A stretch of DNA of 64,000 bases from Ferrimonas sp. YFM (GTDB lineage: Bacteria; Pseudomonadota; Gammaproteobacteria; Enterobacterales; Shewanellaceae), in contig NZ_AP027368.1 of the NCBI RefSeq assembly GCF_030296015.1, forward strand, positions 2,294,001 to 2,358,000. The letters run 5' to 3'. The position numbers and the translations under genes were made by a program. Below the pieces are notes generated by a model, which ran no database searches, had not been told where the DNA came from, and was given only the letters and a program-made list of their open reading frames with translations. Positions 1 through 64,000 of the stretch are shown in pieces. Each line of letters opens with the position of its first letter. Position 1 is the stretch's first letter.

Positions 1-1
1 A

Positions 2-226
2 CAGGGCGAAAGTGGCCAGTATGACAACAACCGAGGGGTCTTGTTGGCTTCGGGGCTGATCACCGGCGAGGCGCTGATGGGGGTGGGCATTGCCCTCTAT
101 ATCGCCTTTATTGGATCGCCACTACCCACCTGGCGCCTGGGGGGCGTGCTGGGATTTTCAGCCATCATCCTGATCTGTCTCTATCTGCTGAAGCAGACCA
201 GTAAAACCCGCCCCGATCAGGCCTAA
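2..226 (+). CDS. OPT family oligopeptide transporter, C-terminal fragment
   Basis: The frame is open from the left edge, so the gene begins outside the window; only the last 74 residues are present. The segment ESGQYDNNRGVLLASGLITG followed by EALMGV and two hydrophobic stretches matches the conserved C-terminal end of bacterial OPT transporters, inner-membrane carriers that take up oligopeptides or metal-chelate compounds. A short basic tail (KQTSKTRP) follows the last helix. The stop codon overlaps by 4 bp the stop of the small gene on the other strand, so the two genes converge with no room for a separate terminator. The substrate cannot be deduced from this fragment. Family assignment is by recognition of the C-terminal motif. 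Confidence 0.8.
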   Translation, partial: QGESGQYDNNRGVLLASGLITGEALMGVGIALYIAFIGSPLPTWRLGGVLGFSAIILICLYLLKQTSKTRPDQA

Positions 227-396
227 GCTGGAAGCCAGTACAGAATCACCATGCCGATGCAGACGACGGCCAGCAGGCCGGGGTAGTGAACCCGTCTTGA
301 TGCCAACAAACGATCGCCGAGAGTAGGAGGGTGGCAGTGGGTACAGCGGCCATAGTGAGAGGGGATTGGCCTCTGGCATTTTGAACATTGCCTCAT
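223..396 (-). CDS. Small zinc-ribbon membrane protein, hypothetical
   Basis: A 57-residue protein. The first 25 residues hold two Cys-x2-Cys knuckles (CSKC and CTHC) spaced like a zinc ribbon; the last 20 are hydrophobic (GLLAVVCIGMVILYWL), one membrane helix ending almost at the C terminus. The ATG at 396 was chosen because AAGGA lies 7 bp upstream; a longer GTG-started frame to 420 has no ribosome site. It converges on the OPT transporter gene. Small zinc-ribbon plus one-helix proteins are common in this group, but I know of no function. The cysteine pattern and the ribosome site make it more likely real than a chance frame. Confidence 0.55.
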   Translation of the reverse strand: MRQCSKCQRPIPSHYGRCTHCHPPTLGDRLLASRRVHYPGLLAVVCIGMVILYWLPA

Positions 397-728
397 AAAC
401 CGTCCTTGATTTTCAGGCACACTCCTGTGTGCAACACGTTTAAAAGTAGCACCTCAACACGTATCACAAAACGATATGGATCAAAGGATTAGATGATCAG
501 TTTGGGCTAAGAGGCAAGGTAGGATATTTAAATGCCATGACTGTTTTGGGAGAATTACAGCTTAACGTTTATGCCTGTAGATGTACTCACTGCTACAGTC
601 GCTGCTCTTTCCTGCATAATTCTGCCAGTCGCATACAATGACTAAGGTAAGATTCGCGAACAACAACTCGCTTTGACTAGAGTGTCCGCAATAGCCTCCG
701 CGGACACCCTGATACTTAGTTTACGGAT
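397..728. other. Intergenic region, AT-richer, no gene seen
   Basis: About 330 bases between the small zinc-ribbon gene and the lipoprotein gene. Base composition is clearly more AT-rich than the surrounding genes. No convincing coding frame is visible. It should hold the promoter of the zinc-ribbon gene at its left side and the 3' end of the lipoprotein transcript at its right side, including the inverted repeat at 682-707. Confidence 0.5.
682..707. repeat. Inverted repeat GTGTCCGC-N10-GCGGACAC
   Basis: Perfect 8-bp arms around a 10-bp spacer, about 20 bp downstream of the lipoprotein stop codon. Read on the minus strand it could be a hairpin at the end of the lipoprotein transcript, but only a poor T run follows. 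The arm sequence is the same word that forms the palindrome in front of the sigma-54 efflux operon at 11683-11703, where the spacer is 1 bp. It may be a weak terminator or a second binding site for the same regulator; the different spacing argues against the latter. Confidence 0.5.
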
Positions 729-1193
729 CTAAGACTTTTTACTGCACTTGCCTTGCTTTGCAAGTTTAAGCGGAGCTACTTCTTTCTTACCTGTTTCCTC
801 ATCAACCAGCTCAACGCCGGCACCGCCGACAAATACTCCCATCTTGATGTACTGGCGAACGAAGTAGTTTTTGCCGCTTTCAGTTTCAATCATCAAGTCA
901 TTGGGAGAGAACTCAGACTCGGTAGAGACCTTATGCTCCTTATTTCCGTCGATCTCCTTAAAGAAGAACATGTTTGGAGCTGTCTCACCCATACACTCTC
1001 CATCCACCCAGACATCTTTCTTCAGCGCGGCACCAAATGCACCGGAACGGAATACATAGAGGCCTGCTTTGCCTTCAGAAGGCGCCGAAAACTCTTTCGC
1101 CTTGTTTGACAGCTCTGAGTTTTCCATCGGGACGCTGGCACAACCAGCAAAAAGCAGAGAGCATGCAGCAAGAGCTATAATTCGTTTAGACAT
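729..1193 (-). CDS. DUF2846-type lipoprotein
   Basis: 154 residues. The N terminus is a lipoprotein signal: MSKRIIALAACSLLFAGCAS, with lipobox LFAGC, cleavage before Cys18 and diacylation; Ser/Val follow, with no Asp at +2, so outer-membrane sorting is expected. The mature part begins with an acidic linker and then a compact beta-rich domain with GLYVFR, VWVDGECMG, a threefold phenylalanine (FFF) and GKNYFVRQ, the pattern of DUF2846 proteins. ATG at 1193 has AAGGAA 8 bp upstream. The gene is AT-richer than its neighbours, which may mean recent acquisition. Function unknown; family members are small periplasmic-facing lipoproteins. Confidence 0.75.
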   Translation of the reverse strand: MSKRIIALAACSLLFAGCASVPMENSELSNKAKEFSAPSEGKAGLYVFRSGAFGAALKKDVWVDGECMGETAPNMFFFKEIDGNKEHKVSTESEFSPNDLMIETESGKNYFVRQYIKMGVFVGGAGVELVDEETGKKEVAPLKLAKQGKCSKKS

Positions 1194-1793
1194 TGGGGCA
1201 TTCCTTTTCTTATATTCACTTCAGTTACGACAACGGAAGAAAACACAATGACTGTTACATCCCCCGCTGCCAAAGACAGGGCGATTACGCCTAAACCGCC
1301 CAAATAACCTGTCCATCGGTAAACTGATATCACGACTTCAGTCGCCACCAGGTCTAGTGCCAACCGACTGAAAGGCATTGACAATTTACACTCGAGGATG
1401 ACTTTTTGGAATGGTCAATGTCTCACAGCCCATGCAGCGATCAGCCCGAATAGATGTGTTTTTGAAGAGGGTAAAAATAATATGCAACCATTGTTTAAAG
1501 GCCGACTTTAGCTCATCGAATAAATTCTAAGCTAACGCATGGATGATTAGGGCAATAATTGGCCAGTTGAGTGGGTGTTTGCCTAGCCCGTTTATTCAAA
1601 CATGTGCAGAGGTAATTATCGCAGGCCGGTGACACTTTCATAGGCAATCCAAAAGCGACTGAACAGGATTCCTCACAAGATTTTTTCCAATTGAGCATGC
1701 AAACCGGTAAAAGAGATAGTTACCTTGTCCAATTTGCCCTTACTCGGGCAACGGCCATACTGAAGCCATGTTCTTAAAACGGGGAAGGGCTGT
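1194..1793. other. Intergenic region of 600 bases, no supported gene
   Basis: Divergent spacer between the lipoprotein gene and the SLC13 carrier gene. It is AT-rich compared with the flanks. A 61-codon frame on the minus strand (1513-1698) has no ribosome site, no recognisable motif and poor codon use, so I do not call it. Promoters for both flanking genes must be here, but no clear -10/-35 pair stood out. A decayed gene is possible. Confidence 0.45.
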
Positions 1794-3593
1794 ATGTCCG
1801 AGCATCTGTTGGTTACTGCGGTTCTCGCCGGCACCATCCTGCTGTTTTTCTTCAGCCGTTGGCGTCATGATGTGATAGCCCTGATCGCCTTGATGACCTG
1901 CGTCCTGTTGGACCTGATCCCGGAAGCTCAGGCCTTTTCCGGATTCTCCCACCCCGCAGTCATCACGGTGGCCGCAGTGCTCATCATCAGTGCCGGCTTG
2001 CAGTCCAGCGGCGTTCTTAACCTTCTGGCGGACAGAATATTGCCCAAACAGGCCGGGCCTTTGCTGTCTCTGACCATACTCTGCCTTGTTGGCGCCTTCC
2101 TCTCTGCCTTTATGAATAACGTCGGAGCCATGGCTCTGCTGATGCCATTAGCCATCTCTGTGGCCAATCGGGCGGAGATGGCGCCGGGCCAACTGCTGAT
2201 GCCTCTCTCCTTTTGCACCGTCCTGGGTGGCATGATTACCCTGATTGGCACGCCACCGAACTTGATTGTTTCAGGGTTTCGGGCCGATAACGGCCAGAGC
2301 CACTTTCAGCTGTTTGATTTTGCCCCTGTTGGCTTAGCCGTCGCCTTGGCCGGTGTTGCCTTCGTGGTTCTACTGGGGTGGCGCCTGGTGCCAAAGCGTA
2401 AGGCCAAACTGGGGAGCGATTTCGAAAGTGGCAGTTACCTCACTGAAGCCATTGTCAGTGAACAGAGCCCCTCCATAGGCCAGTCTCTGGCAGCGCTGGA
2501 AACGACGCTCGAACAGGAGGGGATCGAGGGTCAGGTGGTAGCACTGCATCGGGGCAACCTGAGGCTGAGCCCGGCACTGCCCTGGCGCAAGGTGGCCCAA
2601 GGTGACACCCTGTTGCTTGAGCTGGAGCCGAAAGATCTCAGCAGCGCCCTGGCACTGCTGAAGCTGGAGCTGCCGTCATCAGAGCGGGAGGAGTCAGAGA
2701 TTCAACCCATGGCGGAGGAAGAAAGAGACATCGAAACCACCTTTCAAGAGTATGTGGTCATGCCCAACTCCGTTCTCCTTGGACGCTCTGCCAGGGATAT
2801 TGGCCTCAGCAACCGCTTCGGCCTGACCCTGATGGCGATCTCCAGACAGGGTCAGCACACCATCCATCGCCTGAAGACAACGCCTTTCAGGGCAGGGGAC
2901 CTGCTGCTGCTCCAGGGGGACAGAGACTCTCAGGCGACCTTTGCCAGTGGCTATGGCTGCCTGCCCCTGGCCCAGAGGAATCTGGCCCTGAACGACACCG
3001 GCAAAGCCATGCTGGCGCTGCTGATACTTGCCGGTGTCCTGCTGCTCAGCGGCGCGGGCATTCTGGCCTCGGCCAGTGCCTTTGTGCTTGGTGTGCTGGT
3101 GTTCTTGCTAACGGGCATCATTCCCCTCAGTCAGCTGTACAATGCCGTAGACTGGCCCGTCATCGTACTGCTTGGGGCGATGATGCCGGTGGCCGGCGCC
3201 ATGTCGAGCACGGGAACCGCCCATTGGATCGCCCAATCCAGCCTCGGCTTGTTTGATCTCCAGCACCCCGAGGTGATTCTGGCGCTGGTGATCCTGCTAA
3301 CCATGACCCTGTCGGATTTTATGAATAATGCCGCCACGGCGGCGCTGATGTGCCCGATAGCGGTGAGTCTGGCCACCCAGCTTGGCGTCAATGCGGACAC
3401 CTTCCTGATGGCGGTCGCCGTCGGAGCCTCATGCTCGTTCCTCACGCCTATTGGCCATCAAAACAATACCTTGATACTGGGCCCCGGGGGCTTTCGCTTC
3501 GGCGACTACTGGCGACTTGGCTTGCCCATGGAGCTGCTGGTGCTGGCGGTATCCTTGCCGATGCTGCTCCTTATCTGGCCATTAAACGGTTGA
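1794..3593 (+). CDS. SLC13/DASS family anion transporter with two RCK_C domains
   Basis: 599 residues. Two membrane halves of about five to six helices (residues 5-205 and 400-597) enclose a cytoplasmic region. Each half carries the family's hairpin signature: MNNVGAMALLMPLAI near 100 with ITLIGTPPNLIVSGF near 160, and MNNAATAALMCPIAV near 510 with SFLTPIGHQNN near 550. The central region (about 210-385) contains two regulatory RCK_C-like modules (IEGQVVALHRGNLRL and FGLTLMAISRQGQ), as in the long bacterial members of the family. These carriers move dicarboxylates, sulfate or other anions with sodium. GGAAGGG lies just upstream of the ATG. Substrate not predictable from sequence alone; it stands apart from any operon. 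Confidence 0.8.
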   Translation: MSEHLLVTAVLAGTILLFFFSRWRHDVIALIALMTCVLLDLIPEAQAFSGFSHPAVITVAAVLIISAGLQSSGVLNLLADRILPKQAGPLLSLTILCLVGAFLSAFMNNVGAMALLMPLAISVANRAEMAPGQLLMPLSFCTVLGGMITLIGTPPNLIVSGFRADNGQSHFQLFDFAPVGLAVALAGVAFVVLLGWRLVPKRKAKLGSDFESGSYLTEAIVSEQSPSIGQSLAALETTLEQEGIEGQVVALHRGNLRLSPALPWRKVAQGDTLLLELEPKDLSSALALLKLELPSSEREESEIQPMAEEERDIETTFQEYVVMPNSVLLGRSARDIGLSNRFGLTLMAISRQGQHTIHRLKTTPFRAGDLLLLQGDRDSQATFASGYGCLPLAQRNLALNDTGKAMLALLILAGVLLLSGAGILASASAFVLGVLVFLLTGIIPLSQLYNAVDWPVIVLLGAMMPVAGAMSSTGTAHWIAQSSLGLFDLQHPEVILALVILLTMTLSDFMNNAATAALMCPIAVSLATQLGVNADTFLMAVAVGASCSFLTPIGHQNNTLILGPGGFRFGDYWRLGLPMELLVLAVSLPMLLLIWPLNG

Positions 3594-3704
3594 GTTTCAC
3601 CTGTCTGAGGCAGATTTTGGCCTGGCCGAAGGGGTTTGAAGTCTTGATTCACAGTTTGCCCGTCTGGCCCGTGTTAGCATTGGCATTTCGATTGGACCCC
3701 CAGC

Positions 3705-4259
3705 ATGACCAGTGACCACTTCCAAGGGAGATATGAAGTCGAGCTGAAGTACCGCCTTCACTCGAAGTCAGACTTCTTGAACACCCTGAGCCAGATCCCC
3801 CATGAAGTCATGCATCAGGACAACGTTGAGACGGACTGGTATTTCGATCGTCCCGACGGGTCTCTGCACGCGGAAAACAAAAGCCTGTGCATTCGCACCG
3901 TCGAGCCATCCAATATTCAGCTGTGGATAGTCAAGGGGCCTGAGCCAGACAGGTGTGAAGCCACGAACATTGCCGACTTTTCCAATGCATTGAGCATGTT
4001 GGACACCATGGGTTTCGAAGTGGTACTGAAAGCGCAGAAGACCCGCAGCATCTATTTTGTCGAAGAGTTCCACATCACCGTGGATTCCCTGGAGGGCATC
4101 GGTGATTTTGCTGAGTTTGCCATCATGACCGATGACGAATCTAAGCTGCCAGTCTACCGCTCTCAGCTTGAAGCCTTGGCGCAACAGTTTGGCCTGACAG
4201 ACGATGCGCTGCAGACCAAGTCCTACAAGCAGATGTTTGTGGAAAGCAGGGCGAGCTGA
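3705..4259 (+). CDS. cyaB: Class IV adenylate cyclase (CYTH domain)
   Basis: 184 residues forming one CYTH domain. The N terminus has the diagnostic ExExK motif as EVELK (residues 11-15), and further charged residues of the triphosphate tunnel follow (CIRTVE near 65, LWIVKGPE near 75, KTRSIYFVEE near 110, VDSLEGIGDFAEFA near 125). Family members convert ATP to cyclic AMP plus pyrophosphate or cleave other triphosphates; the close match to the compact CyaB type favours adenylate cyclase, with thiamine or inorganic triphosphatase as the alternative. Cytoplasmic. It converges on the histidine kinase gene across a 50-bp gap containing a perfect 11-bp inverted repeat. Not in an operon with the upstream carrier, as 110 bp separate them. 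Confidence 0.75.
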   Translation: MTSDHFQGRYEVELKYRLHSKSDFLNTLSQIPHEVMHQDNVETDWYFDRPDGSLHAENKSLCIRTVEPSNIQLWIVKGPEPDRCEATNIADFSNALSMLDTMGFEVVLKAQKTRSIYFVEEFHITVDSLEGIGDFAEFAIMTDDESKLPVYRSQLEALAQQFGLTDDALQTKSYKQMFVESRAS

Positions 4260-4282
4260 TCAGCTCCCCATGTTGCGTTTTT

Positions 4283-4323
4283 GGCAACCAGGTGAATCCC
4301 CTTGGGCGGTTAACCTGGTTGCC
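4283..4323. repeat. Perfect 11-bp inverted repeat over the kinase stop codon
   Basis: GGCAACCAGGT at 4283-4293 and its exact complement ACCTGGTTGCC at 4313-4323, 19-bp spacer. It sits in the gap between the convergent cyaB and histidine kinase genes and covers the last codons and stop of the kinase. No T run follows on either strand, so it is not a classical intrinsic terminator; a stabilising 3' hairpin of the efflux operon mRNA is more likely. Confidence 0.6.
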
Positions 4324-5629
4324 CGGGCAGCCAGATCGCCGCCTTTAGCCCGCCGTCCTGGCGGTTTTGCAGCTGAATCTGTCCGCCGTGGGCTTCGGCA
4401 ATCTCCCTACACAGGGCCAGCCCCAGGCCGGTTCCCTGATGTTTGGTGGAGTAAAACGGCAGCAACGCCTGATCCAGCACCGCCGGGTTCATGCCACTGC
4501 CTCTGTCCCTGACCACCATCTGTACACCAACGTCGTCGGCTATTACCGACAGGGTGATCTCATCCGACTCACTGCCGCTCTCCGAGGCGTTCTTCAGAAG
4601 ATTCACCAGTACCCGTTCCACCTGGCTGGGGTCAAACCAACCGGGTTTTTCTGGCAATACCCCATCCAGCTTGAACCCATACTGGGCAGAGAGCCCATGG
4701 ACAAACTCTGGCCAGGTGACAGATTCAGGACGAGGGGCCGGCAACTTGGCAAAGGTGGCGTAGCCTTGAATGAAGCGGTTCAGACTGCTGCAGCGCTCTT
4801 CGATGGTGTTGAACACCCGCTGTAACCTGGGATCGCTTTGTTCATCCAGCAGTGCGCGACCGCTGTGACTCATGGAGCTGATGGGGGCGAGGCTGTTGTT
4901 GAGTTCGTGACTGATCACCCGGATCACCTTCTTCCAGGCAGCCGCTTCCTGCCGGGCCAGTTCCCGGGTCAGGCAGCGGATGAGAATCAGCCGGTGGGGC
5001 CGGTTGTGCAACTGGAATCGTCCCTGCACCAGGTGATAGGTGTCACTGCTTCCCTCGGTCAGCTTCAGTTGATACAGACCGTCCTGTTGAGCAGTGAACA
5101 TAGCGCTCACCGCCTCGGGCTGGTCCCGCAACAGGCTATCGAGAGACAGCCCCTCTAACTGACTCTGACCAAAAAAGCGCTCGGTATCCCTGTTCGCCAG
5201 AATCACCCGCCGCTCCTGATCCGTGAGCAGCACCATCACCGGTGAGTTTTGAATCACCTTATCGAGGATCAGCTCCCGTTGATGCAGGGTGTAGCGCTCC
5301 TGTCGCAATTTGACTGCCATCTGGTTGTAATGCACTGACAGCGCCTTGATTTCAGGCGAGCCTCGCACCGGCAGTGACGCACTGAAGTCAGAATCGGAAA
5401 AGTTGAGTACGCCAGCTTCCAGAGATGCCAGCCCTTGGCGCAGTGGCCGGGTCAGATAAAAGAACAGGGTCGCCAGGGGAACGAACAGCAGGCTGACCAG
5501 CACCAGCAGTTGCACCCAGTCTGGCATGGGGCCAAAGTTTGGCAAAAACCGTTGTAATGCTATGGCACCGGCCGCGGCCAGCAGTGACGCCAGCAGCGAC
5601 ATCAGCACCAGCAGTACTCTCAGGCTCAA
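4310..5629 (-). CDS. Sensor histidine kinase, short-loop membrane type
   Basis: 439 residues. Two membrane helices (about 4-24 and 39-60) are joined by only 13-14 residues, so there is almost no periplasmic sensor. Then come a HAMP-like linker (61-115), a PAS-like domain (120-215), the H-box ISHELNNSLAPI with phospho-acceptor His241, N-box LVNLLKNASES, and G-boxes DRGSGM and GTGLGLALCREI. The kinase should phosphorylate the sigma-54 regulator encoded just upstream. TTG start overlapping the regulator stop (TTGA), translationally coupled; GGGGA precedes it. The minimal loop resembles intramembrane-sensing kinases that read the state of a partner ABC transporter, and two FtsX-type permeases are in the same operon (inference). 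Confidence 0.85.
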   Translation of the reverse strand: MSLRVLLVLMSLLASLLAAAGAIALQRFLPNFGPMPDWVQLLVLVSLLFVPLATLFFYLTRPLRQGLASLEAGVLNFSDSDFSASLPVRGSPEIKALSVHYNQMAVKLRQERYTLHQRELILDKVIQNSPVMVLLTDQERRVILANRDTERFFGQSQLEGLSLDSLLRDQPEAVSAMFTAQQDGLYQLKLTEGSSDTYHLVQGRFQLHNRPHRLILIRCLTRELARQEAAAWKKVIRVISHELNNSLAPISSMSHSGRALLDEQSDPRLQRVFNTIEERCSSLNRFIQGYATFAKLPAPRPESVTWPEFVHGLSAQYGFKLDGVLPEKPGWFDPSQVERVLVNLLKNASESGSESDEITLSVIADDVGVQMVVRDRGSGMNPAVLDQALLPFYSTKHQGTGLGLALCREIAEAHGGQIQLQNRQDGGLKAAIWLPGQPG

Positions 5630-6957
5630 CGTTGCATCCCCAGTTTCTCCATGCGGCGGTAGAGCTGTTGGCGCGACACCCCCAGAGCCCTTGCGGCCCG
5701 GGCGATGACGCCGCCATGACGGGCCAGCGCCTGGGTAATGGCGCTGCTGTCCAGCTCGGTGGGAGAGGTGGCCACAACAGGAGGTGGGGCCTCCAGGGCT
5801 AAATCGGCCGCAGTAATCTGGCCACCTTGGCTCAGCAGGCTGGCCCGGGAGATGGCGTTTTCCAGTTCGCGAACGTTGCCCGGCCAGGGGTGGGCCAGCA
5901 GGGCGCGTCTGGCATCCTCCTGCAACTGGGCGTTATCGCCCAGGAAATGCTGGGCCAGCGGCAGGATCTCTTCGGGACGCTCCGCCAGGGGCGGCAGGGC
6001 AAGCTGCACCACATTCAGCCGATAGTAGAGATCCTCACGAAACTCTCCGGCGGCGATGGCCGCGGGCAGATCGGCGTTGGTGGCGCTGATCACTCGTACC
6101 CGAACTTTGCGGGTTTGATGACTGCCCAATCGCTCAAACTCGCCGGTTTGCAGGACCCTCAGCAGTTTTACCTGGCCGGACAGGGGCAGATTGCCCAACT
6201 CATCCAGAAACAGGGTGCCGCCATCGGCGGCTTCAAAGCGGCCAACACGGGTCTTGCTGGCACCGGTATAGGCGCCGGCCTCCGCCCCGAAGAGTTCCGC
6301 TTCCATCAATTCTGAGGGCAGGGCGCCCACATTCACCTTGATAAACGGTTTGTCTCTCAACGGGGAATTGGCGTGAAGGATGTCGGCGATTCGCTCTTTG
6401 CCGGCGCCGTTGGGGCCGGTGATCAACACCGGCAGATCTGACGGGGCCACCCGGGTGGCGGTTTCCAGCAGGGAGACCATGGCCGGGCTGTGCACCTGCA
6501 TGCCGCATAAGTTGAAATTCGACAGCAGATTAAGTTGGTTGGCCTGCTGGTAGTGGCGTGCGAGCTCCTGCCTGCGCAGACGGGACAGCTCCAGCAAGTT
6601 AGTCACGGTCAGGCGCAGTTTCTGGTCATCCCAGGGTTTGCCCAGGTAATCTGCCGCGCCGGCTTTGACCAGCTCTACCGCCATGGCCAGATCCGTCCAG
6701 GCGGTAAGCAGAATGATCGGCAGTCCGGGCTGCTTTTCCTGGAGTTGGTGGAAGAGGGCGCGCCCCTCCTCCCCAGAGGTGGTGTCGGTGCTGAAGTTCA
6801 TGTCCTGAATCACCAGGGCGATCTCCTCCTGCTCCAACACCTCCAACGCCTCGTCAGGAGAGCTGCAGCACAGCGGACTGTGACCATCGAGCTCCAGCAA
6901 CAGGGAGAGCGCCTCTCCGATTGCCGGGTTATCGTCGATGATTAGAATCCTGTCCAT
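5626..6957 (-). CDS. NtrC-type sigma-54 dependent response regulator
   Basis: 443 residues. Receiver domain with phospho-acceptor Asp52 (VIQDMNF), Thr85 and Lys107; AAA+ domain with Walker A GPNGAGKE (181-188), the sigma-54 contact loop GAYTGA (228-233, a Tyr variant of GAFTGA) and Walker B TLFLDELG (248-255); C-terminal Fis-type helix-turn-helix (GGVIARAARALGVSRQQLYR). It should remodel sigma-54 RNA polymerase at the promoter found in front of this operon. ATG at 6957 chosen because AAGGAG lies 10 bp upstream; the longer frame to 6987 lacks one. A small palindrome, ATGGGT-T-ACCCAT at 6975-6987, lies in the 68-bp gap before the gene. Downstream it overlaps the kinase gene. Confidence 0.92.
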   Translation of the reverse strand: MDRILIIDDNPAIGEALSLLLELDGHSPLCCSSPDEALEVLEQEEIALVIQDMNFSTDTTSGEEGRALFHQLQEKQPGLPIILLTAWTDLAMAVELVKAGAADYLGKPWDDQKLRLTVTNLLELSRLRRQELARHYQQANQLNLLSNFNLCGMQVHSPAMVSLLETATRVAPSDLPVLITGPNGAGKERIADILHANSPLRDKPFIKVNVGALPSELMEAELFGAEAGAYTGASKTRVGRFEAADGGTLFLDELGNLPLSGQVKLLRVLQTGEFERLGSHQTRKVRVRVISATNADLPAAIAAGEFREDLYYRLNVVQLALPPLAERPEEILPLAQHFLGDNAQLQEDARRALLAHPWPGNVRELENAISRASLLSQGGQITAADLALEAPPPVVATSPTELDSSAITQALARHGGVIARAARALGVSRQQLYRRMEKLGMQR

Positions 6958-7025
6958 GACCACACTTCTCCTTGATGGGTTACCCATAGGTTACGGATTT
7001 TTAACATAGTATCCAGTACTCTGTC

Positions 7026-8228
7026 CTAGACTGACCGGGTGGCCAGAGCCGGTGAGATCCTGGCGGCCCGCAGGGCCGGTGCTGCCGCGGCCAGCTGGCT
7101 CAGTACCACCAGGCCTACCATGGTGGTCCACAGGTAGAACAGTGGCAGCCGGGTCAGCTCATAGTGGTTCATCAGATATTGGCTGAGGGCCAAGGCCCCC
7201 AGGCTGCCAAGGAAGACGCCCGCCAGACAGATCATCAGGTTCTCCGTCAGAAAATGGCGGACGATGGCGGTACGGGTGGCGCCCAGGGCGCGGCGGGTAC
7301 CAATCTGCTTACGCCGTTGACCCACACTGTAGCTGGCCAGCCCCACCACGCCCAATGCGGTAACCACCAGCAGCAGCATAATGACCACCCCCAACATTTT
7401 GGCCATGGCGTTGTCGTTGCGATAGGCCCGCTCCCGAATCTGGTCAAAGGTGCGCAGGCCACTGATCACCCGATCCGGGTCCACCTTCAACAAGGTCTGT
7501 TCAATCTGCTTAAGGACCGCGTCTCTCTGTCCCGCCTCGGCGCGCACCAGGTAACGGGCGAAGAAAGAGGCGTTCTCCATAGGGATAAGGGCACTGGCAT
7601 AGGTGTGGCTGCGCTGAGCCCAGGGAGTCTGCAACCGGTCATACACCCCAATCACCTCGATGGGGGTATCGCGCAGATACACCTGCTTGCCTACGGCACT
7701 CTCGCCAGGAAAGTAAAGCTCGGCCGCATAACGGCTCAGCATCACCTGGGTCGGCAGGGCCCCCAGCTTGAAATCGGTCATGATGTCGTTGGCGGTGAAG
7801 GCCCGGCCCTCTACCAGGGTCAATCCCAGAGTGGTAAACAGATGCTCGTTGCCCTGGAAGTAACCGATATTCAGGTCGACTCCGTTCTCCTCCAGACTGG
7901 AGCTGATGGTGGTGGAGCTGCCACTGTTGGTCAGAGGGATCTGGTTACTGGCCGAGGCATCAATCACACCGGGAATGGCGCGAAGGGCCTGCTCATCCTG
8001 GCGGCGCTGGCTGATAAAGTCCTTGTCCATGTGCATCTCGGACACGGTAAAGCCGATAAGCTCGGATTCGGCGATCCCCGTATCCCTGGCCATCAGTTCC
8101 AAGCGCTCCTGAATGATGTGGCCGGCGTTGGCTACCACCGCCAGGGTCAGGGCCAGCTGCAAAATGATAAGCAGGGGGCCGCTTTTGCTGCGCAGTAGGG
8201 CAGAGAAGATGGGTTTTATCTCGAACAT
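7026..8228 (-). CDS. FtsX/MacB-type ABC permease, second subunit
   Basis: 400 residues. One N-terminal helix (about 17-38), a long periplasmic MacB_PCD-like domain (40-280; contains EVIGVYDR), then three C-terminal helices (about 282-305, 330-355, 370-390) with the cytoplasmic FtsX segment QRRKQIGTRRALGATR, which couples to the ATPase. Such subunits do not form a classic channel but work as mechanotransmitters with an adaptor of the HlyD/MacA type. It starts 9 bp after the first permease (AGGAGAT upstream of ATG) and ends 68 bp before the regulator gene. The two permeases are related but distinct, so the pump is probably a heterodimer. Confidence 0.85.
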   Translation of the reverse strand: MFEIKPIFSALLRSKSGPLLIILQLALTLAVVANAGHIIQERLELMARDTGIAESELIGFTVSEMHMDKDFISQRRQDEQALRAIPGVIDASASNQIPLTNSGSSTTISSSLEENGVDLNIGYFQGNEHLFTTLGLTLVEGRAFTANDIMTDFKLGALPTQVMLSRYAAELYFPGESAVGKQVYLRDTPIEVIGVYDRLQTPWAQRSHTYASALIPMENASFFARYLVRAEAGQRDAVLKQIEQTLLKVDPDRVISGLRTFDQIRERAYRNDNAMAKMLGVVIMLLLVVTALGVVGLASYSVGQRRKQIGTRRALGATRTAIVRHFLTENLMICLAGVFLGSLGALALSQYLMNHYELTRLPLFYLWTTMVGLVVLSQLAAAAPALRAARISPALATRSV

Positions 8229-8237
8229 GATGATCTC

Positions 8238-9551
8238 CTACTGGCTCTTAAGGTAGGTGGCTGGGTTGGTGCGGCCGATTCGCCAGGCGGGAAACAGCCC
8301 GGCCAGCAGTGCCGCGATGGTGGACAGGGTGATCAGGGCCATCAGAATGGTGAAATCCATCCGCGCCAGCTGGTCATAACCTGGATAGAGCTGCCTGAGT
8401 CCGGCCAATCCCAGCAGGGAGAACAGGCTGCCCAGCAGACCTCCCAGCACACCTATCACCATCACTTCCATCATATGCTGTGCCAGGATCTGCCCCTGAC
8501 TGGCGCCCAATGCCCGGCGAATGCCTGCATGATTGGCCCGGCGCAGGAACTTGGCCAGCAACAGGCCAACCATGTTTACCAGACACACCAGCAGGAACAA
8601 GAAGGAGAGCGCCAGCAAGATGCGGTTGTCTTCGCTGACCACCTCGTTGTACTCCAGCCACTGGCTGACGCTGCGAAGGCTGGCAATGGCGGACTCGGAG
8701 GGGAACCGGCCCAGGGTTTGCTGCTGCTCGACGTAGGCTGCCAGCTGCTGCAGGTAGGTCGCCTTATGCTCGGTGCCTTCGAGCTCGACCCAGTACTGAA
8801 TCCAGTACTGCTCTGAGGTCAGCCTGTCTGCGTAGCTGTTGATCTCCTCCTGCTTCCAGCCATTGGTGTTCCCCCAGGCTTCCACTTCATGGACCGGCAA
8901 CAGGCTGAAGGGGATGAACATCTCCTCATGCATGTGGAAGGCACCGTTGTTGACGTCGTAAAACAGCGGCTGAGGTCGGTAATCTTCAACAATGCCGACG
9001 ACTGTGTAGCTCTTGCCGTTGGCGTCTATGGTCTTGCCGACGTTGTTGCCCCCCCCAAACAGCTTATCGTTGAGGCTCTGGCTGATGACGGTAACCGGAG
9101 AAGCCAGTTCGTCTTGCTCGACACTCCAGGCAGTGCCATGGAGAAAATTCACGTCAAACATGGGGAAGAAGTCGCGGGTGGCAGCCCGGCCATCGGCGAT
9201 GAAGGGGTAGGCATCGGCCTTGGCCGGCTTGACGGTAAAACCGGTACGAATCATCGGCGACTGGCGCACCGGTCCGTCCTGCTGACTCAGGTTAACCGCA
9301 TCCTGGTAGGTGATCTGATAGTAGAGGCCATCGTCTTTATCGGTGTCATGACCATCGCCATGACTCTTCAACTGCAGGGCATATAGGTTGTCATCCTTAT
9401 GGGCCATGGGGTTGTGGCTCATGGTGTAGTGCACCGTCAGGCTGGTGCCTGCGGTGCCAATGCCGATGGCGATGGCCAGCACCATCAGGGCGCTGATCAC
9501 CGGGCTCTGTTTCAGGCTGAGCCAGGCCAGCTTCAGGTAATATGCGAGCAT
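8238..9551 (-). CDS. FtsX/MacB-type ABC permease, first subunit
   Basis: 437 residues from the ATG at 9551, which has AGGAG 6 bp upstream; an upstream extension to 9638 only overlaps the ATPase gene. Architecture: helix at about 19-40, periplasmic MacB_PCD-like domain (41-300), three C-terminal helices with the coupling segment RRANHAGIRRALGASQ. The periplasmic part begins with an unusual stretch rich in His and Asp (SHGDGHDTDKDD, residues near 65-77), which could bind metal or simply be a flexible loop. The gene follows the ATPase gene by 10 bp. Expected to pair with the second permease and the ATPase to export a hydrophobic or peptide-like compound; substrate unknown. Confidence 0.85.
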   Translation of the reverse strand: MLAYYLKLAWLSLKQSPVISALMVLAIAIGIGTAGTSLTVHYTMSHNPMAHKDDNLYALQLKSHGDGHDTDKDDGLYYQITYQDAVNLSQQDGPVRQSPMIRTGFTVKPAKADAYPFIADGRAATRDFFPMFDVNFLHGTAWSVEQDELASPVTVISQSLNDKLFGGGNNVGKTIDANGKSYTVVGIVEDYRPQPLFYDVNNGAFHMHEEMFIPFSLLPVHEVEAWGNTNGWKQEEINSYADRLTSEQYWIQYWVELEGTEHKATYLQQLAAYVEQQQTLGRFPSESAIASLRSVSQWLEYNEVVSEDNRILLALSFLFLLVCLVNMVGLLLAKFLRRANHAGIRRALGASQGQILAQHMMEVMVIGVLGGLLGSLFSLLGLAGLRQLYPGYDQLARMDFTILMALITLSTIAALLAGLFPAWRIGRTNPATYLKSQ

Positions 9552-9561
9552 GGTGTTCTCC

Positions 9562-10275
9562 TCAGGCCTGGGCCGCGGCTGCCTGCGGGGCCCGGCGACG
9601 ATTGAGCATCGCCAGATCGCACACCTGACCATCGACAATGTGGATATTTCGTTGTGATTGGGCGGCCTGTTCGGCGTCGTGGGTCACCATGATGATGGTG
9701 GTACCGTTGCGGTTGATGTCGCGCAGCAGTTCCATTACCTGGCGCGCCATCATGGAGTCCAGGTTACCCGTGGGTTCATCGGCCAGCAGGATGCGAGGCT
9801 CACCGGCCAGGGCTCGGGCGATGGCCACCCGCTGCTGCTGTCCGCCGGACAGCTGAGAGGGCAGGTGTTTCATCCTGGCGGCCAGGCCGACCTGCTCCAG
9901 GGCTTGCTCGATGCGGCGCTTACGCTCGGCGGCGTTAAATCCGCGATAGCGCAACGGCACGTCCACGTTGTCGAACAGATTCAGGTCCGGCAGCAGGTTG
10001 TAGCCCTGGAAGATAAAACCGATCTTCTCGTTGCGCAGCTGCGAGCGCTCACGGTCGGTGAGCATGCTGATCTCCTCACCATCCAGGTAGTAACGGCCGC
10101 TGCTGGCGCTCTCCAGCAGGCCGGCGATGTTCAGGAAGGTGGTTTTGCCTGAGCCGGAAGGGCCAGTCACCGCCACAAACTCTCCCTCTTTCACCTCCAG
10201 GTGAAAGCCTCTCAGGGCGTGGGTTTCAATAAGATCGGTGCGAAACACCTTGCCAATGTTGTCCATGTGCAGCAT
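9562..10275 (-). CDS. ABC transporter ATPase, MacB/LolD type
   Basis: 237 residues. Walker A GPSGSGKTT (38-46), Q-loop Gln90 (IFQGYN), signature LSGGQQQR (142-149), Walker B ILLADEPTG (162-170) followed by NLDS, and the switch His in MVTHD. The sequence is typical of the MacB/LolD/FtsE group that serves FtsX-type permeases. ATP hydrolysis in the cytoplasm drives the two permeases encoded directly downstream. AAAGGAG lies 7 bp before the ATG, and only 11 bp separate it from the adaptor gene. The C-terminal tail is alanine-rich. Confidence 0.93.
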   Translation of the reverse strand: MLHMDNIGKVFRTDLIETHALRGFHLEVKEGEFVAVTGPSGSGKTTFLNIAGLLESASSGRYYLDGEEISMLTDRERSQLRNEKIGFIFQGYNLLPDLNLFDNVDVPLRYRGFNAAERKRRIEQALEQVGLAARMKHLPSQLSGGQQQRVAIARALAGEPRILLADEPTGNLDSMMARQVMELLRDINRNGTTIIMVTHDAEQAAQSQRNIHIVDGQVCDLAMLNRRRAPQAAAAQA

Positions 10276-10286
10276 GAGGCACTCCT

Positions 10287-11540
10287 TTACTTGATGATGA
10301 TCTCGCTGCTTTGCAGCAGCCCTGAGAGATCGGAAATGATGATCTGGTCGCCAACGCTGAGTCCGTCGACCACTTCGACGTGGGTCAGGCTGGTGGCGCC
10401 CAATGAAAGGGGGGTTTTGTGGGCCAGTTGCCCGTCGACTCGATAGGCGATACGGCCATGACCGGATTGAACGAAGGCGCCGCGGCGCACCATCAGCACG
10501 TCTTCCAGAGACTCCAGCAGTATCCGCGCAGTCAGTCTCTGGTTTTGGCGCAGCCTCAGGTCAACGCCGTCAAAGCTGACGCGCACCTTTACCTGGTTGG
10601 CCACAATCTCCGGGGAGATCCCGGCGATCTCACCCTTGAGTGCCTGACCGCCCACGGACAGCGCCACCGGCATGGTCAGCCCCAGTTCGTCGGCGTAACT
10701 CTCCGGTACTTCGAGCTCCGCCTGGTAGTCGGTCAGACTCACCACGGACAGCAGCGCCTGGTTGTCTGCCACCTGCTCGCGCTCCTCGACCAGGGTATTG
10801 CCCACCAGGCCGGACAGGGGAGAGAGCAGGGAGAGGGCATCCACCTGACGGCTCAGTTCGGCGACCTTGAGGTTTTGACGCTTGAGCTCAACTTCGGCAG
10901 CCTGCTGCTCGAACTTCAGGGTGTCCCGTGCCAGGGCTATCTCCTGTTCGGCGTGATAAAAGGCGATCTTGGCGCTGGCAAACTCGTCCTGGGCTTTCTG
11001 ATGGTCGATGTCGCTGATGAGGGAGGTTTCGGCGGCCTTGTCGGCCCGGCGCTTTTCCCGCTCGGCGGCCACCAGCTTGACCTTGGCTTGATCCAGGCGA
11101 CGCTTCAGCTCCAGCTCCTTGCGGCGGGCGTCCAGTTGCCGGCGCTGCAGATCCAGAGCCAGGCTGGCTTCCACTGCCTGCTCCTGGGACAGCTCCGACT
11201 CCAGCTCAGGGCTGTCGACCACAGCCAGCAACTGGCCGGTTTCCACCAGCTGACCAGGTTGTACTTTTAAAGAGATGCGCCCGGCAGAGGGGCTGTAGAT
11301 CACCGGTGCGTTGGCGGCGACGATGCGACCCCGGGCAGAAATTTCGCGGACCATGTCGCCCCGCTCAACCGTCGCCATCTGAAGCCGGCTGCCACGCACG
11401 CTCTGCTGACCCTGGCCATAGCTGGCCCAGAGATAGCCGCTGCTCACCAGCACCAGGCAAAGCCCTAAAGCCGGCGCCAGCCAGCGGCGCTTAGGCTTGC
11501 TCTGGCGGGAGACATCTTGTCCTGAGGTATCCTGAATCAT
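10287..11540 (-). CDS. HlyD/MacA-type periplasmic adaptor, first gene of sigma-54 operon
   Basis: 417 residues from the ATG at 11540. A basic N terminus (KPKRRW) precedes one membrane helix (about 19-40); then a lipoyl half-motif (GRISLKVQPGQLVETGQLL), a long alpha-helical coiled-coil hairpin (about 100-215, rich in Glu, Lys and Arg), the second lipoyl half (LLSPLSGLVGNTLVEE) and beta-barrel domains. It links inner-membrane ABC permeases to an outer-membrane channel, which is not encoded here. A longer GTG-started frame to 11603 is rejected because the sigma-54 promoter at 11583-11599 lies inside it; transcription would begin near 11573. The ribosome site in front of ATG 11540 is weak. Confidence 0.88.
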   Translation of the reverse strand: MIQDTSGQDVSRQSKPKRRWLAPALGLCLVLVSSGYLWASYGQGQQSVRGSRLQMATVERGDMVREISARGRIVAANAPVIYSPSAGRISLKVQPGQLVETGQLLAVVDSPELESELSQEQAVEASLALDLQRRQLDARRKELELKRRLDQAKVKLVAAEREKRRADKAAETSLISDIDHQKAQDEFASAKIAFYHAEQEIALARDTLKFEQQAAEVELKRQNLKVAELSRQVDALSLLSPLSGLVGNTLVEEREQVADNQALLSVVSLTDYQAELEVPESYADELGLTMPVALSVGGQALKGEIAGISPEIVANQVKVRVSFDGVDLRLRQNQRLTARILLESLEDVLMVRRGAFVQSGHGRIAYRVDGQLAHKTPLSLGATSLTHVEVVDGLSVGDQIIISDLSGLLQSSEIIIK

Positions 11541-11582
11541 CACAGTGTCCGTTTGTAACCGATGTATGAATGACTGTGATGT

Positions 11583-11599
11583 TTGCAGGAGCTGTGCCA
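11583..11599 (-). promoter_or_regulatory. Sigma-54 (RpoN) promoter of the efflux operon
   Basis: On the minus strand the sequence TTGGCACAGCTCCTGCA matches the sigma-54 consensus TGGCAC-N5-TTGCA closely, with GG at 11598-11597, exactly 10 bases, then GC at 11586-11585. The predicted transcription start near 11573 leaves a leader of about 33 bases before the adaptor ATG. The operon encodes its own sigma-54 activator, and likely activator sites lie about 110 bp upstream, which is a normal distance for an enhancer of this type. Confidence 0.85.
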
Positions 11600-11667
11600 A
11601 CACACCAAGTTGGCACTATACCTATGAAATGTATAGTTTTTTGGGAATCTGCAGGGCAGGGCGGTGA

Positions 11668-11703
11668 TGTCCGTTGTGTCCGAAGTGTCCGCGGCGGACA
11701 CTT
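11668..11703. promoter_or_regulatory. Four TGTCCG half-sites at 9-bp period, likely activator (UAS) sites
   Basis: TGTCCG begins at 11668, 11677 and 11686, and the inverted copy CGGACA begins at 11695, each exactly 9 bp apart. The last two form a perfect 21-bp palindrome at 11683-11703 with 10-bp arms (AAGTGTCCGC and its complement) around one central G. A further half-site, AGTGTCCG, is in the leader near 11544-11551. Position about 110 bp upstream of the predicted start fits binding by the NtrC-type regulator of this operon. Regulator-site pairing is inferred. Confidence 0.7.
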
Positions 11704-11761
11704 TTAGCTGTCCACCACCTACCGACGGGACACCGGCATCTTTGCAAAGACAGGTTTTCCA

Positions 11762-11796
11762 AAGAAACCAGCCCGGTGATATTCACCACCGGGCTG
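11762..11796 (-). terminator. Terminator of the AbgT-type transporter gene
   Basis: On the minus strand, AGCCCGGTG, an 8-base loop, CACCGGGCT, then GGTTTCTTT. A 9-bp GC-rich stem about 20 bp after the transporter stop codon, with an imperfect T run. Confidence 0.65.
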
Positions 11797-11815
11797 TCGC
11801 TTTCAGTTACTGAGT

Positions 11816-13354
11816 TTAAAGCCCATAGCTGTAGCTGGCGTTCAGCCCCAAAGGCAGGCCGAAGCTCCAATACAGCAACAGCCACAGCGTCCAGCAAACC
11901 AATAGAGCGATAGAGTAGGGCAGCATGGCCGCAATCAGGGTGCCGATGCCGGTACTCTTCACATATTTCTGGCAGTAGACCACCACCAGGGGGAAGTAGG
12001 GCATCAGCGGGGTAATGATGTTGGTGGAGGAATCCCCGATGCGATAGGCCGCCTGGGACAGGTCCGGTGAGATGTTCAGCTGCATCAACATGGGTACCAG
12101 CACCGGCCCGATGAGCGCCCATTTGGCGGACGCGCTGCCCATAAACAGGTTCACAAAGCCCACCAGGATCACCAGTCCGACAATGGTGACGGTTGCAGGC
12201 ATGCCCAGGGCTTCCAGGAAGGCCGCACCTTTTACCGCAATCAGCACCCCGAGGTTGGACGCCGAAAACGCGGCAATGAACTGGGCACAGAAAAACGCCA
12301 TGACGATGTAGGCGCCCATGCCTTCCATGGACTTGGTCATCGCCTTGATGACATCAGCAGAGCGGTGAAACTGGCCATTGAGGTAGCCAAACACCACACC
12401 GGGAATGACAAAGAAGATGAAGATGAGGGGGACGATGGACTTCATCAACGGAGCACTGAAGCTGGCCAGCGAGCCGTTGGCATCGCGCAAAGTGGAGTCT
12501 TCAGGAAAGGCGGCCAACGCCACCAGTGCCATGGCAATCAGCATGGACACGTTGGCCCAGCGAAAGGCACGGTTCTCCTGGGCGGTGATGCCGTCCATCT
12601 CAGGCGCTTCGATGTCGTCATTCAGTGGCGTCGACTTCAGCAGACGAGGTTCCATCACCTTATCGGTCAGGTACCAGATGATCAGGATAATGGGGATGGT
12701 CGAGGAAGCGGCAAAGAACCAGTTGTTCAGGGGATTCAGGCTGATGTTGGGATCTATGGTCTGCGCCGCAGCTTCGGTGAAGGATTGCAGCAAAGGATCG
12801 ATGGCCGAGGGGATGAAGTTGGCGCAAAAGCCGCCGGAGACTCCGGCGAAGGCCGCCATGATCCCGGCGATGGGGTGGCGACCCATGGCGTAGAAGATCA
12901 CCCCGGCCAGCGGGATGACCACCACGTAACCGGCATCGGTGGCGGTGTGAGAAACGATGCCGACTAAGGCCACAGCAGGAGTGATCAGCTTTGCCGGCGT
13001 CACCTTAAGCATCTTCTTAAGTGCGGTATTAATAAAGCCCGAGTGCTCCGCCACGCCCACACCCAGCATGGACACCAGCACAACGCCTAAAGGGGCGAAT
13101 GCGGTGAAGGTGCCCACCAGGTTGGTGAGGAATGCGGTCAGGGCTTCGGCGGTAAGCAGGTTGGTGATCACCACGGCAGAGCCGCTGCGGGGATCGATTT
13201 CGGTAAAGCTTACGCTGGACAGTGCGGCAGAGACCGCCCACACCAGCACCATCAAAATTAGAAACAGCATCGCCGGGTCGGGCAGTTTGTTGCCGACGGT
13301 TTCGATGCCATCCAAGACTCGGGTTAACCCGCCACGACTAGGGCTTGAGCTCAT
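11816..13354 (-). CDS. AbgT family transporter (p-aminobenzoyl-glutamate / antimetabolite type)
   Basis: 512 residues with about eleven to twelve hydrophobic segments and inverted hairpins, as in the AbgT/MtrF family. Recognisable landmarks are DGIETVGNKLPDPAMLF at the N terminus, GVGVAEHSGF near 102, VSHTATDAGYVVVIPLAG near 135, GGFCANFIPSAIDPLL near 173, and the C-terminal GDSSTNIITPLMPYFPLV. Members import p-aminobenzoyl-glutamate (AbgT) or act as proton-driven exporters of folate-pathway drugs such as sulfonamides (MtrF, YdaH). The ATG has AAAGGAA about 11 bp upstream. It is followed by its own terminator, so it is a separate unit from the efflux operon ahead of it. Direction of transport cannot be told from sequence. 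Confidence 0.88.
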   Translation of the reverse strand: MSSSPSRGGLTRVLDGIETVGNKLPDPAMLFLILMVLVWAVSAALSSVSFTEIDPRSGSAVVITNLLTAEALTAFLTNLVGTFTAFAPLGVVLVSMLGVGVAEHSGFINTALKKMLKVTPAKLITPAVALVGIVSHTATDAGYVVVIPLAGVIFYAMGRHPIAGIMAAFAGVSGGFCANFIPSAIDPLLQSFTEAAAQTIDPNISLNPLNNWFFAASSTIPIILIIWYLTDKVMEPRLLKSTPLNDDIEAPEMDGITAQENRAFRWANVSMLIAMALVALAAFPEDSTLRDANGSLASFSAPLMKSIVPLIFIFFVIPGVVFGYLNGQFHRSADVIKAMTKSMEGMGAYIVMAFFCAQFIAAFSASNLGVLIAVKGAAFLEALGMPATVTIVGLVILVGFVNLFMGSASAKWALIGPVLVPMLMQLNISPDLSQAAYRIGDSSTNIITPLMPYFPLVVVYCQKYVKSTGIGTLIAAMLPYSIALLVCWTLWLLLYWSFGLPLGLNASYSYGL

Positions 13355-13746
13355 CTGTTATTCATTCCTTTAACGACGGAGACCACACCGCGACTCCCTG
13401 GGTAGGTCTTTCTAACATCGTGAGTTTTCAGAGCATTATCAAGTTGATTGCCAAAGTTTCATGTAAAGGAAGATTCCAAAAGAGGGGGCGGACCAGATAG
13501 AGGCCATGATGGTTTGATCAGCGAAGACCTGGCTAACGAGGTGGTTCAGCCACTCTCAAATAGCATTTACCATAATATACATTGTGCGCATATTGGCATT
13601 TTGCTACTTAGAGGGTTGGGCTGGAACTCTGGTCATTGAATGATGTACCAGCCCGAACGGCCATCAAACCACTGTTTTGCAGTGTTTTCTTGGTGTTTAA
13701 AGAGTTCGGGTTGTTATTTCACAAACTCATAAGACGGATTTTGACT
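13355..13746. other. Divergent intergenic region, AT-richer
   Basis: About 390 bases between the AbgT-type gene and the DUF3653 gene. It contains a 7-bp inverted repeat (GGGCTGG 13618-13624, CCAGCCC 13648-13654) and CACTG-N5-CAGTG at 13670-13684, possible operator-like elements of the phage-type gene. A 63-codon plus-strand frame at 13448 has no supporting evidence. Composition drops in GC towards the phage-type gene, in line with foreign origin. Confidence 0.4.
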
Positions 13747-14232
13747 ATGAAAAATAGTTCTAAAGACAGCGCAATGTTGTTCCGCTCATTTCTCTTGTCA
13801 CGGTTTCATACGCACCGCGGCAAGATAAATTTTGACGCGGCTGGGCGCTTCTTTGGGGTTTCACCCTGGACGGTTCGCCGATGGCATTCCGGAAAAGCCC
13901 CGGCTATGGCGCTGCGTATGGCGCACATGGCCACACGGATGATCCCTGACTCTAAAGATTGGGACGGCTTCTACTTTGGGCGCGATGGCCGCTTGCATAC
14001 TCCTGTGGCCCGCTTGTCATTCTCTGGCAATGAGCTGAACTTTCAGCACTATGAAAAGCAATTCGCCGCGAATGATCGCCGTGCCCGTGCGGCCCTAGAA
14101 AAGCAGCTCAGAGCCGTACGCTCTGAAGATGAACGGAAAAAGGCGATTCAAGAAATTGAGTTTGTGTTGGAGACGCTAAAAGGCTTGCAAAGGTCGCCAC
14201 TACTTGCGACTGAGGGGGTTAACATTCAATAA
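13747..14232 (+). CDS. DUF3653 phage-type protein with helix-turn-helix
   Basis: 161 residues. The central part (INFDAAGRFFGVSPWTVRRWHSGKAPAMALRM) reads as a helix-turn-helix of the kind in DUF3653 proteins carried by Vibrio and Shewanella phages; the C-terminal third is a charged helix (NDRRARAALEKQLRAV and following) likely to form a coiled coil. This suggests a DNA-binding regulator. ATG at 13747 is preferred over a frame extending to 13636, whose first 37 residues do not fit the family; the ribosome site is weak in both cases. The gene is AT-richer than its neighbours, converges on a tyrosine recombinase gene and ends in a clear hairpin. Together they look like the remains of a small integrative element. 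Confidence 0.6.
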   Translation: MKNSSKDSAMLFRSFLLSRFHTHRGKINFDAAGRFFGVSPWTVRRWHSGKAPAMALRMAHMATRMIPDSKDWDGFYFGRDGRLHTPVARLSFSGNELNFQHYEKQFAANDRRARAALEKQLRAVRSEDERKKAIQEIEFVLETLKGLQRSPLLATEGVNIQ

Positions 14233-14236
14233 GTAA

Positions 14237-14258
14237 AGAGCAGCCGCTTGGCTGCTCT
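14237..14258 (+). terminator. Terminator after the DUF3653 gene
   Basis: AGAGCAGCC, loop GCTT, GGCTGCTCT: a perfect 9-bp stem 4 bp after the stop codon, followed by GTCGTTT. T run is short but the stem is strong. Confidence 0.7.
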
Positions 14259-14267
14259 GTCGTTTAT

Positions 14268-14289
14268 GCCGATAAATAGTGTTATCGGC
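14268..14289. repeat. Inverted repeat GCCGATAA-N6-TTATCGGC next to recombinase gene
   Basis: Perfect 8-bp arms with a 6-bp centre, directly after the stop codon of the tyrosine recombinase gene (minus strand). It may be that gene's terminator, though no proper T run follows on the minus strand. The geometry of two inverted arms around a 6-8 bp spacer is also that of a tyrosine-recombinase core site, so an attachment-site role is possible. Confidence 0.5.
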
Positions 14290-14290
14290 T

Positions 14291-15571
14291 TTACCGGGCC
14301 AAGGTGTCCATGGGTTTGCGCGCGGCTGTCTCGTGGCGTTCGACCCGGCTGGTGTGCAGATAACGACTGGTGGTGTCGATGCTGTCGTGACGTGCGTCCG
14401 CTTGCACGTGGGACAACGGCCGGCCGTGCAAATTGATGTCGTGACTGATGCCTGTGTGACGCAGACTGTGGCTGGACAGCGCCCGCATCTCGGCGGCGTC
14501 CTGGTTCATTCCGTATGTCTCCGCCAGGTCGGCGGCCCGGGCAATCACCGAATCGATGATCTCCCTCAGCTGACGAATCCCCAGATTGGCCTGACGAACG
14601 CCGGCGTCGCGACCACGGCCTGAGGCCTTGTGACGAATCAGCAGCGGCGTCTGCTCATCCGGTCCAGGCAGTTCGCTGAGCCCCAGGAAGCTGCGATAAC
14701 GCTTCAAGGATGCCAGCAGCTGATCCGACACCGCCACGGTGCCGGACTTGCCCGATTTGCTCATGGGCACGAAAAAGCCCCAGACGCCGGTCTTCCTGTC
14801 CCGGCGAAACTGACCCATCACCGGCGTGTATCCCGGCCTGGCGGCCACCTCTGAGATTCGCAGATAGCAGCTGTACATCAGATGAATCAGAAAGCGCGTA
14901 CGCTCGTGCACCTGTGGCTCGAATTCCGCCATTTGGTCACAACACTCCATCACATAGGACCACTGCAGTTCACTGAAGGCCTTGAGCTGTTCATCGTCTT
15001 CGCCGGCTCGCTGATGCTGCTGGCTCAGTTTGTAACGACCGGCCCTGAGCAAGATGGCCGCCGGATTCCTGTCCAGGAAATCCACGTCGATGAGATAACT
15101 GAAAAACGCCGACAGTAACGCCAGCTTGGTGCGTATCGCCGAATGCGACAGTTGATACGCCAAAGGCTCGCCATCTTTGAGCTTTCCCAAAAACGGCCGC
15201 CACTTGTCGTTGGGAATCCGCTCTCCCTGGGCTTCTCTGAACTGAGGCAGATTGCAAAATCCAATCTGCTCCATGGGCGGCTGACGGCAATACTCCAGGT
15301 AACGGGACAGCACCTGCCGGTCGACCTGAACGATGGAGCGCTGCTCTATCTGCCACAGCCAGTGCAGGAAGATGGTCAGTTCACTGCGATGACTCTTGAA
15401 ATTGTTCTCTATGCTGCGCTGTTCCAGCAACCAGTCGTAACAGTGTTCATAGGTGAGTCCAGCGTCGTCGATGCCGGACTGAATGAGCCGTGCAAGGTAC
15501 TGGTTTACACTGTGATTGGGGTGCTCGAACCGGCTCAGGGTATCGAACAGAGGCATGGCCTTGGGTGTCAT
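14291..15571 (-). CDS. Tyrosine recombinase (phage-type integrase), SOS-linked
   Basis: 426 residues from ATG 15571. The N-terminal half is helical, with a SAM-like core-binding domain (SHRSELTIFLHWLW); the C-terminal half has all catalytic residues: Arg238 (SCYLRISEVAA), His368 and Arg371 (HSLRHTG), His395 (DARHDS) and the nucleophile Tyr404 (SRYLHTS). It is therefore likely active. A frame reaching back to a TTG at 15622 is possible, but the LexA box at 15594-15609 and the probable promoter lie inside it, which favours 15571; the ribosome site there is poor. It is convergent with a DUF3653 gene and divergent from lonH. Target site unknown; it differs from XerC/XerD in length and N-terminal region. 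Confidence 0.85.
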   Translation of the reverse strand: MTPKAMPLFDTLSRFEHPNHSVNQYLARLIQSGIDDAGLTYEHCYDWLLEQRSIENNFKSHRSELTIFLHWLWQIEQRSIVQVDRQVLSRYLEYCRQPPMEQIGFCNLPQFREAQGERIPNDKWRPFLGKLKDGEPLAYQLSHSAIRTKLALLSAFFSYLIDVDFLDRNPAAILLRAGRYKLSQQHQRAGEDDEQLKAFSELQWSYVMECCDQMAEFEPQVHERTRFLIHLMYSCYLRISEVAARPGYTPVMGQFRRDRKTGVWGFFVPMSKSGKSGTVAVSDQLLASLKRYRSFLGLSELPGPDEQTPLLIRHKASGRGRDAGVRQANLGIRQLREIIDSVIARAADLAETYGMNQDAAEMRALSSHSLRHTGISHDINLHGRPLSHVQADARHDSIDTTSRYLHTSRVERHETAARKPMDTLAR

Positions 15572-15593
15572 ATTTTCGGGGCTCACCAAATAA

Positions 15594-15609
15594 CTGTATG
15601 CATATACAG
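15594..15609 (-). promoter_or_regulatory. LexA (SOS) box upstream of the recombinase gene
   Basis: Minus strand CTGTATATGCATACAG, flanked to give TACTGTATATGCATACAGTT, which matches the gammaproteobacterial SOS box CTGT-N8-ACAG with an AT-rich centre. It overlaps a possible -10 (TACTGT, with TTGCAG 16 bp upstream) and lies 23 bp before ATG 15571, so LexA would block transcription of the recombinase until DNA damage. The lonH start on the other strand is about 90 bp away; an effect on lonH is less likely. Confidence 0.8.
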
Positions 15610-15697
15610 TATCACGTTCCAAAGGTACTGCAAGGCCCTCAGTTTTGGTTAACAGTTATGGTATAGTCGCCCCTTTTCCCCCTAGGAGAACGGCCAC

Positions 15698-17296
15698 TTG
15701 GTCAATCGGCAACATTATCGGCTCAGTGCAGTACAACTGGCCCTTCAGTTCGGCTCAGACGCCGGCTTTCATCCGCAGCCTGATGCGCCACTGTTGTTGG
15801 GCCAGGACCGGGTCGTCAGCAGTTGGCAGGCGCTGTGTCAACGCAGTGACCAGCATCTCTATCTGGCCACCCTACCCGGCCTGGATCCCCTGGCGCTGAT
15901 CGACCAACTCAATCACGGTGACGAGTGGCCAACCAAACTGGTGGATCGCATCCTCAGCCGTGCCGCCCTCTACGGTGACCAAACCAAACCCGGCCTGCTC
16001 AATTTCGAGGGCTTGCTGTTGTTGCCGGTGGAGTTCCTGCTGGAACGTCCCGCCAACTGGTGGCCTCTGAGGCAGGCGCTGGCTCGAGGTTACTACCTGG
16101 ATGAGCAGAACCAGAGACATCAGGTTCGTTGCCAACTGGTACTGATTGGCTCCAATGGCGATTACGATAACCTCTGTGGCTTCGACCAGGACTTCGGCGA
16201 CCTGATTGGCCTCTATGGCGAATGCCAGCCAGAGTTGGACATCAGCGTTGAAGGCGCCCTGCCCCGTTGGCTCAGTGCCGTGGCCACCCTGTGCAGTGAA
16301 CTGTGCGGTCGCCCCCTCTCCCTTGAGGCGGCGCAGCGACTGGCCAGTCATGCCAGCCGCCTGGTGGAGCACCAGGGTAAGCTGAGCCTGAGCTGGGCCG
16401 AGATGACCCGCCTGCTTAAGCGCCTGGACAATGCCGGCCATGCAGAGGTCACCGCCGAAGAGGTGGAACAGGCGCTGTTGGCCCAGACCCAGATGCACAA
16501 CGCCATCGAGGAGAGCTCTCACGAGTCCATTCTTGAGGAGATGGTGCTGGTGCAGACCCAGGGCGAGATGGTCGGCCAGGTAAACGGCCTGACCGTGGTC
16601 GATTACTGCGGTCACAGCTATGGCGAACCGGCACGCATCACCACCACGGTGCATTATGGTGATGGTGAGGTGGCCGACGTGGAACGCAAATCCGATCTTG
16701 GCGGCAACATCCACGCCAAGGGGATGATGATCCTCTCCGCCTGTCTGTATCGACTCTTTGGCCGGGATGCGCCCCTGCACCTCAATGCCAACATCGTGTT
16801 TGAGCAGTCCTATCAAACCATCGACGGCGACAGCGCCTCCCTGGCGGAGTACTGTGCGCTTATCTCCGCCATCACCGACGCCCCGATTGCCCAGAACCTG
16901 GCCCTGACCGGCGCCGTGGATCAATTCGGCAATGTGCAGGCCATTGGCGGCATCAATCAGAAGGTGGAGGGGTTTTTCCGGGTTTGTGACAGCCGTGGCC
17001 TCACCGGAGATCAAGGTGTGATCCTGCCTACAGCTAACGCGCGTCAGCTGAATCTCTCTAAAGAAGTAATTCAAGCTGTGGAGGAAGGTCGCTTCCATCT
17101 CTATCAGGTCGACAAGGTGGAGCAAGCCCTGGAGCTGGTGTCGGATATCCCGCTGGCAGAGGCTGACGACCAGGGTCGTTACCCAGAAAACAGCTTGTAT
17201 GGCAAGGTCCAACAAAGGCTGGAACAACTGGTCGGGTCAGAGGATGACCACCCAACTCTGTGGGACAGGTTAAAAAATCGGCTCGGAATCAGCTGA
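15698..17296 (+). CDS. lonH: LonH (YcbZ) Lon-type Ser-Lys protease
   Basis: 532 residues. The C-terminal half is a Lon protease domain with catalytic Ser379 in DGDSAS and Lys422 in GGINQKVEGF. The N-terminal half corresponds to the degenerate AAA-like region of YcbZ; I find no GxxxxGKS/T P-loop, so ATP dependence is doubtful. TTG start with AGGAG 9 bp upstream; a TATAGT -10 element is at 15662-15667. It stands directly before fabA, the same neighbour as in E. coli, which supports the assignment. Substrates of this Lon paralogue are poorly known. It lies 65 bp before fabA, which has its own probable FabR-controlled promoter. Confidence 0.88.
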   Translation: MVNRQHYRLSAVQLALQFGSDAGFHPQPDAPLLLGQDRVVSSWQALCQRSDQHLYLATLPGLDPLALIDQLNHGDEWPTKLVDRILSRAALYGDQTKPGLLNFEGLLLLPVEFLLERPANWWPLRQALARGYYLDEQNQRHQVRCQLVLIGSNGDYDNLCGFDQDFGDLIGLYGECQPELDISVEGALPRWLSAVATLCSELCGRPLSLEAAQRLASHASRLVEHQGKLSLSWAEMTRLLKRLDNAGHAEVTAEEVEQALLAQTQMHNAIEESSHESILEEMVLVQTQGEMVGQVNGLTVVDYCGHSYGEPARITTTVHYGDGEVADVERKSDLGGNIHAKGMMILSACLYRLFGRDAPLHLNANIVFEQSYQTIDGDSASLAEYCALISAITDAPIAQNLALTGAVDQFGNVQAIGGINQKVEGFFRVCDSRGLTGDQGVILPTANARQLNLSKEVIQAVEEGRFHLYQVDKVEQALELVSDIPLAEADDQGRYPENSLYGKVQQRLEQLVGSEDDHPTLWDRLKNRLGIS

Positions 17297-17308
17297 TCGG
17301 AGTTGTTC

Positions 17309-17326
17309 AGAGAACAGGTGTTCGCT
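17309..17326. promoter_or_regulatory. Candidate FabR operator upstream of fabA
   Basis: AGAGAACAGGTGTTCGCT, an 18-bp nearly perfect palindrome (GAACA-GG-TGTTC core), 35 bp before the fabA start. Its shape follows the FabR site known upstream of fabA and fabB in gammaproteobacteria (AGCGTACA-NN-TGTACGCT type). FabR represses unsaturated fatty acid synthesis genes. Assignment rests on position and symmetry. Confidence 0.5.
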
Positions 17327-17361
17327 AATCTGTCGGCATCTTAATCAGAGGATGTCCAGCT

Positions 17362-17901
17362 ATGCAAGCTACCGCCGAGCTGCCCGTAGAGCGGGTAGAC
17401 CAATTTAGCAAAGAACAACTTGTCGCCAGTGGCCACGGCCAACTCTTTGGAAACGACTCTCCCCGTCTGCCCAAAGACAACATGCTGATGCTCGACCGCA
17501 TTGTCCGCATCAGCGACACCGGCGGTAAGCACGGCAAAGGTGAGCTGATCGCTGAACTGGACATCAATCCAGACCTGTGGTTCTTCGACTGTCACTTCGA
17601 GTCCGACCCAGTGATGCCTGGTTGTCTGGGCCTGGATGCCATGTGGCAGCTGGTTGGCTTCTTCCTGGCCTGGCAAGGCGCCAAGGGTAAGGGTCGTGCT
17701 CTGGGTGTGGGTGAGGTGAAGTTCACCGGCCAGATCCTGCCGACTTCCAAGAAGGTGACTTACCACATTCACCTGAAGCGCACCATCAACCGTAAGCTGA
17801 TCATGGGCATGGCCGATGCTGATCTGATGGTCGACGGTCGCCTGATCTACCAGGCCACCGACCTGAAAGTAGGCGTGTTCCAGGACACCAGCTCTTTCTA
17901 A
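17362..17901 (+). CDS. fabA: 3-hydroxydecanoyl-ACP dehydratase/isomerase FabA
   Basis: 179 residues; the hot-dog fold enzyme that dehydrates 3-hydroxydecanoyl-ACP and isomerises the trans-2 to the cis-3 product, the branch point to unsaturated fatty acids in the cytoplasm. Catalytic His78 is in [15 protein letters not shown] and Asp92 in [23 protein letters not shown] and the C-terminal [12 protein letters not shown] are as in E. coli FabA, from which it differs by a seven-residue longer N terminus. AGAGGA lies 9 bp before the ATG. It has a probable FabR site in front and a strong terminator behind. Confidence 0.98.
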
Positions 17902-17917
17902 GCGCACCGACGAACAG

Positions 17918-17945
17918 AAAAGGGAGCCATCAGGCTCCCTTTTTT
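17918..17945. terminator. Bidirectional terminator between fabA and glutathione peroxidase gene
   Basis: AAAAGGGAGCC, loop ATCA, GGCTCCCTTTT plus further T: an 11-bp stem with T runs on both strands, serving both converging genes. Confidence 0.92.
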
Positions 17946-17958
17946 ATTGTCTTAGGCG

Positions 17959-18444
17959 TCAGCCCAGCAGCTCTTCGATGTCCTTACGAATCAACTCAGG
18001 CTTGTAGGTGGGCGCATAGCGTTTCACTACCCTGCCCTGGCGATCGATGAGGAACTTGGTGAAGTTCCACTTGATGCCGTCCCCAAGCAGTCCCCCCTTC
18101 TCCTTCTTCAGCCACTGATAGATGGGGTGTGCGCCGCGGCCGTTGACCTCCACCTTGGCGAACAACGGGAAGCTGATGTTGAAGGTGAGATCGCAGAACT
18201 GGCGGATCTCCTCATCGGAGCCCGACTCCTGCTTACCAAACTGGTTGCAGGGAAACGCCAGAACGGTAAAGCCGCGGTCACCATACTGCTGCTGCAGTTT
18301 TTCCAGTCCTTCGTATTGGGGAGTGAAGCCACAGTTGCTGGCAGTATTCACCACAAGCACCACGGTATCCCGATAGGTTTCCATGCTGATGCTTTCGTGA
18401 CGGTTGGATTGGGCGGAAAAGTCGTAGAATTGCTGGTCGTTCAT
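17959..18444 (-). CDS. Glutathione peroxidase family protein (BtuE-like)
   Basis: 161 residues; thioredoxin-fold peroxidase that reduces hydrogen peroxide or lipid hydroperoxides with glutathione or thioredoxin. Peroxidatic Cys38 is in NTASNCGFTPQY; the partner residues Gln68 (FPCNQFG) and Trp126 (KWNFTKF) are present, so it is a non-selenium enzyme. No signal peptide: cytoplasmic. ATG 18444 is preferred over 18447 and a longer frame to 18483 because GGGAG lies at the right distance. The gene sits between fabA and rmf, where E. coli has nothing, and shares a terminator with fabA. Length is normal for the family. Confidence 0.9.
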   Translation of the reverse strand: MNDQQFYDFSAQSNRHESISMETYRDTVVLVVNTASNCGFTPQYEGLEKLQQQYGDRGFTVLAFPCNQFGKQESGSDEEIRQFCDLTFNISFPLFAKVEVNGRGAHPIYQWLKKEKGGLLGDGIKWNFTKFLIDRQGRVVKRYAPTYKPELIRKDIEELLG

Positions 18445-18511
18445 CATTCTCTCCCTGAGTGAACTCTGACCCAAGCATCCCACGGGAGTGGTAGAAATAA
18501 CAAGAGCTAAA

Positions 18512-18540
18512 GAAAAAAGCCTCCAATTCTGGAGGCTTAA
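18512..18540 (-). terminator. Terminator of rmf
   Basis: Minus strand AAGCCTCC, loop AGAATT, GGAGGCTT followed by a T run (AAAAAA on the plus strand at 18513-18518). It lies 8 bp after the rmf stop codon. Confidence 0.9.
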
Positions 18541-18546
18541 GATGGA

Positions 18547-18723
18547 TTACTTGTTAAAGAGTCCCGTTACACGATTATCGATGGCATCTCGCCAGCCGCC
18601 TAACCACCGCATCTTTGCATCTAGGGACTGATAGGGGCACTGTTCCTTAGAGCGCCCTGACAAACCGGCCTGAAATCCTCTTGATTCTGCTCTTTCCAAA
18701 CGATCCCGTTTCTGTCTCTTCAT
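18547..18723 (-). CDS. rmf: Ribosome modulation factor Rmf
   Basis: 58 residues. The N terminus MKRQKRDRLERAESRGFQAG and the stretches GRSKEQCPY and WLGGWRDA are nearly identical to E. coli Rmf. It binds the 30S subunit in stationary phase and drives pairing of 70S ribosomes into inactive 100S dimers. AAGGATGAG precedes the ATG, and a strong terminator follows the stop. The position beside fabA is the same as in E. coli. The upstream leader carries two hairpins (18756-18804), possibly important for mRNA stability. Very basic protein; cytoplasmic. Confidence 0.97.
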   Translation of the reverse strand: MKRQKRDRLERAESRGFQAGLSGRSKEQCPYQSLDAKMRWLGGWRDAIDNRVTGLFNK

Positions 18724-18755
18724 TTAACACTCATCCTTCTTTCTTGGGCTTTACA

Positions 18756-18804
18756 GGTTGAGGAAGCTTGCGCTTCAACCTCCACTATTGGCGATTTTGT
18801 CGCC
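18756..18804 (-). other. Two hairpins in the probable rmf leader
   Basis: GGTT(GAG)GAAGC-TTGC-GCTTCAACC at 18756-18780 (with a 3-base bulge) and the perfect GGCGA-N5-TCGCC at 18790-18804. Both lie 30-80 bases upstream of the rmf start on its transcript, if the promoter is near the TATAAAAT-like sequence around 18870-18880. Role unknown; stabilising 5' structures or regulatory elements are possible. Confidence 0.4.
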
Positions 18805-18879
18805 TCGTTCAACCCCTAAAAAAGACAAAAGCATGACAGCCAGATTAAGCTATTGAGAACAAACGCACTATTTTATACA

Positions 18880-18906
18880 AAAAAAGGGGAGCCTCTGCTC
18901 CCCTTC
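18880..18906 (-). terminator. Terminator of the DUF3466 gene
   Basis: Minus strand GGGGAGC, loop AGAG, GCTCCCC followed by a long T run (A residues at 18879-18886 on the plus strand), 15 bp after the stop codon. Confidence 0.93.
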
Positions 18907-18919
18907 TCAGTGTTTGTGG

Positions 18920-20851
18920 TTATTTACGTCGACGCCACCAGGCCAGGGGCAGCAGCGCAAACAGACCGGCCAGCGGCCAGGAGGCACCGGAGCGCTCGTT
19001 CGGCTCAGGGTCGATGGAGGTATCCAGCGGGATGGTGCAGCTGGATGCGCCGGAGTTGGCCTTGAGCACAATGGGGCGTGGCAGCTGATCGGTGATCGGT
19101 TTACCGAAGCCATCGGTTTCGATCACCACCTTGGTGACGGTTTCGCCGGTGTTGGGATCGGTCACCTCTTCGGTAACCACCTTGCCGTCTTCCACTTTTA
19201 CTCGGGGCAGACGCACCAGGGCGGTACCGACGATGTCGCCGTTCTCATTGATGCTGTTGGCCTCCACCACGGTGAAGTCCACCTCGTAGGTAATGGACTG
19301 GGCAAAGGTGGTGTCGTCGGTCACGGTGTACTTGGACCAGCGGTTGCCCTCGGCATCGACGGTGGAGCCATCTTCGTCGGCCACATAGCCGCGGGACTCA
19401 CAGGTCAGCAGGCTGTTGACGTTGACGAAGTTGTTGGTGTCACCGTTCTGATCCGCGGTGTAGTCGTAGATAAAGCCGTTACGGCGACGCAGTACCCCGT
19501 TCTGGATATCGATCTCGATGTTGCCCACCACCAGGCCGGCGTCGTTGATGTCGCGGGCCAGAGAGGAGAACTCGGTCTCGGAGTTGGGGTTGAAGTCGCG
19601 GGGCTCGGTGAAGGTCTCCTCACCGGAGTTGACGTCATACACCCAGAACTTGGTGCGGATGTAGCCGCCAATGTAGCGCTGCACCGAGCCTGTGGCGATG
19701 TTGTTGTTGTTGATGGCGACGGCGGTAGAGCCTCGCAGGCCGTCCTTCTTCAGATCGGTGGGGCTGATGACGGTGCCGTCGGCCTTCCAGATCTGCGCCC
19801 ACTCGTAGCTCATCAGGTTGTTGTCCCTATTGCGCTGGTTGGACTCACCCACAGCTACACCGTCATTGTTGATGGCCAGACCCTGAGCGGTGTAGGTGGT
19901 CTTATCGTCATCGTTGGGAGTAAAGGGCAGCTCCAGGGTGCGCACCAAAGTGGCGCTGTTGCCGGCGCTGTCATACTGCCAAATCGCACCGCGACGCTGA
20001 TAGGAGAGGCTGCCGTTGTTTTTGGCCGCCTGAACACAGACAGACAGAGGGGTATCAATTTCGCTGTCCGCTTCGCGATCCCAGCAGGTATCCAGGGCGC
20101 TCTCACCGCCGTTGCTGATGTCGGTGCTGGCATAGCCAACAATCAGGTCGGTGTCGTTGATGCCCGCAGCCGCGGAGAAGCCACCGATGTCCAGGGGAGT
20201 CGCATTGGACTTGTCGGACTCATAGGTGGTGTATGGAGGCGCAATCAGCAGTTCATTGCCGCCGTTTTGTACGATGGCGCGAGACTCGAAGCTGCGCACA
20301 TAGAAGAAGGGATCGTCGTCGTCATCCCCTGGGCTGGGGTCGTCGATCTTCTCCTGAGGACCGGTTACCGCACCCACGCGGATGTCGGCGTTGCTCTTGA
20401 TGCCAAAATACCAGGCGTCGGTGGTGGCGTCGGCATCCAGGTTAGGCGCCAGCTGACCGTCCAGCGGGGCGTGGTTGGCTTTCCAAGCGTCGCCCTCATC
20501 CAGATCGAAGGGGAAGTTGTTGCCCTGGAAAGGACGGGTGGTGTTGGGTGTCAGCGCATCCACTGTGCCATAGACCACGTCTTCCACTTCGCCGACGACG
20601 TTGTTGTTGTCGTCATCGGTGGCGGTGTTGTTGATGCCCTGGGCGATGCCCACAACCACACCCTGCTCGTTGATCTTTCCGGCATAGCCGTTTCGGGTCT
20701 CCGCAAGCTGGCTGTTGGCCAGGGAGAAAGTATCACTCAGGTTGGTGATCTCATAGGCGGGCCACTGTCGCTCTGCCGCCTGGGCACCCCAGGCAGTCAC
20801 CAGCGCAACGGCCAGGGTGGTTTTCTTATAGTTAAACGTCTTAAGGCTCAT
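18920..20851 (-). CDS. DUF3466 family exported protein with GlyGly-CTERM-like tail
   Basis: 643 residues. Signal peptide MSLKTFNYKKTTLAVALVTA with cleavage near AQA; the body repeats motifs such as INEQGVVVGIA, INDTDLIVGYAS, INNDGVAVGES, INDAGLVVGNIE and INENGDIVGTALV, a repeated beta-structure element of the HAF-repeat kind. The body is rich in Asp and Asn. The C terminus is SGASWPLAGLFALLP followed by LAWWRRRK: a short hydrophobic helix and a basic end, like the GlyGly-CTERM sorting signals cut by rhombosortase in Shewanella and Vibrio, although the GG itself is absent. Likely a surface or secreted protein of unknown role. It occupies the place where E. coli has pqiABC, between rmf and uup. 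Confidence 0.75.
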   Translation of the reverse strand: MSLKTFNYKKTTLAVALVTAWGAQAAERQWPAYEITNLSDTFSLANSQLAETRNGYAGKINEQGVVVGIAQGINNTATDDDNNNVVGEVEDVVYGTVDALTPNTTRPFQGNNFPFDLDEGDAWKANHAPLDGQLAPNLDADATTDAWYFGIKSNADIRVGAVTGPQEKIDDPSPGDDDDDPFFYVRSFESRAIVQNGGNELLIAPPYTTYESDKSNATPLDIGGFSAAAGINDTDLIVGYASTDISNGGESALDTCWDREADSEIDTPLSVCVQAAKNNGSLSYQRRGAIWQYDSAGNSATLVRTLELPFTPNDDDKTTYTAQGLAINNDGVAVGESNQRNRDNNLMSYEWAQIWKADGTVISPTDLKKDGLRGSTAVAINNNNIATGSVQRYIGGYIRTKFWVYDVNSGEETFTEPRDFNPNSETEFSSLARDINDAGLVVGNIEIDIQNGVLRRRNGFIYDYTADQNGDTNNFVNVNSLLTCESRGYVADEDGSTVDAEGNRWSKYTVTDDTTFAQSITYEVDFTVVEANSINENGDIVGTALVRLPRVKVEDGKVVTEEVTDPNTGETVTKVVIETDGFGKPITDQLPRPIVLKANSGASSCTIPLDTSIDPEPNERSGASWPLAGLFALLPLAWWRRRK

Positions 20852-20860
20852 TGTTTCCCC

Positions 20861-22774
20861 TTAGCCTGAACTTTTCATGGTTTCCAGCTCTTCCCATCGG
20901 CTGAAACACCACTCCAATTCCTGTTCATCCTCGGCCAGCTTGGCCAGAATCTTATTTGTGTCATTCGGGTCCTGGTCAAAAAAACCAGGATCAGCAATCT
21001 GTTGCTGCGCCGCTTCGATGGCCTCTTCGAGGGCCTCCATCTTAGCAGGAAGCGCATCAAGTTCACGTTGTAATTTGTAGGAGAGCTTCTTCGCTTTGGG
21101 AGCCTCGGCCTTTTTCTCCTTCTCCACCTTGTCGGCGGCAGGTTTCGGCTCGGCACTGTGCGACAGCTCGCTGAAGAATCGCGCGCCCAGGCGCTGGGCG
21201 TCACTGTATCCACCTACGTACTCGTGCCACTGCCCGTTGCCCCCAAACCACCAGGTGCTGGTCACCGTATTGTCGATGAACTCCCGATCGTGGGAAACCA
21301 GCAGCAGGGTGCCTGAGTACTCGGCCAGTTTGGCCTCGAGCAGTTCAAGGGTTTCGACATCAAGATCGTTGGTGGGTTCATCCATAACCAGCAAATTTGC
21401 GGGTTTGAGGAAGAGTTTGGCCAGAAGCAGTCGATTCTTCTCACCACCGGAGAGAGAGCGCACCGGGCTGCGCGCCCGGGCCGGGGCAAACAGGAAGTCC
21501 TGCAGGTACCCCAGCACATGACGGTCTTTGCCATTGATGGTGACCGTCTGCTTGCCGTCGGCAACGTTGTCCTGCACCGACTTGTCCAGATCCAGGTCGC
21601 TGCGATGCTGGTCGAAGTAGGCCACCTCCAGTTTGGTGCCCTGCTTCACCTCCCCCTGCTGAGGGGTGAGTTTACCGAGAAGCAGCTTAATCAGAGTGGA
21701 CTTGCCACAGCCATTGGGCCCGATGAGGGCGATGCGATCGCCCCGGGTCACCAGACGATCCATGGGAGAAACGATGGTCTTCTCCTCCCAGGCGAAGCCC
21801 AGCCCCTTGATGTCGAACACCAGCTTTCCGGAGAGGGCGCCCTCCTCCATCTTCATGTTGGCGTTGCCCTGGCGGCCTATGCGCTCGGCCCGCTCCTGGC
21901 GCATCGCCTTCAGGGCACGGACCCGGCCTTCGTTACGGGTGCGCCTGGCCTTGATGCCTTGACGAATCCAGGTCTCTTCGAGCGCCAGTTTGCGATCAAA
22001 CTCGGCGGCCTGCTCCTCTTCAACCCGAAGCAGCTCCTCCTTGGACACCAGATAGCGCTCATAGTCGCCGGGGAAGCTGTTCAGCTGACCCCGGTCCAGG
22101 TCCACAATCCGGGTCGCCACCCGGCGAATGAAGCCCCGGTCGTGAGAGACGAATACGATACTGCCGTCAAAGCCTTTGAGCAGCTCCTCCAGCCACTCGA
22201 TGGCGTCGATGTCCAGGTGGTTGGTGGGCTCGTCCAGAAGCAATACATCGGGGCGGCGTACCAGGGCTCGCGCCAGGGCGGCGCGACGTTGCCAGCCACC
22301 GCTGAGGTCGGACATGGGCACGTCGCCATCGAGATTGAGGCGACTCAGGGTCTGTTCAATCTGCTGCTCGGCGCTCCAGGCACCCTTCTGCTCCATCTCC
22401 TCCTGGATACGGTGCAACTTGGCCAGGTTGGCCTCGTTGGGATCCTCGGCCACCTTCTGACTCATGGTCTGATAGCGCTCCAGCAGTTCCCCGACCTCGG
22501 CCAGACCCAGGGCCACGTAGTGATAGACGCTGCCCTGCTGGGTTCTTGGGGGATCCTGGGGCAGATAAGCGATCTTGACGCCACTGTCGCTGGTGATGGT
22601 GCCATCGTCCAGCTCCTGCAAGCCGGCCAGGACCTTAAGCAGACTGGACTTGCCGGCGCCGTTTCGGCCGACCAGACAGACGCGTTCGCGGTTTTCCAAC
22701 ACGAATTCGGCGTGGTCCAGCATGGGGATATGGCCAAAGGCGAGCTGGCCATCATTGATGCGTATCAGGCTCAT
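20861..22774 (-). CDS. uup: ABC-F ATPase Uup
   Basis: 637 residues, soluble. Two ABC domains: Walker A GRNGAGKSS (near 36) with signature LSGGWQRRAALARAL (near 158), and GPNGCGKST (near 350) with LSGGEKNRLLLAKLF (near 440), and Walker B sequences LLLDEPTNHLD and LVMDEPTNDLD. The C-terminal 90 residues are a Lys/Glu-rich linker and coiled coil (SYKLQRELDALPAKMEALEE), the branched-DNA-binding domain typical of Uup. The protein affects precise excision of transposons and ribosome-associated quality functions. The start overlaps by 4 bp the stop of the glutaredoxin-like gene (ATGA), so the two are translated together; DUF3466 follows after 9 bp. Confidence 0.95.
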   Translation of the reverse strand: MSLIRINDGQLAFGHIPMLDHAEFVLENRERVCLVGRNGAGKSSLLKVLAGLQELDDGTITSDSGVKIAYLPQDPPRTQQGSVYHYVALGLAEVGELLERYQTMSQKVAEDPNEANLAKLHRIQEEMEQKGAWSAEQQIEQTLSRLNLDGDVPMSDLSGGWQRRAALARALVRRPDVLLLDEPTNHLDIDAIEWLEELLKGFDGSIVFVSHDRGFIRRVATRIVDLDRGQLNSFPGDYERYLVSKEELLRVEEEQAAEFDRKLALEETWIRQGIKARRTRNEGRVRALKAMRQERAERIGRQGNANMKMEEGALSGKLVFDIKGLGFAWEEKTIVSPMDRLVTRGDRIALIGPNGCGKSTLIKLLLGKLTPQQGEVKQGTKLEVAYFDQHRSDLDLDKSVQDNVADGKQTVTINGKDRHVLGYLQDFLFAPARARSPVRSLSGGEKNRLLLAKLFLKPANLLVMDEPTNDLDVETLELLEAKLAEYSGTLLLVSHDREFIDNTVTSTWWFGGNGQWHEYVGGYSDAQRLGARFFSELSHSAEPKPAADKVEKEKKAEAPKAKKLSYKLQRELDALPAKMEALEEAIEAAQQQIADPGFFDQDPNDTNKILAKLAEDEQELEWCFSRWEELETMKSSG

Positions 22775-22998
22775 GAATCTTCCAAAAATCGTTCGAGTTC
22801 GGCCAGCTCGAAGGGCCAGCCAAGTTCAGCGCCGTCACTGCGCTGAACCACGGGGATCCGGACGCCATAACGCTCTACCAGGTCCGGCGAGTCGACGATG
22901 TCCACCCAGACAAAGGGCTGACCCAGTTGGGCCAGCAGTTTGGCCGCCTGCTCACACAGGTGGCAGCCGTCGGTGTGGTAGAGAACCGGCTCAGACAT
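22771..22998 (-). CDS. Glutaredoxin-like protein
   Basis: 75 residues from ATG 22998, which overlaps the 3' end of rlmKL by 8 bp; its own end overlaps uup by 4 bp. The N terminus VLYHTDGCHLCEQA carries a CxxC redox pair (CHLC), and RIPVVQRSDGAELGWPF holds the cis-proline typical of the thioredoxin fold. It belongs to the short glutaredoxin-like (DUF836-type) group of thiol-disulfide proteins. The substrate is unknown. The tight coupling of rlmKL, this gene and uup indicates one operon for ribosome-related functions, but a functional link is only inference. Confidence 0.8.
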   Translation of the reverse strand: MSEPVLYHTDGCHLCEQAAKLLAQLGQPFVWVDIVDSPDLVERYGVRIPVVQRSDGAELGWPFELAELERFLEDS

Positions 22999-25114
22999 GA
23001 CTGACCAGCCAGGCGTTATGAATCTGCTTGTTGCGGGCAAAGTCTTCCGACAGGGTCTGGGCGCTGATGTTCTTGGCCGTCAGCCCCAGCTCCGCCATCC
23101 CTTCCAGATCCATCTTGAAGTTACGCTTGTTGTTGGAGAACAAGATGGTGCCACCGGGCCTGAGCAGGCGCTTGAGGTTGCGCATCAGCACCAGGTGGTC
23201 CCGCTGAACGTCGAAGCTGGCCTGCATCCGCTTGGAGTTGGAGAAGGTGGGCGGATCGATAAAGATGAAATCGTACTGCTGATTGCAGCGCTCCAGCCAC
23301 TGCAGGCAGTCCGCCTGGATAAACTGGTGCTGACGCCCTCGCAGGCCATTCAGCTCAAAGTTCTCCTCAGCCCAGCCCAGGTAAGTGTTGGACATGTCCA
23401 CCGTGGTGGTGGACTTGGCGCCGCCCAGGGCGGCGTGCACCGAGGCGCTGCCGGTGTAGGCAAACAGGTTGAGGAAAGATTTGCCCTTGCTGTTTTGTTG
23501 AATCATCTGCCTGGCCAGGCGGTGATCCAGGAACAGACCGGTATCCAGGTATTCGGTGAGGTTTACCTTGAACTTGGCGCCGTACTCGTTGGCCACCAGG
23601 TCCACGGAACGGGTGTTGCGCTTCTCGTACTGGCTCTTACCCTTCTGGCGTTGACGGGTCTTGAGGATGATCCGCGCCGGGTCCACCTCGAGCACCATGG
23701 GGATCTGTCCCATGATGTCCACCAATCGGGCCTTGGCTTTGGCTTCGTCGATGCTCTTCGGCGGCGCGTACTCCTGCACCACCACCCAGTCCTGGTAACG
23801 GTCTACCGCCACGTTGTAGTCGGGCAGATCCGCGTCGTAGAGACGGTAGCAGTCGATATCCTGTTTCTTCAGCCAGCGATTGCGCAGTTTGAGGTTCTTA
23901 CGCAGGCGGTTGGCAAACTCTTCGCCGCCCAGTGGGGCCGGCGCCGACTTGGCCAGTTCCTCTTCGGAGCGCCCCTTGATGGCGTAGTTGCACAGCTTCA
24001 CCTCCAGGTTGGAGTTGAACAGGCGGTACTCCTTGTCGGCGCGCATACGCAGGGCATTGAACAGCATCTCTTCGGAGCAAAGCAGGCTCAGTCGCCAGTC
24101 GCCCCAGTGACGCTTGAAGTTCTGGCCCAGTTCGCTGTAGAGGCCAATGAGTCCGGACAGGTTACCCAGACGCTCGCCATAGGGAGGGTTGGTCACCACA
24201 AAGCCCGGCTGCTCGCCGATGGGGCGCGCCTCCAGGGCATCGCCCTGGGCGAACTCGATGAGATGGCGCACACCGGCACGTTTGGCGTTGTGCTTGGCCA
24301 GGGTCAGTACCTGACCATCCAGGTCGCGGCCGGCCAGACGCGTGTCGCAGGCCTTGAGGCCGCGATTGGCACGAAGGGAGGCGTCGGCGTGCATCTGCTG
24401 CCACAGGGCCTCATCGTGACCCAGCCAGGCATAGAAGCCCCAGTGCTCACGAAGCAGACCCGGTGCCTTGTCGGCAGCCATCATCGCCGCTTCAATCAGC
24501 AGAGTGCCGGAACCACAGAAGGGATCCACCAGGGGAAGCGAGGTGTCTTTGGACCAGCCGGAACGGATCAGCATGGCCGCCGCCAGGTTCTCCCTCAGGG
24601 GCGCCTGGCCACGTTCGGTGCGGTAGCCGCGCTGATGCAGGGGCGCACCGGCGAAGTTCAGACCCAGGCTGAGCTTGTTGCCCTTGAGCACGGCATCGAT
24701 GCGAATCTCAGGATCCTTTTTGGTGATCCCGGGGCGCTGGCCGCACTCCTCCATGAAGCAGTCCACCACGGCGTCCTTGACCTTGAGGGCACCGAACTGG
24801 CTGTTGCGGATCTCCCGGTTGGTGCCGTGGAAATCCACCATAAAGCCGCGCAGGCTGTTAAACAGTGAGGGCCAGTGGATATCCTTGACCTGGTAGTAGA
24901 GGTCGTCGGCGTCGTCGAACTCCAGCTCGGTGATCACCATCACCACCCGGCTGGCCAGACGGGACCAGAGGCAGATACGGTAAGCGGTGGTCAGATCCGC
25001 CTGGAAGTGAACCACGGCGAGGCCTTCACGGACCTCCTGGGCCCCCAATTCTTTCAGCTCATCCACCAAGAGGTACTCTAGCCCCTTGGGAACGGCGGCG
25101 TAAAAACGCTTCAT
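22991..25114 (-). CDS. rlmL: Bifunctional 23S rRNA methyltransferase RlmKL
   Basis: 707 residues with two fused methyltransferases. The N-terminal part has a THUMP RNA-binding domain (about 45-155), the SAM motif DPFCGSG (197-203) and catalytic NPPY (309-312): the RlmL part, making m2G2445. The C-terminal half has FLNLFAYTGSASVHAALGGA and FIFIDPPTFSNSK: the RlmK part, making m7G2069. Together they modify 23S rRNA during assembly and help unwind helix 74. First gene of an operon rlmKL - glutaredoxin-like - uup - DUF3466. The 95 bp upstream, between it and zapC, hold no other gene; ycbX, its neighbour in E. coli, is absent. Confidence 0.96.
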   Translation of the reverse strand: MKRFYAAVPKGLEYLLVDELKELGAQEVREGLAVVHFQADLTTAYRICLWSRLASRVVMVITELEFDDADDLYYQVKDIHWPSLFNSLRGFMVDFHGTNREIRNSQFGALKVKDAVVDCFMEECGQRPGITKKDPEIRIDAVLKGNKLSLGLNFAGAPLHQRGYRTERGQAPLRENLAAAMLIRSGWSKDTSLPLVDPFCGSGTLLIEAAMMAADKAPGLLREHWGFYAWLGHDEALWQQMHADASLRANRGLKACDTRLAGRDLDGQVLTLAKHNAKRAGVRHLIEFAQGDALEARPIGEQPGFVVTNPPYGERLGNLSGLIGLYSELGQNFKRHWGDWRLSLLCSEEMLFNALRMRADKEYRLFNSNLEVKLCNYAIKGRSEEELAKSAPAPLGGEEFANRLRKNLKLRNRWLKKQDIDCYRLYDADLPDYNVAVDRYQDWVVVQEYAPPKSIDEAKAKARLVDIMGQIPMVLEVDPARIILKTRQRQKGKSQYEKRNTRSVDLVANEYGAKFKVNLTEYLDTGLFLDHRLARQMIQQNSKGKSFLNLFAYTGSASVHAALGGAKSTTTVDMSNTYLGWAEENFELNGLRGRQHQFIQADCLQWLERCNQQYDFIFIDPPTFSNSKRMQASFDVQRDHLVLMRNLKRLLRPGGTILFSNNKRNFKMDLEGMAELGLTAKNISAQTLSEDFARNKQIHNAWLVSHV

Positions 25115-25209
25115 GCTATTCCGGCAGTTGATATTAAAGGGAGTAGTATACCCTTAAGTGCCGATGAGAGCTGACCGAAATGGCCTCAAGCTGATGGAAA
25201 TACCACCAA

Positions 25210-25749
25210 TCACGCGGCAGTGAAGGCCTGGCTCACAGCTTTAGGGGCAGGCGCCAGGCGATCGTTCATCACCTTGATGGCGTCGAAGGGAGCCATACGC
25301 TTGTTGCTACCCAGCTCCAGAGTTTCGGAGATCAGCATCAGCAGGGAGCTGCGCTCCTCCGCCTGAACCACCACAAACAGGCCGTTGCCCTGCTCTGTAT
25401 GGAGGCTGCACACCTTGGCGGGCTTGCTGTAGACAATGCTCTGGCTGTGGGTGAAGTACCAACTCTTGGGCATTCTTGGCAGTGCGAAAAAACTCAAGGC
25501 GGTGGCATTGAGCGCAATCTGCACCAGTTGAGGCTCGGCCAGGTTCAGCTGCTTGCCCAGCTCCTGCAGGCAGCGGGTATAGAACTCCGCGTGCTCGGCA
25601 CAAAATGGCATGCCATGGAGGGCGTCGGGAATTAACTGACCGGCGTCGTAGGGAGTGAGGAATACCATTTCGTCTCCAAGGTCGAGAGCCAACCTGGAGT
25701 GTTGCGGTTCGAAGAACCAACGCCAATTTGATGTGGGCATAAGCAACAT
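25210..25749 (-). CDS. zapC: Cell division protein ZapC
   Basis: 179 residues, close to the 180 of E. coli. Hallmarks: SNWRWFFEPQHSRLALDLGD near the N terminus, MPKSWYFTHSQS in the middle and DAIKVMNDRL near the C terminus. ZapC binds FtsZ and bundles its filaments at the division site; cytoplasmic. ATG 25749 was chosen because AAAGGA lies 8 bp upstream; longer frames up to 25860 run into AT-rich non-coding sequence. It follows pyrD in the order known from E. coli, with two terminator hairpins between. Confidence 0.9.
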   Translation of the reverse strand: MLLMPTSNWRWFFEPQHSRLALDLGDEMVFLTPYDAGQLIPDALHGMPFCAEHAEFYTRCLQELGKQLNLAEPQLVQIALNATALSFFALPRMPKSWYFTHSQSIVYSKPAKVCSLHTEQGNGLFVVVQAEERSSLLMLISETLELGSNKRMAPFDAIKVMNDRLAPAPKAVSQAFTAA

Positions 25750-25854
25750 GAGAGGCATCCTTTCTTTATGGATGAATTTTATACTAATCCATCTATTCAG
25801 GAATGAGCAAGAAGTAAAACAAATTATTTTACGGATCTTATTATTAAAAAGAAA

Positions 25855-25898
25855 GATCAAAAATGGGGATCATATGGATCCCCGATCGTTTTTTGATC
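25855..25898. terminator. Second, bidirectional terminator-like hairpin between pyrD and zapC
   Basis: GATCAAAAA, GGGGATC, loop ATATG, GATCCCC, then TTTTTTGATC. A 7-bp GC-rich stem nested in A/T-rich outer arms, with T runs on both strands. On the minus strand it lies behind the main pyrD terminator as a back-up; it also shields zapC from read-through. No plus-strand gene would use it. Confidence 0.7.
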
Positions 25899-25904
25899 CA
25901 ATAA

Positions 25905-25931
25905 ATAAAAAAGGCCACGCTAGGTGGCCTG
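25905..25931 (-). terminator. Terminator of pyrD
   Basis: Minus strand AGGCCAC, loop CTAGC, GTGGCCT followed by TTTTTT, 20 bp after the pyrD stop. Confidence 0.9.
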
Positions 25932-25950
25932 ATCATTATTTGTTCGATCC

Positions 25951-26976
25951 TTATTTTCTCTTAAGGAAATCTTCGGTGATCGACTTAATCAATTCTGGGC
26001 CTTCATAGATAAAGCCCGTGTAGATCTGAACAATCTTGGCACCGGCGTCGATCTTCTCCATCGCATCCTGGCCACTGCCGATCCCCCCTACCCCGATAAT
26101 GGGCATGGCGCCATCTAGGTATTCTGCAGTTTTTGCAATGACTTCAGTAGCGCGTTGAGTCAAGGGAGCCCCGGACAAACCGCCCGCTTCCACATGCTCC
26201 GGCAGGTGCTTGACCGCTTCCCTGTCGAGGGTCGTATTGGTGGCGATAACGCCATCAAATTTAAATTTAATCAGGGCATCGCAGATCTGCTTGAGTTCTT
26301 CGTCACTGAGGTCAGGCGCAATTTTTAATGCAATAGGTACATAGCGACTATATTGCTTCGACAAGGCTTCTTGTCTCTCTTTCAGTGAGCCAAGCAGGTC
26401 ATCCAGCATGTCACCATATTGCAGCGAACGCAGACCAGGAGTGTTGGGTGATGAAATATTCACCGCAATGTAGTCGGCCACTTCATAGACTTTATCCATA
26501 CAGAAGAGGTAATCGTTTTTACCCTCTTCGAGTGGGGTAGTCTTATTCTTTCCGATATTCACACCAATAATGGCATCGCCCCGGTTGCTGTTTTTTATGT
26601 TTTTAACCAGGTTGTCGACGCCAAGATTATTGAAGCCCATACGGTTGATGATCGCCTTGGCCGGACGCAGACGGAAAGCCCGGGGCTTGTCGTTGCCTGG
26701 CTGAGGACGAGGCGTCACCGTACCCACTTCGATGTGGCCAAAGCCCATGGCAACGAAGGCATCGATGCTCTCACCATCCTTGTCCATGCCAGCGGCCAGG
26801 CCAACAGGGTTGGGGAAGGTCAGGCCCATGCACTCCACCGGGGCTGCTGGCAGCTTCTGGCTGTAGAACATCGCCAGCGGGGTGCCGGCGGTGCATCGCA
26901 GGGAAGTGATTGCAAAGTTATGGGCGAATTCCGGATTGGTCTGGAACAAGAACTTTTGTGCAATCTTATAGAACAA
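25951..26976 (-). CDS. pyrD: Dihydroorotate dehydrogenase (quinone), class 2
   Basis: 341 residues. Oxidises dihydroorotate to orotate in pyrimidine synthesis, passing electrons to membrane quinones; attached to the inner membrane by its amphipathic N terminus ([18 protein letters not shown]). Motifs: [35 protein letters not shown], catalytic Ser in [11 protein letters not shown], and FMN-phosphate binding [12 protein letters not shown] start, lining up with the start of E. coli PyrD, with AGGAG 8 bp upstream. A single-gene unit between strong terminators. Confidence 0.97.
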
Positions 26977-26993
26977 TGTGTTTTCTCCTACCG

Positions 26994-27026
26994 AAAAAAA
27001 GCCCCGGCTGATTGCCGAGGCTTTTG
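26994..27026 (-). terminator. Terminator of gdhB
   Basis: Minus strand GCCTCGGC, loop AATCA, GCCGGGGC (one G-U pair) followed by seven T, 11 bp after the gdhB stop. Confidence 0.92.
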
Positions 27027-27036
27027 GTGTTATGGG

Positions 27037-30000
27037 TTAACCATGGGAATTGCAACGCATGATGAGCAGGTTCAGCTCCCGCAGGGCAACAGAGAATTTT
27101 GCAAATTCATGTGTCTTGGAGCTGTGGAACTCAGCCATCATATGTAACCATCTATCCAGGGTCTGTTCATTCTCTTCTACCCACTGGTTGATGATGGCAT
27201 CGGCGCTGCATTCGCCCTGACAGTTCTTGAGAACCACCGAGGTGAGCATGCGCTGCTGCCAGTCCAGATCTTCGCGGAACGCTGCCCGCGCCAGAGCCTG
27301 CCAGTGGTTGGTCACCGGCTGCTGGCTGATCTGATTCAGGAACCAGTGCAGTTCGATACCGGCACCCAGCTTAAAGTAGGTTTCGGCCACCAGGGCCACC
27401 GGCTTGCCTTCAGACTTCGCGACTTCGGCGATGTCCAAAGCGGAGAACAGGGTACTTAAGTGGGACATGCGGCGCGCCAGTTCTGGCGTAATGCCCTGCT
27501 CCACCATGGCGCTTTCGTCTTCTGAGAGTTGCGCCACTTCGTCCTCCACCAGGAACCCGTCGAAGCCTGCATCCAGCTCCTCCACCACGCCGCGGTAGAA
27601 TTCCGCTTCGGCTTCGATGCTGAGGCTGCGGTTACGATGACGCAGGAACCAACGGGTTACCCGCCTCAAGGTACGCCGAACCTGATTAAGCAGTTCGCTT
27701 TGCCTGTGGGCATCAACGTCATCAAGAGCGTTGATTTGTCGCTTAAGATCTTCGAGATCAAAGACCTGACAGGAGACAGTGTAACATATTGCCACCTCCT
27801 CAACTGCGGCGCCTGTCTCATCTTGCATACGCTGGATGAAATTGAGCCCCATCTCGTTGATGATGTCATTGGCCAGGCTGGTGGCGATGATTTCGCCGCG
27901 CAAGGGGTGAGTGGCCATCTGCTCGGAGAAACGCTGCTGCAGTTCTACCGGGAAGTATTCCACCAGGCGACGGGCCAGGAACTCGTTGTCGGTGATCTCG
28001 GCGGAAACCAGCTGCTCCTTGAGCACCATCTTGGCGTAGGCCACCAGTACGGACAGCTCGGGGCGGGTCAGGCCGACGCCGGAGAGCTGGCGCTCATTGA
28101 GCTCATCCTCGTTGGGCAGGAACTCCAGGGCGCGGTCCAGCTTGCCCGCTTTCTCCAGGTGCTGCATGAAGCGGATCTGCTCTTTGAGCTGGTCCGAGTT
28201 GAGCACCTCGGTGACGGAGATGGACTGAGCCTGATCGCGGCAGTCCTGCAGGACAATCTCGGCCACCTCATCGGTCATCTTCTCCAGCAGCTGGTTACGC
28301 TGCTTGATGGTGAGGTCGCCCTGAGCCACCAGCTGATTGAGCAGGATCTTGATGTTCACTTCATTATCGGAACAATCCACACCGCCCACGTTGTCGATGA
28401 AGTCGGTGTTGATGCGGCCGCCGCGCTTGGCGTACTCGATGCGGCCCAGCTGGGTCAGACCCAGGTTACCGCCCTCGCCCACCACCTTGGCGCGCAGTTC
28501 ACTGCCGTTGACCCGCAGTACGTCGTTGGCACGGTCGCCCACGTCGGCGTCGGTCTCGCTCACCGCCTTAACATAGGTGCCGATACCGCCGTTCCACAGC
28601 AGGTCCACCTCCATCATCAGCAGCTGGCGAATCAGCTCATTGGGGGCCATCTGATTCTTGTTGGTGCCGATCATCGCCTTGATCTGCGGGGTCAGCTTGA
28701 TGGACTTGGCGCTGCGGTTGAAGACACCGCCCCCTTCGGAGATCAGCTCGCTGTTGTAATCCTCCCAGGTGGAACGGGGAAGCTTGAACAGGCGCTCACG
28801 CTCGGCGTAGGAGGTGGCGGAATCCGGATTGGGGTCGATGAAGATGTGCATGTGGTTGAAGGCAGCCTGCAGGCGGATGTGCCTGGAGAGCAGCATGCCG
28901 TTACCGAAGACGTCGCCGCCCATGTCGCCCACACCCAGCACGGTGAAGTCTGTGGTCTGGCAGTTGACGCCCAGCTCACGGAAGTGACGTTTCACCGACT
29001 CCCAGGCACCGCGGGCGGTAATGCCCATCTTCTTGTGGTCATAGCCATACTGACCGCCTGAGGCGAAGGCGTCGCCCAGCCAGAAGTCGTAGCTTTCGGA
29101 GATGGCGTTGGCAATGTCGGAGAAAGTGGCGGTGCCCTTATCCGCCGCCACCACCAGGTAGGGGTCATCCTCGTCGTGGCGCACCACGCGATCTGGCGGG
29201 GTCAGCTGGCCGGCAACGATGTTGTCGGTGATGTCCAGCAAGGCGCTGATGAAGATCTTGTAGCAGGCCTGGCCTTCCGCCAGCATGCCGTCACGGTCTG
29301 TGGGCAGGTTTTTGCACACAAAGCCGCCCTTGGCACCGGAGGGCACGATCACCGTGTTCTTCACCTGCTGAGCTTTAACCAGACCCAGCACCTCGGTACG
29401 GAAGTCTTCGCGGCGATCGGACCAGCGCAGTCCGCCTCGGGCCACCTTGGCACCGCGCAGGTGAACACCTTCGACACGAGGTGAGTAAACAAAGATCTCA
29501 AACTTGGGCAGCGGCAGCGGCATCTCCGGGATCTCCGCCGGGGAGAACTTGTAGGAGACGTAGCTCTTGGGATGGCCCTTGTCGTCGTGCTGATAGAAGT
29601 TGGTCCGCAGGGTCGCCTGAATCAGGGAGATGTAGCGGCGAATAATGCGGTCGTCATCCAGGTTGGACACGTCGTCCAGGTAGGTGTTGGCCTGCTCAAT
29701 CTGCTTCTCCAGATCCCGCTTGGCCTTGGAGCCCGGGTTGAACTTGCGATCGAACATCTTCACCAGCAAAGAGGCGATGTGCGGATACTCGGCCAGCGTC
29801 TCCTCGACGTAGGTCTGGGAGAAGGTGCCGTCAATCTGGCGCATGTACTTGGCGTAGGAGCGCAGCACGCTGGCTTCACGACCGGTCATGCCGGCGGAGA
29901 GGATCAACCGGTTAAAGCCATCGTCTTCCAGATCCCTGGCCCACACCTTGGCGAAGGCTTCCTGGAAGCGGGCCTGGGCCGCATTGATGTCCACCTCGGT

Positions 30001-31863
30001 CTTGCCGGACAGGGTCATGTTGAAGTCGAGCACCCAGTACACCTGACCGTCGGCGGTATTGATGCAGTAAGGTCGCTCACCAATCACCCGTAGACCAAAG
30101 TTCTCCAGCATGGGCAGCACGTCGGACAGGTGAATGGGCTCGTCCTTGTGGAACAGCTTCAGGCGAACCTGGTTGGCGTCCAGCACCGCTTCCTGGGGCT
30201 GATAGAACAGCATCCCCAGCTGATCGGAATCGTTGAGCTTCTCCAGCTTGGCCACGTCCACTACTGCGGCGGAGGGCAACACGTCCTCTTTGTAGCTGCG
30301 GGGGAAACCGGGGAGATAGTTGTTGGCGATCGCCTTACCCTTGGCCTGGCCAAAGGTTTTGCGCAGGGCGCTGTCTACCTTGTCTTCCCAGGAGCGGGTC
30401 AGCTCCACCAGGTTGTTCTCCAGCGCAGGGACATCAATATCCATATCGTTATCTTCAACTTTTACCAGGTAGTGGGTTCGAGCCAGAATGGACTCGGAGA
30501 AGAAGGTGGTGAACTCCACCTCCTCTTCGGCACTGAAGTACTCCGCCAGCAGTTTCTGGGTGTTGACCCGCAACTGGGTGTTGTACCTGTCCTTGGAGAC
30601 GTAGACCATGGCGGAGATAAAGCGGCCGAACAGATCCTTGCGCAGGAACAGGCGAACCTTATCCCTGTCCTGCATCTGCAGCACACCCAGGCCAATCTCC
30701 AGCAGCTCCTGCTCGTTGGCCTGAATCAGCTCATCGCGGGGATAGGTTTCCAGCACATTGAGCAGGGCCTTGTAGTCGTGGGAGCGCGGCGCCAGGCGGG
30801 AGCGCTCCATCACCCGGTTGAGCTTGGCGGAGAGCAGAGGGATCTCGCGGGGACTGCGGTTGTAGACGGAGCTCGCGTACAGGCCGATGAAGCGATCTTC
30901 ACCGACGACCCTGCCCTCTTTGTCGAAGCGCTTCACACCGATGTAATCGATGTAAGCGGGACGATGCACCCGGCTCTTGGAGTTGGTCTTGGTCAGCACC
31001 AGGGGCGCTGGGCCCAGGGCTTCCCGGCGGGCCGACTCAGGCAGAGTGGAGAGCAACAGGTGACGGGCGGTGTCGTCTTTGGAACGCATCATCCCCAGGC
31101 CGGTCTCCATCTGCGGCGTCAGTTCGACGTCTCCAGAGACGGGCACCAGGTCATAGCGTCGGAAACCGAGCAGGGTGAAATGGTGATTGAGCAGGAACTT
31201 GAGGAATTCGGTGGCTTCACCGTGCTTCCCCTCCTTGTCATTCTCCTCCATCTCCCGGACAGTGGCGCCCAGTTGAGCGCGCATGGCATCCCAGTCGTTC
31301 ACTGAGGCGGCCACGTCGGTGACCACGGAGTTGAGCTCCTGATGAACGGTGCTGACCTCCTCCTCGGTGGAGAGGCTGTCCACCTCGATGAGGAAGACGG
31401 CGATGCGTTCGTCGTTGGCCTTGGCTTCTGCCAGGGAACGCAGCTCAACCACCCGCCCCTTCTTGTCCCGCTGAATGGCCAGGGGCACATGAATCATCAG
31501 GTGGGAGGTCACCCCAAGGCGATTGAACGCCATGGCGACCGAGTCCACCAGAAACGGCATGTCTGGCTGGATCATCTCGATCACCGTGTGATTGGACTGC
31601 CAACCATGGGTGCTCTGAAGCGGGTTAAATACCCGGCTGAAGGTCTTGCCGCCGGAAACCTGATTCAAACTGTTCCACAGGCTGAGAATGGCACCATAGA
31701 GATCGCTGTCGCTGCGGGCGTAGAGATCGTCCCGGGACAGGGTTCCATAGAGTGCGTGGGCAAAGCGTTCGAGCAGGATGGCATCCTGCTTGGGGAGGTT
31801 GTTGTGGATGAGACCCACAACATTTTCGAGTAGGACGGAAGGGATAGTGTCGTTATTAGCCAT
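27037..31863 (-). CDS. gdhB: NAD-dependent glutamate dehydrogenase, large 180-kDa type
   Basis: 1608 residues, the usual size for this giant class. It deaminates glutamate to 2-oxoglutarate with NAD+ and serves amino-acid catabolism. The N-terminal two-fifths hold ACT-like regulatory regions (for example DMPFLVDSVAMAFNRLG near 100); the catalytic core in the middle has RGGLRWSDRREDFRTEVLGL, GAKGGFVCK, GDMGGDVFGNGML and GEGGNLGLTQLGRIE; the C-terminal part is helical. ATG 31863 has GAGGGA about 11 bp upstream and gives the normal N terminus MANNDTIPSVLLENV; the longer frame to 31992 adds only unrelated sequence. Single-gene unit. Confidence 0.96.
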   Translation of the reverse strand: MANNDTIPSVLLENVVGLIHNNLPKQDAILLERFAHALYGTLSRDDLYARSDSDLYGAILSLWNSLNQVSGGKTFSRVFNPLQSTHGWQSNHTVIEMIQPDMPFLVDSVAMAFNRLGVTSHLMIHVPLAIQRDKKGRVVELRSLAEAKANDERIAVFLIEVDSLSTEEEVSTVHQELNSVVTDVAASVNDWDAMRAQLGATVREMEENDKEGKHGEATEFLKFLLNHHFTLLGFRRYDLVPVSGDVELTPQMETGLGMMRSKDDTARHLLLSTLPESARREALGPAPLVLTKTNSKSRVHRPAYIDYIGVKRFDKEGRVVGEDRFIGLYASSVYNRSPREIPLLSAKLNRVMERSRLAPRSHDYKALLNVLETYPRDELIQANEQELLEIGLGVLQMQDRDKVRLFLRKDLFGRFISAMVYVSKDRYNTQLRVNTQKLLAEYFSAEEEVEFTTFFSESILARTHYLVKVEDNDMDIDVPALENNLVELTRSWEDKVDSALRKTFGQAKGKAIANNYLPGFPRSYKEDVLPSAAVVDVAKLEKLNDSDQLGMLFYQPQEAVLDANQVRLKLFHKDEPIHLSDVLPMLENFGLRVIGERPYCINTADGQVYWVLDFNMTLSGKTEVDINAAQARFQEAFAKVWARDLEDDGFNRLILSAGMTGREASVLRSYAKYMRQIDGTFSQTYVEETLAEYPHIASLLVKMFDRKFNPGSKAKRDLEKQIEQANTYLDDVSNLDDDRIIRRYISLIQATLRTNFYQHDDKGHPKSYVSYKFSPAEIPEMPLPLPKFEIFVYSPRVEGVHLRGAKVARGGLRWSDRREDFRTEVLGLVKAQQVKNTVIVPSGAKGGFVCKNLPTDRDGMLAEGQACYKIFISALLDITDNIVAGQLTPPDRVVRHDEDDPYLVVAADKGTATFSDIANAISESYDFWLGDAFASGGQYGYDHKKMGITARGAWESVKRHFRELGVNCQTTDFTVLGVGDMGGDVFGNGMLLSRHIRLQAAFNHMHIFIDPNPDSATSYAERERLFKLPRSTWEDYNSELISEGGGVFNRSAKSIKLTPQIKAMIGTNKNQMAPNELIRQLLMMEVDLLWNGGIGTYVKAVSETDADVGDRANDVLRVNGSELRAKVVGEGGNLGLTQLGRIEYAKRGGRINTDFIDNVGGVDCSDNEVNIKILLNQLVAQGDLTIKQRNQLLEKMTDEVAEIVLQDCRDQAQSISVTEVLNSDQLKEQIRFMQHLEKAGKLDRALEFLPNEDELNERQLSGVGLTRPELSVLVAYAKMVLKEQLVSAEITDNEFLARRLVEYFPVELQQRFSEQMATHPLRGEIIATSLANDIINEMGLNFIQRMQDETGAAVEEVAICYTVSCQVFDLEDLKRQINALDDVDAHRQSELLNQVRRTLRRVTRWFLRHRNRSLSIEAEAEFYRGVVEELDAGFDGFLVEDEVAQLSEDESAMVEQGITPELARRMSHLSTLFSALDIAEVAKSEGKPVALVAETYFKLGAGIELHWFLNQISQQPVTNHWQALARAAFREDLDWQQRMLTSVVLKNCQGECSADAIINQWVEENEQTLDRWLHMMAEFHSSKTHEFAKFSVALRELNLLIMRCNSHG

Positions 31864-32066
31864 GTTGCTGATTCCCTCTGCTGCTATGGCACCAGATTTT
31901 TGTAGTTTTTTAGCTCCGTGTCGGCGCCCCTTCGGCACCGCGGATGCAGCGAAGTGTATCACCATTTTTCGGGATCTGTGAGCGGAATCCACTTTCGAAA
32001 TTGGGCTTTATAAGTGGTTAATGAGGAAGTTCTGAAAAAAGCGTCAATAATGTACGCTTTCTATGC

Positions 32067-32093
32067 AAAAAAGGCCGCATATGCGGCCTTTTT
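32067..32093. terminator. Terminator of the DUF1302-DUF1329-YCF48-MMPL operon
   Basis: AAAAAGGCCGCAT followed by its exact complement ATGCGGCCTTTTT: a long uninterrupted palindrome with T runs on both strands, 24 bp after the MMPL stop codon. Confidence 0.93.
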
Positions 32094-32116
32094 ATTCAGG
32101 AGTGCTATTTAAGCAA

Positions 32117-34480
32117 TCAGGCTTTTCGATTAAACCACAACAACTTAACCATTGCCGGAAGGAGAATAATCGCGGCTAACATGTTCACTAGGAACATAAA
32201 CGTCAACATTATCCCCATGTCCATCTGGAACTTAAGCGCCGAGAACACCCAGGTGCTTACTCCCACCGCCAGGGTGATGCCGGTGAAAACCACCGCATTG
32301 CCCCGGTCGCACAGCGCCTTGAGATAGGCTTCCTGGACCGAATGGCCATCACGAAGCATGATGGACATGCTCGACAGGATGTAGATGCCATAGTCCACAC
32401 CGATGCCCACACCCAGGGCGATCACCGGCAAGGTGCTCACCGTCAAGCCAATCTCGAGCATGCTCATCAGCGCCTGGGCCAGGGTGGACACCAGGTACAG
32501 GGGAACAATCACCGAAATGGTGGCCCGGATGGAGCGGAAGCTTATCAGACAGAGCAGGAATACCGCGCTGTAGACATAGAGCATCATGGGGCCCTGGGCC
32601 TCTTCCACCGCTTCGTTGGTGGACGCCATCACCCCAACCGGACCCGAGGCCAGACGGAACTTCAGCTCATCGGTGTCGTACTCACCCTGCAGCTTCTTCA
32701 CCTCGGCCACCACGGTGTCGATGGTCACCGCCTTGTGGTCCTTGAGGAACAGGTACACGGGCATCACCGAACAGTCGTTGTTGAGCAGACCGGTGGAGGT
32801 GGGCACCCGACCTACAGACTGCACCAGAGTAGCGGTGGTGCGTGGCAGCACCCGCCATCTGGGATTACCCTCGTTGAAGCCGCCGTTGACCACCTTGGCC
32901 ACCGAGGCCAGGCTGGCGGCGGACTCTACCCCGGGTACGTTTTCCATCTGCCACTGGAAGCGGTCGATGCGCTCCAGCACATGATGATAGGTGCAGGCCT
33001 CGGGGAAGGCTTCCACAATCACCGTCAGCACGTCTGTGGTGATGGTGAAGTTGTCGGTGATGAAGGCGGTGTCCAGGTTGTAGCGGCTGTCCGACTTCAG
33101 TGCCGGCGCACCGGCATGCAGGTCGCCAATCTTCATCTCCTGGGATTTCTCATACCCCACCAGATAGGCGACGGCGGCAACCACTACAATCACCAGGGCC
33201 CAGGGCTTGGAGGCAAACACGGATATCGCTTTCCAGACCGGCGACACCTTGGCGTGTTCCGCCCTGACCCGCTCCAGGTAATTCTCGCTGAAACTGACGT
33301 AGGAGAGCAGGATTGGCAGCAGCACCAGGTTGGTCAGGATGATCACCGCCACACCCAGGGACGCGGTGATGGCCAGCTCGCGGATGATGCCGATGTCGAT
33401 GGAGAGTAAAGTCAGAAAGCCGATGGTGTCCGACAGCAGCGCCACGCCACCGGGCACCAGCAGGCTGCGGAACGCCAGCTGGGCCGCGCCCTTGGCGCTC
33501 TGCCCTTCGGCCACCTTATGGCCCACGGCGTTGATCATCTGCACCCCATGGCTCACGCCGATGGCGAACACCAGAAAGGGCACCAGAATGGACATGGGAT
33601 CCAGGCCGAATCCCAGCACGGTCAGACCGCCAAGCTGCCACACCACGGCCACCATGGAACACAACAGGGGCAAGATGGTCAGCTTGGGGCTATGGCAGAA
33701 GTAGTACACCATCAATGCGGTGATCACCAGCGCCACGGCGAAGAAGCCCACGACCCCGGCCGCCCCTTCGGCCACATCGCCCGCCATCTTGGCAAAGCCG
33801 ATGATGTGCACCTTGATGGTGTCATCCTGGTACTTCACCCTAAGCTCCTGCTCCAGGGTCTCGGCCAGGGCCAGTACATCCAGGGGCTTGGTCATGTCAC
33901 TGCGACCTTCGGCCTGAGCCTTGGCCCGCTCCTCCTCATTGAGGGAGACCCGGTCCATCAGCTGGGCACTGACCATGGCGGCACTGAAGTCATCGGCCAC
34001 CAGCCGTCCCACCGCGCCGGCCTTCTCGATGTTGGCGCGGACGATGGCCAGCCCCTCCTCGGTGGGACGGAAATCGGCGGGGATTACCGGCCCGCCCTGG
34101 AAGCCGTCTTCCACCACTTCGGTGAAACGGGTCGAGGGGGAATAGAGGGATTTGACCTGGCTGCGATTGACCCCTTCGATGAAGAACAGCTGGTCGTGAA
34201 TTTCTCGCAGCACTTCAAAGAACTTGGGGTTGAAGATGTTGCCGCTGGAGTCCTCCACCGCCACCATGATGCTGTTGGCGCCGCCAAACTGTTCACGGTG
34301 CTTGAGGTAGGTCTCCATATAGGGGTGATTCAGGGGGATGTTTTTGGTAAACGCCGCGTCCATCTTCAGCTGGCCGGCACTGTAGCCCAGGGCGACAGTT
34401 GCCAGCGCAAACATGATCAGAACGGTCTTTCTGCTGCGGAACAGCACCTGCTCAATCCAGTTCACCATCCTTGTGGTCAT
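32117..34480 (-). CDS. MMPL/RND family transporter
   Basis: 787 residues. RND layout: helix 1 (about 19-37), a periplasmic domain (38-235), a six-helix cluster (240-410), helix 7 (430-450), a second periplasmic domain (455-625) and a final five-helix cluster (630-785). The sequences GVSHGVQMINAVGH and GVGIGVDYGIYILSS mark the conserved helices of the MMPL/HpnN branch that handles lipids rather than drugs. At 787 residues it is shorter than AcrB-type pumps. Last gene of a four-gene operon; AAGGAG precedes the ATG, 9 bp after the YCF48 gene. In other Proteobacteria this same set accompanies hydrophobic-compound or steroid metabolism genes; the substrate here is unknown. Confidence 0.85.
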   Translation of the reverse strand: MTTRMVNWIEQVLFRSRKTVLIMFALATVALGYSAGQLKMDAAFTKNIPLNHPYMETYLKHREQFGGANSIMVAVEDSSGNIFNPKFFEVLREIHDQLFFIEGVNRSQVKSLYSPSTRFTEVVEDGFQGGPVIPADFRPTEEGLAIVRANIEKAGAVGRLVADDFSAAMVSAQLMDRVSLNEEERAKAQAEGRSDMTKPLDVLALAETLEQELRVKYQDDTIKVHIIGFAKMAGDVAEGAAGVVGFFAVALVITALMVYYFCHSPKLTILPLLCSMVAVVWQLGGLTVLGFGLDPMSILVPFLVFAIGVSHGVQMINAVGHKVAEGQSAKGAAQLAFRSLLVPGGVALLSDTIGFLTLLSIDIGIIRELAITASLGVAVIILTNLVLLPILLSYVSFSENYLERVRAEHAKVSPVWKAISVFASKPWALVIVVVAAVAYLVGYEKSQEMKIGDLHAGAPALKSDSRYNLDTAFITDNFTITTDVLTVIVEAFPEACTYHHVLERIDRFQWQMENVPGVESAASLASVAKVVNGGFNEGNPRWRVLPRTTATLVQSVGRVPTSTGLLNNDCSVMPVYLFLKDHKAVTIDTVVAEVKKLQGEYDTDELKFRLASGPVGVMASTNEAVEEAQGPMMLYVYSAVFLLCLISFRSIRATISVIVPLYLVSTLAQALMSMLEIGLTVSTLPVIALGVGIGVDYGIYILSSMSIMLRDGHSVQEAYLKALCDRGNAVVFTGITLAVGVSTWVFSALKFQMDMGIMLTFMFLVNMLAAIILLPAMVKLLWFNRKA

Positions 34481-34489
34481 AACAGCTCC

Positions 34490-35524
34490 TTACTCCTCAA
34501 TGGTGAATGGTTGAACGCCGTGACTGCCGGCCAACCAAAGGTTGCCATCGCCGTTTTCGGCGAGATCAACCAGGTCCTGCCCCTTGGCCACCCGGACCAG
34601 GGTAAAGTCAGATTCTCCAGGCTTGCGATAGGCAAGGTCACCACCGTTGGCCACCATCACCAGGGTGCCATCGGACAGACGGCGGATGCTGTTGAAGGTG
34701 CCCTGGGTACCCAGCTCCACAGGTGCCCAGTTCTCTCCCTGATCCCGGCTTTCAAAGGCATTGCCGCGCAGACCCACGACCACCCAGCGTCCATCGTCGT
34801 CCATGGCCATGTCGGACAGGGAGCCAAAGTAGATCTCAGGGAGTCGTTGCCAGGTACGGCCATAGTCGTTGGAGCGTGCCATCAGCCCCATCTCACCCAC
34901 GGCAAAGAGATCGCCCCCGGGCAGAGCCAGGATGCGATTGATGTGGGGCAGCATGGCCGCCCGCTCAGCCAGGTAGTCCTCCTCGCTGTCGGCGCGGATC
35001 TCCTCTAGATAGAGGCGGTCGTCTTCGATCAACAGGCTGTCCAGATACTCGAACTGCCAGGACCTGCCACCATCCTTGGTACGGAACAGCTGACCGTAGG
35101 CACCTACGGCCACCCCCTCGCTCTCATTCCGGAAATGAATATCCAGCAGGGGCACTTCCAGGTCCGGGCGCCACTGTTGCAGGCTCCAGCTCCTGCCACC
35201 ATCGGCGGTGTGCAGAATCGCGGCATCATGGCCGACCGCCCAGCCCTGCTGATCGTTCAGCATAAACACTCGGGTCAACAGAGTGCTTACCGGCACTTCA
35301 GCCTGCTGCCATACCTCATTACCGCTTGTCTTGATCAGAACCTGCCCCCGGCTTCCCACAGCCACCAGAGCGTCGCCCGCGGGGGAGAGGCTCATCATTG
35401 GACTGGTTTGGGCTTTGGGGACTTGGATCGCCGCCAGGGGAGTGGGAGCCGGTGGCTCCGCCATGGCGTGACCACCCATCAGGGCAAGCGGAATCAACAT
35501 CATTAACCGCATAGTGGTATCCAT
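34490..35524 (-). CDS. YCF48/Hcf136-like exported beta-propeller
   Basis: 344 residues. An N-terminal signal peptide (MRLMMLIPLALMGGHAMA from the second Met) is followed by repeated blades with the YCF48 consensus: GWAVGHDAAILHTADGGRSW, EGVAVGAYGQLFRTKDGGRSW, GEMGLMARSNDYGRTWQ, VGLRGNAFESRDQGENW. Related propellers assemble photosystem II in plants; in heterotrophic bacteria they occur beside MMPL transporters and are probably periplasmic partners. The start at 35524 is only 3 bases past a strong hairpin that holds the AGGAG sequence partly in its loop, so translation may be controlled there. Confidence 0.82.
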   Translation of the reverse strand: MDTTMRLMMLIPLALMGGHAMAEPPAPTPLAAIQVPKAQTSPMMSLSPAGDALVAVGSRGQVLIKTSGNEVWQQAEVPVSTLLTRVFMLNDQQGWAVGHDAAILHTADGGRSWSLQQWRPDLEVPLLDIHFRNESEGVAVGAYGQLFRTKDGGRSWQFEYLDSLLIEDDRLYLEEIRADSEEDYLAERAAMLPHINRILALPGGDLFAVGEMGLMARSNDYGRTWQRLPEIYFGSLSDMAMDDDGRWVVVGLRGNAFESRDQGENWAPVELGTQGTFNSIRRLSDGTLVMVANGGDLAYRKPGESDFTLVRVAKGQDLVDLAENGDGNLWLAGSHGVQPFTIEE

Positions 35525-35527
35525 ACC

Positions 35528-35547
35528 GGGGGCAGTCTCCTGCCCCC
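35528..35547 (-). promoter_or_regulatory. Hairpin covering the ribosome site of the YCF48 gene
   Basis: Minus strand GGGGGCAG, loop GAGA, CTGCCCCC: a perfect 8-bp stem in the gap between DUF1329 and YCF48, ending 3 bases before the ATG. The only Shine-Dalgarno-like sequence, AGGAG, is split between stem and loop. It may lower translation or act as an mRNA processing point within the operon. No T run, so not a terminator. Confidence 0.6.
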
Positions 35548-35565
35548 TTATTTTAGTTTTAAGAT

Positions 35566-36930
35566 TTAGCGTCGGCCGCTGCGACGCAGAGCGTTAGTGG
35601 TGAACTCCTTCTGAACGCTGAACTCCTCTTCGAAGCTGGCCACGCCATCTTCATTGTCCAGGCCCATGGCCAGGTAGCGACGAGAGCTCAGATCGTAGAA
35701 CACTTCGAGGGTGGTCCACAGAGTGGGCAGGTCGTAGTAGTTCACCGCATGGGCCATACCAACACGATAGAGCTGGTCACGCTTGTCGTAGAGATCCACC
35801 AGGCTCACCTGCCAGCTGTCCTCGTCCAGGTAGAAGGTACGGGTCTTGTATAGGTGGCTGATGCCATCTTTGAGGGTCGCTTCCACTTCCCACACCCGGT
35901 GCTTCTCCCAACGGACCAAATCCATGTTGATGTGGCCAGGCTTGAGGATGTCCTTATACTTCACATCCGCCCCGTGCAACTTGTAGTTGTTGTAGGGGAT
36001 GAGGATCTCCTTCTTGCCCTTGAGCTCCCAGTTGTAGCGGGAGGGAGAGCCGTTGTACATGTCGAAGTCATCGGTGGTCCGCATGCCATCGGACGCGGTG
36101 CCCGGAGTGTCGAACGCCACATTGGGGGCACGACGGACCCGGCGCTGACCTGTGTTGTAGGTCCAGGCCTTACGGGGCTCCTTCTCCTGATCCATGGTTT
36201 CATGAACCAGTAGAGCGGTACCCGCCAGACGAGCCGGTGAGGTCACCACCTGCTTGAAGTAGAACAGCAGGTTGTCTTTCTGAAGCTGATCCGCGTTGGC
36301 ATCAGGCCGCGAGTAGAGGAACTTAATCTTCTCATCGGTCTTCACCAGGGTGTAACTGCCACTGGCGGTGGGCGCCGCCTGGCCACGGAGGATCTGGGCA
36401 TCGGCGCCGCGATAACGCAGGATGTGGTTCCAAATAGCTTCCAGTCCGTTTTGTGGCATGGGGAACGGCACACCGATGGCGGCGTTCTTCAGGCCATTGC
36501 CCCCGGCCACCAGCTCGGCGGTGGTGGCGTTGGTGATGGAGGCGTCATAGATAAACTGCGGATAGGACGCGCTGCGATGCGTCGGGTAGACGGTCATCTT
36601 GAAGGTGTCCGGATACATCTCGAACATCTTCTTCACCCCTGGGGTCAGCAGCTCACCGTACTCACCCATATTCTGGGCGGTAATGGTGTACAGTGCCTGG
36701 TCTCCGGCATAAGGGTCGGTGTGGAAGTCACCTGGTTTATAACCGGCGGGCGCCTCGGTGATGCCGCCGGTCCAGGCAGGAATGGAGCCATCTGCGTTGC
36801 CGGCTTTCTCGGCACCAACAGGCGTCAGGGTGTCACCCAGGGCCTTGGCCTGCTCCGGGGTCACCTTGGCCATGGCGCCAAAGCTGCAGCTCAGGGCCAG
36901 CATGGCCGCGAAAAGTGGTTTTACTTGCAT
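35566..36930 (-). CDS. DUF1329 family exported protein
   Basis: 454 residues. Signal peptide MQVKPLFAAMLALSCSFGAMA; the mature part starts KVTPEQAKALGDTLTPVGAE, the typical DUF1329 opening, and includes PAWTGGI, TGQRRVRRAPNVAFD and YDLPTLWTTLEVFYDL. DUF1329 proteins share distant similarity with the LolA/LolB-type half-barrel fold that carries lipids in the periplasm (from family knowledge). The gene is 15 bp after DUF1302 with GAGGAG directly before the ATG, and 41 bp before YCF48. Likely a periplasmic lipid or hydrophobic-ligand carrier between the DUF1302 outer-membrane protein and the MMPL transporter; this is inference from the gene set. Confidence 0.85.
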   Translation of the reverse strand: MQVKPLFAAMLALSCSFGAMAKVTPEQAKALGDTLTPVGAEKAGNADGSIPAWTGGITEAPAGYKPGDFHTDPYAGDQALYTITAQNMGEYGELLTPGVKKMFEMYPDTFKMTVYPTHRSASYPQFIYDASITNATTAELVAGGNGLKNAAIGVPFPMPQNGLEAIWNHILRYRGADAQILRGQAAPTASGSYTLVKTDEKIKFLYSRPDANADQLQKDNLLFYFKQVVTSPARLAGTALLVHETMDQEKEPRKAWTYNTGQRRVRRAPNVAFDTPGTASDGMRTTDDFDMYNGSPSRYNWELKGKKEILIPYNNYKLHGADVKYKDILKPGHINMDLVRWEKHRVWEVEATLKDGISHLYKTRTFYLDEDSWQVSLVDLYDKRDQLYRVGMAHAVNYYDLPTLWTTLEVFYDLSSRRYLAMGLDNEDGVASFEEEFSVQKEFTTNALRRSGRR

Positions 36931-36945
36931 TACTCCTCTCCCCTC

Positions 36946-39021
36946 TTAGATTGAGAACTTCAGGTTAAAGGAGACAAAATCTTTGTCGTCCATAGAGTTG
37001 GTGGAACCCTTTCCATCCCAGAAAGCGTTGTAGGCCAGGTCAGCAGACCAACGGCTCTGATAGTCGAAGGCGAAGGTCACGGAAGCGGACTTACGATCTT
37101 CGACAAACAGGAACAGAGGATCCGGGGTGGTACCGCTCACGTCGTGGGAGAACACCACTCGGGGCGACATGTTCCAGCCAAAGGCCACGTTGGAGTAATC
37201 CCACTTGGCCACCAGGCGATAACCCCAGGCGTTGTCTGTGGGGAACGCGTCCTCTTCCGGACCGTTGTGCAGGATATCCAGCACCGCCAGGTTATCTTCT
37301 CGTCCCGCTGAGCCGGCTCGTTCGGTACCTGGGCCATTCAGACGCAGCACCGCCTCATCGGGCATGTCGTGCAGCCAGACCCCACCCACTTCGGCCAGCA
37401 TCAGGAAGTTGTCTGCACCCATGGTCGGACCGAAGATGTGAGTCAGGGTCATCTGCGCCTGAGTGCTGTCGGTCAGCACATAACCTGGCGCATACTCACC
37501 TGGGCCTACCTTGGTGCCATCGGGCTTAACGTACTGGGACAGGTTCTCGAAGATGGCGAAGGCTTCGGGATCGGCGTTGTACAACTGCTCCGGCATGGCG
37601 GCAAACAGCAGCTCAACGTCGTCAATCTGCAGAGGCTCATCCTGACGGTAGGCAATCTCACCGGCGACCGAGGTGTCGCCCACCGTGGTGTTGAAGGAGA
37701 CGCCGTACAGTTTGATGTCTTCCGGATACTCAAGGGTCGCCTTGGAGAAGGAGTTGAGCTGCAGAAGATCATTACGAGACACCTCGCCATTCAGACCAGC
37801 CAGAGTGGCCAGATCCGCGGCAACGGCGTCGGCGCCGAAGTTGGCAGTCTGACCGCTGATCAGCGGACGACGGCTGTGGTAATTCATGTAGTAGAAGCCA
37901 AATTCGGTGTCGTTCAGCTCAGGGGCAAAGTAGCCCAGCTTGATACCGTACTGACCCTGGTCGTCAGGCTCCTGCTCATAGTTGATCAGGGTGACCTTGG
38001 TTGGGTAGGCAATGGCTGCGGAGCCCAAACCGGCCAGGGCCGCAGGGCCGCCGGCTTCGAGGGTCTGCGCCGCCACCGAACTTAGCTGAGCGTACTGCTG
38101 AAGCACCCAGTCCAGGGTGTTGTCCGGGTTGGAGGTAAAGCCCAGCTGGGCGTTGTTCACATAGCCACCCGCTCCGGCAAAGTCGTTGCTGGAGAAGTAG
38201 GTGCCGGTCACCGGCAGACGGGTCTGTTCCCAGCGGTACTGGTAGAAGGCTTCCACGTTCAGGTTTTCGGTCAGGCCCAGGGAGGCCCACACCATGCCAA
38301 CGGGAATGAAGGCTTCTTTGAGTTCGGCCCCGGGTGCCTGCAGGCGGGCCAGATCGACCGGGTTGATGGAGTTGATGCCGTGGGCAATCAGGGTGCTCTC
38401 ACCCCAGCTGACCACCTGCTCACCGATTCGGATGGAGAGAGGCATGTCGCCCAGGTCCCAATCGGCAAAGAAGTAAGCGTCGAGCAGACGGATGTCAGAA
38501 CAGGCGTACTCGGCCGCCTTGGAGTCTTCACACACGTCATACTTTGCGCCGGAAACCGGATTGCGGTAATCGAAGTCCGAGTCTTCCAGTCGCTTATCGT
38601 AGAAGTACATGCCACGGATGAACACACCCATGTTGTCGTACACCAGTTCCAGTTCGTGCAGGCCTTTGAACACCTCGGTGAAGGTGTCGCCCTGATCATA
38701 GAGCAGGTTGCCCAGATCCTGGTTGGCAGAGTAGGAACCTGGCAGGGCAAACAGCTGATCGCCGCCGTAGACCTCGTTGAAGCCACCACCGGCGAAATCA
38801 AATCCGTAACCCGTCCAGTCCAGACCGGGCTGACTGGATTTGGCTACCTTGCCATAGTCACGGTCCTCGACTCGCCAGGCCGCACCTACTGTCCAGGTGG
38901 AGTCAAAGCTCCCCTCTATCTCTCCCCAATTAAAGGTAACTGCTGAGGCCGGAGCGGCTAACACCGTACAGATGCTGGCTGCCAGCGCGGAGCGGCGAAA
39001 AACCTTAGCGCCTTGTCTCAT
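36946..39021 (-). CDS. DUF1302 family outer-membrane protein
   Basis: 691 residues from ATG 39021, chosen because GGGAAGGGAG lies upstream and a typical signal peptide follows (FRRSALAASICTVLAAPASA). The mature protein begins with NWGEIEGSFDSTWTVGAAWR and is rich in alternating aromatic beta-strand patterns; the end VSFNLKFSI fits an outer-membrane beta-barrel. VSWGESTLIAHGINSINPVD is the family's best-known motif. The likely role is a barrel that passes a hydrophobic compound. First gene of the operon DUF1302-DUF1329-YCF48-MMPL, with a candidate CRP site about 170 bp upstream of the start. Confidence 0.85.
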   Translation of the reverse strand: MRQGAKVFRRSALAASICTVLAAPASAVTFNWGEIEGSFDSTWTVGAAWRVEDRDYGKVAKSSQPGLDWTGYGFDFAGGGFNEVYGGDQLFALPGSYSANQDLGNLLYDQGDTFTEVFKGLHELELVYDNMGVFIRGMYFYDKRLEDSDFDYRNPVSGAKYDVCEDSKAAEYACSDIRLLDAYFFADWDLGDMPLSIRIGEQVVSWGESTLIAHGINSINPVDLARLQAPGAELKEAFIPVGMVWASLGLTENLNVEAFYQYRWEQTRLPVTGTYFSSNDFAGAGGYVNNAQLGFTSNPDNTLDWVLQQYAQLSSVAAQTLEAGGPAALAGLGSAAIAYPTKVTLINYEQEPDDQGQYGIKLGYFAPELNDTEFGFYYMNYHSRRPLISGQTANFGADAVAADLATLAGLNGEVSRNDLLQLNSFSKATLEYPEDIKLYGVSFNTTVGDTSVAGEIAYRQDEPLQIDDVELLFAAMPEQLYNADPEAFAIFENLSQYVKPDGTKVGPGEYAPGYVLTDSTQAQMTLTHIFGPTMGADNFLMLAEVGGVWLHDMPDEAVLRLNGPGTERAGSAGREDNLAVLDILHNGPEEDAFPTDNAWGYRLVAKWDYSNVAFGWNMSPRVVFSHDVSGTTPDPLFLFVEDRKSASVTFAFDYQSRWSADLAYNAFWDGKGSTNSMDDKDFVSFNLKFSI

Positions 39022-39323
39022 TGTCGCGGTTCTCCCTTCCCTGAATTTATAGTTTTGTTGTATGCCGTCACTGTAACGGCACATTAACCCCATTGTTACA
39101 ACAACGGCGGTGAGGGAGCAACCTTTTTAGGAGAGAGAATCCGCTGAATTTTTAGGAGCTTAAGTAAAGATTTCGCCGAAACCTGTGGGTCAAATTTGAT
39201 TCAAGTCACACATTGACATTTCGCAATTGCGTAAACCATTGAATTCATCAGGCTTTATCTGGAAAAGCGCGGCAAGTTAGAATTGCAACAACCGTTTGAA
39301 GTTATTGCTCTATTAAAGAGATG
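39022..39323. other. Promoter region of the DUF1302 operon
   Basis: About 300 bases between DUF2835 and DUF1302. The middle (39120-39320) is AT-rich and holds the candidate CRP site at 39192-39213. No gene is visible and no sigma-70 pair is clear enough to call. Confidence 0.45.
39192..39213. promoter_or_regulatory. Candidate CRP (cAMP receptor protein) site
   Basis: The core TTTGA-TTCAAG-TCACA matches the CRP consensus TGTGA-N6-TCACA at nine of ten positions, with A/T-rich flanks. Its place in the promoter region of the DUF1302 operon suggests control by carbon source or respiration state, as CRP often regulates anaerobic and catabolic genes in Shewanella relatives. By-eye match only. Confidence 0.5.
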
Positions 39324-39542
39324 TTACGTCAATCGTTGCAAATTCAGGAACTGGCTGTCGTTGTCGAGGGTCAGTTGAAAGCGGCCATGGATGCCGCGGG
39401 CGGAGAGAAAGGGACGCAGATATCTGGGGTGCAGGTGGATCACCCTGCCCCGCAAACAGCGCACCACCACCACCTGGGCCTGACCCTGGTAGTAGCGTTG
39501 CATCTGTTGCCAGCCGATGGCCAGATCGAAGATGTAATCCAT
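39324..39542 (-). CDS. DUF2835 family protein
   Basis: 72 residues. The pattern YYQGQAQVVVVRCLRGRVIHLH, then HPRYLRPFLSARGIHGRF and LTLD, is that of DUF2835, small proteins found beside or near pepN in Vibrio and Shewanella relatives. One compact beta-rich domain, no signal peptide and no membrane helix, so cytoplasmic. The function is unknown. It starts 38 bp after pepN; a 9-bp GC-rich hairpin (39551-39572) sits just before the ATG and there is no clear Shine-Dalgarno sequence. Confidence 0.8.
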   Translation of the reverse strand: MDYIFDLAIGWQQMQRYYQGQAQVVVVRCLRGRVIHLHPRYLRPFLSARGIHGRFQLTLDNDSQFLNLQRLT

Positions 39543-39550
39543 AACAGCGC

Positions 39551-39572
39551 GGGCGGCCGTTGCCGGCCGCCC
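39551..39572 (-). repeat. GC hairpin between pepN and DUF2835
   Basis: GGGCGGCCG, loop of 4, CGGCCGCCC: a perfect 9-bp stem that ends 8 bases before the DUF2835 start. No T run on the minus strand. It probably acts as an mRNA stabilising or translation-limiting structure within the pepN-DUF2835 transcript. Confidence 0.6.
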
Positions 39573-39580
39573 TCCTCGAC

Positions 39581-42160
39581 TCAGCTCAGGCTTTTGCTGA
39601 CCTTTTCATACAGGTCCTTGGAGAGATCCTCCAGTGCCATCAGCTGCTCCAGGCACTCACGCATCTGCTGCTGACGCGCCGGAATATGCTGCTTGAAGCC
39701 GATCAACGGGGTGATGATGCGAGCGGCACACTGAGGGTTGATGCCGTTGAGGCGGGTCAGCTGCTCGGTGAGGAAGCGGTAGCCCGCTCCGGACGCATCG
39801 TGGAACGCCTGAGGGTTGCCATCGGCGAAGGCCCCTACCAGGGCACGAACCCGGTTGGGGTTGCTGATGTCGAAGGCAGAATGATCCATCGCCTGGACGA
39901 TCTCCTCCAGCAGAGGCTCGACCTCCATAGGGGTGGTGGCCAGCTGGCTGAAGTACTTGTCCATCACCAGAGGATCCTGACGCCACTTGGCCTCGAAGGC
40001 GCTCATCATCTGCTGACGCTGGGGCAACAGCCCCTGATTGGCCGCTCGCAGCGCCCCAAGGGTGTCGGTCATATTACCGGCCTGCTCATACTGGGCCAGC
40101 ACCAACTCGGATTCCCCGCCCAGTGCCATAAACTCCAGCAGCAGGTTCTTCAGGGCACGGTGAGGCGCATCGTCTGCGATTACGCATCTCTGATAAGCCT
40201 GCCTCATCTGGCTCGCCAGGGCACTGGCCAGGGTCTGTTGCAATTGGCGGCGAGCCTGGTACAGGGCCACCACGTCACAGCCACTGCGCATCTCCATCAG
40301 GGTGGAGACCGAAGGCAGAGCCAGCATTTGCGAAACCAGGGCGGCATCCAGACTGTCGTCGGCCAGGATCTGCCCAAACGCCTCAGTCAGGGCGCCGTTG
40401 TCCTGGGCTTCACCGTCCAGGGTTGCCAGCACCGCATTGCCCAGAATCCCCTGAGCCGCATCCCAACGGGCTACCGCGTTGTTGGCGTAGCTCATCAGGT
40501 GAATTCGCTCCGCTTCACTCTGGGAGAAATTCAGTTTCACCGGTGCGGAGAACTCCTGCAGCAGGGACGCCACCGGCTTGGCGCTCACCCCGTCAAAGGT
40601 CAGGGTCGCGCTCTCTTCGGTCAGGCTGTACAGCCCGTCGAAGGGCTGCCCGTCCAGCGTCATCTCCAGGGCTTGGCCAGTGGCGCTCAGCAGCTCGAGT
40701 TTCACCGGCAGATGCAGCGGCAGCTTCTGCGCCTGATCCGCCGTGGCCGGCGTATGTTGACTCAGGTGCAGTGTGTACTGGGCCTTGTCGGCGTCAAACG
40801 CCTCCTCAACGGTCAGGACCGGGGTACCGGACTGGCTGTACCAGCGACGGAACAGGGTCAGATCCACGCCGCTGGCGTCCTCCATCGCCTGAACAAAGTC
40901 GTCACAGGTGACCGCCTGGCCGTCGTGCCGCTCTACATAGAGGGCCATCCCCTCCTGGAACCCCTGCTCACCCAGCAGGGTGTGCAGCATGCGGATGATC
41001 TCGGCGCCCTTGTCGTACACGGTCACCGTGTAGAAGTTATTCATCTCGATCACCTTGTCCGGGCGGATCGGGTGGGCCATGGGGCCGGCGTCTTCGGCGA
41101 ACTGAATGCCGCGAATCACCTTGACCGCTTCGATGCGGTGCACCGCGCGGCTGCCAAGATCCGAGGAGAACTCCTGATCCCGGAATACGGTGAGGCCCTC
41201 TTTCAGGCTCAGCTGGAACCAGTCACGGCAGGTGATGCGGTTGCCGGTCCAGTTGTGGAAATACTCATGGCCGATGATCGACTCGATGCGGTCAAACTCG
41301 GCGTCGGTGGCACTGTCGCTGTCTGCCAGCACACACTTGGAGTTGAATACGTTCAGCCCCTTGTTCTCCATGGCTCCCATGTTGAAGAAGTCCACGGCCA
41401 CCACCATGTAGATGTCGAGATCGTACTCGAGGTTAAACCGCTCCTCGTCCCACTTCATCGCCCGCTTCAGGCTGGCGATGGCGTGATGGCCTCGCTCCCG
41501 CTGGCCCTTGTCCACAAACAACTGCAGAGCCACGTCCCGGCCACTGGCGGTGGTGAAGCTGTCCTCAAGCAGATCGAAATCGCCGGCCACCAGGGCAAAC
41601 AGATAGCTGGGCTTCGGATAGGGGTCGACCCAGGTGGCAAAGTGGCGACCACCGTCCAGATCGCCACTGTCCACCTTGTTGCCGTTGGCCAAAAGGTAGG
41701 GATAGGCGGCCTTGTCCGCTTCGATGCGGGTGGTGTATTTGGCCAACACATCTGGCCTGTCCAGGAAGTAGGTGATGCGACGGAACCCTTCCGCCTCACA
41801 CTGGGTACAGAAAGTGCCTTCGGACTTGTACAGGCCTTCCAGTGCGGTGTTTTTGGCCGGGTCGATGCGGGTAACCAGGGTCAAAACCCCGCTGTCTTTG
41901 TCCATGGGCAGCACCAGGTTGCCCTCCCCCAGGCGGTACTCATCTGCTGCCAGGGAGACGCCGTCGATGGACACGGACACCAGCTCCAGCTCCTCACCCA
42001 CCAGCGCCAATTCAGTGGCACCAGGCTGAGTGCGGCGGATGGCGCTTTGAGCGGTCACCAAAGTGGCATGGTCTTCCAGCTGCACCGTCAGGTGAAGGGT
42101 GTCTATCTGATAGGGACTGGCGTGATAATCTAGGCGGTGGCGGGCTGTCGGCTGCGACAT
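39581..42160 (-). CDS. pepN: Aminopeptidase N (M1 family)
   Basis: 859 residues from ATG 42160, which has AGGAGG at ideal distance; the 16 extra codons upstream are not family sequence. Zinc metallopeptidase that removes N-terminal residues from peptides in the cytoplasm. Exopeptidase motif GAMEN at 262-266, zinc site HEYFHNWTGN (His298, His302) with third ligand Glu321 in LKEGLTVF. The C-terminal helical domain is complete (ends LSKDLYEKVSKSLS). Length agrees with E. coli PepN (870). Followed by DUF2835. Confidence 0.97.
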   Translation of the reverse strand: MSQPTARHRLDYHASPYQIDTLHLTVQLEDHATLVTAQSAIRRTQPGATELALVGEELELVSVSIDGVSLAADEYRLGEGNLVLPMDKDSGVLTLVTRIDPAKNTALEGLYKSEGTFCTQCEAEGFRRITYFLDRPDVLAKYTTRIEADKAAYPYLLANGNKVDSGDLDGGRHFATWVDPYPKPSYLFALVAGDFDLLEDSFTTASGRDVALQLFVDKGQRERGHHAIASLKRAMKWDEERFNLEYDLDIYMVVAVDFFNMGAMENKGLNVFNSKCVLADSDSATDAEFDRIESIIGHEYFHNWTGNRITCRDWFQLSLKEGLTVFRDQEFSSDLGSRAVHRIEAVKVIRGIQFAEDAGPMAHPIRPDKVIEMNNFYTVTVYDKGAEIIRMLHTLLGEQGFQEGMALYVERHDGQAVTCDDFVQAMEDASGVDLTLFRRWYSQSGTPVLTVEEAFDADKAQYTLHLSQHTPATADQAQKLPLHLPVKLELLSATGQALEMTLDGQPFDGLYSLTEESATLTFDGVSAKPVASLLQEFSAPVKLNFSQSEAERIHLMSYANNAVARWDAAQGILGNAVLATLDGEAQDNGALTEAFGQILADDSLDAALVSQMLALPSVSTLMEMRSGCDVVALYQARRQLQQTLASALASQMRQAYQRCVIADDAPHRALKNLLLEFMALGGESELVLAQYEQAGNMTDTLGALRAANQGLLPQRQQMMSAFEAKWRQDPLVMDKYFSQLATTPMEVEPLLEEIVQAMDHSAFDISNPNRVRALVGAFADGNPQAFHDASGAGYRFLTEQLTRLNGINPQCAARIITPLIGFKQHIPARQQQMRECLEQLMALEDLSKDLYEKVSKSLS

Positions 42161-42251
42161 GGTTGTCCTCCTGGGAACTGGCCGGGCGGATGTCGCCACC
42201 GAATCCATGTCGGTGTTCGCCCGGATAAAGAGTAATGGGCCATTATAACAA

Positions 42252-42286
42252 CAAAACGCGCCGCTCCAGACGGATGCGACGCGTTT
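42252..42286 (-). terminator. Likely terminator of the symporter gene
   Basis: Minus strand AAACGCG-T-CGC, 11-base loop, GCG-G-CGCGTTT then TGTTGTT: a stem of 7 plus 3 pairs with one mismatch, about 35 bp after the symporter stop codon. Confidence 0.55.
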
Positions 42287-42319
42287 GCTGCAGATTTGCT
42301 CAGTGGTTCGCCAGAGGCG

Positions 42320-43687
42320 TTACAGGTTGAGCACCCCAATCAGGTTGAGGAACACCAGGATGATGGCCACAGGGGCGATGTACCTCAGGCAGGTCTGCCA
42401 CAGCAGGTAGAGCCCAGGCTCGGTGTCCAGCATCTTGCGGCTGATCTGCTCTTTTACCGCCCAGGCGCTGAAGACCGAGATGATCAATCCACCCAGAGGC
42501 AGCATGATGTTGGCAGTGATGTAATCCAGCAGATCGAAGTAGCTCATCTTGATGTCGCCCCACAGGGAGACGACGCTCCACTCGGCGCCGGTGAGGGAGA
42601 ACACCGTCAGCAAGCTCACCAACCAGATGGCGAAGCCCGCTACCGCCGCCGCCTGCCAGCGCAACAGACCGCGATGCTCTACCAGCCAGGCCACACTGGA
42701 CTCAATCAAGGCAATGGAGGAGGTAAAGGCCGCCACCACCACCATCAGGAAGAAGCTGCCGCCAAACAACCACCCCAGGGGCATCTGACCAAAGGCGATG
42801 GGCAGGCTCTGGAAAATCAAACCCGGACCGGCCCCGGCGGGCAAGCCGTTGGCGAACACTATGGGGAAGATCGCCAGTCCGGCCATCAATGCCACCAGAG
42901 TATCCATCAGGGCGATGTAGACCGAGGTCTTCACCAGCGAGGTGCCCTCGGGAAGATAGGCGCCGTACATGATCATGATCCCCGACGCCAGAGACAGGGT
43001 AAAGAAGCTGTGGCCCAGGGCGATCAACACCCCGTTCCAACTCAGTTTGGAAAAGTCCGGCTCGAACATGAAGCGCACCGCCTGGCCAAACTCACCGGTG
43101 TTGGCGGCGTAGAGCACCATGATGGTCAGCAGCACGAAGAGGATGGGCATCATATAGTTGACCGCTTTTTCCAGGCCCTTCTGCACCCCCTTGCCCACGA
43201 CGATGATGGTACCCAGAACGATCACCCCACTCCAGCCAAGCAGTGGGTAGGGGCTGGCATTGAGGTTGGAGAACAGCTGACCTATCTCATCGGCACTGCG
43301 GCCGGTAAAACTGCCGGTGAAGCCGTACCAGGTGTAGGCCACCGCCCAGCCGGCGATCACCACATAGAAGGAGAGAATCAGAAAACCGGCGATCACCCCA
43401 CCCCACCCGGTAACCCGCCAGGCGCTGGAGCGGCCGGAGTCCCGAGCCAGCTTGATCACCGACTTGGAAGGGGCCAGACGACCATACTTACCGATCATCA
43501 CCTCGGCCATCATCACCGGAACACCGATAAGGGCGATGCACACCAGATAGACCAGAACGAAGGCACCGCCGCCGTTCTCGCCCATGATGTAGGGAAACTT
43601 CCAGATATTACCCAAGCCTACCGCGGCGCCGGTGGCGGCCAGAATGTAGGTAAATCGGTTGGACCACCTTCCGTGATACTCAGACAT
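42320..43687 (-). CDS. Sodium:neurotransmitter symporter (NSS) family transporter
   Basis: 455 residues with about 11-12 helices in the LeuT fold. The first helix has the diagnostic GAAVGLGNIWKFPYIMGENG, with the unwound Na+/substrate site; GGGAFVLVYL and later LIALGHSFFTLSLASGIMIMYGAY are also typical. Prokaryotic members take up amino acids such as tyrosine, tryptophan or leucine with sodium; the substrate cannot be fixed here. AAGGGAG precedes the ATG. Upstream there is a perfect TATAAT -10 (43766-43771 on the minus strand) and a 14-bp palindrome, TGCATG-GG-CATGCA, at 43720-43733 within the leader, a possible operator. Single-gene unit. Confidence 0.9.
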   Translation of the reverse strand: MSEYHGRWSNRFTYILAATGAAVGLGNIWKFPYIMGENGGGAFVLVYLVCIALIGVPVMMAEVMIGKYGRLAPSKSVIKLARDSGRSSAWRVTGWGGVIAGFLILSFYVVIAGWAVAYTWYGFTGSFTGRSADEIGQLFSNLNASPYPLLGWSGVIVLGTIIVVGKGVQKGLEKAVNYMMPILFVLLTIMVLYAANTGEFGQAVRFMFEPDFSKLSWNGVLIALGHSFFTLSLASGIMIMYGAYLPEGTSLVKTSVYIALMDTLVALMAGLAIFPIVFANGLPAGAGPGLIFQSLPIAFGQMPLGWLFGGSFFLMVVVAAFTSSIALIESSVAWLVEHRGLLRWQAAAVAGFAIWLVSLLTVFSLTGAEWSVVSLWGDIKMSYFDLLDYITANIMLPLGGLIISVFSAWAVKEQISRKMLDTEPGLYLLWQTCLRYIAPVAIILVFLNLIGVLNL

Positions 43688-43933
43688 CTTGTGACTCCCT
43701 TACTCCACCGGTACCTCGCTGCATGGGCATGCATCCGGCTTATTTTGTTAATATATTGTTTATTTATTATAGCTTTACCATAGCTGGTGCCCTCTGACTA
43801 GGAGGGAACAGGGGGCATTTTCAGGGGATAACCCCATTCTGGGGCGAGGTGCCAGTGCCATCCTCTAAGGCGGGCAGCAACCATGGCACGGAGAACGGAA
43901 TGAGAGCGGGATCACAAACGATCCCTACAGACG

Positions 43934-43961
43934 AAAAAAAGGCCGCTAAGCGGCCTTTTTT
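43934..43961 (-). terminator. Terminator of prc
   Basis: GGCCGC, loop of 3, GCGGCC flanked by seven A and six T; ends the prc-proQ transcript 15 bp after the stop. Because of the flanking A and T runs it can work on both strands. Confidence 0.92.
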
Positions 43962-43975
43962 CAATCAACAGAGCA

Positions 43976-46039
43976 TCACTTCTGTTTGGCGAGTCGGGTC
44001 CAGTCGACCATATCCAGGGTGATGTTGGCGGACTCCGCCAGCAGGTAATCGTTGTCCTGCTCATCACTGTCTGTTTCAGGCTCGTCGTCCAGAGACTTGA
44101 TCGGCTCTTCACCATTGCGGGCACGACGCTCATTGATGCGCGCCAGGGACTGGTCGTCCTCTTCCTGCTCCTTGGCTTTGCGCTCGGCAAGCACCAGAGA
44201 CACGTAGCCTTTGTCCTTCTCCACCCGGTAGGTGGCGATGTCCTCGGCCAGGTAACCGAACTCGGGGTTGGACTCGGTGCGCTTCACGAAGTTGTCGTTG
44301 AGGCTGGACACCATGGTCTGGGGCACCAGATTCAGGGACTGATAGCTGGCCTTGGGCACGGTGTCCCACGGCAACGCATTGTCCTCCTGGGACTCACCGT
44401 ACTCACCAGGTTCGAAGAAGCTGGGGAACTCGATGTCCGGGGTTACCCCCTTGATCTGAGTGCTGCCACCATTGATGCGATAGAAGCGGGCAATGGTGTA
44501 CTGCACGTGGCCCATGGGCTTTTCAAACAGATCGTATGACTTGCCCAGGCTGCGGTGCTGCTGAACCGTACCTTTACCGAAGGTGGGCTCACCAATCACC
44601 ATGGCGCGGCCATAATCCTGCATCGCCGCGGCGAAGATCTCGGAGGCTGACGCACTGTAACGGTTCACCAGCACGGTCAGCGGACCGTCGTAACTGATGC
44701 GACCGTCACTGTCACGGTTGATGTTGATGCGACCGCGCTGATCGCGAATCTGCACCACCGGGCCCTGAGAGATAAACAGACCGGTCAGCAGAGTCGCTTC
44801 AGACAGAGAACCACCGCCGTTGTTACGCAGGTCGATAAGAATCGCTTCGACGTTGTCCTGTTCCAGCTTCTCCAGCTCCTTGGACACATCCTGGCTGATG
44901 TTCACGTAGAAACTGGGGATCTCGATAACACCGATGCGGCGTCCCTGGTTCGGACCCTCATCGGGGACGTACACTTCGGACTTCACCGCGCGATCTTCAA
45001 GTTTCACCTTGTCGCGGACGATCACCACAGACTTGGGCTTGGCGTTGTTACCGCCCTTCTTCGGCAGGATCTCCAGGGTCACCTTGGTGCCCTTGGGTCC
45101 CTTGATCAGGTCAACCACGTCGTCCAGACGCCAGCCGATCACGTCCACCGGCTTCTCACCCTCCTGGCCCACACTGATGATGCGGTCCTCGGGTTTGACG
45201 CCACCGCTCTTGTCCGCCGGGCCACCGGGCACCAGGGAACGGATGGTGGTGTAGTCATCCTCCACCTGCAGCACGGCACCGATGCCTTCCAGAGAGAGGT
45301 TCATCTCGGTCTGGAAGCGATCCGCATTGCGGGGAGAAAGATAACTGGTGTGAGGCTCAATGGTGTAGGCAAAGGCGCCCATCACGTTCTGGAACACATC
45401 TTCGCTGTGGGTCTGACTCAGGCGCTTGAGGGCGTTGTTGTAACGCTTGCCGAGCATCTCTTTGATCTCGGGCCACTCTTTGCCGGTCATCTTCAGGTTC
45501 AGGGCGTCATTCTTGACACGCTGACGCCAGAGTTCATCCAGCTGAGCTTCGTTGGAGGCCCAGGGAGACTCTTCACGGTCGAAGTAGTACTTATCGCCCT
45601 CTTTGGTGAAATCAAAGGGGGTTTCCAGAAGCTTCAGGGCGTAGCTGAATCTCTGGTAACGCTTATCCAGCGCCTGCTGATAGATGGCGTAGGCGTCCTT
45701 CATCTCACCCTTGGCAATCAGGCTGCCAAAGGTGTTGCGGTACTTGCGGAAGCCATCCACGTCGGCCTGGGTAAAGATGCTCTTGTTGTAATCGAGCTGC
45801 TCCAGGTAACGATCAAAGATCTCACCGGAGAACGCCTGGTCCATGGCGAACTTACGGTAATGGGAACGAGTAAACAGATTGGTGATCCGTTTGCTGGCGA
45901 CCTTATGTTGCGCCTCCTGGCTAAGGACGGGGATCTCCTCCTCAGAGATGACCGGTGAGAGGGCCAGGGCCTGGACACTGAACAGCGCGCCAGCGAACAA
46001 GGTGGCCAATGTTGTCATCTTGAGACTCGTTTTCACCAT
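43976..46039 (-). CDS. prc: Carboxy-terminal processing protease Prc (Tsp)
   Basis: 687 residues. Signal peptide at the N terminus (LATLFAGALFSVQALA); periplasmic protease that trims C-terminal ends, including of penicillin-binding protein 3 and peptidoglycan hydrolases. A PDZ domain lies in the middle (NLSLEGIGAVLQVEDDYTTI to GWRLDDVVDLIKGPKGTKV); the serine-lysine dyad is in NRYSASASEIF and TFGKGTVQ. The acidic C-terminal tail (DDEPETDSDEQDNDY) is unusual in its charge. It follows proQ by 30 bp, with AAGGAG before the ATG, as in E. coli. Confidence 0.96.
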   Translation of the reverse strand: MVKTSLKMTTLATLFAGALFSVQALALSPVISEEEIPVLSQEAQHKVASKRITNLFTRSHYRKFAMDQAFSGEIFDRYLEQLDYNKSIFTQADVDGFRKYRNTFGSLIAKGEMKDAYAIYQQALDKRYQRFSYALKLLETPFDFTKEGDKYYFDREESPWASNEAQLDELWRQRVKNDALNLKMTGKEWPEIKEMLGKRYNNALKRLSQTHSEDVFQNVMGAFAYTIEPHTSYLSPRNADRFQTEMNLSLEGIGAVLQVEDDYTTIRSLVPGGPADKSGGVKPEDRIISVGQEGEKPVDVIGWRLDDVVDLIKGPKGTKVTLEILPKKGGNNAKPKSVVIVRDKVKLEDRAVKSEVYVPDEGPNQGRRIGVIEIPSFYVNISQDVSKELEKLEQDNVEAILIDLRNNGGGSLSEATLLTGLFISQGPVVQIRDQRGRININRDSDGRISYDGPLTVLVNRYSASASEIFAAAMQDYGRAMVIGEPTFGKGTVQQHRSLGKSYDLFEKPMGHVQYTIARFYRINGGSTQIKGVTPDIEFPSFFEPGEYGESQEDNALPWDTVPKASYQSLNLVPQTMVSSLNDNFVKRTESNPEFGYLAEDIATYRVEKDKGYVSLVLAERKAKEQEEDDQSLARINERRARNGEEPIKSLDDEPETDSDEQDNDYLLAESANITLDMVDWTRLAKQK

Positions 46040-46069
46040 AAGTGCTTTACTCCTTAAAGCCGGCTCGGA

Positions 46070-46717
46070 TTAGATGCGGATGTGGGACGCTTTAACCTTG
46101 ATGGTCATCCCGGAATCCAGGCGAACCTGAACGTCATCTTTGTTGATGTCTACCACCACACCGTTCGCCGGAGCTCGGCCCAGCTGAACTTTAACTTTCT
46201 GGTCCACGCTAAGGGCATCGGCCTCAACACTCTTGAGTTCGGGACGAGGTTTAGCGGGACGTTTGGCTCCTTCAGGCTTGCTGCGAGGGGCGCCGGAAGG
46301 TTTACCCTTCAGCTTAGACCGTTTATTTGCCGCCGGGGTTCCTTTGTCACCCTGAGGCTTTTGTGCGGCCTTGCGCTCCTTGGCGCGCTCCTGGCTCTCT
46401 TTCAGGGCCTGCTGAGCGTGCTCGACGTGCTGAGCGTCGATCTCGCCACAGGGGGTACCGTCCAGATCGACACGCTGAACGCCCTCTTTGATGGAGCGCA
46501 GGTAACGCCAGCTGTTGGTGTAACGACGCATCGCCTGGCGCAGCTGAGTCTTGCTCACGCGCTCGTCGTCAGCCAGGTTCTCCGCCAGCTCCTGAAACAG
46601 GCCGATCTTCAGCGGCTTGGCATCGCCTTCCTGGCTGAAGCAGTTAGGGAACTTTTCACACAGAAAGGCGATTACTGCCTTGATGTCGGAAAGCTTGGTT
46701 TGGTTCTCAGTAGTCAT
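46070..46717 (-). CDS. proQ: RNA chaperone ProQ
   Basis: 215 residues. N-terminal FinO-like RNA-binding domain (about 1-125; FPNCFS, KPLKIGLFQEL, SKTQLRQAMRRYTNSWRYL, RVDLDGTPCGEID), then a Lys/Pro-rich disordered linker (130-170) and a C-terminal Tudor-like domain (VKVQLGRAPANGVVVDINKD to MTIKVKASHIRI). It binds structured small RNAs and mRNA 3' ends. ATG 46717 was chosen: AGGA lies 9 bp upstream, and the start overlaps the end of the acidic upstream gene, so the two are coupled. Longer frames to 46771 would lie inside that gene. Confidence 0.95.
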   Translation of the reverse strand: MTTENQTKLSDIKAVIAFLCEKFPNCFSQEGDAKPLKIGLFQELAENLADDERVSKTQLRQAMRRYTNSWRYLRSIKEGVQRVDLDGTPCGEIDAQHVEHAQQALKESQERAKERKAAQKPQGDKGTPAANKRSKLKGKPSGAPRSKPEGAKRPAKPRPELKSVEADALSVDQKVKVQLGRAPANGVVVDINKDDVQVRLDSGMTIKVKASHIRI

Positions 46718-47006
46718 CAAATTCATCCTGACCCGAACTGTTGTTGAAATGCTCGTAGAGGGAATCGACAAACCCCTCGATCATTTCATCGTCCAACTCC
46801 GTAAGTTCGGGATTGTGTTGCCAATAGGGCCAGATGGTTTCCAGCATCGCTTCCAGGGAAGCGGGATCCATGTCGTCATCGGCCGCGTCATAAACTGCAT
46901 GATAGAGGCGATTGAGGTTATCTGCCGCCAGTTCCTCTTCGCCTTCCCAATCACCCACCCCTTCGGGGTCGGCGAGGTAGCTGTGAATGGTCACCAGCTC
47001 CTTCAC
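46707..47006 (-). CDS. Small acidic conserved-looking protein between msrC and proQ
   Basis: 99 residues, strongly acidic (about a third Asp and Glu), no signal peptide, no membrane helix. Landmarks: VTIHSYLADPEGVGDWEGEE, NRLYHAVYDA, MLETIWPYWQ and the tail SSGQDEFDDY. GTG start overlapping the msrC stop (GTGA); its 3' end overlaps the proQ start by 11 bp, so msrC, this gene and proQ are translationally linked. I do not recognise the family. The position suggests a regulator or partner of ProQ, whose RNA-binding domain is basic, but there is no direct evidence. Confidence 0.75.
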   Translation of the reverse strand: MKELVTIHSYLADPEGVGDWEGEEELAADNLNRLYHAVYDAADDDMDPASLEAMLETIWPYWQHNPELTELDDEMIEGFVDSLYEHFNNSSGQDEFDDY

Positions 47007-47485
47007 TTCAGGCCCACCTTATCCAGGTGTTGTTCCAGAGCAGAAACCAGGGTTTCAAAACCCACGCGCTCCTCCTCTTTAAACCGGCCATGTACCGGGC
47101 TGTCAATGTCCAGCACCCCAATCACCTTCCCCTGATGGTGCACAGGCACCACAATCTCAGAATTACTGGCAGCATCGCAAGCGATGTGCCCTGGGAAGGC
47201 GTGTACGTCCTCCACCAACTGAGTTGAGTCTTCGGCGACGGCAGTGCCGCACACGCCGCGTCCCACCGGGATGCGAACGCAGGCGACCTGACCCTGGAAT
47301 GGCCCCAACACCAACGTATCCTGATCCTCCAATAAATAAAATCCGGCCCAGTTGAGGTCGGATACGGAGTTGAATATCAGTGCGGAGATATTAGCCAGGT
47401 TGGCGATGAGATTGGGTTCACCCTCGATCAGCGCTTCGGCCTGTTTAGCCAAAGTGGCATAGGGATTCTGATTGGAACTGGACAT
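47003..47485 (-). CDS. msrC: Free methionine-(R)-sulfoxide reductase MsrC (GAF domain)
   Basis: 160 residues, one GAF domain. Cysteines in VACVRIPVGRGVCGTA and GHIACDAASNSEIVVPV are the three conserved active-site cysteines of fRMsr, which reduces free methionine-R-sulfoxide with thioredoxin. NWAGFYLLEDQDTLVLGPFQG is the substrate-binding face. First gene of msrC - acidic protein - proQ - prc, the same neighbourhood as in E. coli (yebR-proQ-prc); divergent from letA. Confidence 0.92.
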   Translation of the reverse strand: MSSSNQNPYATLAKQAEALIEGEPNLIANLANISALIFNSVSDLNWAGFYLLEDQDTLVLGPFQGQVACVRIPVGRGVCGTAVAEDSTQLVEDVHAFPGHIACDAASNSEIVVPVHHQGKVIGVLDIDSPVHGRFKEEERVGFETLVSALEQHLDKVGLK

Positions 47486-47658
47486 CTTTTCGGCGGTTCA
47501 TTCACATAAGGTTGTCATTAACCCAGTTTCTGCCAAGTCAGTCAAGCCCGCAACACTGGTTCGACCAAATTTACCGTGGTATTTGGGTAAAAAGTGACGA
47601 AATTAGCATTGAGTTCGCTATCATAGGGAGGTTAATCACAGCTAAGTGGCGGTAAACT

Positions 47659-48270
47659 TTGTCAAATTGCTCCATTTTGTGCCCGCACTGCGACCAGATA
47701 GTCCGTCGCCGTGCCCTGCCCAAAGGAATGAGGCTGTTCTGTCCACGCTGCCACAGCCGGCTGGTGGACTCCCCCTACTGCGATCTGGACGCCCTGACCG
47801 CCCTGGTGATCACCGCCCTGCTGCTGTTTATTCCCGCCAACCTGTTGCCTATTCTGGAAGTGACCCTGCTTGGCAGCGTACGCCAGGCCACCATCGCCTT
47901 CGGCGCCGTCATCACCTTCGAGCAGGGGTTCTGGCTGGTGGGCATCGCCATCTTCATCGCCGGGGTGCTGGCACCATTGCTGCTGCTGACCTCCATCCTG
48001 CTGCAGCTGGTGCTGCTTAAACTGGGCAAAGGCAAGACCGCCCTAAGGCAATTGATCAAATGGCACCCCATGCTGGACGAGGTGGCGATGCTGGAGGTGT
48101 ACCTCATCAGCTTCTTCGTGGCCGCATTCAAGCTCGGCGACTTTGCCGACCTGCATTACGGCTGGGGAACCTTTTGCTTTATGCTGCTGTTTATAATGGT
48201 GTTCTACGTGCAGTATGAATATAACCGAGACCTGATGTGGCAGAAGTATGAAGAGCAATTCCTTCTCTGA
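47659..48270 (+). CDS. letA: PqiA-type membrane protein, N-terminal half of split LetA
   Basis: 203 residues. A zinc ribbon opens the protein (CPHC near 8-11, CPRC near 28-31), then four helices (about 45-70, 88-120, 140-160, 165-190). It corresponds to the first PqiA module of E. coli LetA (YebS), which has two modules in one chain of 427 residues; here the second module is a separate gene overlapping by 23 bp in another frame. It works with LetB to move phospholipids between inner and outer membranes. TTG start, the first codon after an in-frame stop; the ribosome site is weak. Separate PqiA genes are also known in relatives, so this is more likely a natural split than a frameshift. Confidence 0.85.
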   Translation: MSNCSILCPHCDQIVRRRALPKGMRLFCPRCHSRLVDSPYCDLDALTALVITALLLFIPANLLPILEVTLLGSVRQATIAFGAVITFEQGFWLVGIAIFIAGVLAPLLLLTSILLQLVLLKLGKGKTALRQLIKWHPMLDEVAMLEVYLISFFVAAFKLGDFADLHYGWGTFCFMLLFIMVFYVQYEYNRDLMWQKYEEQFLL

Positions 48271-48871
48271 GCGCGGCATCGACCGCAACTGGACACTGTG
48301 CCGGGGCTGCCACAACATAGTGGTGGTGACCGATTACTGCCCCCGCTGCCACACCCGGGTCGATCCACGACGACCACACAGCCTGCAATACGCCTGGGCG
48401 TTGCTGCTGACCGCGGTGATCATGATCTTTCCGGCCAACTTCTACCCCATCACTCAGGTGACCAATCAGGGCGTGACCGGCTACGACACCATCTTCAGTG
48501 GCATCATCTCCCTGGTGGAATCGGAGATGGTGGGGATCGCCATCATCGTCTTTATTGCCAGTATCCTGGTGCCGGTGATGAAGATCGTCGGCCTGAGCAT
48601 CATCCTGCTGGCGGTCACCCTGAAGCTTCGGCTGTCACGGCGCTGGCTGATGATCTTCTACCACGTTATCGAATTTATCGGCCGCTGGTCGATGCTGGAT
48701 CTCTTTGTGATTGGCATCGTCGCCAGCCTGATCAACATGGGGCAACTGCTGGATGCCAAGCCGGCGCCCGCCGCCACCTTCTTCGCCATGGTGATCCTGT
48801 TCACCCAACTGGCCGCCAAATCCATCGACACACGCTTACTCTGGGACCTCGAATATCACGATGAACAATAA
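48248..48871 (+). CDS. letA: PqiA-type membrane protein, C-terminal half of split LetA
   Basis: 207 residues. Again a zinc ribbon (CRGC near 18-21, CPRC near 31-34) and about four helices, with the sequences FPANFYPITQVTNQG and HVIEFIGRWSMLDLFVIGIVAS, the conserved PqiA core. It overlaps the first half by 23 bp and letB by 11 bp, so the three are translated as one unit. Together the two halves have about the length of E. coli LetA. The protein is the inner-membrane part of the Let lipid-transport system that feeds the LetB tunnel. Confidence 0.87.
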   Translation: MKSNSFSERGIDRNWTLCRGCHNIVVVTDYCPRCHTRVDPRRPHSLQYAWALLLTAVIMIFPANFYPITQVTNQGVTGYDTIFSGIISLVESEMVGIAIIVFIASILVPVMKIVGLSIILLAVTLKLRLSRRWLMIFYHVIEFIGRWSMLDLFVIGIVASLINMGQLLDAKPAPAATFFAMVILFTQLAAKSIDTRLLWDLEYHDEQ

Positions 48872-51455
48872 CCAGTCAGCCCGGGTGCGACGCAAGCGTC
48901 TGCTCTCCCCCATCTGGATTCTGCCCATACTGGCGACGGTACTGGGCGCCTGGCTGCTTTTCACCTACGTCAAGCAGCAGGGTACCGAGATCACCATACG
49001 TTTCCCCGACGCCAACGGCATCGAGGCCCGCAAGACCCTGGTGAAATACCAGGGCCTGGTGGTGGGGATGGTGCAAGAGGTGTCCCTTAACTCGGATCGT
49101 CTGTCGGTGAACGTCACCGTCAAGATGGACCACACGGTGGACGACCTGCTCAGGGTTCAGACCCGATTCTGGCTGGTGAGCCCCAAGGCGTCACTGACCG
49201 GAGTCGAGGGACTGGACGCTCTTTTCTCCGGCAACTACATCGCCATGAAACCCGGCGAGGGAGAGCGACTGGTCCGCTTCGAAGCGGACATCATGGCCCC
49301 CACCTCGGAGGAGGACTCCACCCTGATCCAGCTGATTGCCGACAAGGGCGGATCCCTGGACGCCGGATCCGGGGTCTATTTCCAGCAGATCAAGGTGGGC
49401 AGCATCCTTCAGTCCAGACTGGACCCCCAGAGCAAAAAGGTGCAGGTCACCGCCCAGATCGACGCCAACTACGCTCCCCTGGTCAAGGAAAGCTCCCATT
49501 TCTGGAACGTCTCCGGCCTGTCCGCCAACGCCTCATTGGGGGGCGTCAAGCTGGAGCTGGAAAGCATCGCCAGCCTGCTCACCGGCGGGGTGGCGTTCGA
49601 CTCTCCCGAGGCCAGCCCTCAGGCCAAGAGCGGCAGCAGCTTCCGACTCTATGAAAACAGAGAAGCCGCCACCCAGGATCATTTCGTCGACTTCGACGCC
49701 GCCAGCGCCGAAGGGCTTAAGGTGGGCAGCAAGATTCGTTTGCTGGGTGTCGATGTCGGCGAGCTCACCGACATCCGGGTTAACGGCAACCGGGTCTCCC
49801 TGACCGGTGCCATTCGCGACAGCTACCGTCACATCCTGGTGTCCGGCACCCGCTTCTGGCAGGTCAAAGGACAACTCTCCCTGCGCGGCGTGCGCAATCT
49901 GGGCAATCTGGTGCTGGGGGATTTCATCAACGTCTCCGTGGGCAGCGGCGCCCCTCAGGACGCGTTTCTACTGGAGGCCAGCAAGCCCGATGAGGCCCGC
50001 CAGGGTCAGGCGGTCACCCTGCACCGACGGGACGCGGCGGGGCTGAGCGAAGGCTCTCCGGTGCACTACAACCAGCTGCAGGTAGGTGAAGTACTGAGTC
50101 TGGGACTGGACCAGCAGGACAGAATCAGCGTCAGGATCTGGCTGAACGCCCCCTACGACGCCCTGCTGGGCGGCGACAGCCAGTTCTGGCTGACTCAGGG
50201 GGTGAGGGTTCAGGCGGACCTGTCCACCCTGACCCTGGAAGCCGATCCCTTGCCGCAGCTGATCTCAGGCGGCATCGCCTTCTCCAAGGGTACCCCCGAC
50301 TCACAGGCCCGAAAAGAGGGCTATCCACTGCTGGACCGTCCCGGCTCAGACGAGGCCCCCGAGCCCCTGTGGCTGAGACTTACCGCCGATGAGGCCGATG
50401 GCCTGGCCCCGGGCGCCCCGGTTTACTACCGACAACTGGAGGTGGGCCAGGTGGAGAAGGTGCGTCTGGCCGACGAGGGGTTCCAGATCAGCCTGACTCT
50501 GGATGGCGACTACGCCAGGTTGTTCTCCAACGCCAGTCGCTTCTGGCGCTACTCCGGGCTGCGCATTCACGGTTCTTTGACCAACTTCGAGGTGGACACC
50601 GCCGCGGCCATGGCGCTGCTGCGCGGCGGCATCGCCTTCGATAACCTCGAAGGGTTGGAGCAGCCGCAGCGGGATCGCTGGCTCTACGCCAACCGCGATG
50701 ACGCCCTGACCCCGGCCCTGCGCATTCAGATCACCCTGGATGCCGATGCCGACCTTCAGCCCGGGGCACCGGTGAAGTATCACCAGCAGAGCCTGGGCAA
50801 AGTGGAGCGGGTCAGCCTCAATGGCGAGCTGTCGACCCTGACCGCCACCCTGGCACTGGATCCCAAGTGGGCGGACCGTTTTGCCGTCGAAGGCACACGC
50901 TATTACCTGGCGGAAGCGGAGCTCGGCTTTGGCGGAACCAAGAATCTGTCCAACCTGGTGCTGGGCAATCACCTGGCCGCCCTGCCCGGCCCGGCCGGCG
51001 CTCAAGCTCAAACCCGATTTACTGCCCTGGCAAGTGAGCCTGCCCCGGACGCACGCGCCCAGGCACTGCGACTGGTACTGACCCAGCCACAATTAGGCTC
51101 AGTGCGCATTGGCAGCCCGGTGCTCTACCGGCAGATCCCGGTCGGTAAGGTGGTCAAACAGGGCCTTGCCGGTGACGCCACCCAGGTGGAGATCACCATC
51201 GAACTGGAACCCGAGTACCGCCATCTGGTGAATCGCTCCAGCCGCTTCTGGAACGCCAGTGGCCTGACGGTGAAACTGGGCCTGTTCAGCGGCGCCGAGA
51301 TCCACACCGAATCTCTGGACACCCTGCTGATGGGCGGCATCGCCTTCGCTACACAGCAGAGCACCAATGATGAGAACCGGGCCTCGACCCTGGACCGCTT
51401 CCCCCTCCATGAGAGCTCGAGAGAGAGCTGGCTCGAGTGGAAACCGGTGTTCTAA
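48861..51455 (+). CDS. letB: LetB (YebT/MAM7), seven-MCE-domain lipid transport tunnel
   Basis: 864 residues. One N-terminal membrane helix (about 15-35), then seven MCE domains; I count seven copies of the motif G-x-PV-x-Y-x-x-x-x-VG-x-V, for example GLSEGSPVHYNQLQVGEVLS, GLAPGAPVYYRQLEVGQV and the last, VRIGSPVLYRQIPVGKV. In E. coli seven domains stack into a hexameric tunnel across the periplasm that carries phospholipids; the number here is the same. The start overlaps the second LetA half by 11 bp. A strong terminator follows. Confidence 0.95.
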   Translation: MNNNQSARVRRKRLLSPIWILPILATVLGAWLLFTYVKQQGTEITIRFPDANGIEARKTLVKYQGLVVGMVQEVSLNSDRLSVNVTVKMDHTVDDLLRVQTRFWLVSPKASLTGVEGLDALFSGNYIAMKPGEGERLVRFEADIMAPTSEEDSTLIQLIADKGGSLDAGSGVYFQQIKVGSILQSRLDPQSKKVQVTAQIDANYAPLVKESSHFWNVSGLSANASLGGVKLELESIASLLTGGVAFDSPEASPQAKSGSSFRLYENREAATQDHFVDFDAASAEGLKVGSKIRLLGVDVGELTDIRVNGNRVSLTGAIRDSYRHILVSGTRFWQVKGQLSLRGVRNLGNLVLGDFINVSVGSGAPQDAFLLEASKPDEARQGQAVTLHRRDAAGLSEGSPVHYNQLQVGEVLSLGLDQQDRISVRIWLNAPYDALLGGDSQFWLTQGVRVQADLSTLTLEADPLPQLISGGIAFSKGTPDSQARKEGYPLLDRPGSDEAPEPLWLRLTADEADGLAPGAPVYYRQLEVGQVEKVRLADEGFQISLTLDGDYARLFSNASRFWRYSGLRIHGSLTNFEVDTAAAMALLRGGIAFDNLEGLEQPQRDRWLYANRDDALTPALRIQITLDADADLQPGAPVKYHQQSLGKVERVSLNGELSTLTATLALDPKWADRFAVEGTRYYLAEAELGFGGTKNLSNLVLGNHLAALPGPAGAQAQTRFTALASEPAPDARAQALRLVLTQPQLGSVRIGSPVLYRQIPVGKVVKQGLAGDATQVEITIELEPEYRHLVNRSSRFWNASGLTVKLGLFSGAEIHTESLDTLLMGGIAFATQQSTNDENRASTLDRFPLHESSRESWLEWKPVF

Positions 51456-51463
51456 ACAAGAGA

Positions 51464-51489
51464 AAAGGCCCGCTGAAGCGGGCCTTTGT
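51464..51489. terminator. Bidirectional terminator after letB
   Basis: AAAGGCCCGCT, loop GA, AGCGGGCCTTT: an 11-bp stem between the convergent letB and SpmA/SpmB-type genes. Confidence 0.9.
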
Positions 51490-51506
51490 GTATCTGCTCC
51501 TGCCCC

Positions 51507-52736
51507 TTATCCGTAAAACAGATAAGCCACGGCGATGGCGGTGAGTATGCCCGCCAGATCGGCGGTGAGGCCACAGACCACCGCATGGCGACCATTGCGT
51601 ATCCCCACAGAGCCGAAGTAGACCGCCAGAACATAGAAGGTGGTTTCGGTGGAGCCCTGGAACATGGCCGCCAACCGACCGGCGAAGGAGTCGGCCCCAT
51701 GATGATTCATGGTCTCCACCATCATCGCCCTGGCACCTGAGCCGCTGAGCGGCTTCATCATCGCCGTGGGCAAGGCATCAACGAAACGGGCATCCACTCC
51801 CAGGGCGCCACACAGGGCGCGGATGGCATCGAGCAGCGCCTCCAGGGCACCGGAGCCTCTCAGCCAGCCGATGGCCAGCAGCATCGCCAGCAGGTAGGGC
51901 AACAGGGTGACTACCAGCTTTACCCCCTCCCCTGCACCACTGACGAAGGCATCATAAGCGTTAACCCCCCGGTACCAGGCCAGTCCCAGAAACGACATCA
52001 CCACGGCAAACAGCACCAGGGCACTGGATTGGGTGGAGAACTGTTGCAGCCCGTCGGCAGACAGGGTCATCAGATAGGCCACCAGTGCCAGTAAGCCGGC
52101 AATCAAGCCGCCGCCCCACAGCAGCACCACCCTGTCCAGCAGGTTGATGCGCTGCACCAGTGACACCGCCAACAGGCCGGCCAGGGTGGAGGCGCAGGTG
52201 GCCAACAGAATAGGAATGAACACATCCGTCGGGTGGGCCGCCCCCTGCTGGGCACGGTACATGAACACGGTCACCGGCAACAGGGTGACCGACGAGGTGT
52301 TCAGCACCAGAAACAGGATTTGGGCGTTGGTGGCCACCGAAGGGTTGGGATTGAGGCTCTGCAGGTCCTTCATCGCCTTGAGGCCCATGGGGGTAGCGGC
52401 GTTATCCAGCCCCAAGGCGTTGGCCGCCAGATTCAGGGTCACCGAACCCAGGGCGGGGTGACCCGCGGGCACCTCCGGCATCAGCCTGGAAAACAGCGGC
52501 GTCAGCAACCGTGATAACGCCTGGATGAGGCCCGTTTGCTCACCGATGCGCATCAGCCCCAGCCACAGCGCCAGCACACCCAGCAGCCCGATGAGGATCT
52601 CCACCGAGAGTGTGGCCATATCAAACAGGCTGGCGATCATCTGTGGCAACACCTGATCATTGCCCAGCATCAACCATTGCCACAGGCCGCCGGCCCCCCC
52701 AAGAAAAAACAGCGCCAGCCACAACCGATTTAGCAC
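51507..52736 (-). CDS. Fused SpmA/SpmB-type membrane protein (nucleoside-recognition domain)
   Basis: 409 residues with about ten helices. The first half resembles spore maturation protein A (GLMRIGEQTGLIQALSRLLTP, NLAANALGLDNAATPMGLKAM), the second half SpmB (LVVTLLPYLLAMLLAIGWLRGSG, DALPTAMMKPLSGSGARAMM, GSTETTFYVLAVYFGSVG). Fused forms are common in non-sporulating Gram-negatives; both halves carry Gate/nucleoside-recognition domains and are predicted transporters of unknown substrate. GTG 52736 was chosen with AAGGTGA upstream; the open frame continues to 53570 only as an antisense shadow of rsmF. The gene interrupts the letB-rsmF order known from E. coli. Confidence 0.82.
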   Translation of the reverse strand: MLNRLWLALFFLGGAGGLWQWLMLGNDQVLPQMIASLFDMATLSVEILIGLLGVLALWLGLMRIGEQTGLIQALSRLLTPLFSRLMPEVPAGHPALGSVTLNLAANALGLDNAATPMGLKAMKDLQSLNPNPSVATNAQILFLVLNTSSVTLLPVTVFMYRAQQGAAHPTDVFIPILLATCASTLAGLLAVSLVQRINLLDRVVLLWGGGLIAGLLALVAYLMTLSADGLQQFSTQSSALVLFAVVMSFLGLAWYRGVNAYDAFVSGAGEGVKLVVTLLPYLLAMLLAIGWLRGSGALEALLDAIRALCGALGVDARFVDALPTAMMKPLSGSGARAMMVETMNHHGADSFAGRLAAMFQGSTETTFYVLAVYFGSVGIRNGRHAVVCGLTADLAGILTAIAVAYLFYG

Positions 52737-52805
52737 CCGAGCATCACCTTTTTCATTTTTGTCTGTGCTATATTTGCCGCCATTTTCCAACAGCCGGAAG
52801 CCGTT

Positions 52806-54218
52806 ATGGCGAACATCAAGCAGGAATTCCTCAACTCTATCAGTGAGATTTTGCCAAGTCACCTGAGCCTTGAGGAGTTTGTTCATTACAACAGCCAGCC
52901 ACTGCGTCCCTCCATTCGCATCAATACCCTGAGGACCGACTGTGACAGCTTCATCGAGCGCATGACCCCCAAGGGTTGGCATTTCGAAGCGATCCCCTGG
53001 TGCCCACAGGGCTACTGGCTGACCCGGGACGACGACAGCGTGCAGCTGGGCAACACCCTGGAGCACCTGGCCGGGCTGTTCTACATTCAGGAAGCTTCGT
53101 CGATGATGCCCCCCTTTGTGATGGCGTCGCTCACCGAGGCCCCGAATACCCTGCTGGACATGGCCGCGGCCCCAGGGTCGAAGACCACCCAGCTGGCAGC
53201 CTGGATGGGCAACCATGGGCTGCTGATGGCCAACGAATACTCCTCCTCCCGACTGAAGGGGCTGCATGCCAACCTGTGTCGTATGGGGGTGGCCAACACC
53301 GTGCTGACCCACTTCGATGCCCAGGTGTTTGGCCACACCCTGCCGGAGACCTTTGACGCCATCTTGCTGGACGCCCCCTGCTCCGGCGAGGGCACCCTGC
53401 GCAAGGACCCGGACGCCCTGAGCAACTGGAGCCTGGAATCGGTGGAAAGCATCGCCCAGACCCAGCGGGGTCTGATTGAGTCCGGGTTTCACGCCCTGAA
53501 ACCCGGCGGCCTGATGGTTTACTCCACCTGCACCCTGAATCGTCAGGAGAACCAGGAGGTTTGCCTTCACCTTAAATCCCAGTTCGGTGACGCCGTGGAG
53601 TTTATCGATCTCTCCTCACTGTTCACCGACGCCGACAAGGCGGTCACCCCTGAAGGGTTTCTGCACATCTGGCCACAGATCTACGACAGCGAAGGCTTCT
53701 TCGTTGCCGCCCTGCGCAAGACCGCGTCCGTCGACAGCGAGCACCGTCCGCCAAGGCTGGGCCGCTTCCCCTTTACCCCGGCCTCCCGCAAGCAGCAGGA
53801 CGCGTTGCGAGACCACCTGATGGCCACCTTTGGCCTGACTCTGCCCGGCGGTGAGCTGATGGCCAGAGACAAGGAGTTGTGGCTGTTCCCACAAGGCTGT
53901 GACCGCTTCATTCCGGCGATTCGCATGCAGCGCTTGGGGGTCAAGCTGGGTGAAGAGGCCAAACACGGTTTCAAAGTCAGCCACGAAACTCTGGTGCTGC
54001 TGGGCGCAGACGCCGACAAGGCGGTAGATCTCGATGATGACGAAGCGGTGACCTACCTGATGGGCAGGGATCTTCCCCGGGACAACAGTGCCAAGGCCAA
54101 GGGCGAAGTGCTGCTGCGCTGGCAGGGTGTGCCCCTGGGCATGGCCAAATGGGTGGGCAACAAGCTGAAAAACTCACTGCCCAGGGAGCTGGTCAGGGAC
54201 AATGTCGCCAAGGTTTAG
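52806..54218 (+). CDS. rsmF: 16S rRNA m5C1407 methyltransferase RsmF
   Basis: 470 residues. NOL1/NOP2/Sun-type SAM methyltransferase with SAM motif LLDMAAAPGSKTTQLAAWM (near 117-134), catalytic Cys242 in YSTCTLNRQENQ and the resolving Cys192 in DAPCSGEGTLRKDP. The C-terminal 150 residues contain a PUA-like domain and the RsmF end KSLPREL-type sequence. It methylates C1407 of 16S rRNA in the small subunit. Divergent from the SpmA/SpmB-type gene by 69 bp, with a TATATT-like -10 element in the gap. Confidence 0.95.
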   Translation: MANIKQEFLNSISEILPSHLSLEEFVHYNSQPLRPSIRINTLRTDCDSFIERMTPKGWHFEAIPWCPQGYWLTRDDDSVQLGNTLEHLAGLFYIQEASSMMPPFVMASLTEAPNTLLDMAAAPGSKTTQLAAWMGNHGLLMANEYSSSRLKGLHANLCRMGVANTVLTHFDAQVFGHTLPETFDAILLDAPCSGEGTLRKDPDALSNWSLESVESIAQTQRGLIESGFHALKPGGLMVYSTCTLNRQENQEVCLHLKSQFGDAVEFIDLSSLFTDADKAVTPEGFLHIWPQIYDSEGFFVAALRKTASVDSEHRPPRLGRFPFTPASRKQQDALRDHLMATFGLTLPGGELMARDKELWLFPQGCDRFIPAIRMQRLGVKLGEEAKHGFKVSHETLVLLGADADKAVDLDDDEAVTYLMGRDLPRDNSAKAKGEVLLRWQGVPLGMAKWVGNKLKNSLPRELVRDNVAKV

Positions 54219-54522
54219 CCCCGCTCTGGCGTACCCTGTTGCTTTAAAGGTCGGATCAGCGACAAAACATCGTTCAGCCCTTGGCGAATGATGAATTTTT
54301 GGTCTACCTTTATTGGAGCTTTCGCAAGGGCGCGGAAACACTGCGCCCACCAGTTCCCCTAAGCCTGTGACAACTTGGAGTGGTTATGGGCTTTTTTTTG
54401 TGTTTTTTTCAAACCAATTATCCCTATCCCCATCTTTAAGACGCCCGACCATCGACGCTTGCCCCTAGCCGCAGAGTCCCTATCCCCTTGCTAAATTTTA
54501 GCTGCGCAGTAAAAACGCATAG

Positions 54523-54539
54523 ATGACGCATACCGTCAT
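54523..54539. promoter_or_regulatory. Inverted repeat ATGACG-N5-CGTCAT, possible operator
   Basis: Perfect 6-bp arms, about 70 bp upstream of the -35 box of the SnoaL operon promoter, a usual place for an activator site. The binding protein is unknown. Confidence 0.35.
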
Positions 54540-54609
54540 GTGCGGGTGAGCATCTCGGCTCATTTCACCTGTTCGAATTTATCTACCTGTTTAATACAAA
54601 GTACCGCCG

Positions 54610-54638
54610 TTGTTCTGTCGTACTCCGGGCCCTAGATT
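54610..54638 (+). promoter_or_regulatory. Sigma-70 promoter of the SnoaL operon
   Basis: -35 TTGTTC (54610-54615), 17-bp spacer, -10 TAGATT (54633-54638). The expected start near 54645 gives a leader of about 68 bases before the first ATG. Confidence 0.6.
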
Positions 54639-54712
54639 AAAAAGAGTTGCTGACACAGGGCAGTCCAAGAAGAACCCGATGTCAGCTTTAATCCTAATGT
54701 CAGGAGCTATTT

Positions 54713-55099
54713 ATGAATCAGACCAAACTCCATGAGTTTGCTCGTGCCTTCTTTGCTGCGGTGGACGACCAGCATGCCGATGGACTTCGTCCTTACCTCA
54801 GCGACAACGTCAGACTTCAAATGGCAAACTTTCCCGCCAGCCACGGCGTGGAGTCCCTTGTTGATGCATTCAAGGCCACCGAAGAGCGGTTCTCCTCCAT
54901 CACCCATGACGTGCAGGGGATCTGTATTGGAAACTGGTCTGAGGGAGATGTGGTCAGTGTGGAGGCCATTGCCCACTATGTTGTCAGAGAGGGGGGAAAC
55001 CGGGTAAGCCTGCCGGTCACCAGTACCCTTCGTCTCAATGGCGAAGGCAAGGTTGCCGATTACCGCATCTTTATCGATCCCGCTCCGGCGTTCGCCTGA
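54713..55099 (+). CDS. SnoaL/NTF2-like protein, first of pair
   Basis: 128 residues. One cone-shaped alpha-beta fold of the NTF2/SnoaL type: an N-terminal helix pair (FARAFFAAVDDQHADGLRPYL), then LSDNVRLQMANFPASHG and strands such as GDVVSVEAIAHYVVREGG and NRVSLPVTSTLRLNGEGKV. No signal peptide; cytoplasmic. Such domains bind small hydrophobic ligands or act as isomerases or hydrolases; the catalytic type cannot be read here. CAGGAGC lies upstream of the ATG. Followed after 22 bp by a second gene of the same fold: possibly a two-component heterodimer. Confidence 0.75.
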   Translation: MNQTKLHEFARAFFAAVDDQHADGLRPYLSDNVRLQMANFPASHGVESLVDAFKATEERFSSITHDVQGICIGNWSEGDVVSVEAIAHYVVREGGNRVSLPVTSTLRLNGEGKVADYRIFIDPAPAFA

Positions 55100-55121
55100 A
55101 CCACACAACAGAGGAGTAACC

Positions 55122-55565
55122 ATGACCAGCATTGCGGAAATAAACAAAGAGCGGGTTCGGGCGTTTTTCAAAACACTTGAAGCGGAAGACCCCAAAGCAG
55201 TTTCCGAGATGTTTGCCGAAGATGGCATTCACCTCAACCCTTACCACTGTGGCGTGTTTCCTGAAGGTGCCAAGGGCCCACAGGGCGTTTATGACTATTG
55301 GGCGCCAACCTTCGGCCTGTTTGATGGGATGTCCTTCCCCATCCATGAGATCTACGCCATGGAGGGTGGAGAGGGCGTATTCGTGCGCTACAGCGGCCGA
55401 ATAAAATTGAAAGATGACGCCGGTTGGTACGAAAACGACTACTACTCAACCTTCAAATTTAACGGCCAAGGCAAGATCACCGAGTATGTGGAGATTTTCA
55501 ACCCTGTCACCGCCGCCCGGGGTTTTGGGCTGCTGGGCAAACTCGTGACTTCCCCTCGCCAGTAA
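55122..55565 (+). CDS. SnoaL/NTF2-like protein, second of pair
   Basis: 147 residues from ATG 55122 with GAGGAG directly upstream; an earlier start would lie inside the first gene. NTF2-like fold: NKERVRAFFKTLEAEDPKAV, MFAEDGIHLNPYHCGVFPEG, GVFVRYSGRIKLKDDAG, KFNGQGKITEYVEIFNPV. Closely similar to SnoaL-like proteins of unknown function. The conserved acidic and tyrosine residues suggest a ligand pocket. Probably works with the first protein. A terminator hairpin lies about 100 bp downstream. Confidence 0.77.
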   Translation: MTSIAEINKERVRAFFKTLEAEDPKAVSEMFAEDGIHLNPYHCGVFPEGAKGPQGVYDYWAPTFGLFDGMSFPIHEIYAMEGGEGVFVRYSGRIKLKDDAGWYENDYYSTFKFNGQGKITEYVEIFNPVTAARGFGLLGKLVTSPRQ

Positions 55566-55669
55566 CCTCGCAACAGGCTTGGAGGGAGAATTGCTCCCAG
55601 CCTGGGGCTGCCTTTGGGGCTTAATGCCAGCGACGCCTATGGGCGTTAATCCCAGTCGCTGAATACAAC

Positions 55670-55700
55670 AAAGCCCAGTGGCGCATGGCAACTGGGCTTT
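55670..55700. terminator. Bidirectional terminator between the SnoaL pair and tatD
   Basis: AAAGCCCAGT, 11-base loop, ACTGGGCTTT: a 10-bp stem with A and T ends, between convergent genes. Confidence 0.8.
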
Positions 55701-55716
55701 GGTTTATCCGACGCGC

Positions 55717-56478
55717 TTATCGTTGAAACAGCTTGCGATAGTTCTCTGCCGTTTGACGGCACAGCTCCTCGTAGGAGCAGTGCTTCAGGTCGGCCACATA
55801 CTGGGCCACCTCTTTCACGTAAGCGGGCTGGTTCTGTTTGCCCCGGTAGGGAACCGGCGCCAGATAGGGGGAGTCGGTCTCCACCAGCAGTCTGTCCATG
55901 GGCAGCTTACGCACCACATCCCTGAGCATATCCGCATTGCGGAAAGTGACGATGCCGGAGATGGAGATTAGCAGTCCCATGTCCAGGGCCGCCCTGGCCA
56001 TCTCCCAGTTTTCGGTGAAGCAGTGCAGCACCCCAGTCACCCCCTGCCCTTCGCGCAGGACACCAAGGGTGTCCTCCCTGGCATCCCGGGTGTGGACGAT
56101 CACCGGCTTGCTCAGTTCCCGGGCCACTTCGATGTGCTCGGCAAAGGCACGCTGCTGGTCGGCGATGTTGTCTTTGCTGTAGTAGTAATCCAGGCCGGTT
56201 TCACCTATGGCCACCACCCGGGCGTCCTGAGCGTGCTGCCTGAGCCAGGCCTGATCAAACCCCTCTTTGATGTCCAGGGGGTGAACGCCACAGGAGAACA
56301 CCACCTCCTCGAAGGGCTCGGCGGCCTTTCGCATGGGCTCATAGCCTTTCTGGGATACGGACACACAAAGCATCTCCTTGACGCCCGCTTCTCTGGCTCG
56401 CTCCACTACGGGTCTGAGCAATTCAGAACTGGCGTCTTCCGCCAGGCGATCAAGGTGACAATGGGAATCGATAAGCAC
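55717..56478 (-). CDS. TatD family metal-dependent hydrolase (YcfH)
   Basis: 253 residues. TIM-barrel hydrolase with the metal site HCHLD at 6-10, GETGLDYYY near 92, VIVHTRDA near 125, HCFTEN near 151 and VETDSPYLAP near 200. TatD proteins are 3'-5' DNA exonucleases or D-tyrosyl-type nucleases with two metal ions; the ycfH branch is linked to holB in many genomes. Cytoplasmic. Last gene of the run mltG-tmk-holB-pilZ-tatD; 42 bp after pilZ. Confidence 0.92.
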   Translation of the reverse strand: MLIDSHCHLDRLAEDASSELLRPVVERAREAGVKEMLCVSVSQKGYEPMRKAAEPFEEVVFSCGVHPLDIKEGFDQAWLRQHAQDARVVAIGETGLDYYYSKDNIADQQRAFAEHIEVARELSKPVIVHTRDAREDTLGVLREGQGVTGVLHCFTENWEMARAALDMGLLISISGIVTFRNADMLRDVVRKLPMDRLLVETDSPYLAPVPYRGKQNQPAYVKEVAQYVADLKHCSYEELCRQTAENYRKLFQR

Positions 56479-56520
56479 AACTTCACTCCGGAAAATTTCG
56501 AAGCGGCAGAGCTTAAGTGG

Positions 56521-56847
56521 TTAGAGGGTCCAGGTCAATTGGCCACTGGCCAACTGATCGGCCAACAGCTGCTCGATGCGCTCCCGGTGTGGTTCGTCGC
56601 CTTCGGCAAAGGCGACGCCTACGCCCCGAGGACGTTGACTGTCCGCCTGGGGATTGGACCACACCACCTGACCCACCACCCTCTTGGTCTCACTCTCTCC
56701 GGGCAAGGTGTAGAGCAGCTCCACCCTCTGCCCCAACTCGGTAAGTTGTTCACAGGGAATGAAGAGGCCACCGGACTTGAGGAAGGCCATATAGGCCAGA
56801 TGCAGCTCATTGAGAGAGTGAAAGCTGTGGGTCAGTCTGGTGGTCAT
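56521..56847 (-). CDS. pilZ: PilZ, type IV pilus assembly protein
   Basis: 108 residues from ATG 56847 (TGGAG upstream). The sequence LAYMAFLKSGGLFIP followed by LGQRVELLYTLPGE and VVGQVVWSNP and GVGVAF is that of the founding PilZ protein of Pseudomonas (PA2960), also located next to holB. This branch lacks the RxxxR motif needed to bind cyclic-di-GMP, as here, and acts through pilus biogenesis partners (PilB, FimX). It lies between holB and tatD. Its presence suggests the cell makes type IV pili, although no pilus genes are in this window. Confidence 0.88.
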   Translation of the reverse strand: MTTRLTHSFHSLNELHLAYMAFLKSGGLFIPCEQLTELGQRVELLYTLPGESETKRVVGQVVWSNPQADSQRPRGVGVAFAEGDEPHRERIEQLLADQLASGQLTWTL

Positions 56848-56889
56848 TGAATCTCCATCTGGCAAGGGTGAAAGCCGGGTTCCCTCAAA

Positions 56890-57786
56890 CTAGTGGCGCA
56901 CCAACAATTGCTGAAACACCGCCACTGCGTTCAGCCCGGGCTGGGTTTCAAACCTTTGGTGCAGCTCTGCCACCTCTCGCGCCAGCACCTGGTAACGCGC
57001 CAGCGAGGCCACATAGGCGTGAGGATCGGCTACAAGATCAATATAGAGCAACTTCAATGCCTGCGCCGCCTGGGCATCATCCAGGCCAAAAAGCACAGGG
57101 TCGAGGACGCCGGTGTCCAGGCTTCTTTGCCAGGCCTGGCGCCAGGATTCTATGGTCTCAAGTTGCCCAGCCTCCAGGGCCTCGGCCAGCTTAAGCGGCC
57201 CGCCGAACAAACGCAGCAGGCCATCCAGCTGCTGAGGCGCCACCCGCCCCTCCCCTAACCATTGCAGCGATTGCTGTCGGGAGGGCGAGGCCACCAGCAG
57301 GCGCTGACAGCGACTGACGATGGTGGCCGGCAGACGATTCGGGGCATCACTGACCAGCAGCAGATGCACCCCGGGCGCCGGCTCCTCCAGAGTCTTGAGC
57401 AGGGCATTGGCGGCGGCGGTGTTCATGGCGTCGGCCTGGTGAATCACCACCACCCGACGACCACCCTGGTGAGCGGTGGCTTCAAGGGCGTGGATCAGCT
57501 CGCGGATCTGTTCCACCTTGATCACCCTGGGATCGGGCTGGATCACCAGGCGGTCCGGGTGATTGTCGGCGGCCAGCAGCTGACAGCCGCGACACAGGCC
57601 ACAACCTGTGCCTTGCTCGCACAAAAGCGAGTCCGCCAAAGCGTTGGCCAGTTCGGTTTTGCCTATGCCTGGGGCGCCGCAAATCAGCCAGCCATGACTG
57701 AATCGTCCGCTGGCCAGGCTCTGCTGCCAAAGCTGCCAGCTTCGTTCGAGCCAGGGCATGGCGCTTAAGGCCACAGGCAGGGTCAC
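56890..57786 (-). CDS. holB: DNA polymerase III delta-prime subunit HolB
   Basis: 298 residues. Part of the clamp loader. AAA+ fold with [21 protein letters not shown] (P-loop), zinc-binding cysteines [13 protein letters not shown] (C-x5-C-x2-C-x2-C), [12 protein letters not shown] and [19 protein letters not shown] with the SRC motif in [11 protein letters not shown] start overlapping the tmk stop (GTGA), so translation is coupled; the arrangement tmk-holB is conserved in gammaproteobacteria. Confidence 0.94.
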
Positions 57787-58409
57787 AGCAGCGCCTCCGC
57801 CAGGGCGTCCTCGATGTCCTGTTGTACCTTTTCCATGGACTGGGAGGCATCGATGGTTCGAATGCTGGCATCGGCGGCGGCGTGGCTCAGATAGCTTTGA
57901 CGGGCGCGCTCGAAGAAGTCCAGGCTCTCCAGCTCGATTCGGTCCAGTTCGCCCCGGCCCCGGGCCCGCTCCAGTCCCACCTTGGGATCGATGTCCAGAT
58001 ACAGGGTCAGGTGCGGCTTAAAGCCGCCCAGGGTGATCTCAGAAAGGCCTTCCACCTCCTTGGTCAGGCCACGACCGGCCCCCTGATAGGCCAGGGAGGA
58101 GAGGTTATGACGATCGCCGATAACCCAGCAGCCACGCGCCAGCGCAGGCTTAATCACCGTCTCCACCAGCTGTGCACGGCAGGCGTAGACCATCAGCAGT
58201 TCGGTCATGTTGGCCATGGGCTCCTCGCGCGGGCGCTTCCAGATCTCGCGGATCTCTTCCGCCAGTGGCGTGCCGCCAGGTTCTCGGGTGTTGACCCTCT
58301 CCTGTCCGGCGAAGTGGCGCTCAAACCAAGCGTTGACCCGTTCAATGGCGGAGCTCTTTCCCGCCCCTTCCAGGCCTTCGATGACGATGAATTTTCCAGT
58401 CTGACTCAT
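57783..58409 (-). CDS. tmk: Thymidylate kinase
   Basis: 208 residues. Phosphorylates dTMP to dTDP. P-loop [29 protein letters not shown], the LID and dTMP-binding segment [17 protein letters not shown] and LYLDIDP. Overlaps mltG upstream (ATGA) and holB downstream (GTGA), both by four bases, so all three are made as a coupled set. Cytoplasmic; essential. Confidence 0.96.
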
Positions 58410-59416
58410 GATCTCTTTCTGATGTATTTATTAACGGCCCTGTTGTGTTCCTTCAGGGTCCGGGAAAAATGGTGGCTGCCGTCGCCCTTGGAGACAAAGT
58501 AGTAATATTTGCTCTGAGCCGGCTGGCAGGCGGCTTGCAACGCTTCACGTCCCACCAGGGAGATGGGGGTCGGCGGCAAACCTCGAATGCGATAGGTGTT
58601 ATAGGGGGTTCTCTCCAGCAGGTCCGCTTTGGTGATGTTGCCATCGAAGCGCTCCCCCATGCCGTAGATCACCGTGGGGTCTGTCTGCAGACGCATACCC
58701 CGATTCAGGCGGTTGATGAACACCGAGCCGATCAGCGGACGCTCCTCTGCCAGGGCGGTCTCCTTCTCGATGATGGAGGCCAGGATCACCATCTGGTAAT
58801 CAGTCTCCAGGGGCAGCCCCTCCTGACACTGGCTCCAGGCCTGCTCTATCTCGCGCCGCATCCGGCTGGCGGAACGACGCACCAGGGCTTCGGCGGAATC
58901 CCCGGCATGAAACTGATAGGTGTCCGGGAACAGCATCCCCTCGGGATTGGCACCATCGAACTCGATGGCGGCCAGCAATCCCTCCATCCCCTGGGCAGGC
59001 TGGGTCAGTTTGGGGTGACCGAACACCCGGGCCAGGGCCTGCTTCAGGGTTTCCCCCTCAACCAGGGTCAGACGGAACGCCATCTGCCTGCCGTCCATCA
59101 ACAGCTGCAGCGCCTCCCGGACGCTCATCTGGGGTTCCAGCTCGTAGGTGCCCGCCTTGATGTTGGCCAGGCTGGGCTCCATGCGCACCGCCAACTTGAT
59201 CCAGAAGGAGGTGGGGATCCACCCCGCTTCAGACCAGAGGTTGGCCACTCGCACAGTAGAGGCCCCCACCGGCAGTTGCCACTCGGTGGCCTCGGCCAGA
59301 TTCAGGGGAGCCGCCATCTCTTTGTCCAGGCGATGAACCATGTAGGCCGCGGCAATCACCGCCGCCAGGGCCAGACTGGCCAGGGACAGCGCCAGGCCAA
59401 TCATCCATTTTCTCAT
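58406..59416 (-). CDS. mltG: Endolytic transglycosylase MltG
   Basis: 336 residues. One N-terminal membrane helix (about 6-26), then a LysM-like region and the YceG domain. The catalytic glutamate lies in [65 protein letters not shown] and [16 protein letters not shown] are family signatures. It cuts newly made glycan strands and fixes their length. Four-base overlap with pabC upstream and with tmk downstream. Confidence 0.95.
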
Positions 59417-60222
59417 TGTGCCAACGCCTCCTGCAGGCTCCTGATGTCGGCAGAGACGACTAATGCACGTCCCGCCAGTTCAGTGATGGGCACCAGTCCC
59501 ATCAACGAATTGCTGATAAAGGCCGCCTCCGCCTGTGCCAAATCTGACCGGGTCAGATCCCGCAGCTCAATCTGCCAACCCAGTTCGGGAGCCAGCCGCA
59601 GTATCTGCTGGCGCATGACGCCGGCCACGCCGCCCCGGTGCAGAGACGGCGTCACCAGCACCCTGCCCTGACACAAAAACAGGTTGGCCGCACTGGTCTC
59701 CAGAACTCTGCCCTGAGGGTCCAAGGCCAGAAGCTCATCACAGGAGCTGGCGTCCACCTCGGCTCGATGCAGCACCTGCTCGGTGCGGCCCAGGGTTTTC
59801 AGCCCCGCCAGGGCGGGCTGGTTGCCCAGGATGAAGTCGGCGACGCCAACACGAATCCCCTGCTGCTGCCAGTGAAGATAGTGTACCGGATAGGGATGGA
59901 GGGAGAGGATCACCCGGGGAGGCTGATGCAGGGACGCCGCATAGCCTCTGCCCTGCTCACCCCGGGTAAACAGCAGTTTGGCCACCTTCAGCCCCTGCAG
60001 GCCTGAGGTCGCCTGGGCCAGGGTGGCCTCCACCTGGTGCCAATCGGGCTGAGCCATCATCAGCCTGCTGCACGCCTGACTCAAACGTTGACGGTGCAAC
60101 GGCCACAGCTCTATGTCGCCTTCACGCACCAGCATGGTGGTGAAGTGGCCGTCCGCCAGGTTCAAGCCCCGGTCAGACAGACCCAGAGACTGGCTGGGGA
60201 CACCGTCAATCCAGCTACTCAT
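59413..60222 (-). CDS. pabC: Aminodeoxychorismate lyase PabC
   Basis: 269 residues from ATG 60222, which overlaps the dcd stop by one base (TGATG); the frame extends upstream to 60492 only as an antiparallel shadow of dcd. PLP enzyme of fold IV that releases pyruvate from aminodeoxychorismate to give p-aminobenzoate for folate. The Lys of GLKTLGRTEQVL should hold PLP; SDRGLNLADGHFTTML and LVTPSLHRGGVAGVMR are family motifs. Operon with mltG. Confidence 0.93.
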   Translation of the reverse strand: MSSWIDGVPSQSLGLSDRGLNLADGHFTTMLVREGDIELWPLHRQRLSQACSRLMMAQPDWHQVEATLAQATSGLQGLKVAKLLFTRGEQGRGYAASLHQPPRVILSLHPYPVHYLHWQQQGIRVGVADFILGNQPALAGLKTLGRTEQVLHRAEVDASSCDELLALDPQGRVLETSAANLFLCQGRVLVTPSLHRGGVAGVMRQQILRLAPELGWQIELRDLTRSDLAQAEAAFISNSLMGLVPITELAGRALVVSADIRSLQEALAQ

Positions 60223-60806
60223 CAGCCATCCTGGGTGATGCGACTGGCCACCGCACCCTGCTGGTCGCGGTACTTGGCATTGCTGCGCTTGTTGTACGGC
60301 CGGGCACACTCCATCGCCAGCTTCTCGAAGTTCAGGGCACCGATGGTCATTCCCGGGCGCAGGGCCAGGGGCAGTTTGCCACTGTTGTAGAACTCCAGAA
60401 CAATCTGACCGGACCAGCCGGGATCGATCCGATGGGCGGTTACGTGCACCATCAAGCCCAGGCGAGCCAGGGAGGAGCGGCCATCCAGCCAACCCACAAT
60501 GTCCGCCGGCAGAGTCAGGGACTCGAAGGTGGCCCCCAGGGCAAGCTCACCAGGGTGCAGATAGAAGGCATCGCCATCGGCAATGGCAATCTCATCGCTC
60601 ATGACGCTGTTGAGCGCCTTCTGTACCTCATCCCGGGGACCGGAGAGGTCGATGGAGGCGGCGGTGTGATCCTGGAAGACCCGGAAACGGTCTCCCAGAG
60701 TAACGTCAACGCTGACGCCGGAAATTCGGTCCTGGGAGGGCCGGGGATCAATGCTGATCTGGCCCTTGTCCAGGTGCTGTTCAATCTCGATATCGGTAAG
60801 ACGCAT
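60222..60806 (-). CDS. dcd: dCTP deaminase
   Basis: 194 residues from ATG 60806, matching the start of E. coli Dcd ([10 protein letters not shown]). Converts dCTP to dUTP, the main source of dTTP. Motifs: [70 protein letters not shown]; the catalytic glutamate is in VLEFYN. The C-terminal end GAVASRI is the flexible lid over the active site. Followed directly by pabC; udk is upstream with 51 bp between. Confidence 0.97.
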
Positions 60807-60857
60807 GTTCTCTATCCCTAAAACCTTTGGGTACAAGTCGATTGTTTTATTATTGTT

Positions 60858-61499
60858 TTAGTCGCTGGCCAGCTGACGAATTTTGGCTTTCAGGAAGTCG
60901 ATGGCGATGCGGTTCTTGCCCCCGCGCGGCACGATCAGGTCGGCGTGCTGCTTGGACGGCTCAATGAACTGCAAAAACATCGGACGCACCGTCTGCTTAT
61001 ACTGCTCCAGAACGGAATCCATGGTCCGGCCACGCTCCTCCACGTCACGACGCAGACGGCGCAGCAGACAGATGTCCAGCGGAGTATCCATAAAGATGGA
61101 GGCGTGCATCTGTTCGCGAAGCTTGGGATCGGTCAGCAGCAAGATACCTTCGATGATGATCACCCGCTTCGGCGTCACCTTGGTGGTCTGGGGCATGCGG
61201 GTGTGTTCCACGTAGCTGTAGACCGGCACCTCGCAGGATTCACCGGCACGCAGTTGCTCCAGGTGCTGACACAGCAGCTCATGGTCCAGGGCGCTGGGGT
61301 GATCGTAGTTGGTCTTAACCCGCTCCTCCATGGACAGGTGACCCTGGTCCTTGTAGTAGCAATCCTCGGTGATCATCGCGATCTGATCTGTGCCCATATC
61401 CTGGCGCAGATCGTCACAGATGGTTCGAGCGATCAAGCTCTTACCCGAGGCTGACGCACCGGCGATGCCGATGATGACGCATTGTTGTTGGTTAGCCAT
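60858..61499 (-). CDS. udk: Uridine/cytidine kinase
   Basis: 213 residues. Phosphorylates uridine and cytidine in pyrimidine salvage. P-loop [60 protein letters not shown] and [13 protein letters not shown] are diagnostic. Complete, with an ATG start 50 bp after apbC. Part of the apbC-udk-dcd-pabC run on the minus strand. Confidence 0.97.
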
Positions 61500-61549
61500 G
61501 ACTTGTACTTCAAATTAACGTTAATAGAAACGGGTGACGGCAGGCGGAC

Positions 61550-62662
61550 CTACTCGTCGCAAATCTCAATCTCCAGCCCGGTGGGCACGGACAGATTCAC
61601 CAGGGCGGCGGCGCTCTTGCGGGCGATGCTCTTGTACTGAGCGGTCAGCTCCCCTTCTGGGTCTGCCACAACCGTCGGGTTGCCACTGTCGACCGCCTCG
61701 CGGATCGCCACGTTCAGCGGCAAGTCGCCCAGCAAAGGCACATTATAGCGCTCTGCGGTGGCCTGACCGCCGCCGGAGCCAAACGGGTGCTCCTTGCTGC
61801 CGCACTGGGAGCAGATGTGGTAGCTCATGTTCTCCACAATCCCCAGCACAGGGATGTTCACCTTGTTGAACATGGTGATCCCCTTACGGGCATCGGCGGT
61901 GGCGATGTCCTGTGGGGTGGTCACCACCACGGCGCCGGCCACCGGCACCTGCTGAGACAGGGTCAGTTGAATGTCACCCGTGCCTGGGGGCATGTCGATC
62001 ACCAGGTAATCCAGTTCCGGCCAGTTGGTCTCGTTCAGCAGTTGCACCAAGGCGCCAGCGGCCATAGGGCCACGCCACACGGTGGCCTGATCTTCGGTCA
62101 CCATAAAGCCGATGGACATGGCGGCCATGCCGTGGGCAATGGCCGGCTCCATGGTTTTACCGTCGGTGCTCACCGGCTGGAACTCTTTCACGCCCAGCAT
62201 GATCGGCACGGAGGGCCCGTGAATGTCCGCATCCAGAACCCCCACCCGGGCCCCTTCGGCCGCCAGGGCCAGGGCCAGGTTGATGGCGGTGGTGGACTTA
62301 CCCACGCCGCCTTTACCTGAGGAGACAGCGATGATGTTCTTCACGCCCTTCACCTGCTCTGCCTGACCGGCGGCGGTGATGGTGGGCACCTGCAGGCCAA
62401 TTTCGCACTCCACCTCTTCGATGGCGTCCAGCTTGGCCAGGGCATTGGTCAGGCCCATTACGCGCTGGCGGTACTTGCTCTGACAGGGATAGGGGTAGAC
62501 CAGCCCCAGCTTCAGGCAGCTGCCGTCGATGTCCAGGCTGCGAACGATGCCGGCCTCGACCAGGTTTTGCTGAAGATAGGGGTCTTGCTGTTGGGAAAGG
62601 ATCTCAAGGACTTGCCCGGAAAGGGCTTCCGGTAGCTTATCTTGGATGGGATTTGGGCTCAC
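61550..62662 (-). CDS. apbC: Iron-sulfur cluster carrier ApbC/Mrp
   Basis: 370 residues. N-terminal MIP18-like domain (1-90), then a P-loop NTPase of the Mrp/ApbC type: deviant Walker A GKGGVGKSTTAINLALALA, VLDADIHGPSVPIML, DMPPGTGDIQLTLSQQ, and CSQCG with GSGGG, the CxxC that holds a bridging [4Fe-4S] cluster at the dimer interface. It transfers clusters to target apoproteins. Divergent from metG, as in E. coli (mrp-metG). Confidence 0.95.
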   Translation of the reverse strand: MSPNPIQDKLPEALSGQVLEILSQQQDPYLQQNLVEAGIVRSLDIDGSCLKLGLVYPYPCQSKYRQRVMGLTNALAKLDAIEEVECEIGLQVPTITAAGQAEQVKGVKNIIAVSSGKGGVGKSTTAINLALALAAEGARVGVLDADIHGPSVPIMLGVKEFQPVSTDGKTMEPAIAHGMAAMSIGFMVTEDQATVWRGPMAAGALVQLLNETNWPELDYLVIDMPPGTGDIQLTLSQQVPVAGAVVVTTPQDIATADARKGITMFNKVNIPVLGIVENMSYHICSQCGSKEHPFGSGGGQATAERYNVPLLGDLPLNVAIREAVDSGNPTVVADPEGELTAQYKSIARKSAAALVNLSVPTGLEIEICDE

Positions 62663-62820
62663 GCTCAGGCTCCGTCATAGAGATATTTCGCCAAGTGTAC
62701 CAGAACTCTGAACATTCGCATGCGCATAATGCGTTCAACGGCGCCCCGTATGGGTGAAAATGCGTCTCCTATCAGTTAAACTTGCCCGAATTCCGTAATC
62801 CATTGCACGCAAGAGATAAA

Positions 62821-64000
62821 ATGGCATCTCCACAAAGAAAGATCCTGGTAACCAGCGCCCTACCCTACGCCAACGGTCCCATCCATCTTGGCCACATGCT
62901 GGAATACATCCAAACCGACATCTGGGTACGCTTCCAGAAGCTGCGCGGCCACAACTGCACCTATGTGTGCGCCGATGACGCCCACGGTACCCCCATCATG
63001 CTAAAGGCTCAGCAGCTGGGCATGACCCCGGAGGAGATGATCGCCCAGGTATCCGAGGAGCACCAGGCGGACTTTGCCGAGTTCCAGGTAGGCTTTGACA
63101 ACTACCACTCCACTCACAGCGATGAGAACCGTGAACTGGCGACCCTGATCTACACCCGTCTGAATGACGCCGGCCACATTAAAACCAGCACCATCAGTCA
63201 GCTGTTCGATCCGGAAAAGCAGATGTTCCTGCCCGACCGCTTCGTTAAGGGCACCTGCCCCAAGTGCGACAGCGAAGATCAGAACGGCGACAACTGTGAC
63301 AACTGCGGCGCCACCTACAGCCCCACGGATCTGAAAAACCCCAAGTCCGTGGTCTCCGGTGCCACTCCGGTGCTGAAAGACTCCGAGCACTACTTCTTCG
63401 ACCTGCCCGCATTCAAAGATATGCTTGAAGCCTGGACCCGCAGCGGCTCCCTGCAGGAGGAGATGGCCAACAAGCTCAACGAATGGTTCGAGCAGGGCCT
63501 GCAGCAGTGGGACATCAGCCGCGACAAGCCCTACTTCGGCTTCGAGATCCCCGGCACCAACGGCGAGAAGTTCTTCTACGTCTGGCTGGACGCCCCCATC
63601 GGCTACATGGGCTCTTTCAAGAACCTGTGCGATAAGCGCGACGACCTGAACTTCGACGACTACTTCGCCGCCGACTCCGACGCCGAGCTGTACCACTTCA
63701 TCGGCAAGGACATCATCTACTTCCACAGCCTGTTCTGGCCCGCCATGCTGGACGGTGCCGGTTTCCGCAAGCCCACCAACGTGTTTGCCCACGGCTACGT
63801 CACCGTTAACGGTGCCAAGATGTCCAAGTCCCGCGGCACCTTCATCAAGGCGCGCACCTACCTGGATCATCTCAATCCCGAGTACCTGCGCTACTACTAC
63901 GCCGCCAAGCTCAACAACCGCATCGACGATCTGGACCTGAATCTGGAAGATTTCGCCCAGCGGGTGAACTCCGACGTGGTCGGCAAACTGGTGAACATCG
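62821..64000 (+). CDS. metG: Methionyl-tRNA synthetase, N-terminal part (runs off the window)
   Basis: About 393 residues are present and the frame continues past the right edge. Class I synthetase with the HIGH motif as HLGH ([11 protein letters not shown], near 22), zinc-binding cysteines in [18 protein letters not shown], and the KMSKS loop AKMSKSRGT near 333. It charges initiator and elongator tRNA with methionine. The C-terminal tRNA-binding part is outside. Weak ribosome site (AAGAGA) before the ATG; the short divergent gap to apbC must hold both promoters. Confidence 0.98.

Follow-up and report, generated by a model that had tools for sequence, protein, structure and literature searches.

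The window, the whole 64,000-nucleotide stretch of DNA analyzed here, comes from a Ferrimonas sp. whose nearest named relative is F. futtsuensis (adaptor 96% identical). It carries six minus-strand genes running from 11540 to 4310:

10287..11540, minus strand: periplasmic adaptor of the HlyD/RND_mfp type, starting at ATG 11540 (RND_mfp profile, 110 bits against a cut-off of 94.9)
9562..10275, minus strand: ABC ATPase of the LolD/MacB type (ABC_tran profile)
8238..9551, minus strand: FtsX/MacB-type permease 1, with ATG 9551 preferred to TTG 9638 because the match to relatives begins there
7026..8228, minus strand: FtsX/MacB-type permease 2 (profile match)
5626..6987, minus strand: NtrC-type response regulator with a receiver domain, an AAA+ domain bearing GAYTGA and a Fis-type HTH bearing SRQQLYRR (profiles and sequence)
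4310..5629, minus strand: HAMP-PAS sensor histidine kinase, its gene overlapping that of the regulator by 4 nt

The first four genes resemble pumps of the MacAB and darobactin-exporter types, which likewise combine an adaptor, a LolD-like ATPase and FtsX/MacB permeases, and the adaptor, ABC ATPase and MacB-type periplasmic core with FtsX domain (PF12704, PF02687) place them among MacAB-like tripartite efflux systems. From these protein families we infer that the pump exports. It differs from MacAB and DarD in that ATPase and permeases are separate genes, with two permeases, and it falls below the equivalog cut-offs of both (268.8 bits with the DarD model; cut-offs 375 for DarD and 966 for MacB). 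No outer-membrane channel gene is found among the six operon genes, and defense-system models match only generic AAA+, ABC and FtsX-like parts. In the part of the study of S. maltophilia MacABC considered here, the two-component genes are divergent, whereas in Ferrimonas they lie within the operon (PMC8277102). The fifth gene, which a sequence-only reading of this DNA had called an NtrC-type regulator with GAYTGA, carries that motif and exceeds the cut-offs of PF00072, PF00158 and PF02954. Among the matches listed (25 of 82 families, PilR not being one of the 25), it stays under the curated equivalog cut-offs for GlrR (309 of 763 bits), AtoC (351 of 714) and the PEP-CTERM regulator (343 of 502.6). 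The kinase exceeds the cut-offs for HATPase_c, HAMP and PAS and scores 26.2 with HisKA, against a cut-off of 26.9.

Upstream of the adaptor gene, and reaching into it, lie the following features, with positions counted from the predicted transcription start and half-sites written as read on the operon strand:

11518..11523, minus strand: degenerate half-site AGGACA inside the adaptor gene, at codons S6-G7-Q8 (sequence)
11546..11551, minus strand: half-site CGGACA in the leader at +23, the fifth exact copy
11584..11599, minus strand: sigma-54 promoter (-24/-12) TGGCACAGCTCCTGCA, GG-N10-GC, with predicted transcription start 11573
11668..11673, minus strand: half-site CGGACA at -100, exact
11677..11682, minus strand: half-site CGGACA at -109, exact
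11686..11691, minus strand: half-site CGGACA at -118, exact; in the family, half-sites are most frequent at -116 to -120
11695..11700, plus strand: opposed half-site, TGTCCG on the operon strand, at -127, forming with 11686-11691 the dyad TGTCCG-N3-CGGACA
11683..11703, no strand: 21-bp palindrome AAGTGTCCGC-G-GCGGACACTT (sequence)
11709..11714, minus strand: one-mismatch half-site TGGACA (TGTCCA on the plus strand) at -141 (sequence)
11769..11796, minus strand: terminator-like hairpin, 3' of the upstream AbgT-like gene and between that gene and the array

The promoter's GG and GC are separated by 10 bp and embedded in a TGGCAC-N5-TTGC context. Read on the minus strand from 11599 to 11584, TGGCACAGCTCCTGCA departs from TGGCAC-N5-TTGCW at one position and is the sole one-mismatch match among the matches listed (200 of 286); the loose sigma-54 pattern shows no enrichment in the window (286 matches against 345 expected). 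Its last base lies 43 nt upstream of ATG 11540, and taking the C of GC as -12 gives a start at 11573. The sequence-only reading had described a near-consensus sigma-54 promoter with GG-N10-GC spacing 43 bp before the adaptor ATG, together with TGTCCG at 11668, 11677 and 11686 and inverted at 11695, with a period of exactly 9 bp and a closing 21-bp palindrome. The sequence bears out all of this. It had also set the adaptor start at 11540, not at GTG 11603, and relatives agree: leaders of promoters in the family (Shewanellaceae) range from 22 to 162 nt, and the adaptor protein match starts at residue 1, with MIxDT in most, so 11540 is right. Absent from that reading were the half-sites at 11546-11551, 11709-11714 and 11518-11523; the place of the 11709-11714 copy holds an exact CGGACA in three relatives (L075, L076 and L077). 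An inverted repeat, GTGCCAA...TTGGCAC, overlaps the -24 element (11594-11616); as a candidate feature it was set aside, being lost in F. futtsuensis (L005). The hairpin is weak by itself because the window holds four such sites against 5.3 expected, and the AbgT-like call for the gene beyond it scores under the model's cut-off.

The operon is widespread in the family. An adaptor match occurs in 128 of 152 genomes and a close orthologue in 127, the sole match in G099 being 26% identical and that genome counted as lacking the operon; one homologue (G082:C1:1162640-1163885) matches in two separate pieces and is probably split across two frames. The regulator is found at E<=1e-120 in 126 of the 152 genomes, all within the 127 with a close adaptor. 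The promoters of 124 of the 127 close orthologues could be put in register, the exceptions being L084, L088 and L092. In 123 of the 124, the top sigma-54 site before the ATG scores at least 20.4, and the remaining one is a sequence that is too short; second-best sites in the same sequences score 13.2 to 20.2. Position counts use 123 promoters and exclude L169, whose fetched 460 bases stop short of its promoter, with the dyad further upstream. Among these the -12 element is GC in 65, GT in 52 and GA or GG in 6. The TGTCCG cluster, whose conservation in orthologous promoters the earlier reading had proposed to check, is kept: from -260 to -40, at least three exact CGGACA/TGTCCG half-sites are present in 121 of 123 promoters, most often four or five, and some lineages (L213-L215) have few.

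The strict dyad GTGTCCG-N0-3-CGGACAC follows the operon. It is present in 94 of 152 family genomes (92 of the 127 that have the operon and 2 of the 25 that lack it), once in 87 of the 94 and twice in 7; among the matches listed, both copies stand at the operon promoter in 5 of these 7, and places away from the operon are a second site in G007 and sites in G063, G075, G076 and G099. This Ferrimonas genome has the strict dyad once, and one other exact TGTCCG-N3-CGGACA inside a 451-aa ORF that is NqrA-like by eye. A wider regulon in this genome was considered and rejected, with 16 CGGACA pairs within 20 bp against 52 in a reversed control; the only two overlapping CGGACA pairs are both at this promoter. 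These dyad numbers fit a regulator dedicated to its own operon, in a search for exact dyads that would miss targets with half-sites alone.

The upstream half-sites are predominantly co-oriented. In the 123 family promoters 415 point one way and 176 the other, the majority orientation being the commoner in 117. Outside Ferrimonas, we took 68 family promoters, one per cluster of similar ones. Among their 227 forward half-sites, spacings of 18-24 or 30-33 bp make up 145 of 159, a period of 10.6 bp, that of a DNA turn, fits best, and the half-sites keep a constant phase relative to the promoter (R 0.64 at 10.5 bp, against a maximum of 0.26 in 2000 nulls in which arrays were slid). This fixed phase puts the half-sites on one face of the helix. 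The sequence-only reading had proposed that a 9-bp period, which does not match one DNA turn, might mean side-by-side or alternating-face binding. The 9-bp spacing is real within Ferrimonas, where the best period among eight representatives is 8.7 bp and 5 of 9 promoters show exact 9-9 runs, a sixth having 9-10; as a general geometry it fails, and a 9-bp or alternating-face rule is ruled out by the spacings and phase outside Ferrimonas. Alternating-face binding finds no support in the other genera of the family, and 9-bp packing itself does not demand it, since neighbors would then stand only about 50 degrees apart.

Dyad spacing is less constrained. The opposed pair in Ferrimonas is TGTCCG-N3-CGGACA (9 pairs, 8 promoters), and in the family outside Ferrimonas it is mostly TGTCCGCGGACA (52 pairs; N1 in 3, N2 in 10). 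A Glaciecola MAG (L019) holds both dyad forms. Lone half-sites without an exact opposed partner have no degenerate partner either (260 sites, consensus A.CGGACACTTT). A rigid dimer as the binder would not allow a spacing that varies from N3 in Ferrimonas to mostly N0 or N2 elsewhere. Two candidate determinants of the spacing were tried and rejected, neither giving a simple match by eye: the length of the AAA+-HTH linker (short-linker genera have N0) and the choice of SRQQ or SRQA in the recognition helix (the SRQA Ferrimonas G002 and G008 have N3).

The array continues past the transcription start. An exact half-site lies in the leader of 83 of 123 family promoters (52 of 76 by cluster, where shuffled leaders would give 1.7%). 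The 63 forward copies fall at +11 to +15 (4), +23 to +27 (44), +34 to +38 (10) and +43 to +48 (5), and the 20 inverted ones at +16 to +18. Among representatives outside Ferrimonas, the phase of 37 leader sites is fixed with R 0.83 at 10.5 bp, against a maximum of 0.48 in 5000 nulls. Four of the promoters without an exact site have TGGACA in the leader (L176, L081, L133 and L166, at +14, +25, +44 and +45, respectively). In the gene itself, the Gly7 codon is GGA in 53 of 77 SGQ adaptors (39 of 54 by cluster), compared with 45 of 758 (6%) later Gly codons in 27 adaptors. GGA at this codon and a leader half-site are not significantly associated (30/8 versus 9/7, p 0.11).

These downstream half-sites probably bind the regulator as well and serve to tune or restrain the autoregulatory loop. 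That they serve negative feedback, the regulator blocking its own promoter at high level instead of helping activation, is a real possibility, if not the one we would expect to hold: at +11 to +48 a bound protein would meet the departing polymerase. Against this reading, 40 of the 123 promoters, groups of near-identical ones included, have no exact leader half-site, and FleQ and FlrC are known to have activator sites past the start of sigma-54 promoters. The FleQ and FlrC sites resemble the leader half-sites, which here occur only in addition to an upstream array. We think it unlikely that the copies in the leader and at codons 6-8 act as RNA features, for example as GGA motifs recognized near the ribosome-binding site by a protein of the CsrA type. 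CsrA prefers GGA, the copies hold GGA adjoining the ribosome-binding region, and in 12 of the 53 GGA cases the in-gene triplet is not preceded by C. The leader copies, however, are the same 6-mer as the upstream array and keep a fixed phase to the promoter, recurring roughly every 10 bp, and an inverted site, as in 20 of the 83 promoters, does not place a GGA in the transcript there.

The array is likely bound by the regulator that the operon itself encodes, as judged from how promoters and regulators travel together. Outside the family, a draw of 394 genomes yielded 58 adaptor homologues (E<=1e-60) in 51 genomes, and the presence of a downstream regulator (E<=1e-90, same contig) was judged by hand from coordinates. 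L289 was excluded because it lies at a contig end; so does L261, which was counted among the regulator-less loci because nothing in its whole genome matched. Of the 40 loci with the regulator downstream, 33 have at least two half-sites no more than 350 bp from the start and 39 have a sigma-54 promoter; at loci without it the counts are 0 of 17 for both (Fisher, 2.5e-9 for the array and 1.3e-13 for the promoter), and sigma-54 scores are 15.0-19.4 without the regulator and 19.9-25.2 with it. The 17 regulator-less homologues are L231, L233, L243, L251 and 13 other loci. The proposal of the sequence-only reading that the operon encodes its own activator is supported by the fifth gene and by this co-occurrence.

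The exceptions point the same way. Six of the seven array-less loci with a regulator carry CGAACA, and their regulators have SRSALYRR where the SRQ kind otherwise stands (L284/L303, L288/L304, L294/L305, L296/L306, L282/L302 and L301/L308); the seventh has CGTACA with an SRQSLYRR regulator. Out of 182 promoters we assembled 71 regulator-promoter pairs, 70 of which could be read (the helix is unreadable in L330). CGGACA outnumbers CGAACA with 64 of 64 SRQ regulators, and CGAACA outnumbers CGGACA with 6 of 6 SRS regulators. The association between Q/S and half-site over these 70 pairs has p 7.6e-9, a value that is not that of an independent test, since it reflects a single event on the tree, noticed prior to counting: the SRS regulators form one clade (support 100/99, in a tree with a long-branch warning), so that helix and half-site shifted in a single joint change. 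Three genomes (G432, G190 and G209) hold both kinds of operon, each with its own half-site. As CGAACA goes with SRSALYRR and CGGACA with SRQ-LYRR, the protein most likely to bind each array is the regulator encoded by that operon.

We also made a prediction, fixed before the sequences were fetched, that six SRQ regulators of other orders should have CGGACA. All five testable promoters, two of them from one genus, hold at least two copies (2, 2, 6, 2 and 4), and their sigma-54 sites score 22.2 to 24.7; in one there is also a CGAACA much farther out, at -314. An adaptor search in L363 found none, and the recognition helix of L354 is unreadable. The pairing of residue and base does not hold everywhere. 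Judged by eye, CGGACA is the upstream half-site in Saprospiraceae whose regulators carry TRS[SA]LYRR (two and one TGTTCG in L026, one in L028), and the SRQS regulator of L307/L292, counted among the 64, goes with two CGTACA and one CGGACA. Further afield, an Acidobacteria MAG (L022) has the same six-gene order, SRQALYRK, a sigma-54-like promoter and CGGACA palindromes. In Pseudoalteromonas phenolica (L030 and L031), a distant adaptor (24-27%) is preceded by the palindrome AGTGTCTCAAAATTGAGACACT about 155 bp upstream; the L030 regulator has another recognition helix, SRSGYYRR.

It is very improbable that the array belongs to a different regulator, either a local repressor or some global factor, and that the NtrC-type protein acts elsewhere. 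Lone half-sites without a conserved partner and a variable dyad spacing would be unusual for a Fis-type dimer; set against this are the absence of array and promoter at all 17 loci without the regulator gene and the joint shift of half-site letter and recognition helix. That the cluster is a functionless product of chance or slippage has next to no probability: slippage could yield a 9-bp tandem unit, but none of 300 dinucleotide shuffles of the window reaches four half-sites in 33 bp (maximum 3, in two shuffles), and the cluster is conserved across genera though its spacing differs.

Taken together, our findings make it highly probable that the promoter at this locus drives an efflux module that is self-contained and activates itself. 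At the level of sequence the reading is anchored in the sigma-54 promoter, the CGGACA array, the gene order, the co-occurrence and the joint change of helix and half-site; the positive direction of control and RpoN dependence are what the protein families would predict. For NtrC-type activators phosphorylation, looping, RpoN dependence and the direction of activation are established. Here, the kinase would sense a substance or a state of the envelope and phosphorylate the regulator, whose Fis-type domains would bind the dyad and the extra half-sites, on one helix face in most relatives and, in this Ferrimonas, packed at 9 bp with neighbors still about 50 degrees apart. The AAA+ ring would then assemble and, through DNA looping, its GAYTGA loops would open the waiting sigma-54 polymerase. 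Transcription would give the pump together with more regulator and kinase, closing a positive loop.

Promoters of this kind are already known, as the precedents of GlrR, Desulfovibrio and NmpR indicate. In the part of the published work on GlrR (QseF) considered here, its sites at glmY and glmZ are TGTC-N10-GACA, with a sigma-54 promoter (PMC4987338). GlrR is like the present regulator in being of the NtrC type and in using a sigma-54 promoter and inverted TGTC/GACA sites; it differs in the TGTC-GACA gap, N10 as against N7 in Ferrimonas and mostly N4 in other genera of the family, and in driving small RNAs, where the operon here has extra lone half-sites and a regulator that it encodes itself. 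NmpR of Myxococcus xanthus, according to the portion of its description covered, binds ahead of its own operon, which is a different one concerned with pilus control. For Desulfovibrio vulgaris, the section covered describes sigma-54 activators, DVU2956 included, whose genes adjoin their own promoter and which have mostly one to four target operons, with TGT/ACA half-sites 9, 11 or 12 bp apart and, in one region, three conserved half-sites with binding shown by gel shift (PMC4641369). These activators go with other genes, and arrays of four to seven half-sites are absent from that section (PMC4641369). More generally, genes for the envelope and for transport are a recurring target of sigma-54 in the portions of the literature covered.

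PilR of Pseudomonas has tandem (C/G)TGTC sites in front of pilA, and so resembles this locus in its tandem TGTC half-sites upstream of a sigma-54 promoter and differs in having a pilin as target. Among the matches listed in a literature search with subscription journals mostly outside its scope, no title or abstract start concerned this operon or array. The less usual part is the long, phase-locked array that continues into the gene.

The layout recurs in many related bacteria and, from the sequences compared, looks like a recognizable kind of activator-dependent switch. More tentatively, and as a possibility rather than an expectation, it may define a class of control region in which a dyad and lone half-sites, mostly co-oriented and in helical register, extend from about -180 through the start into the first codons and constrain the leader and codon choice, with one pairing of helix residue and base keeping two self-activating pumps apart in a cell. 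The module gives a testable wiring of signal, kinase, regulator, promoter and pump. Its adaptor has a close orthologue in 127 of 152 family genomes and can be traced to other orders of the class, and the family thereby offers a natural set of promoters in which half-site and helical phase are kept and number and dyad spacing are free, along with naturally occurring regulator pairs in which a residue of the recognition helix and one base of their sites differ in concert.
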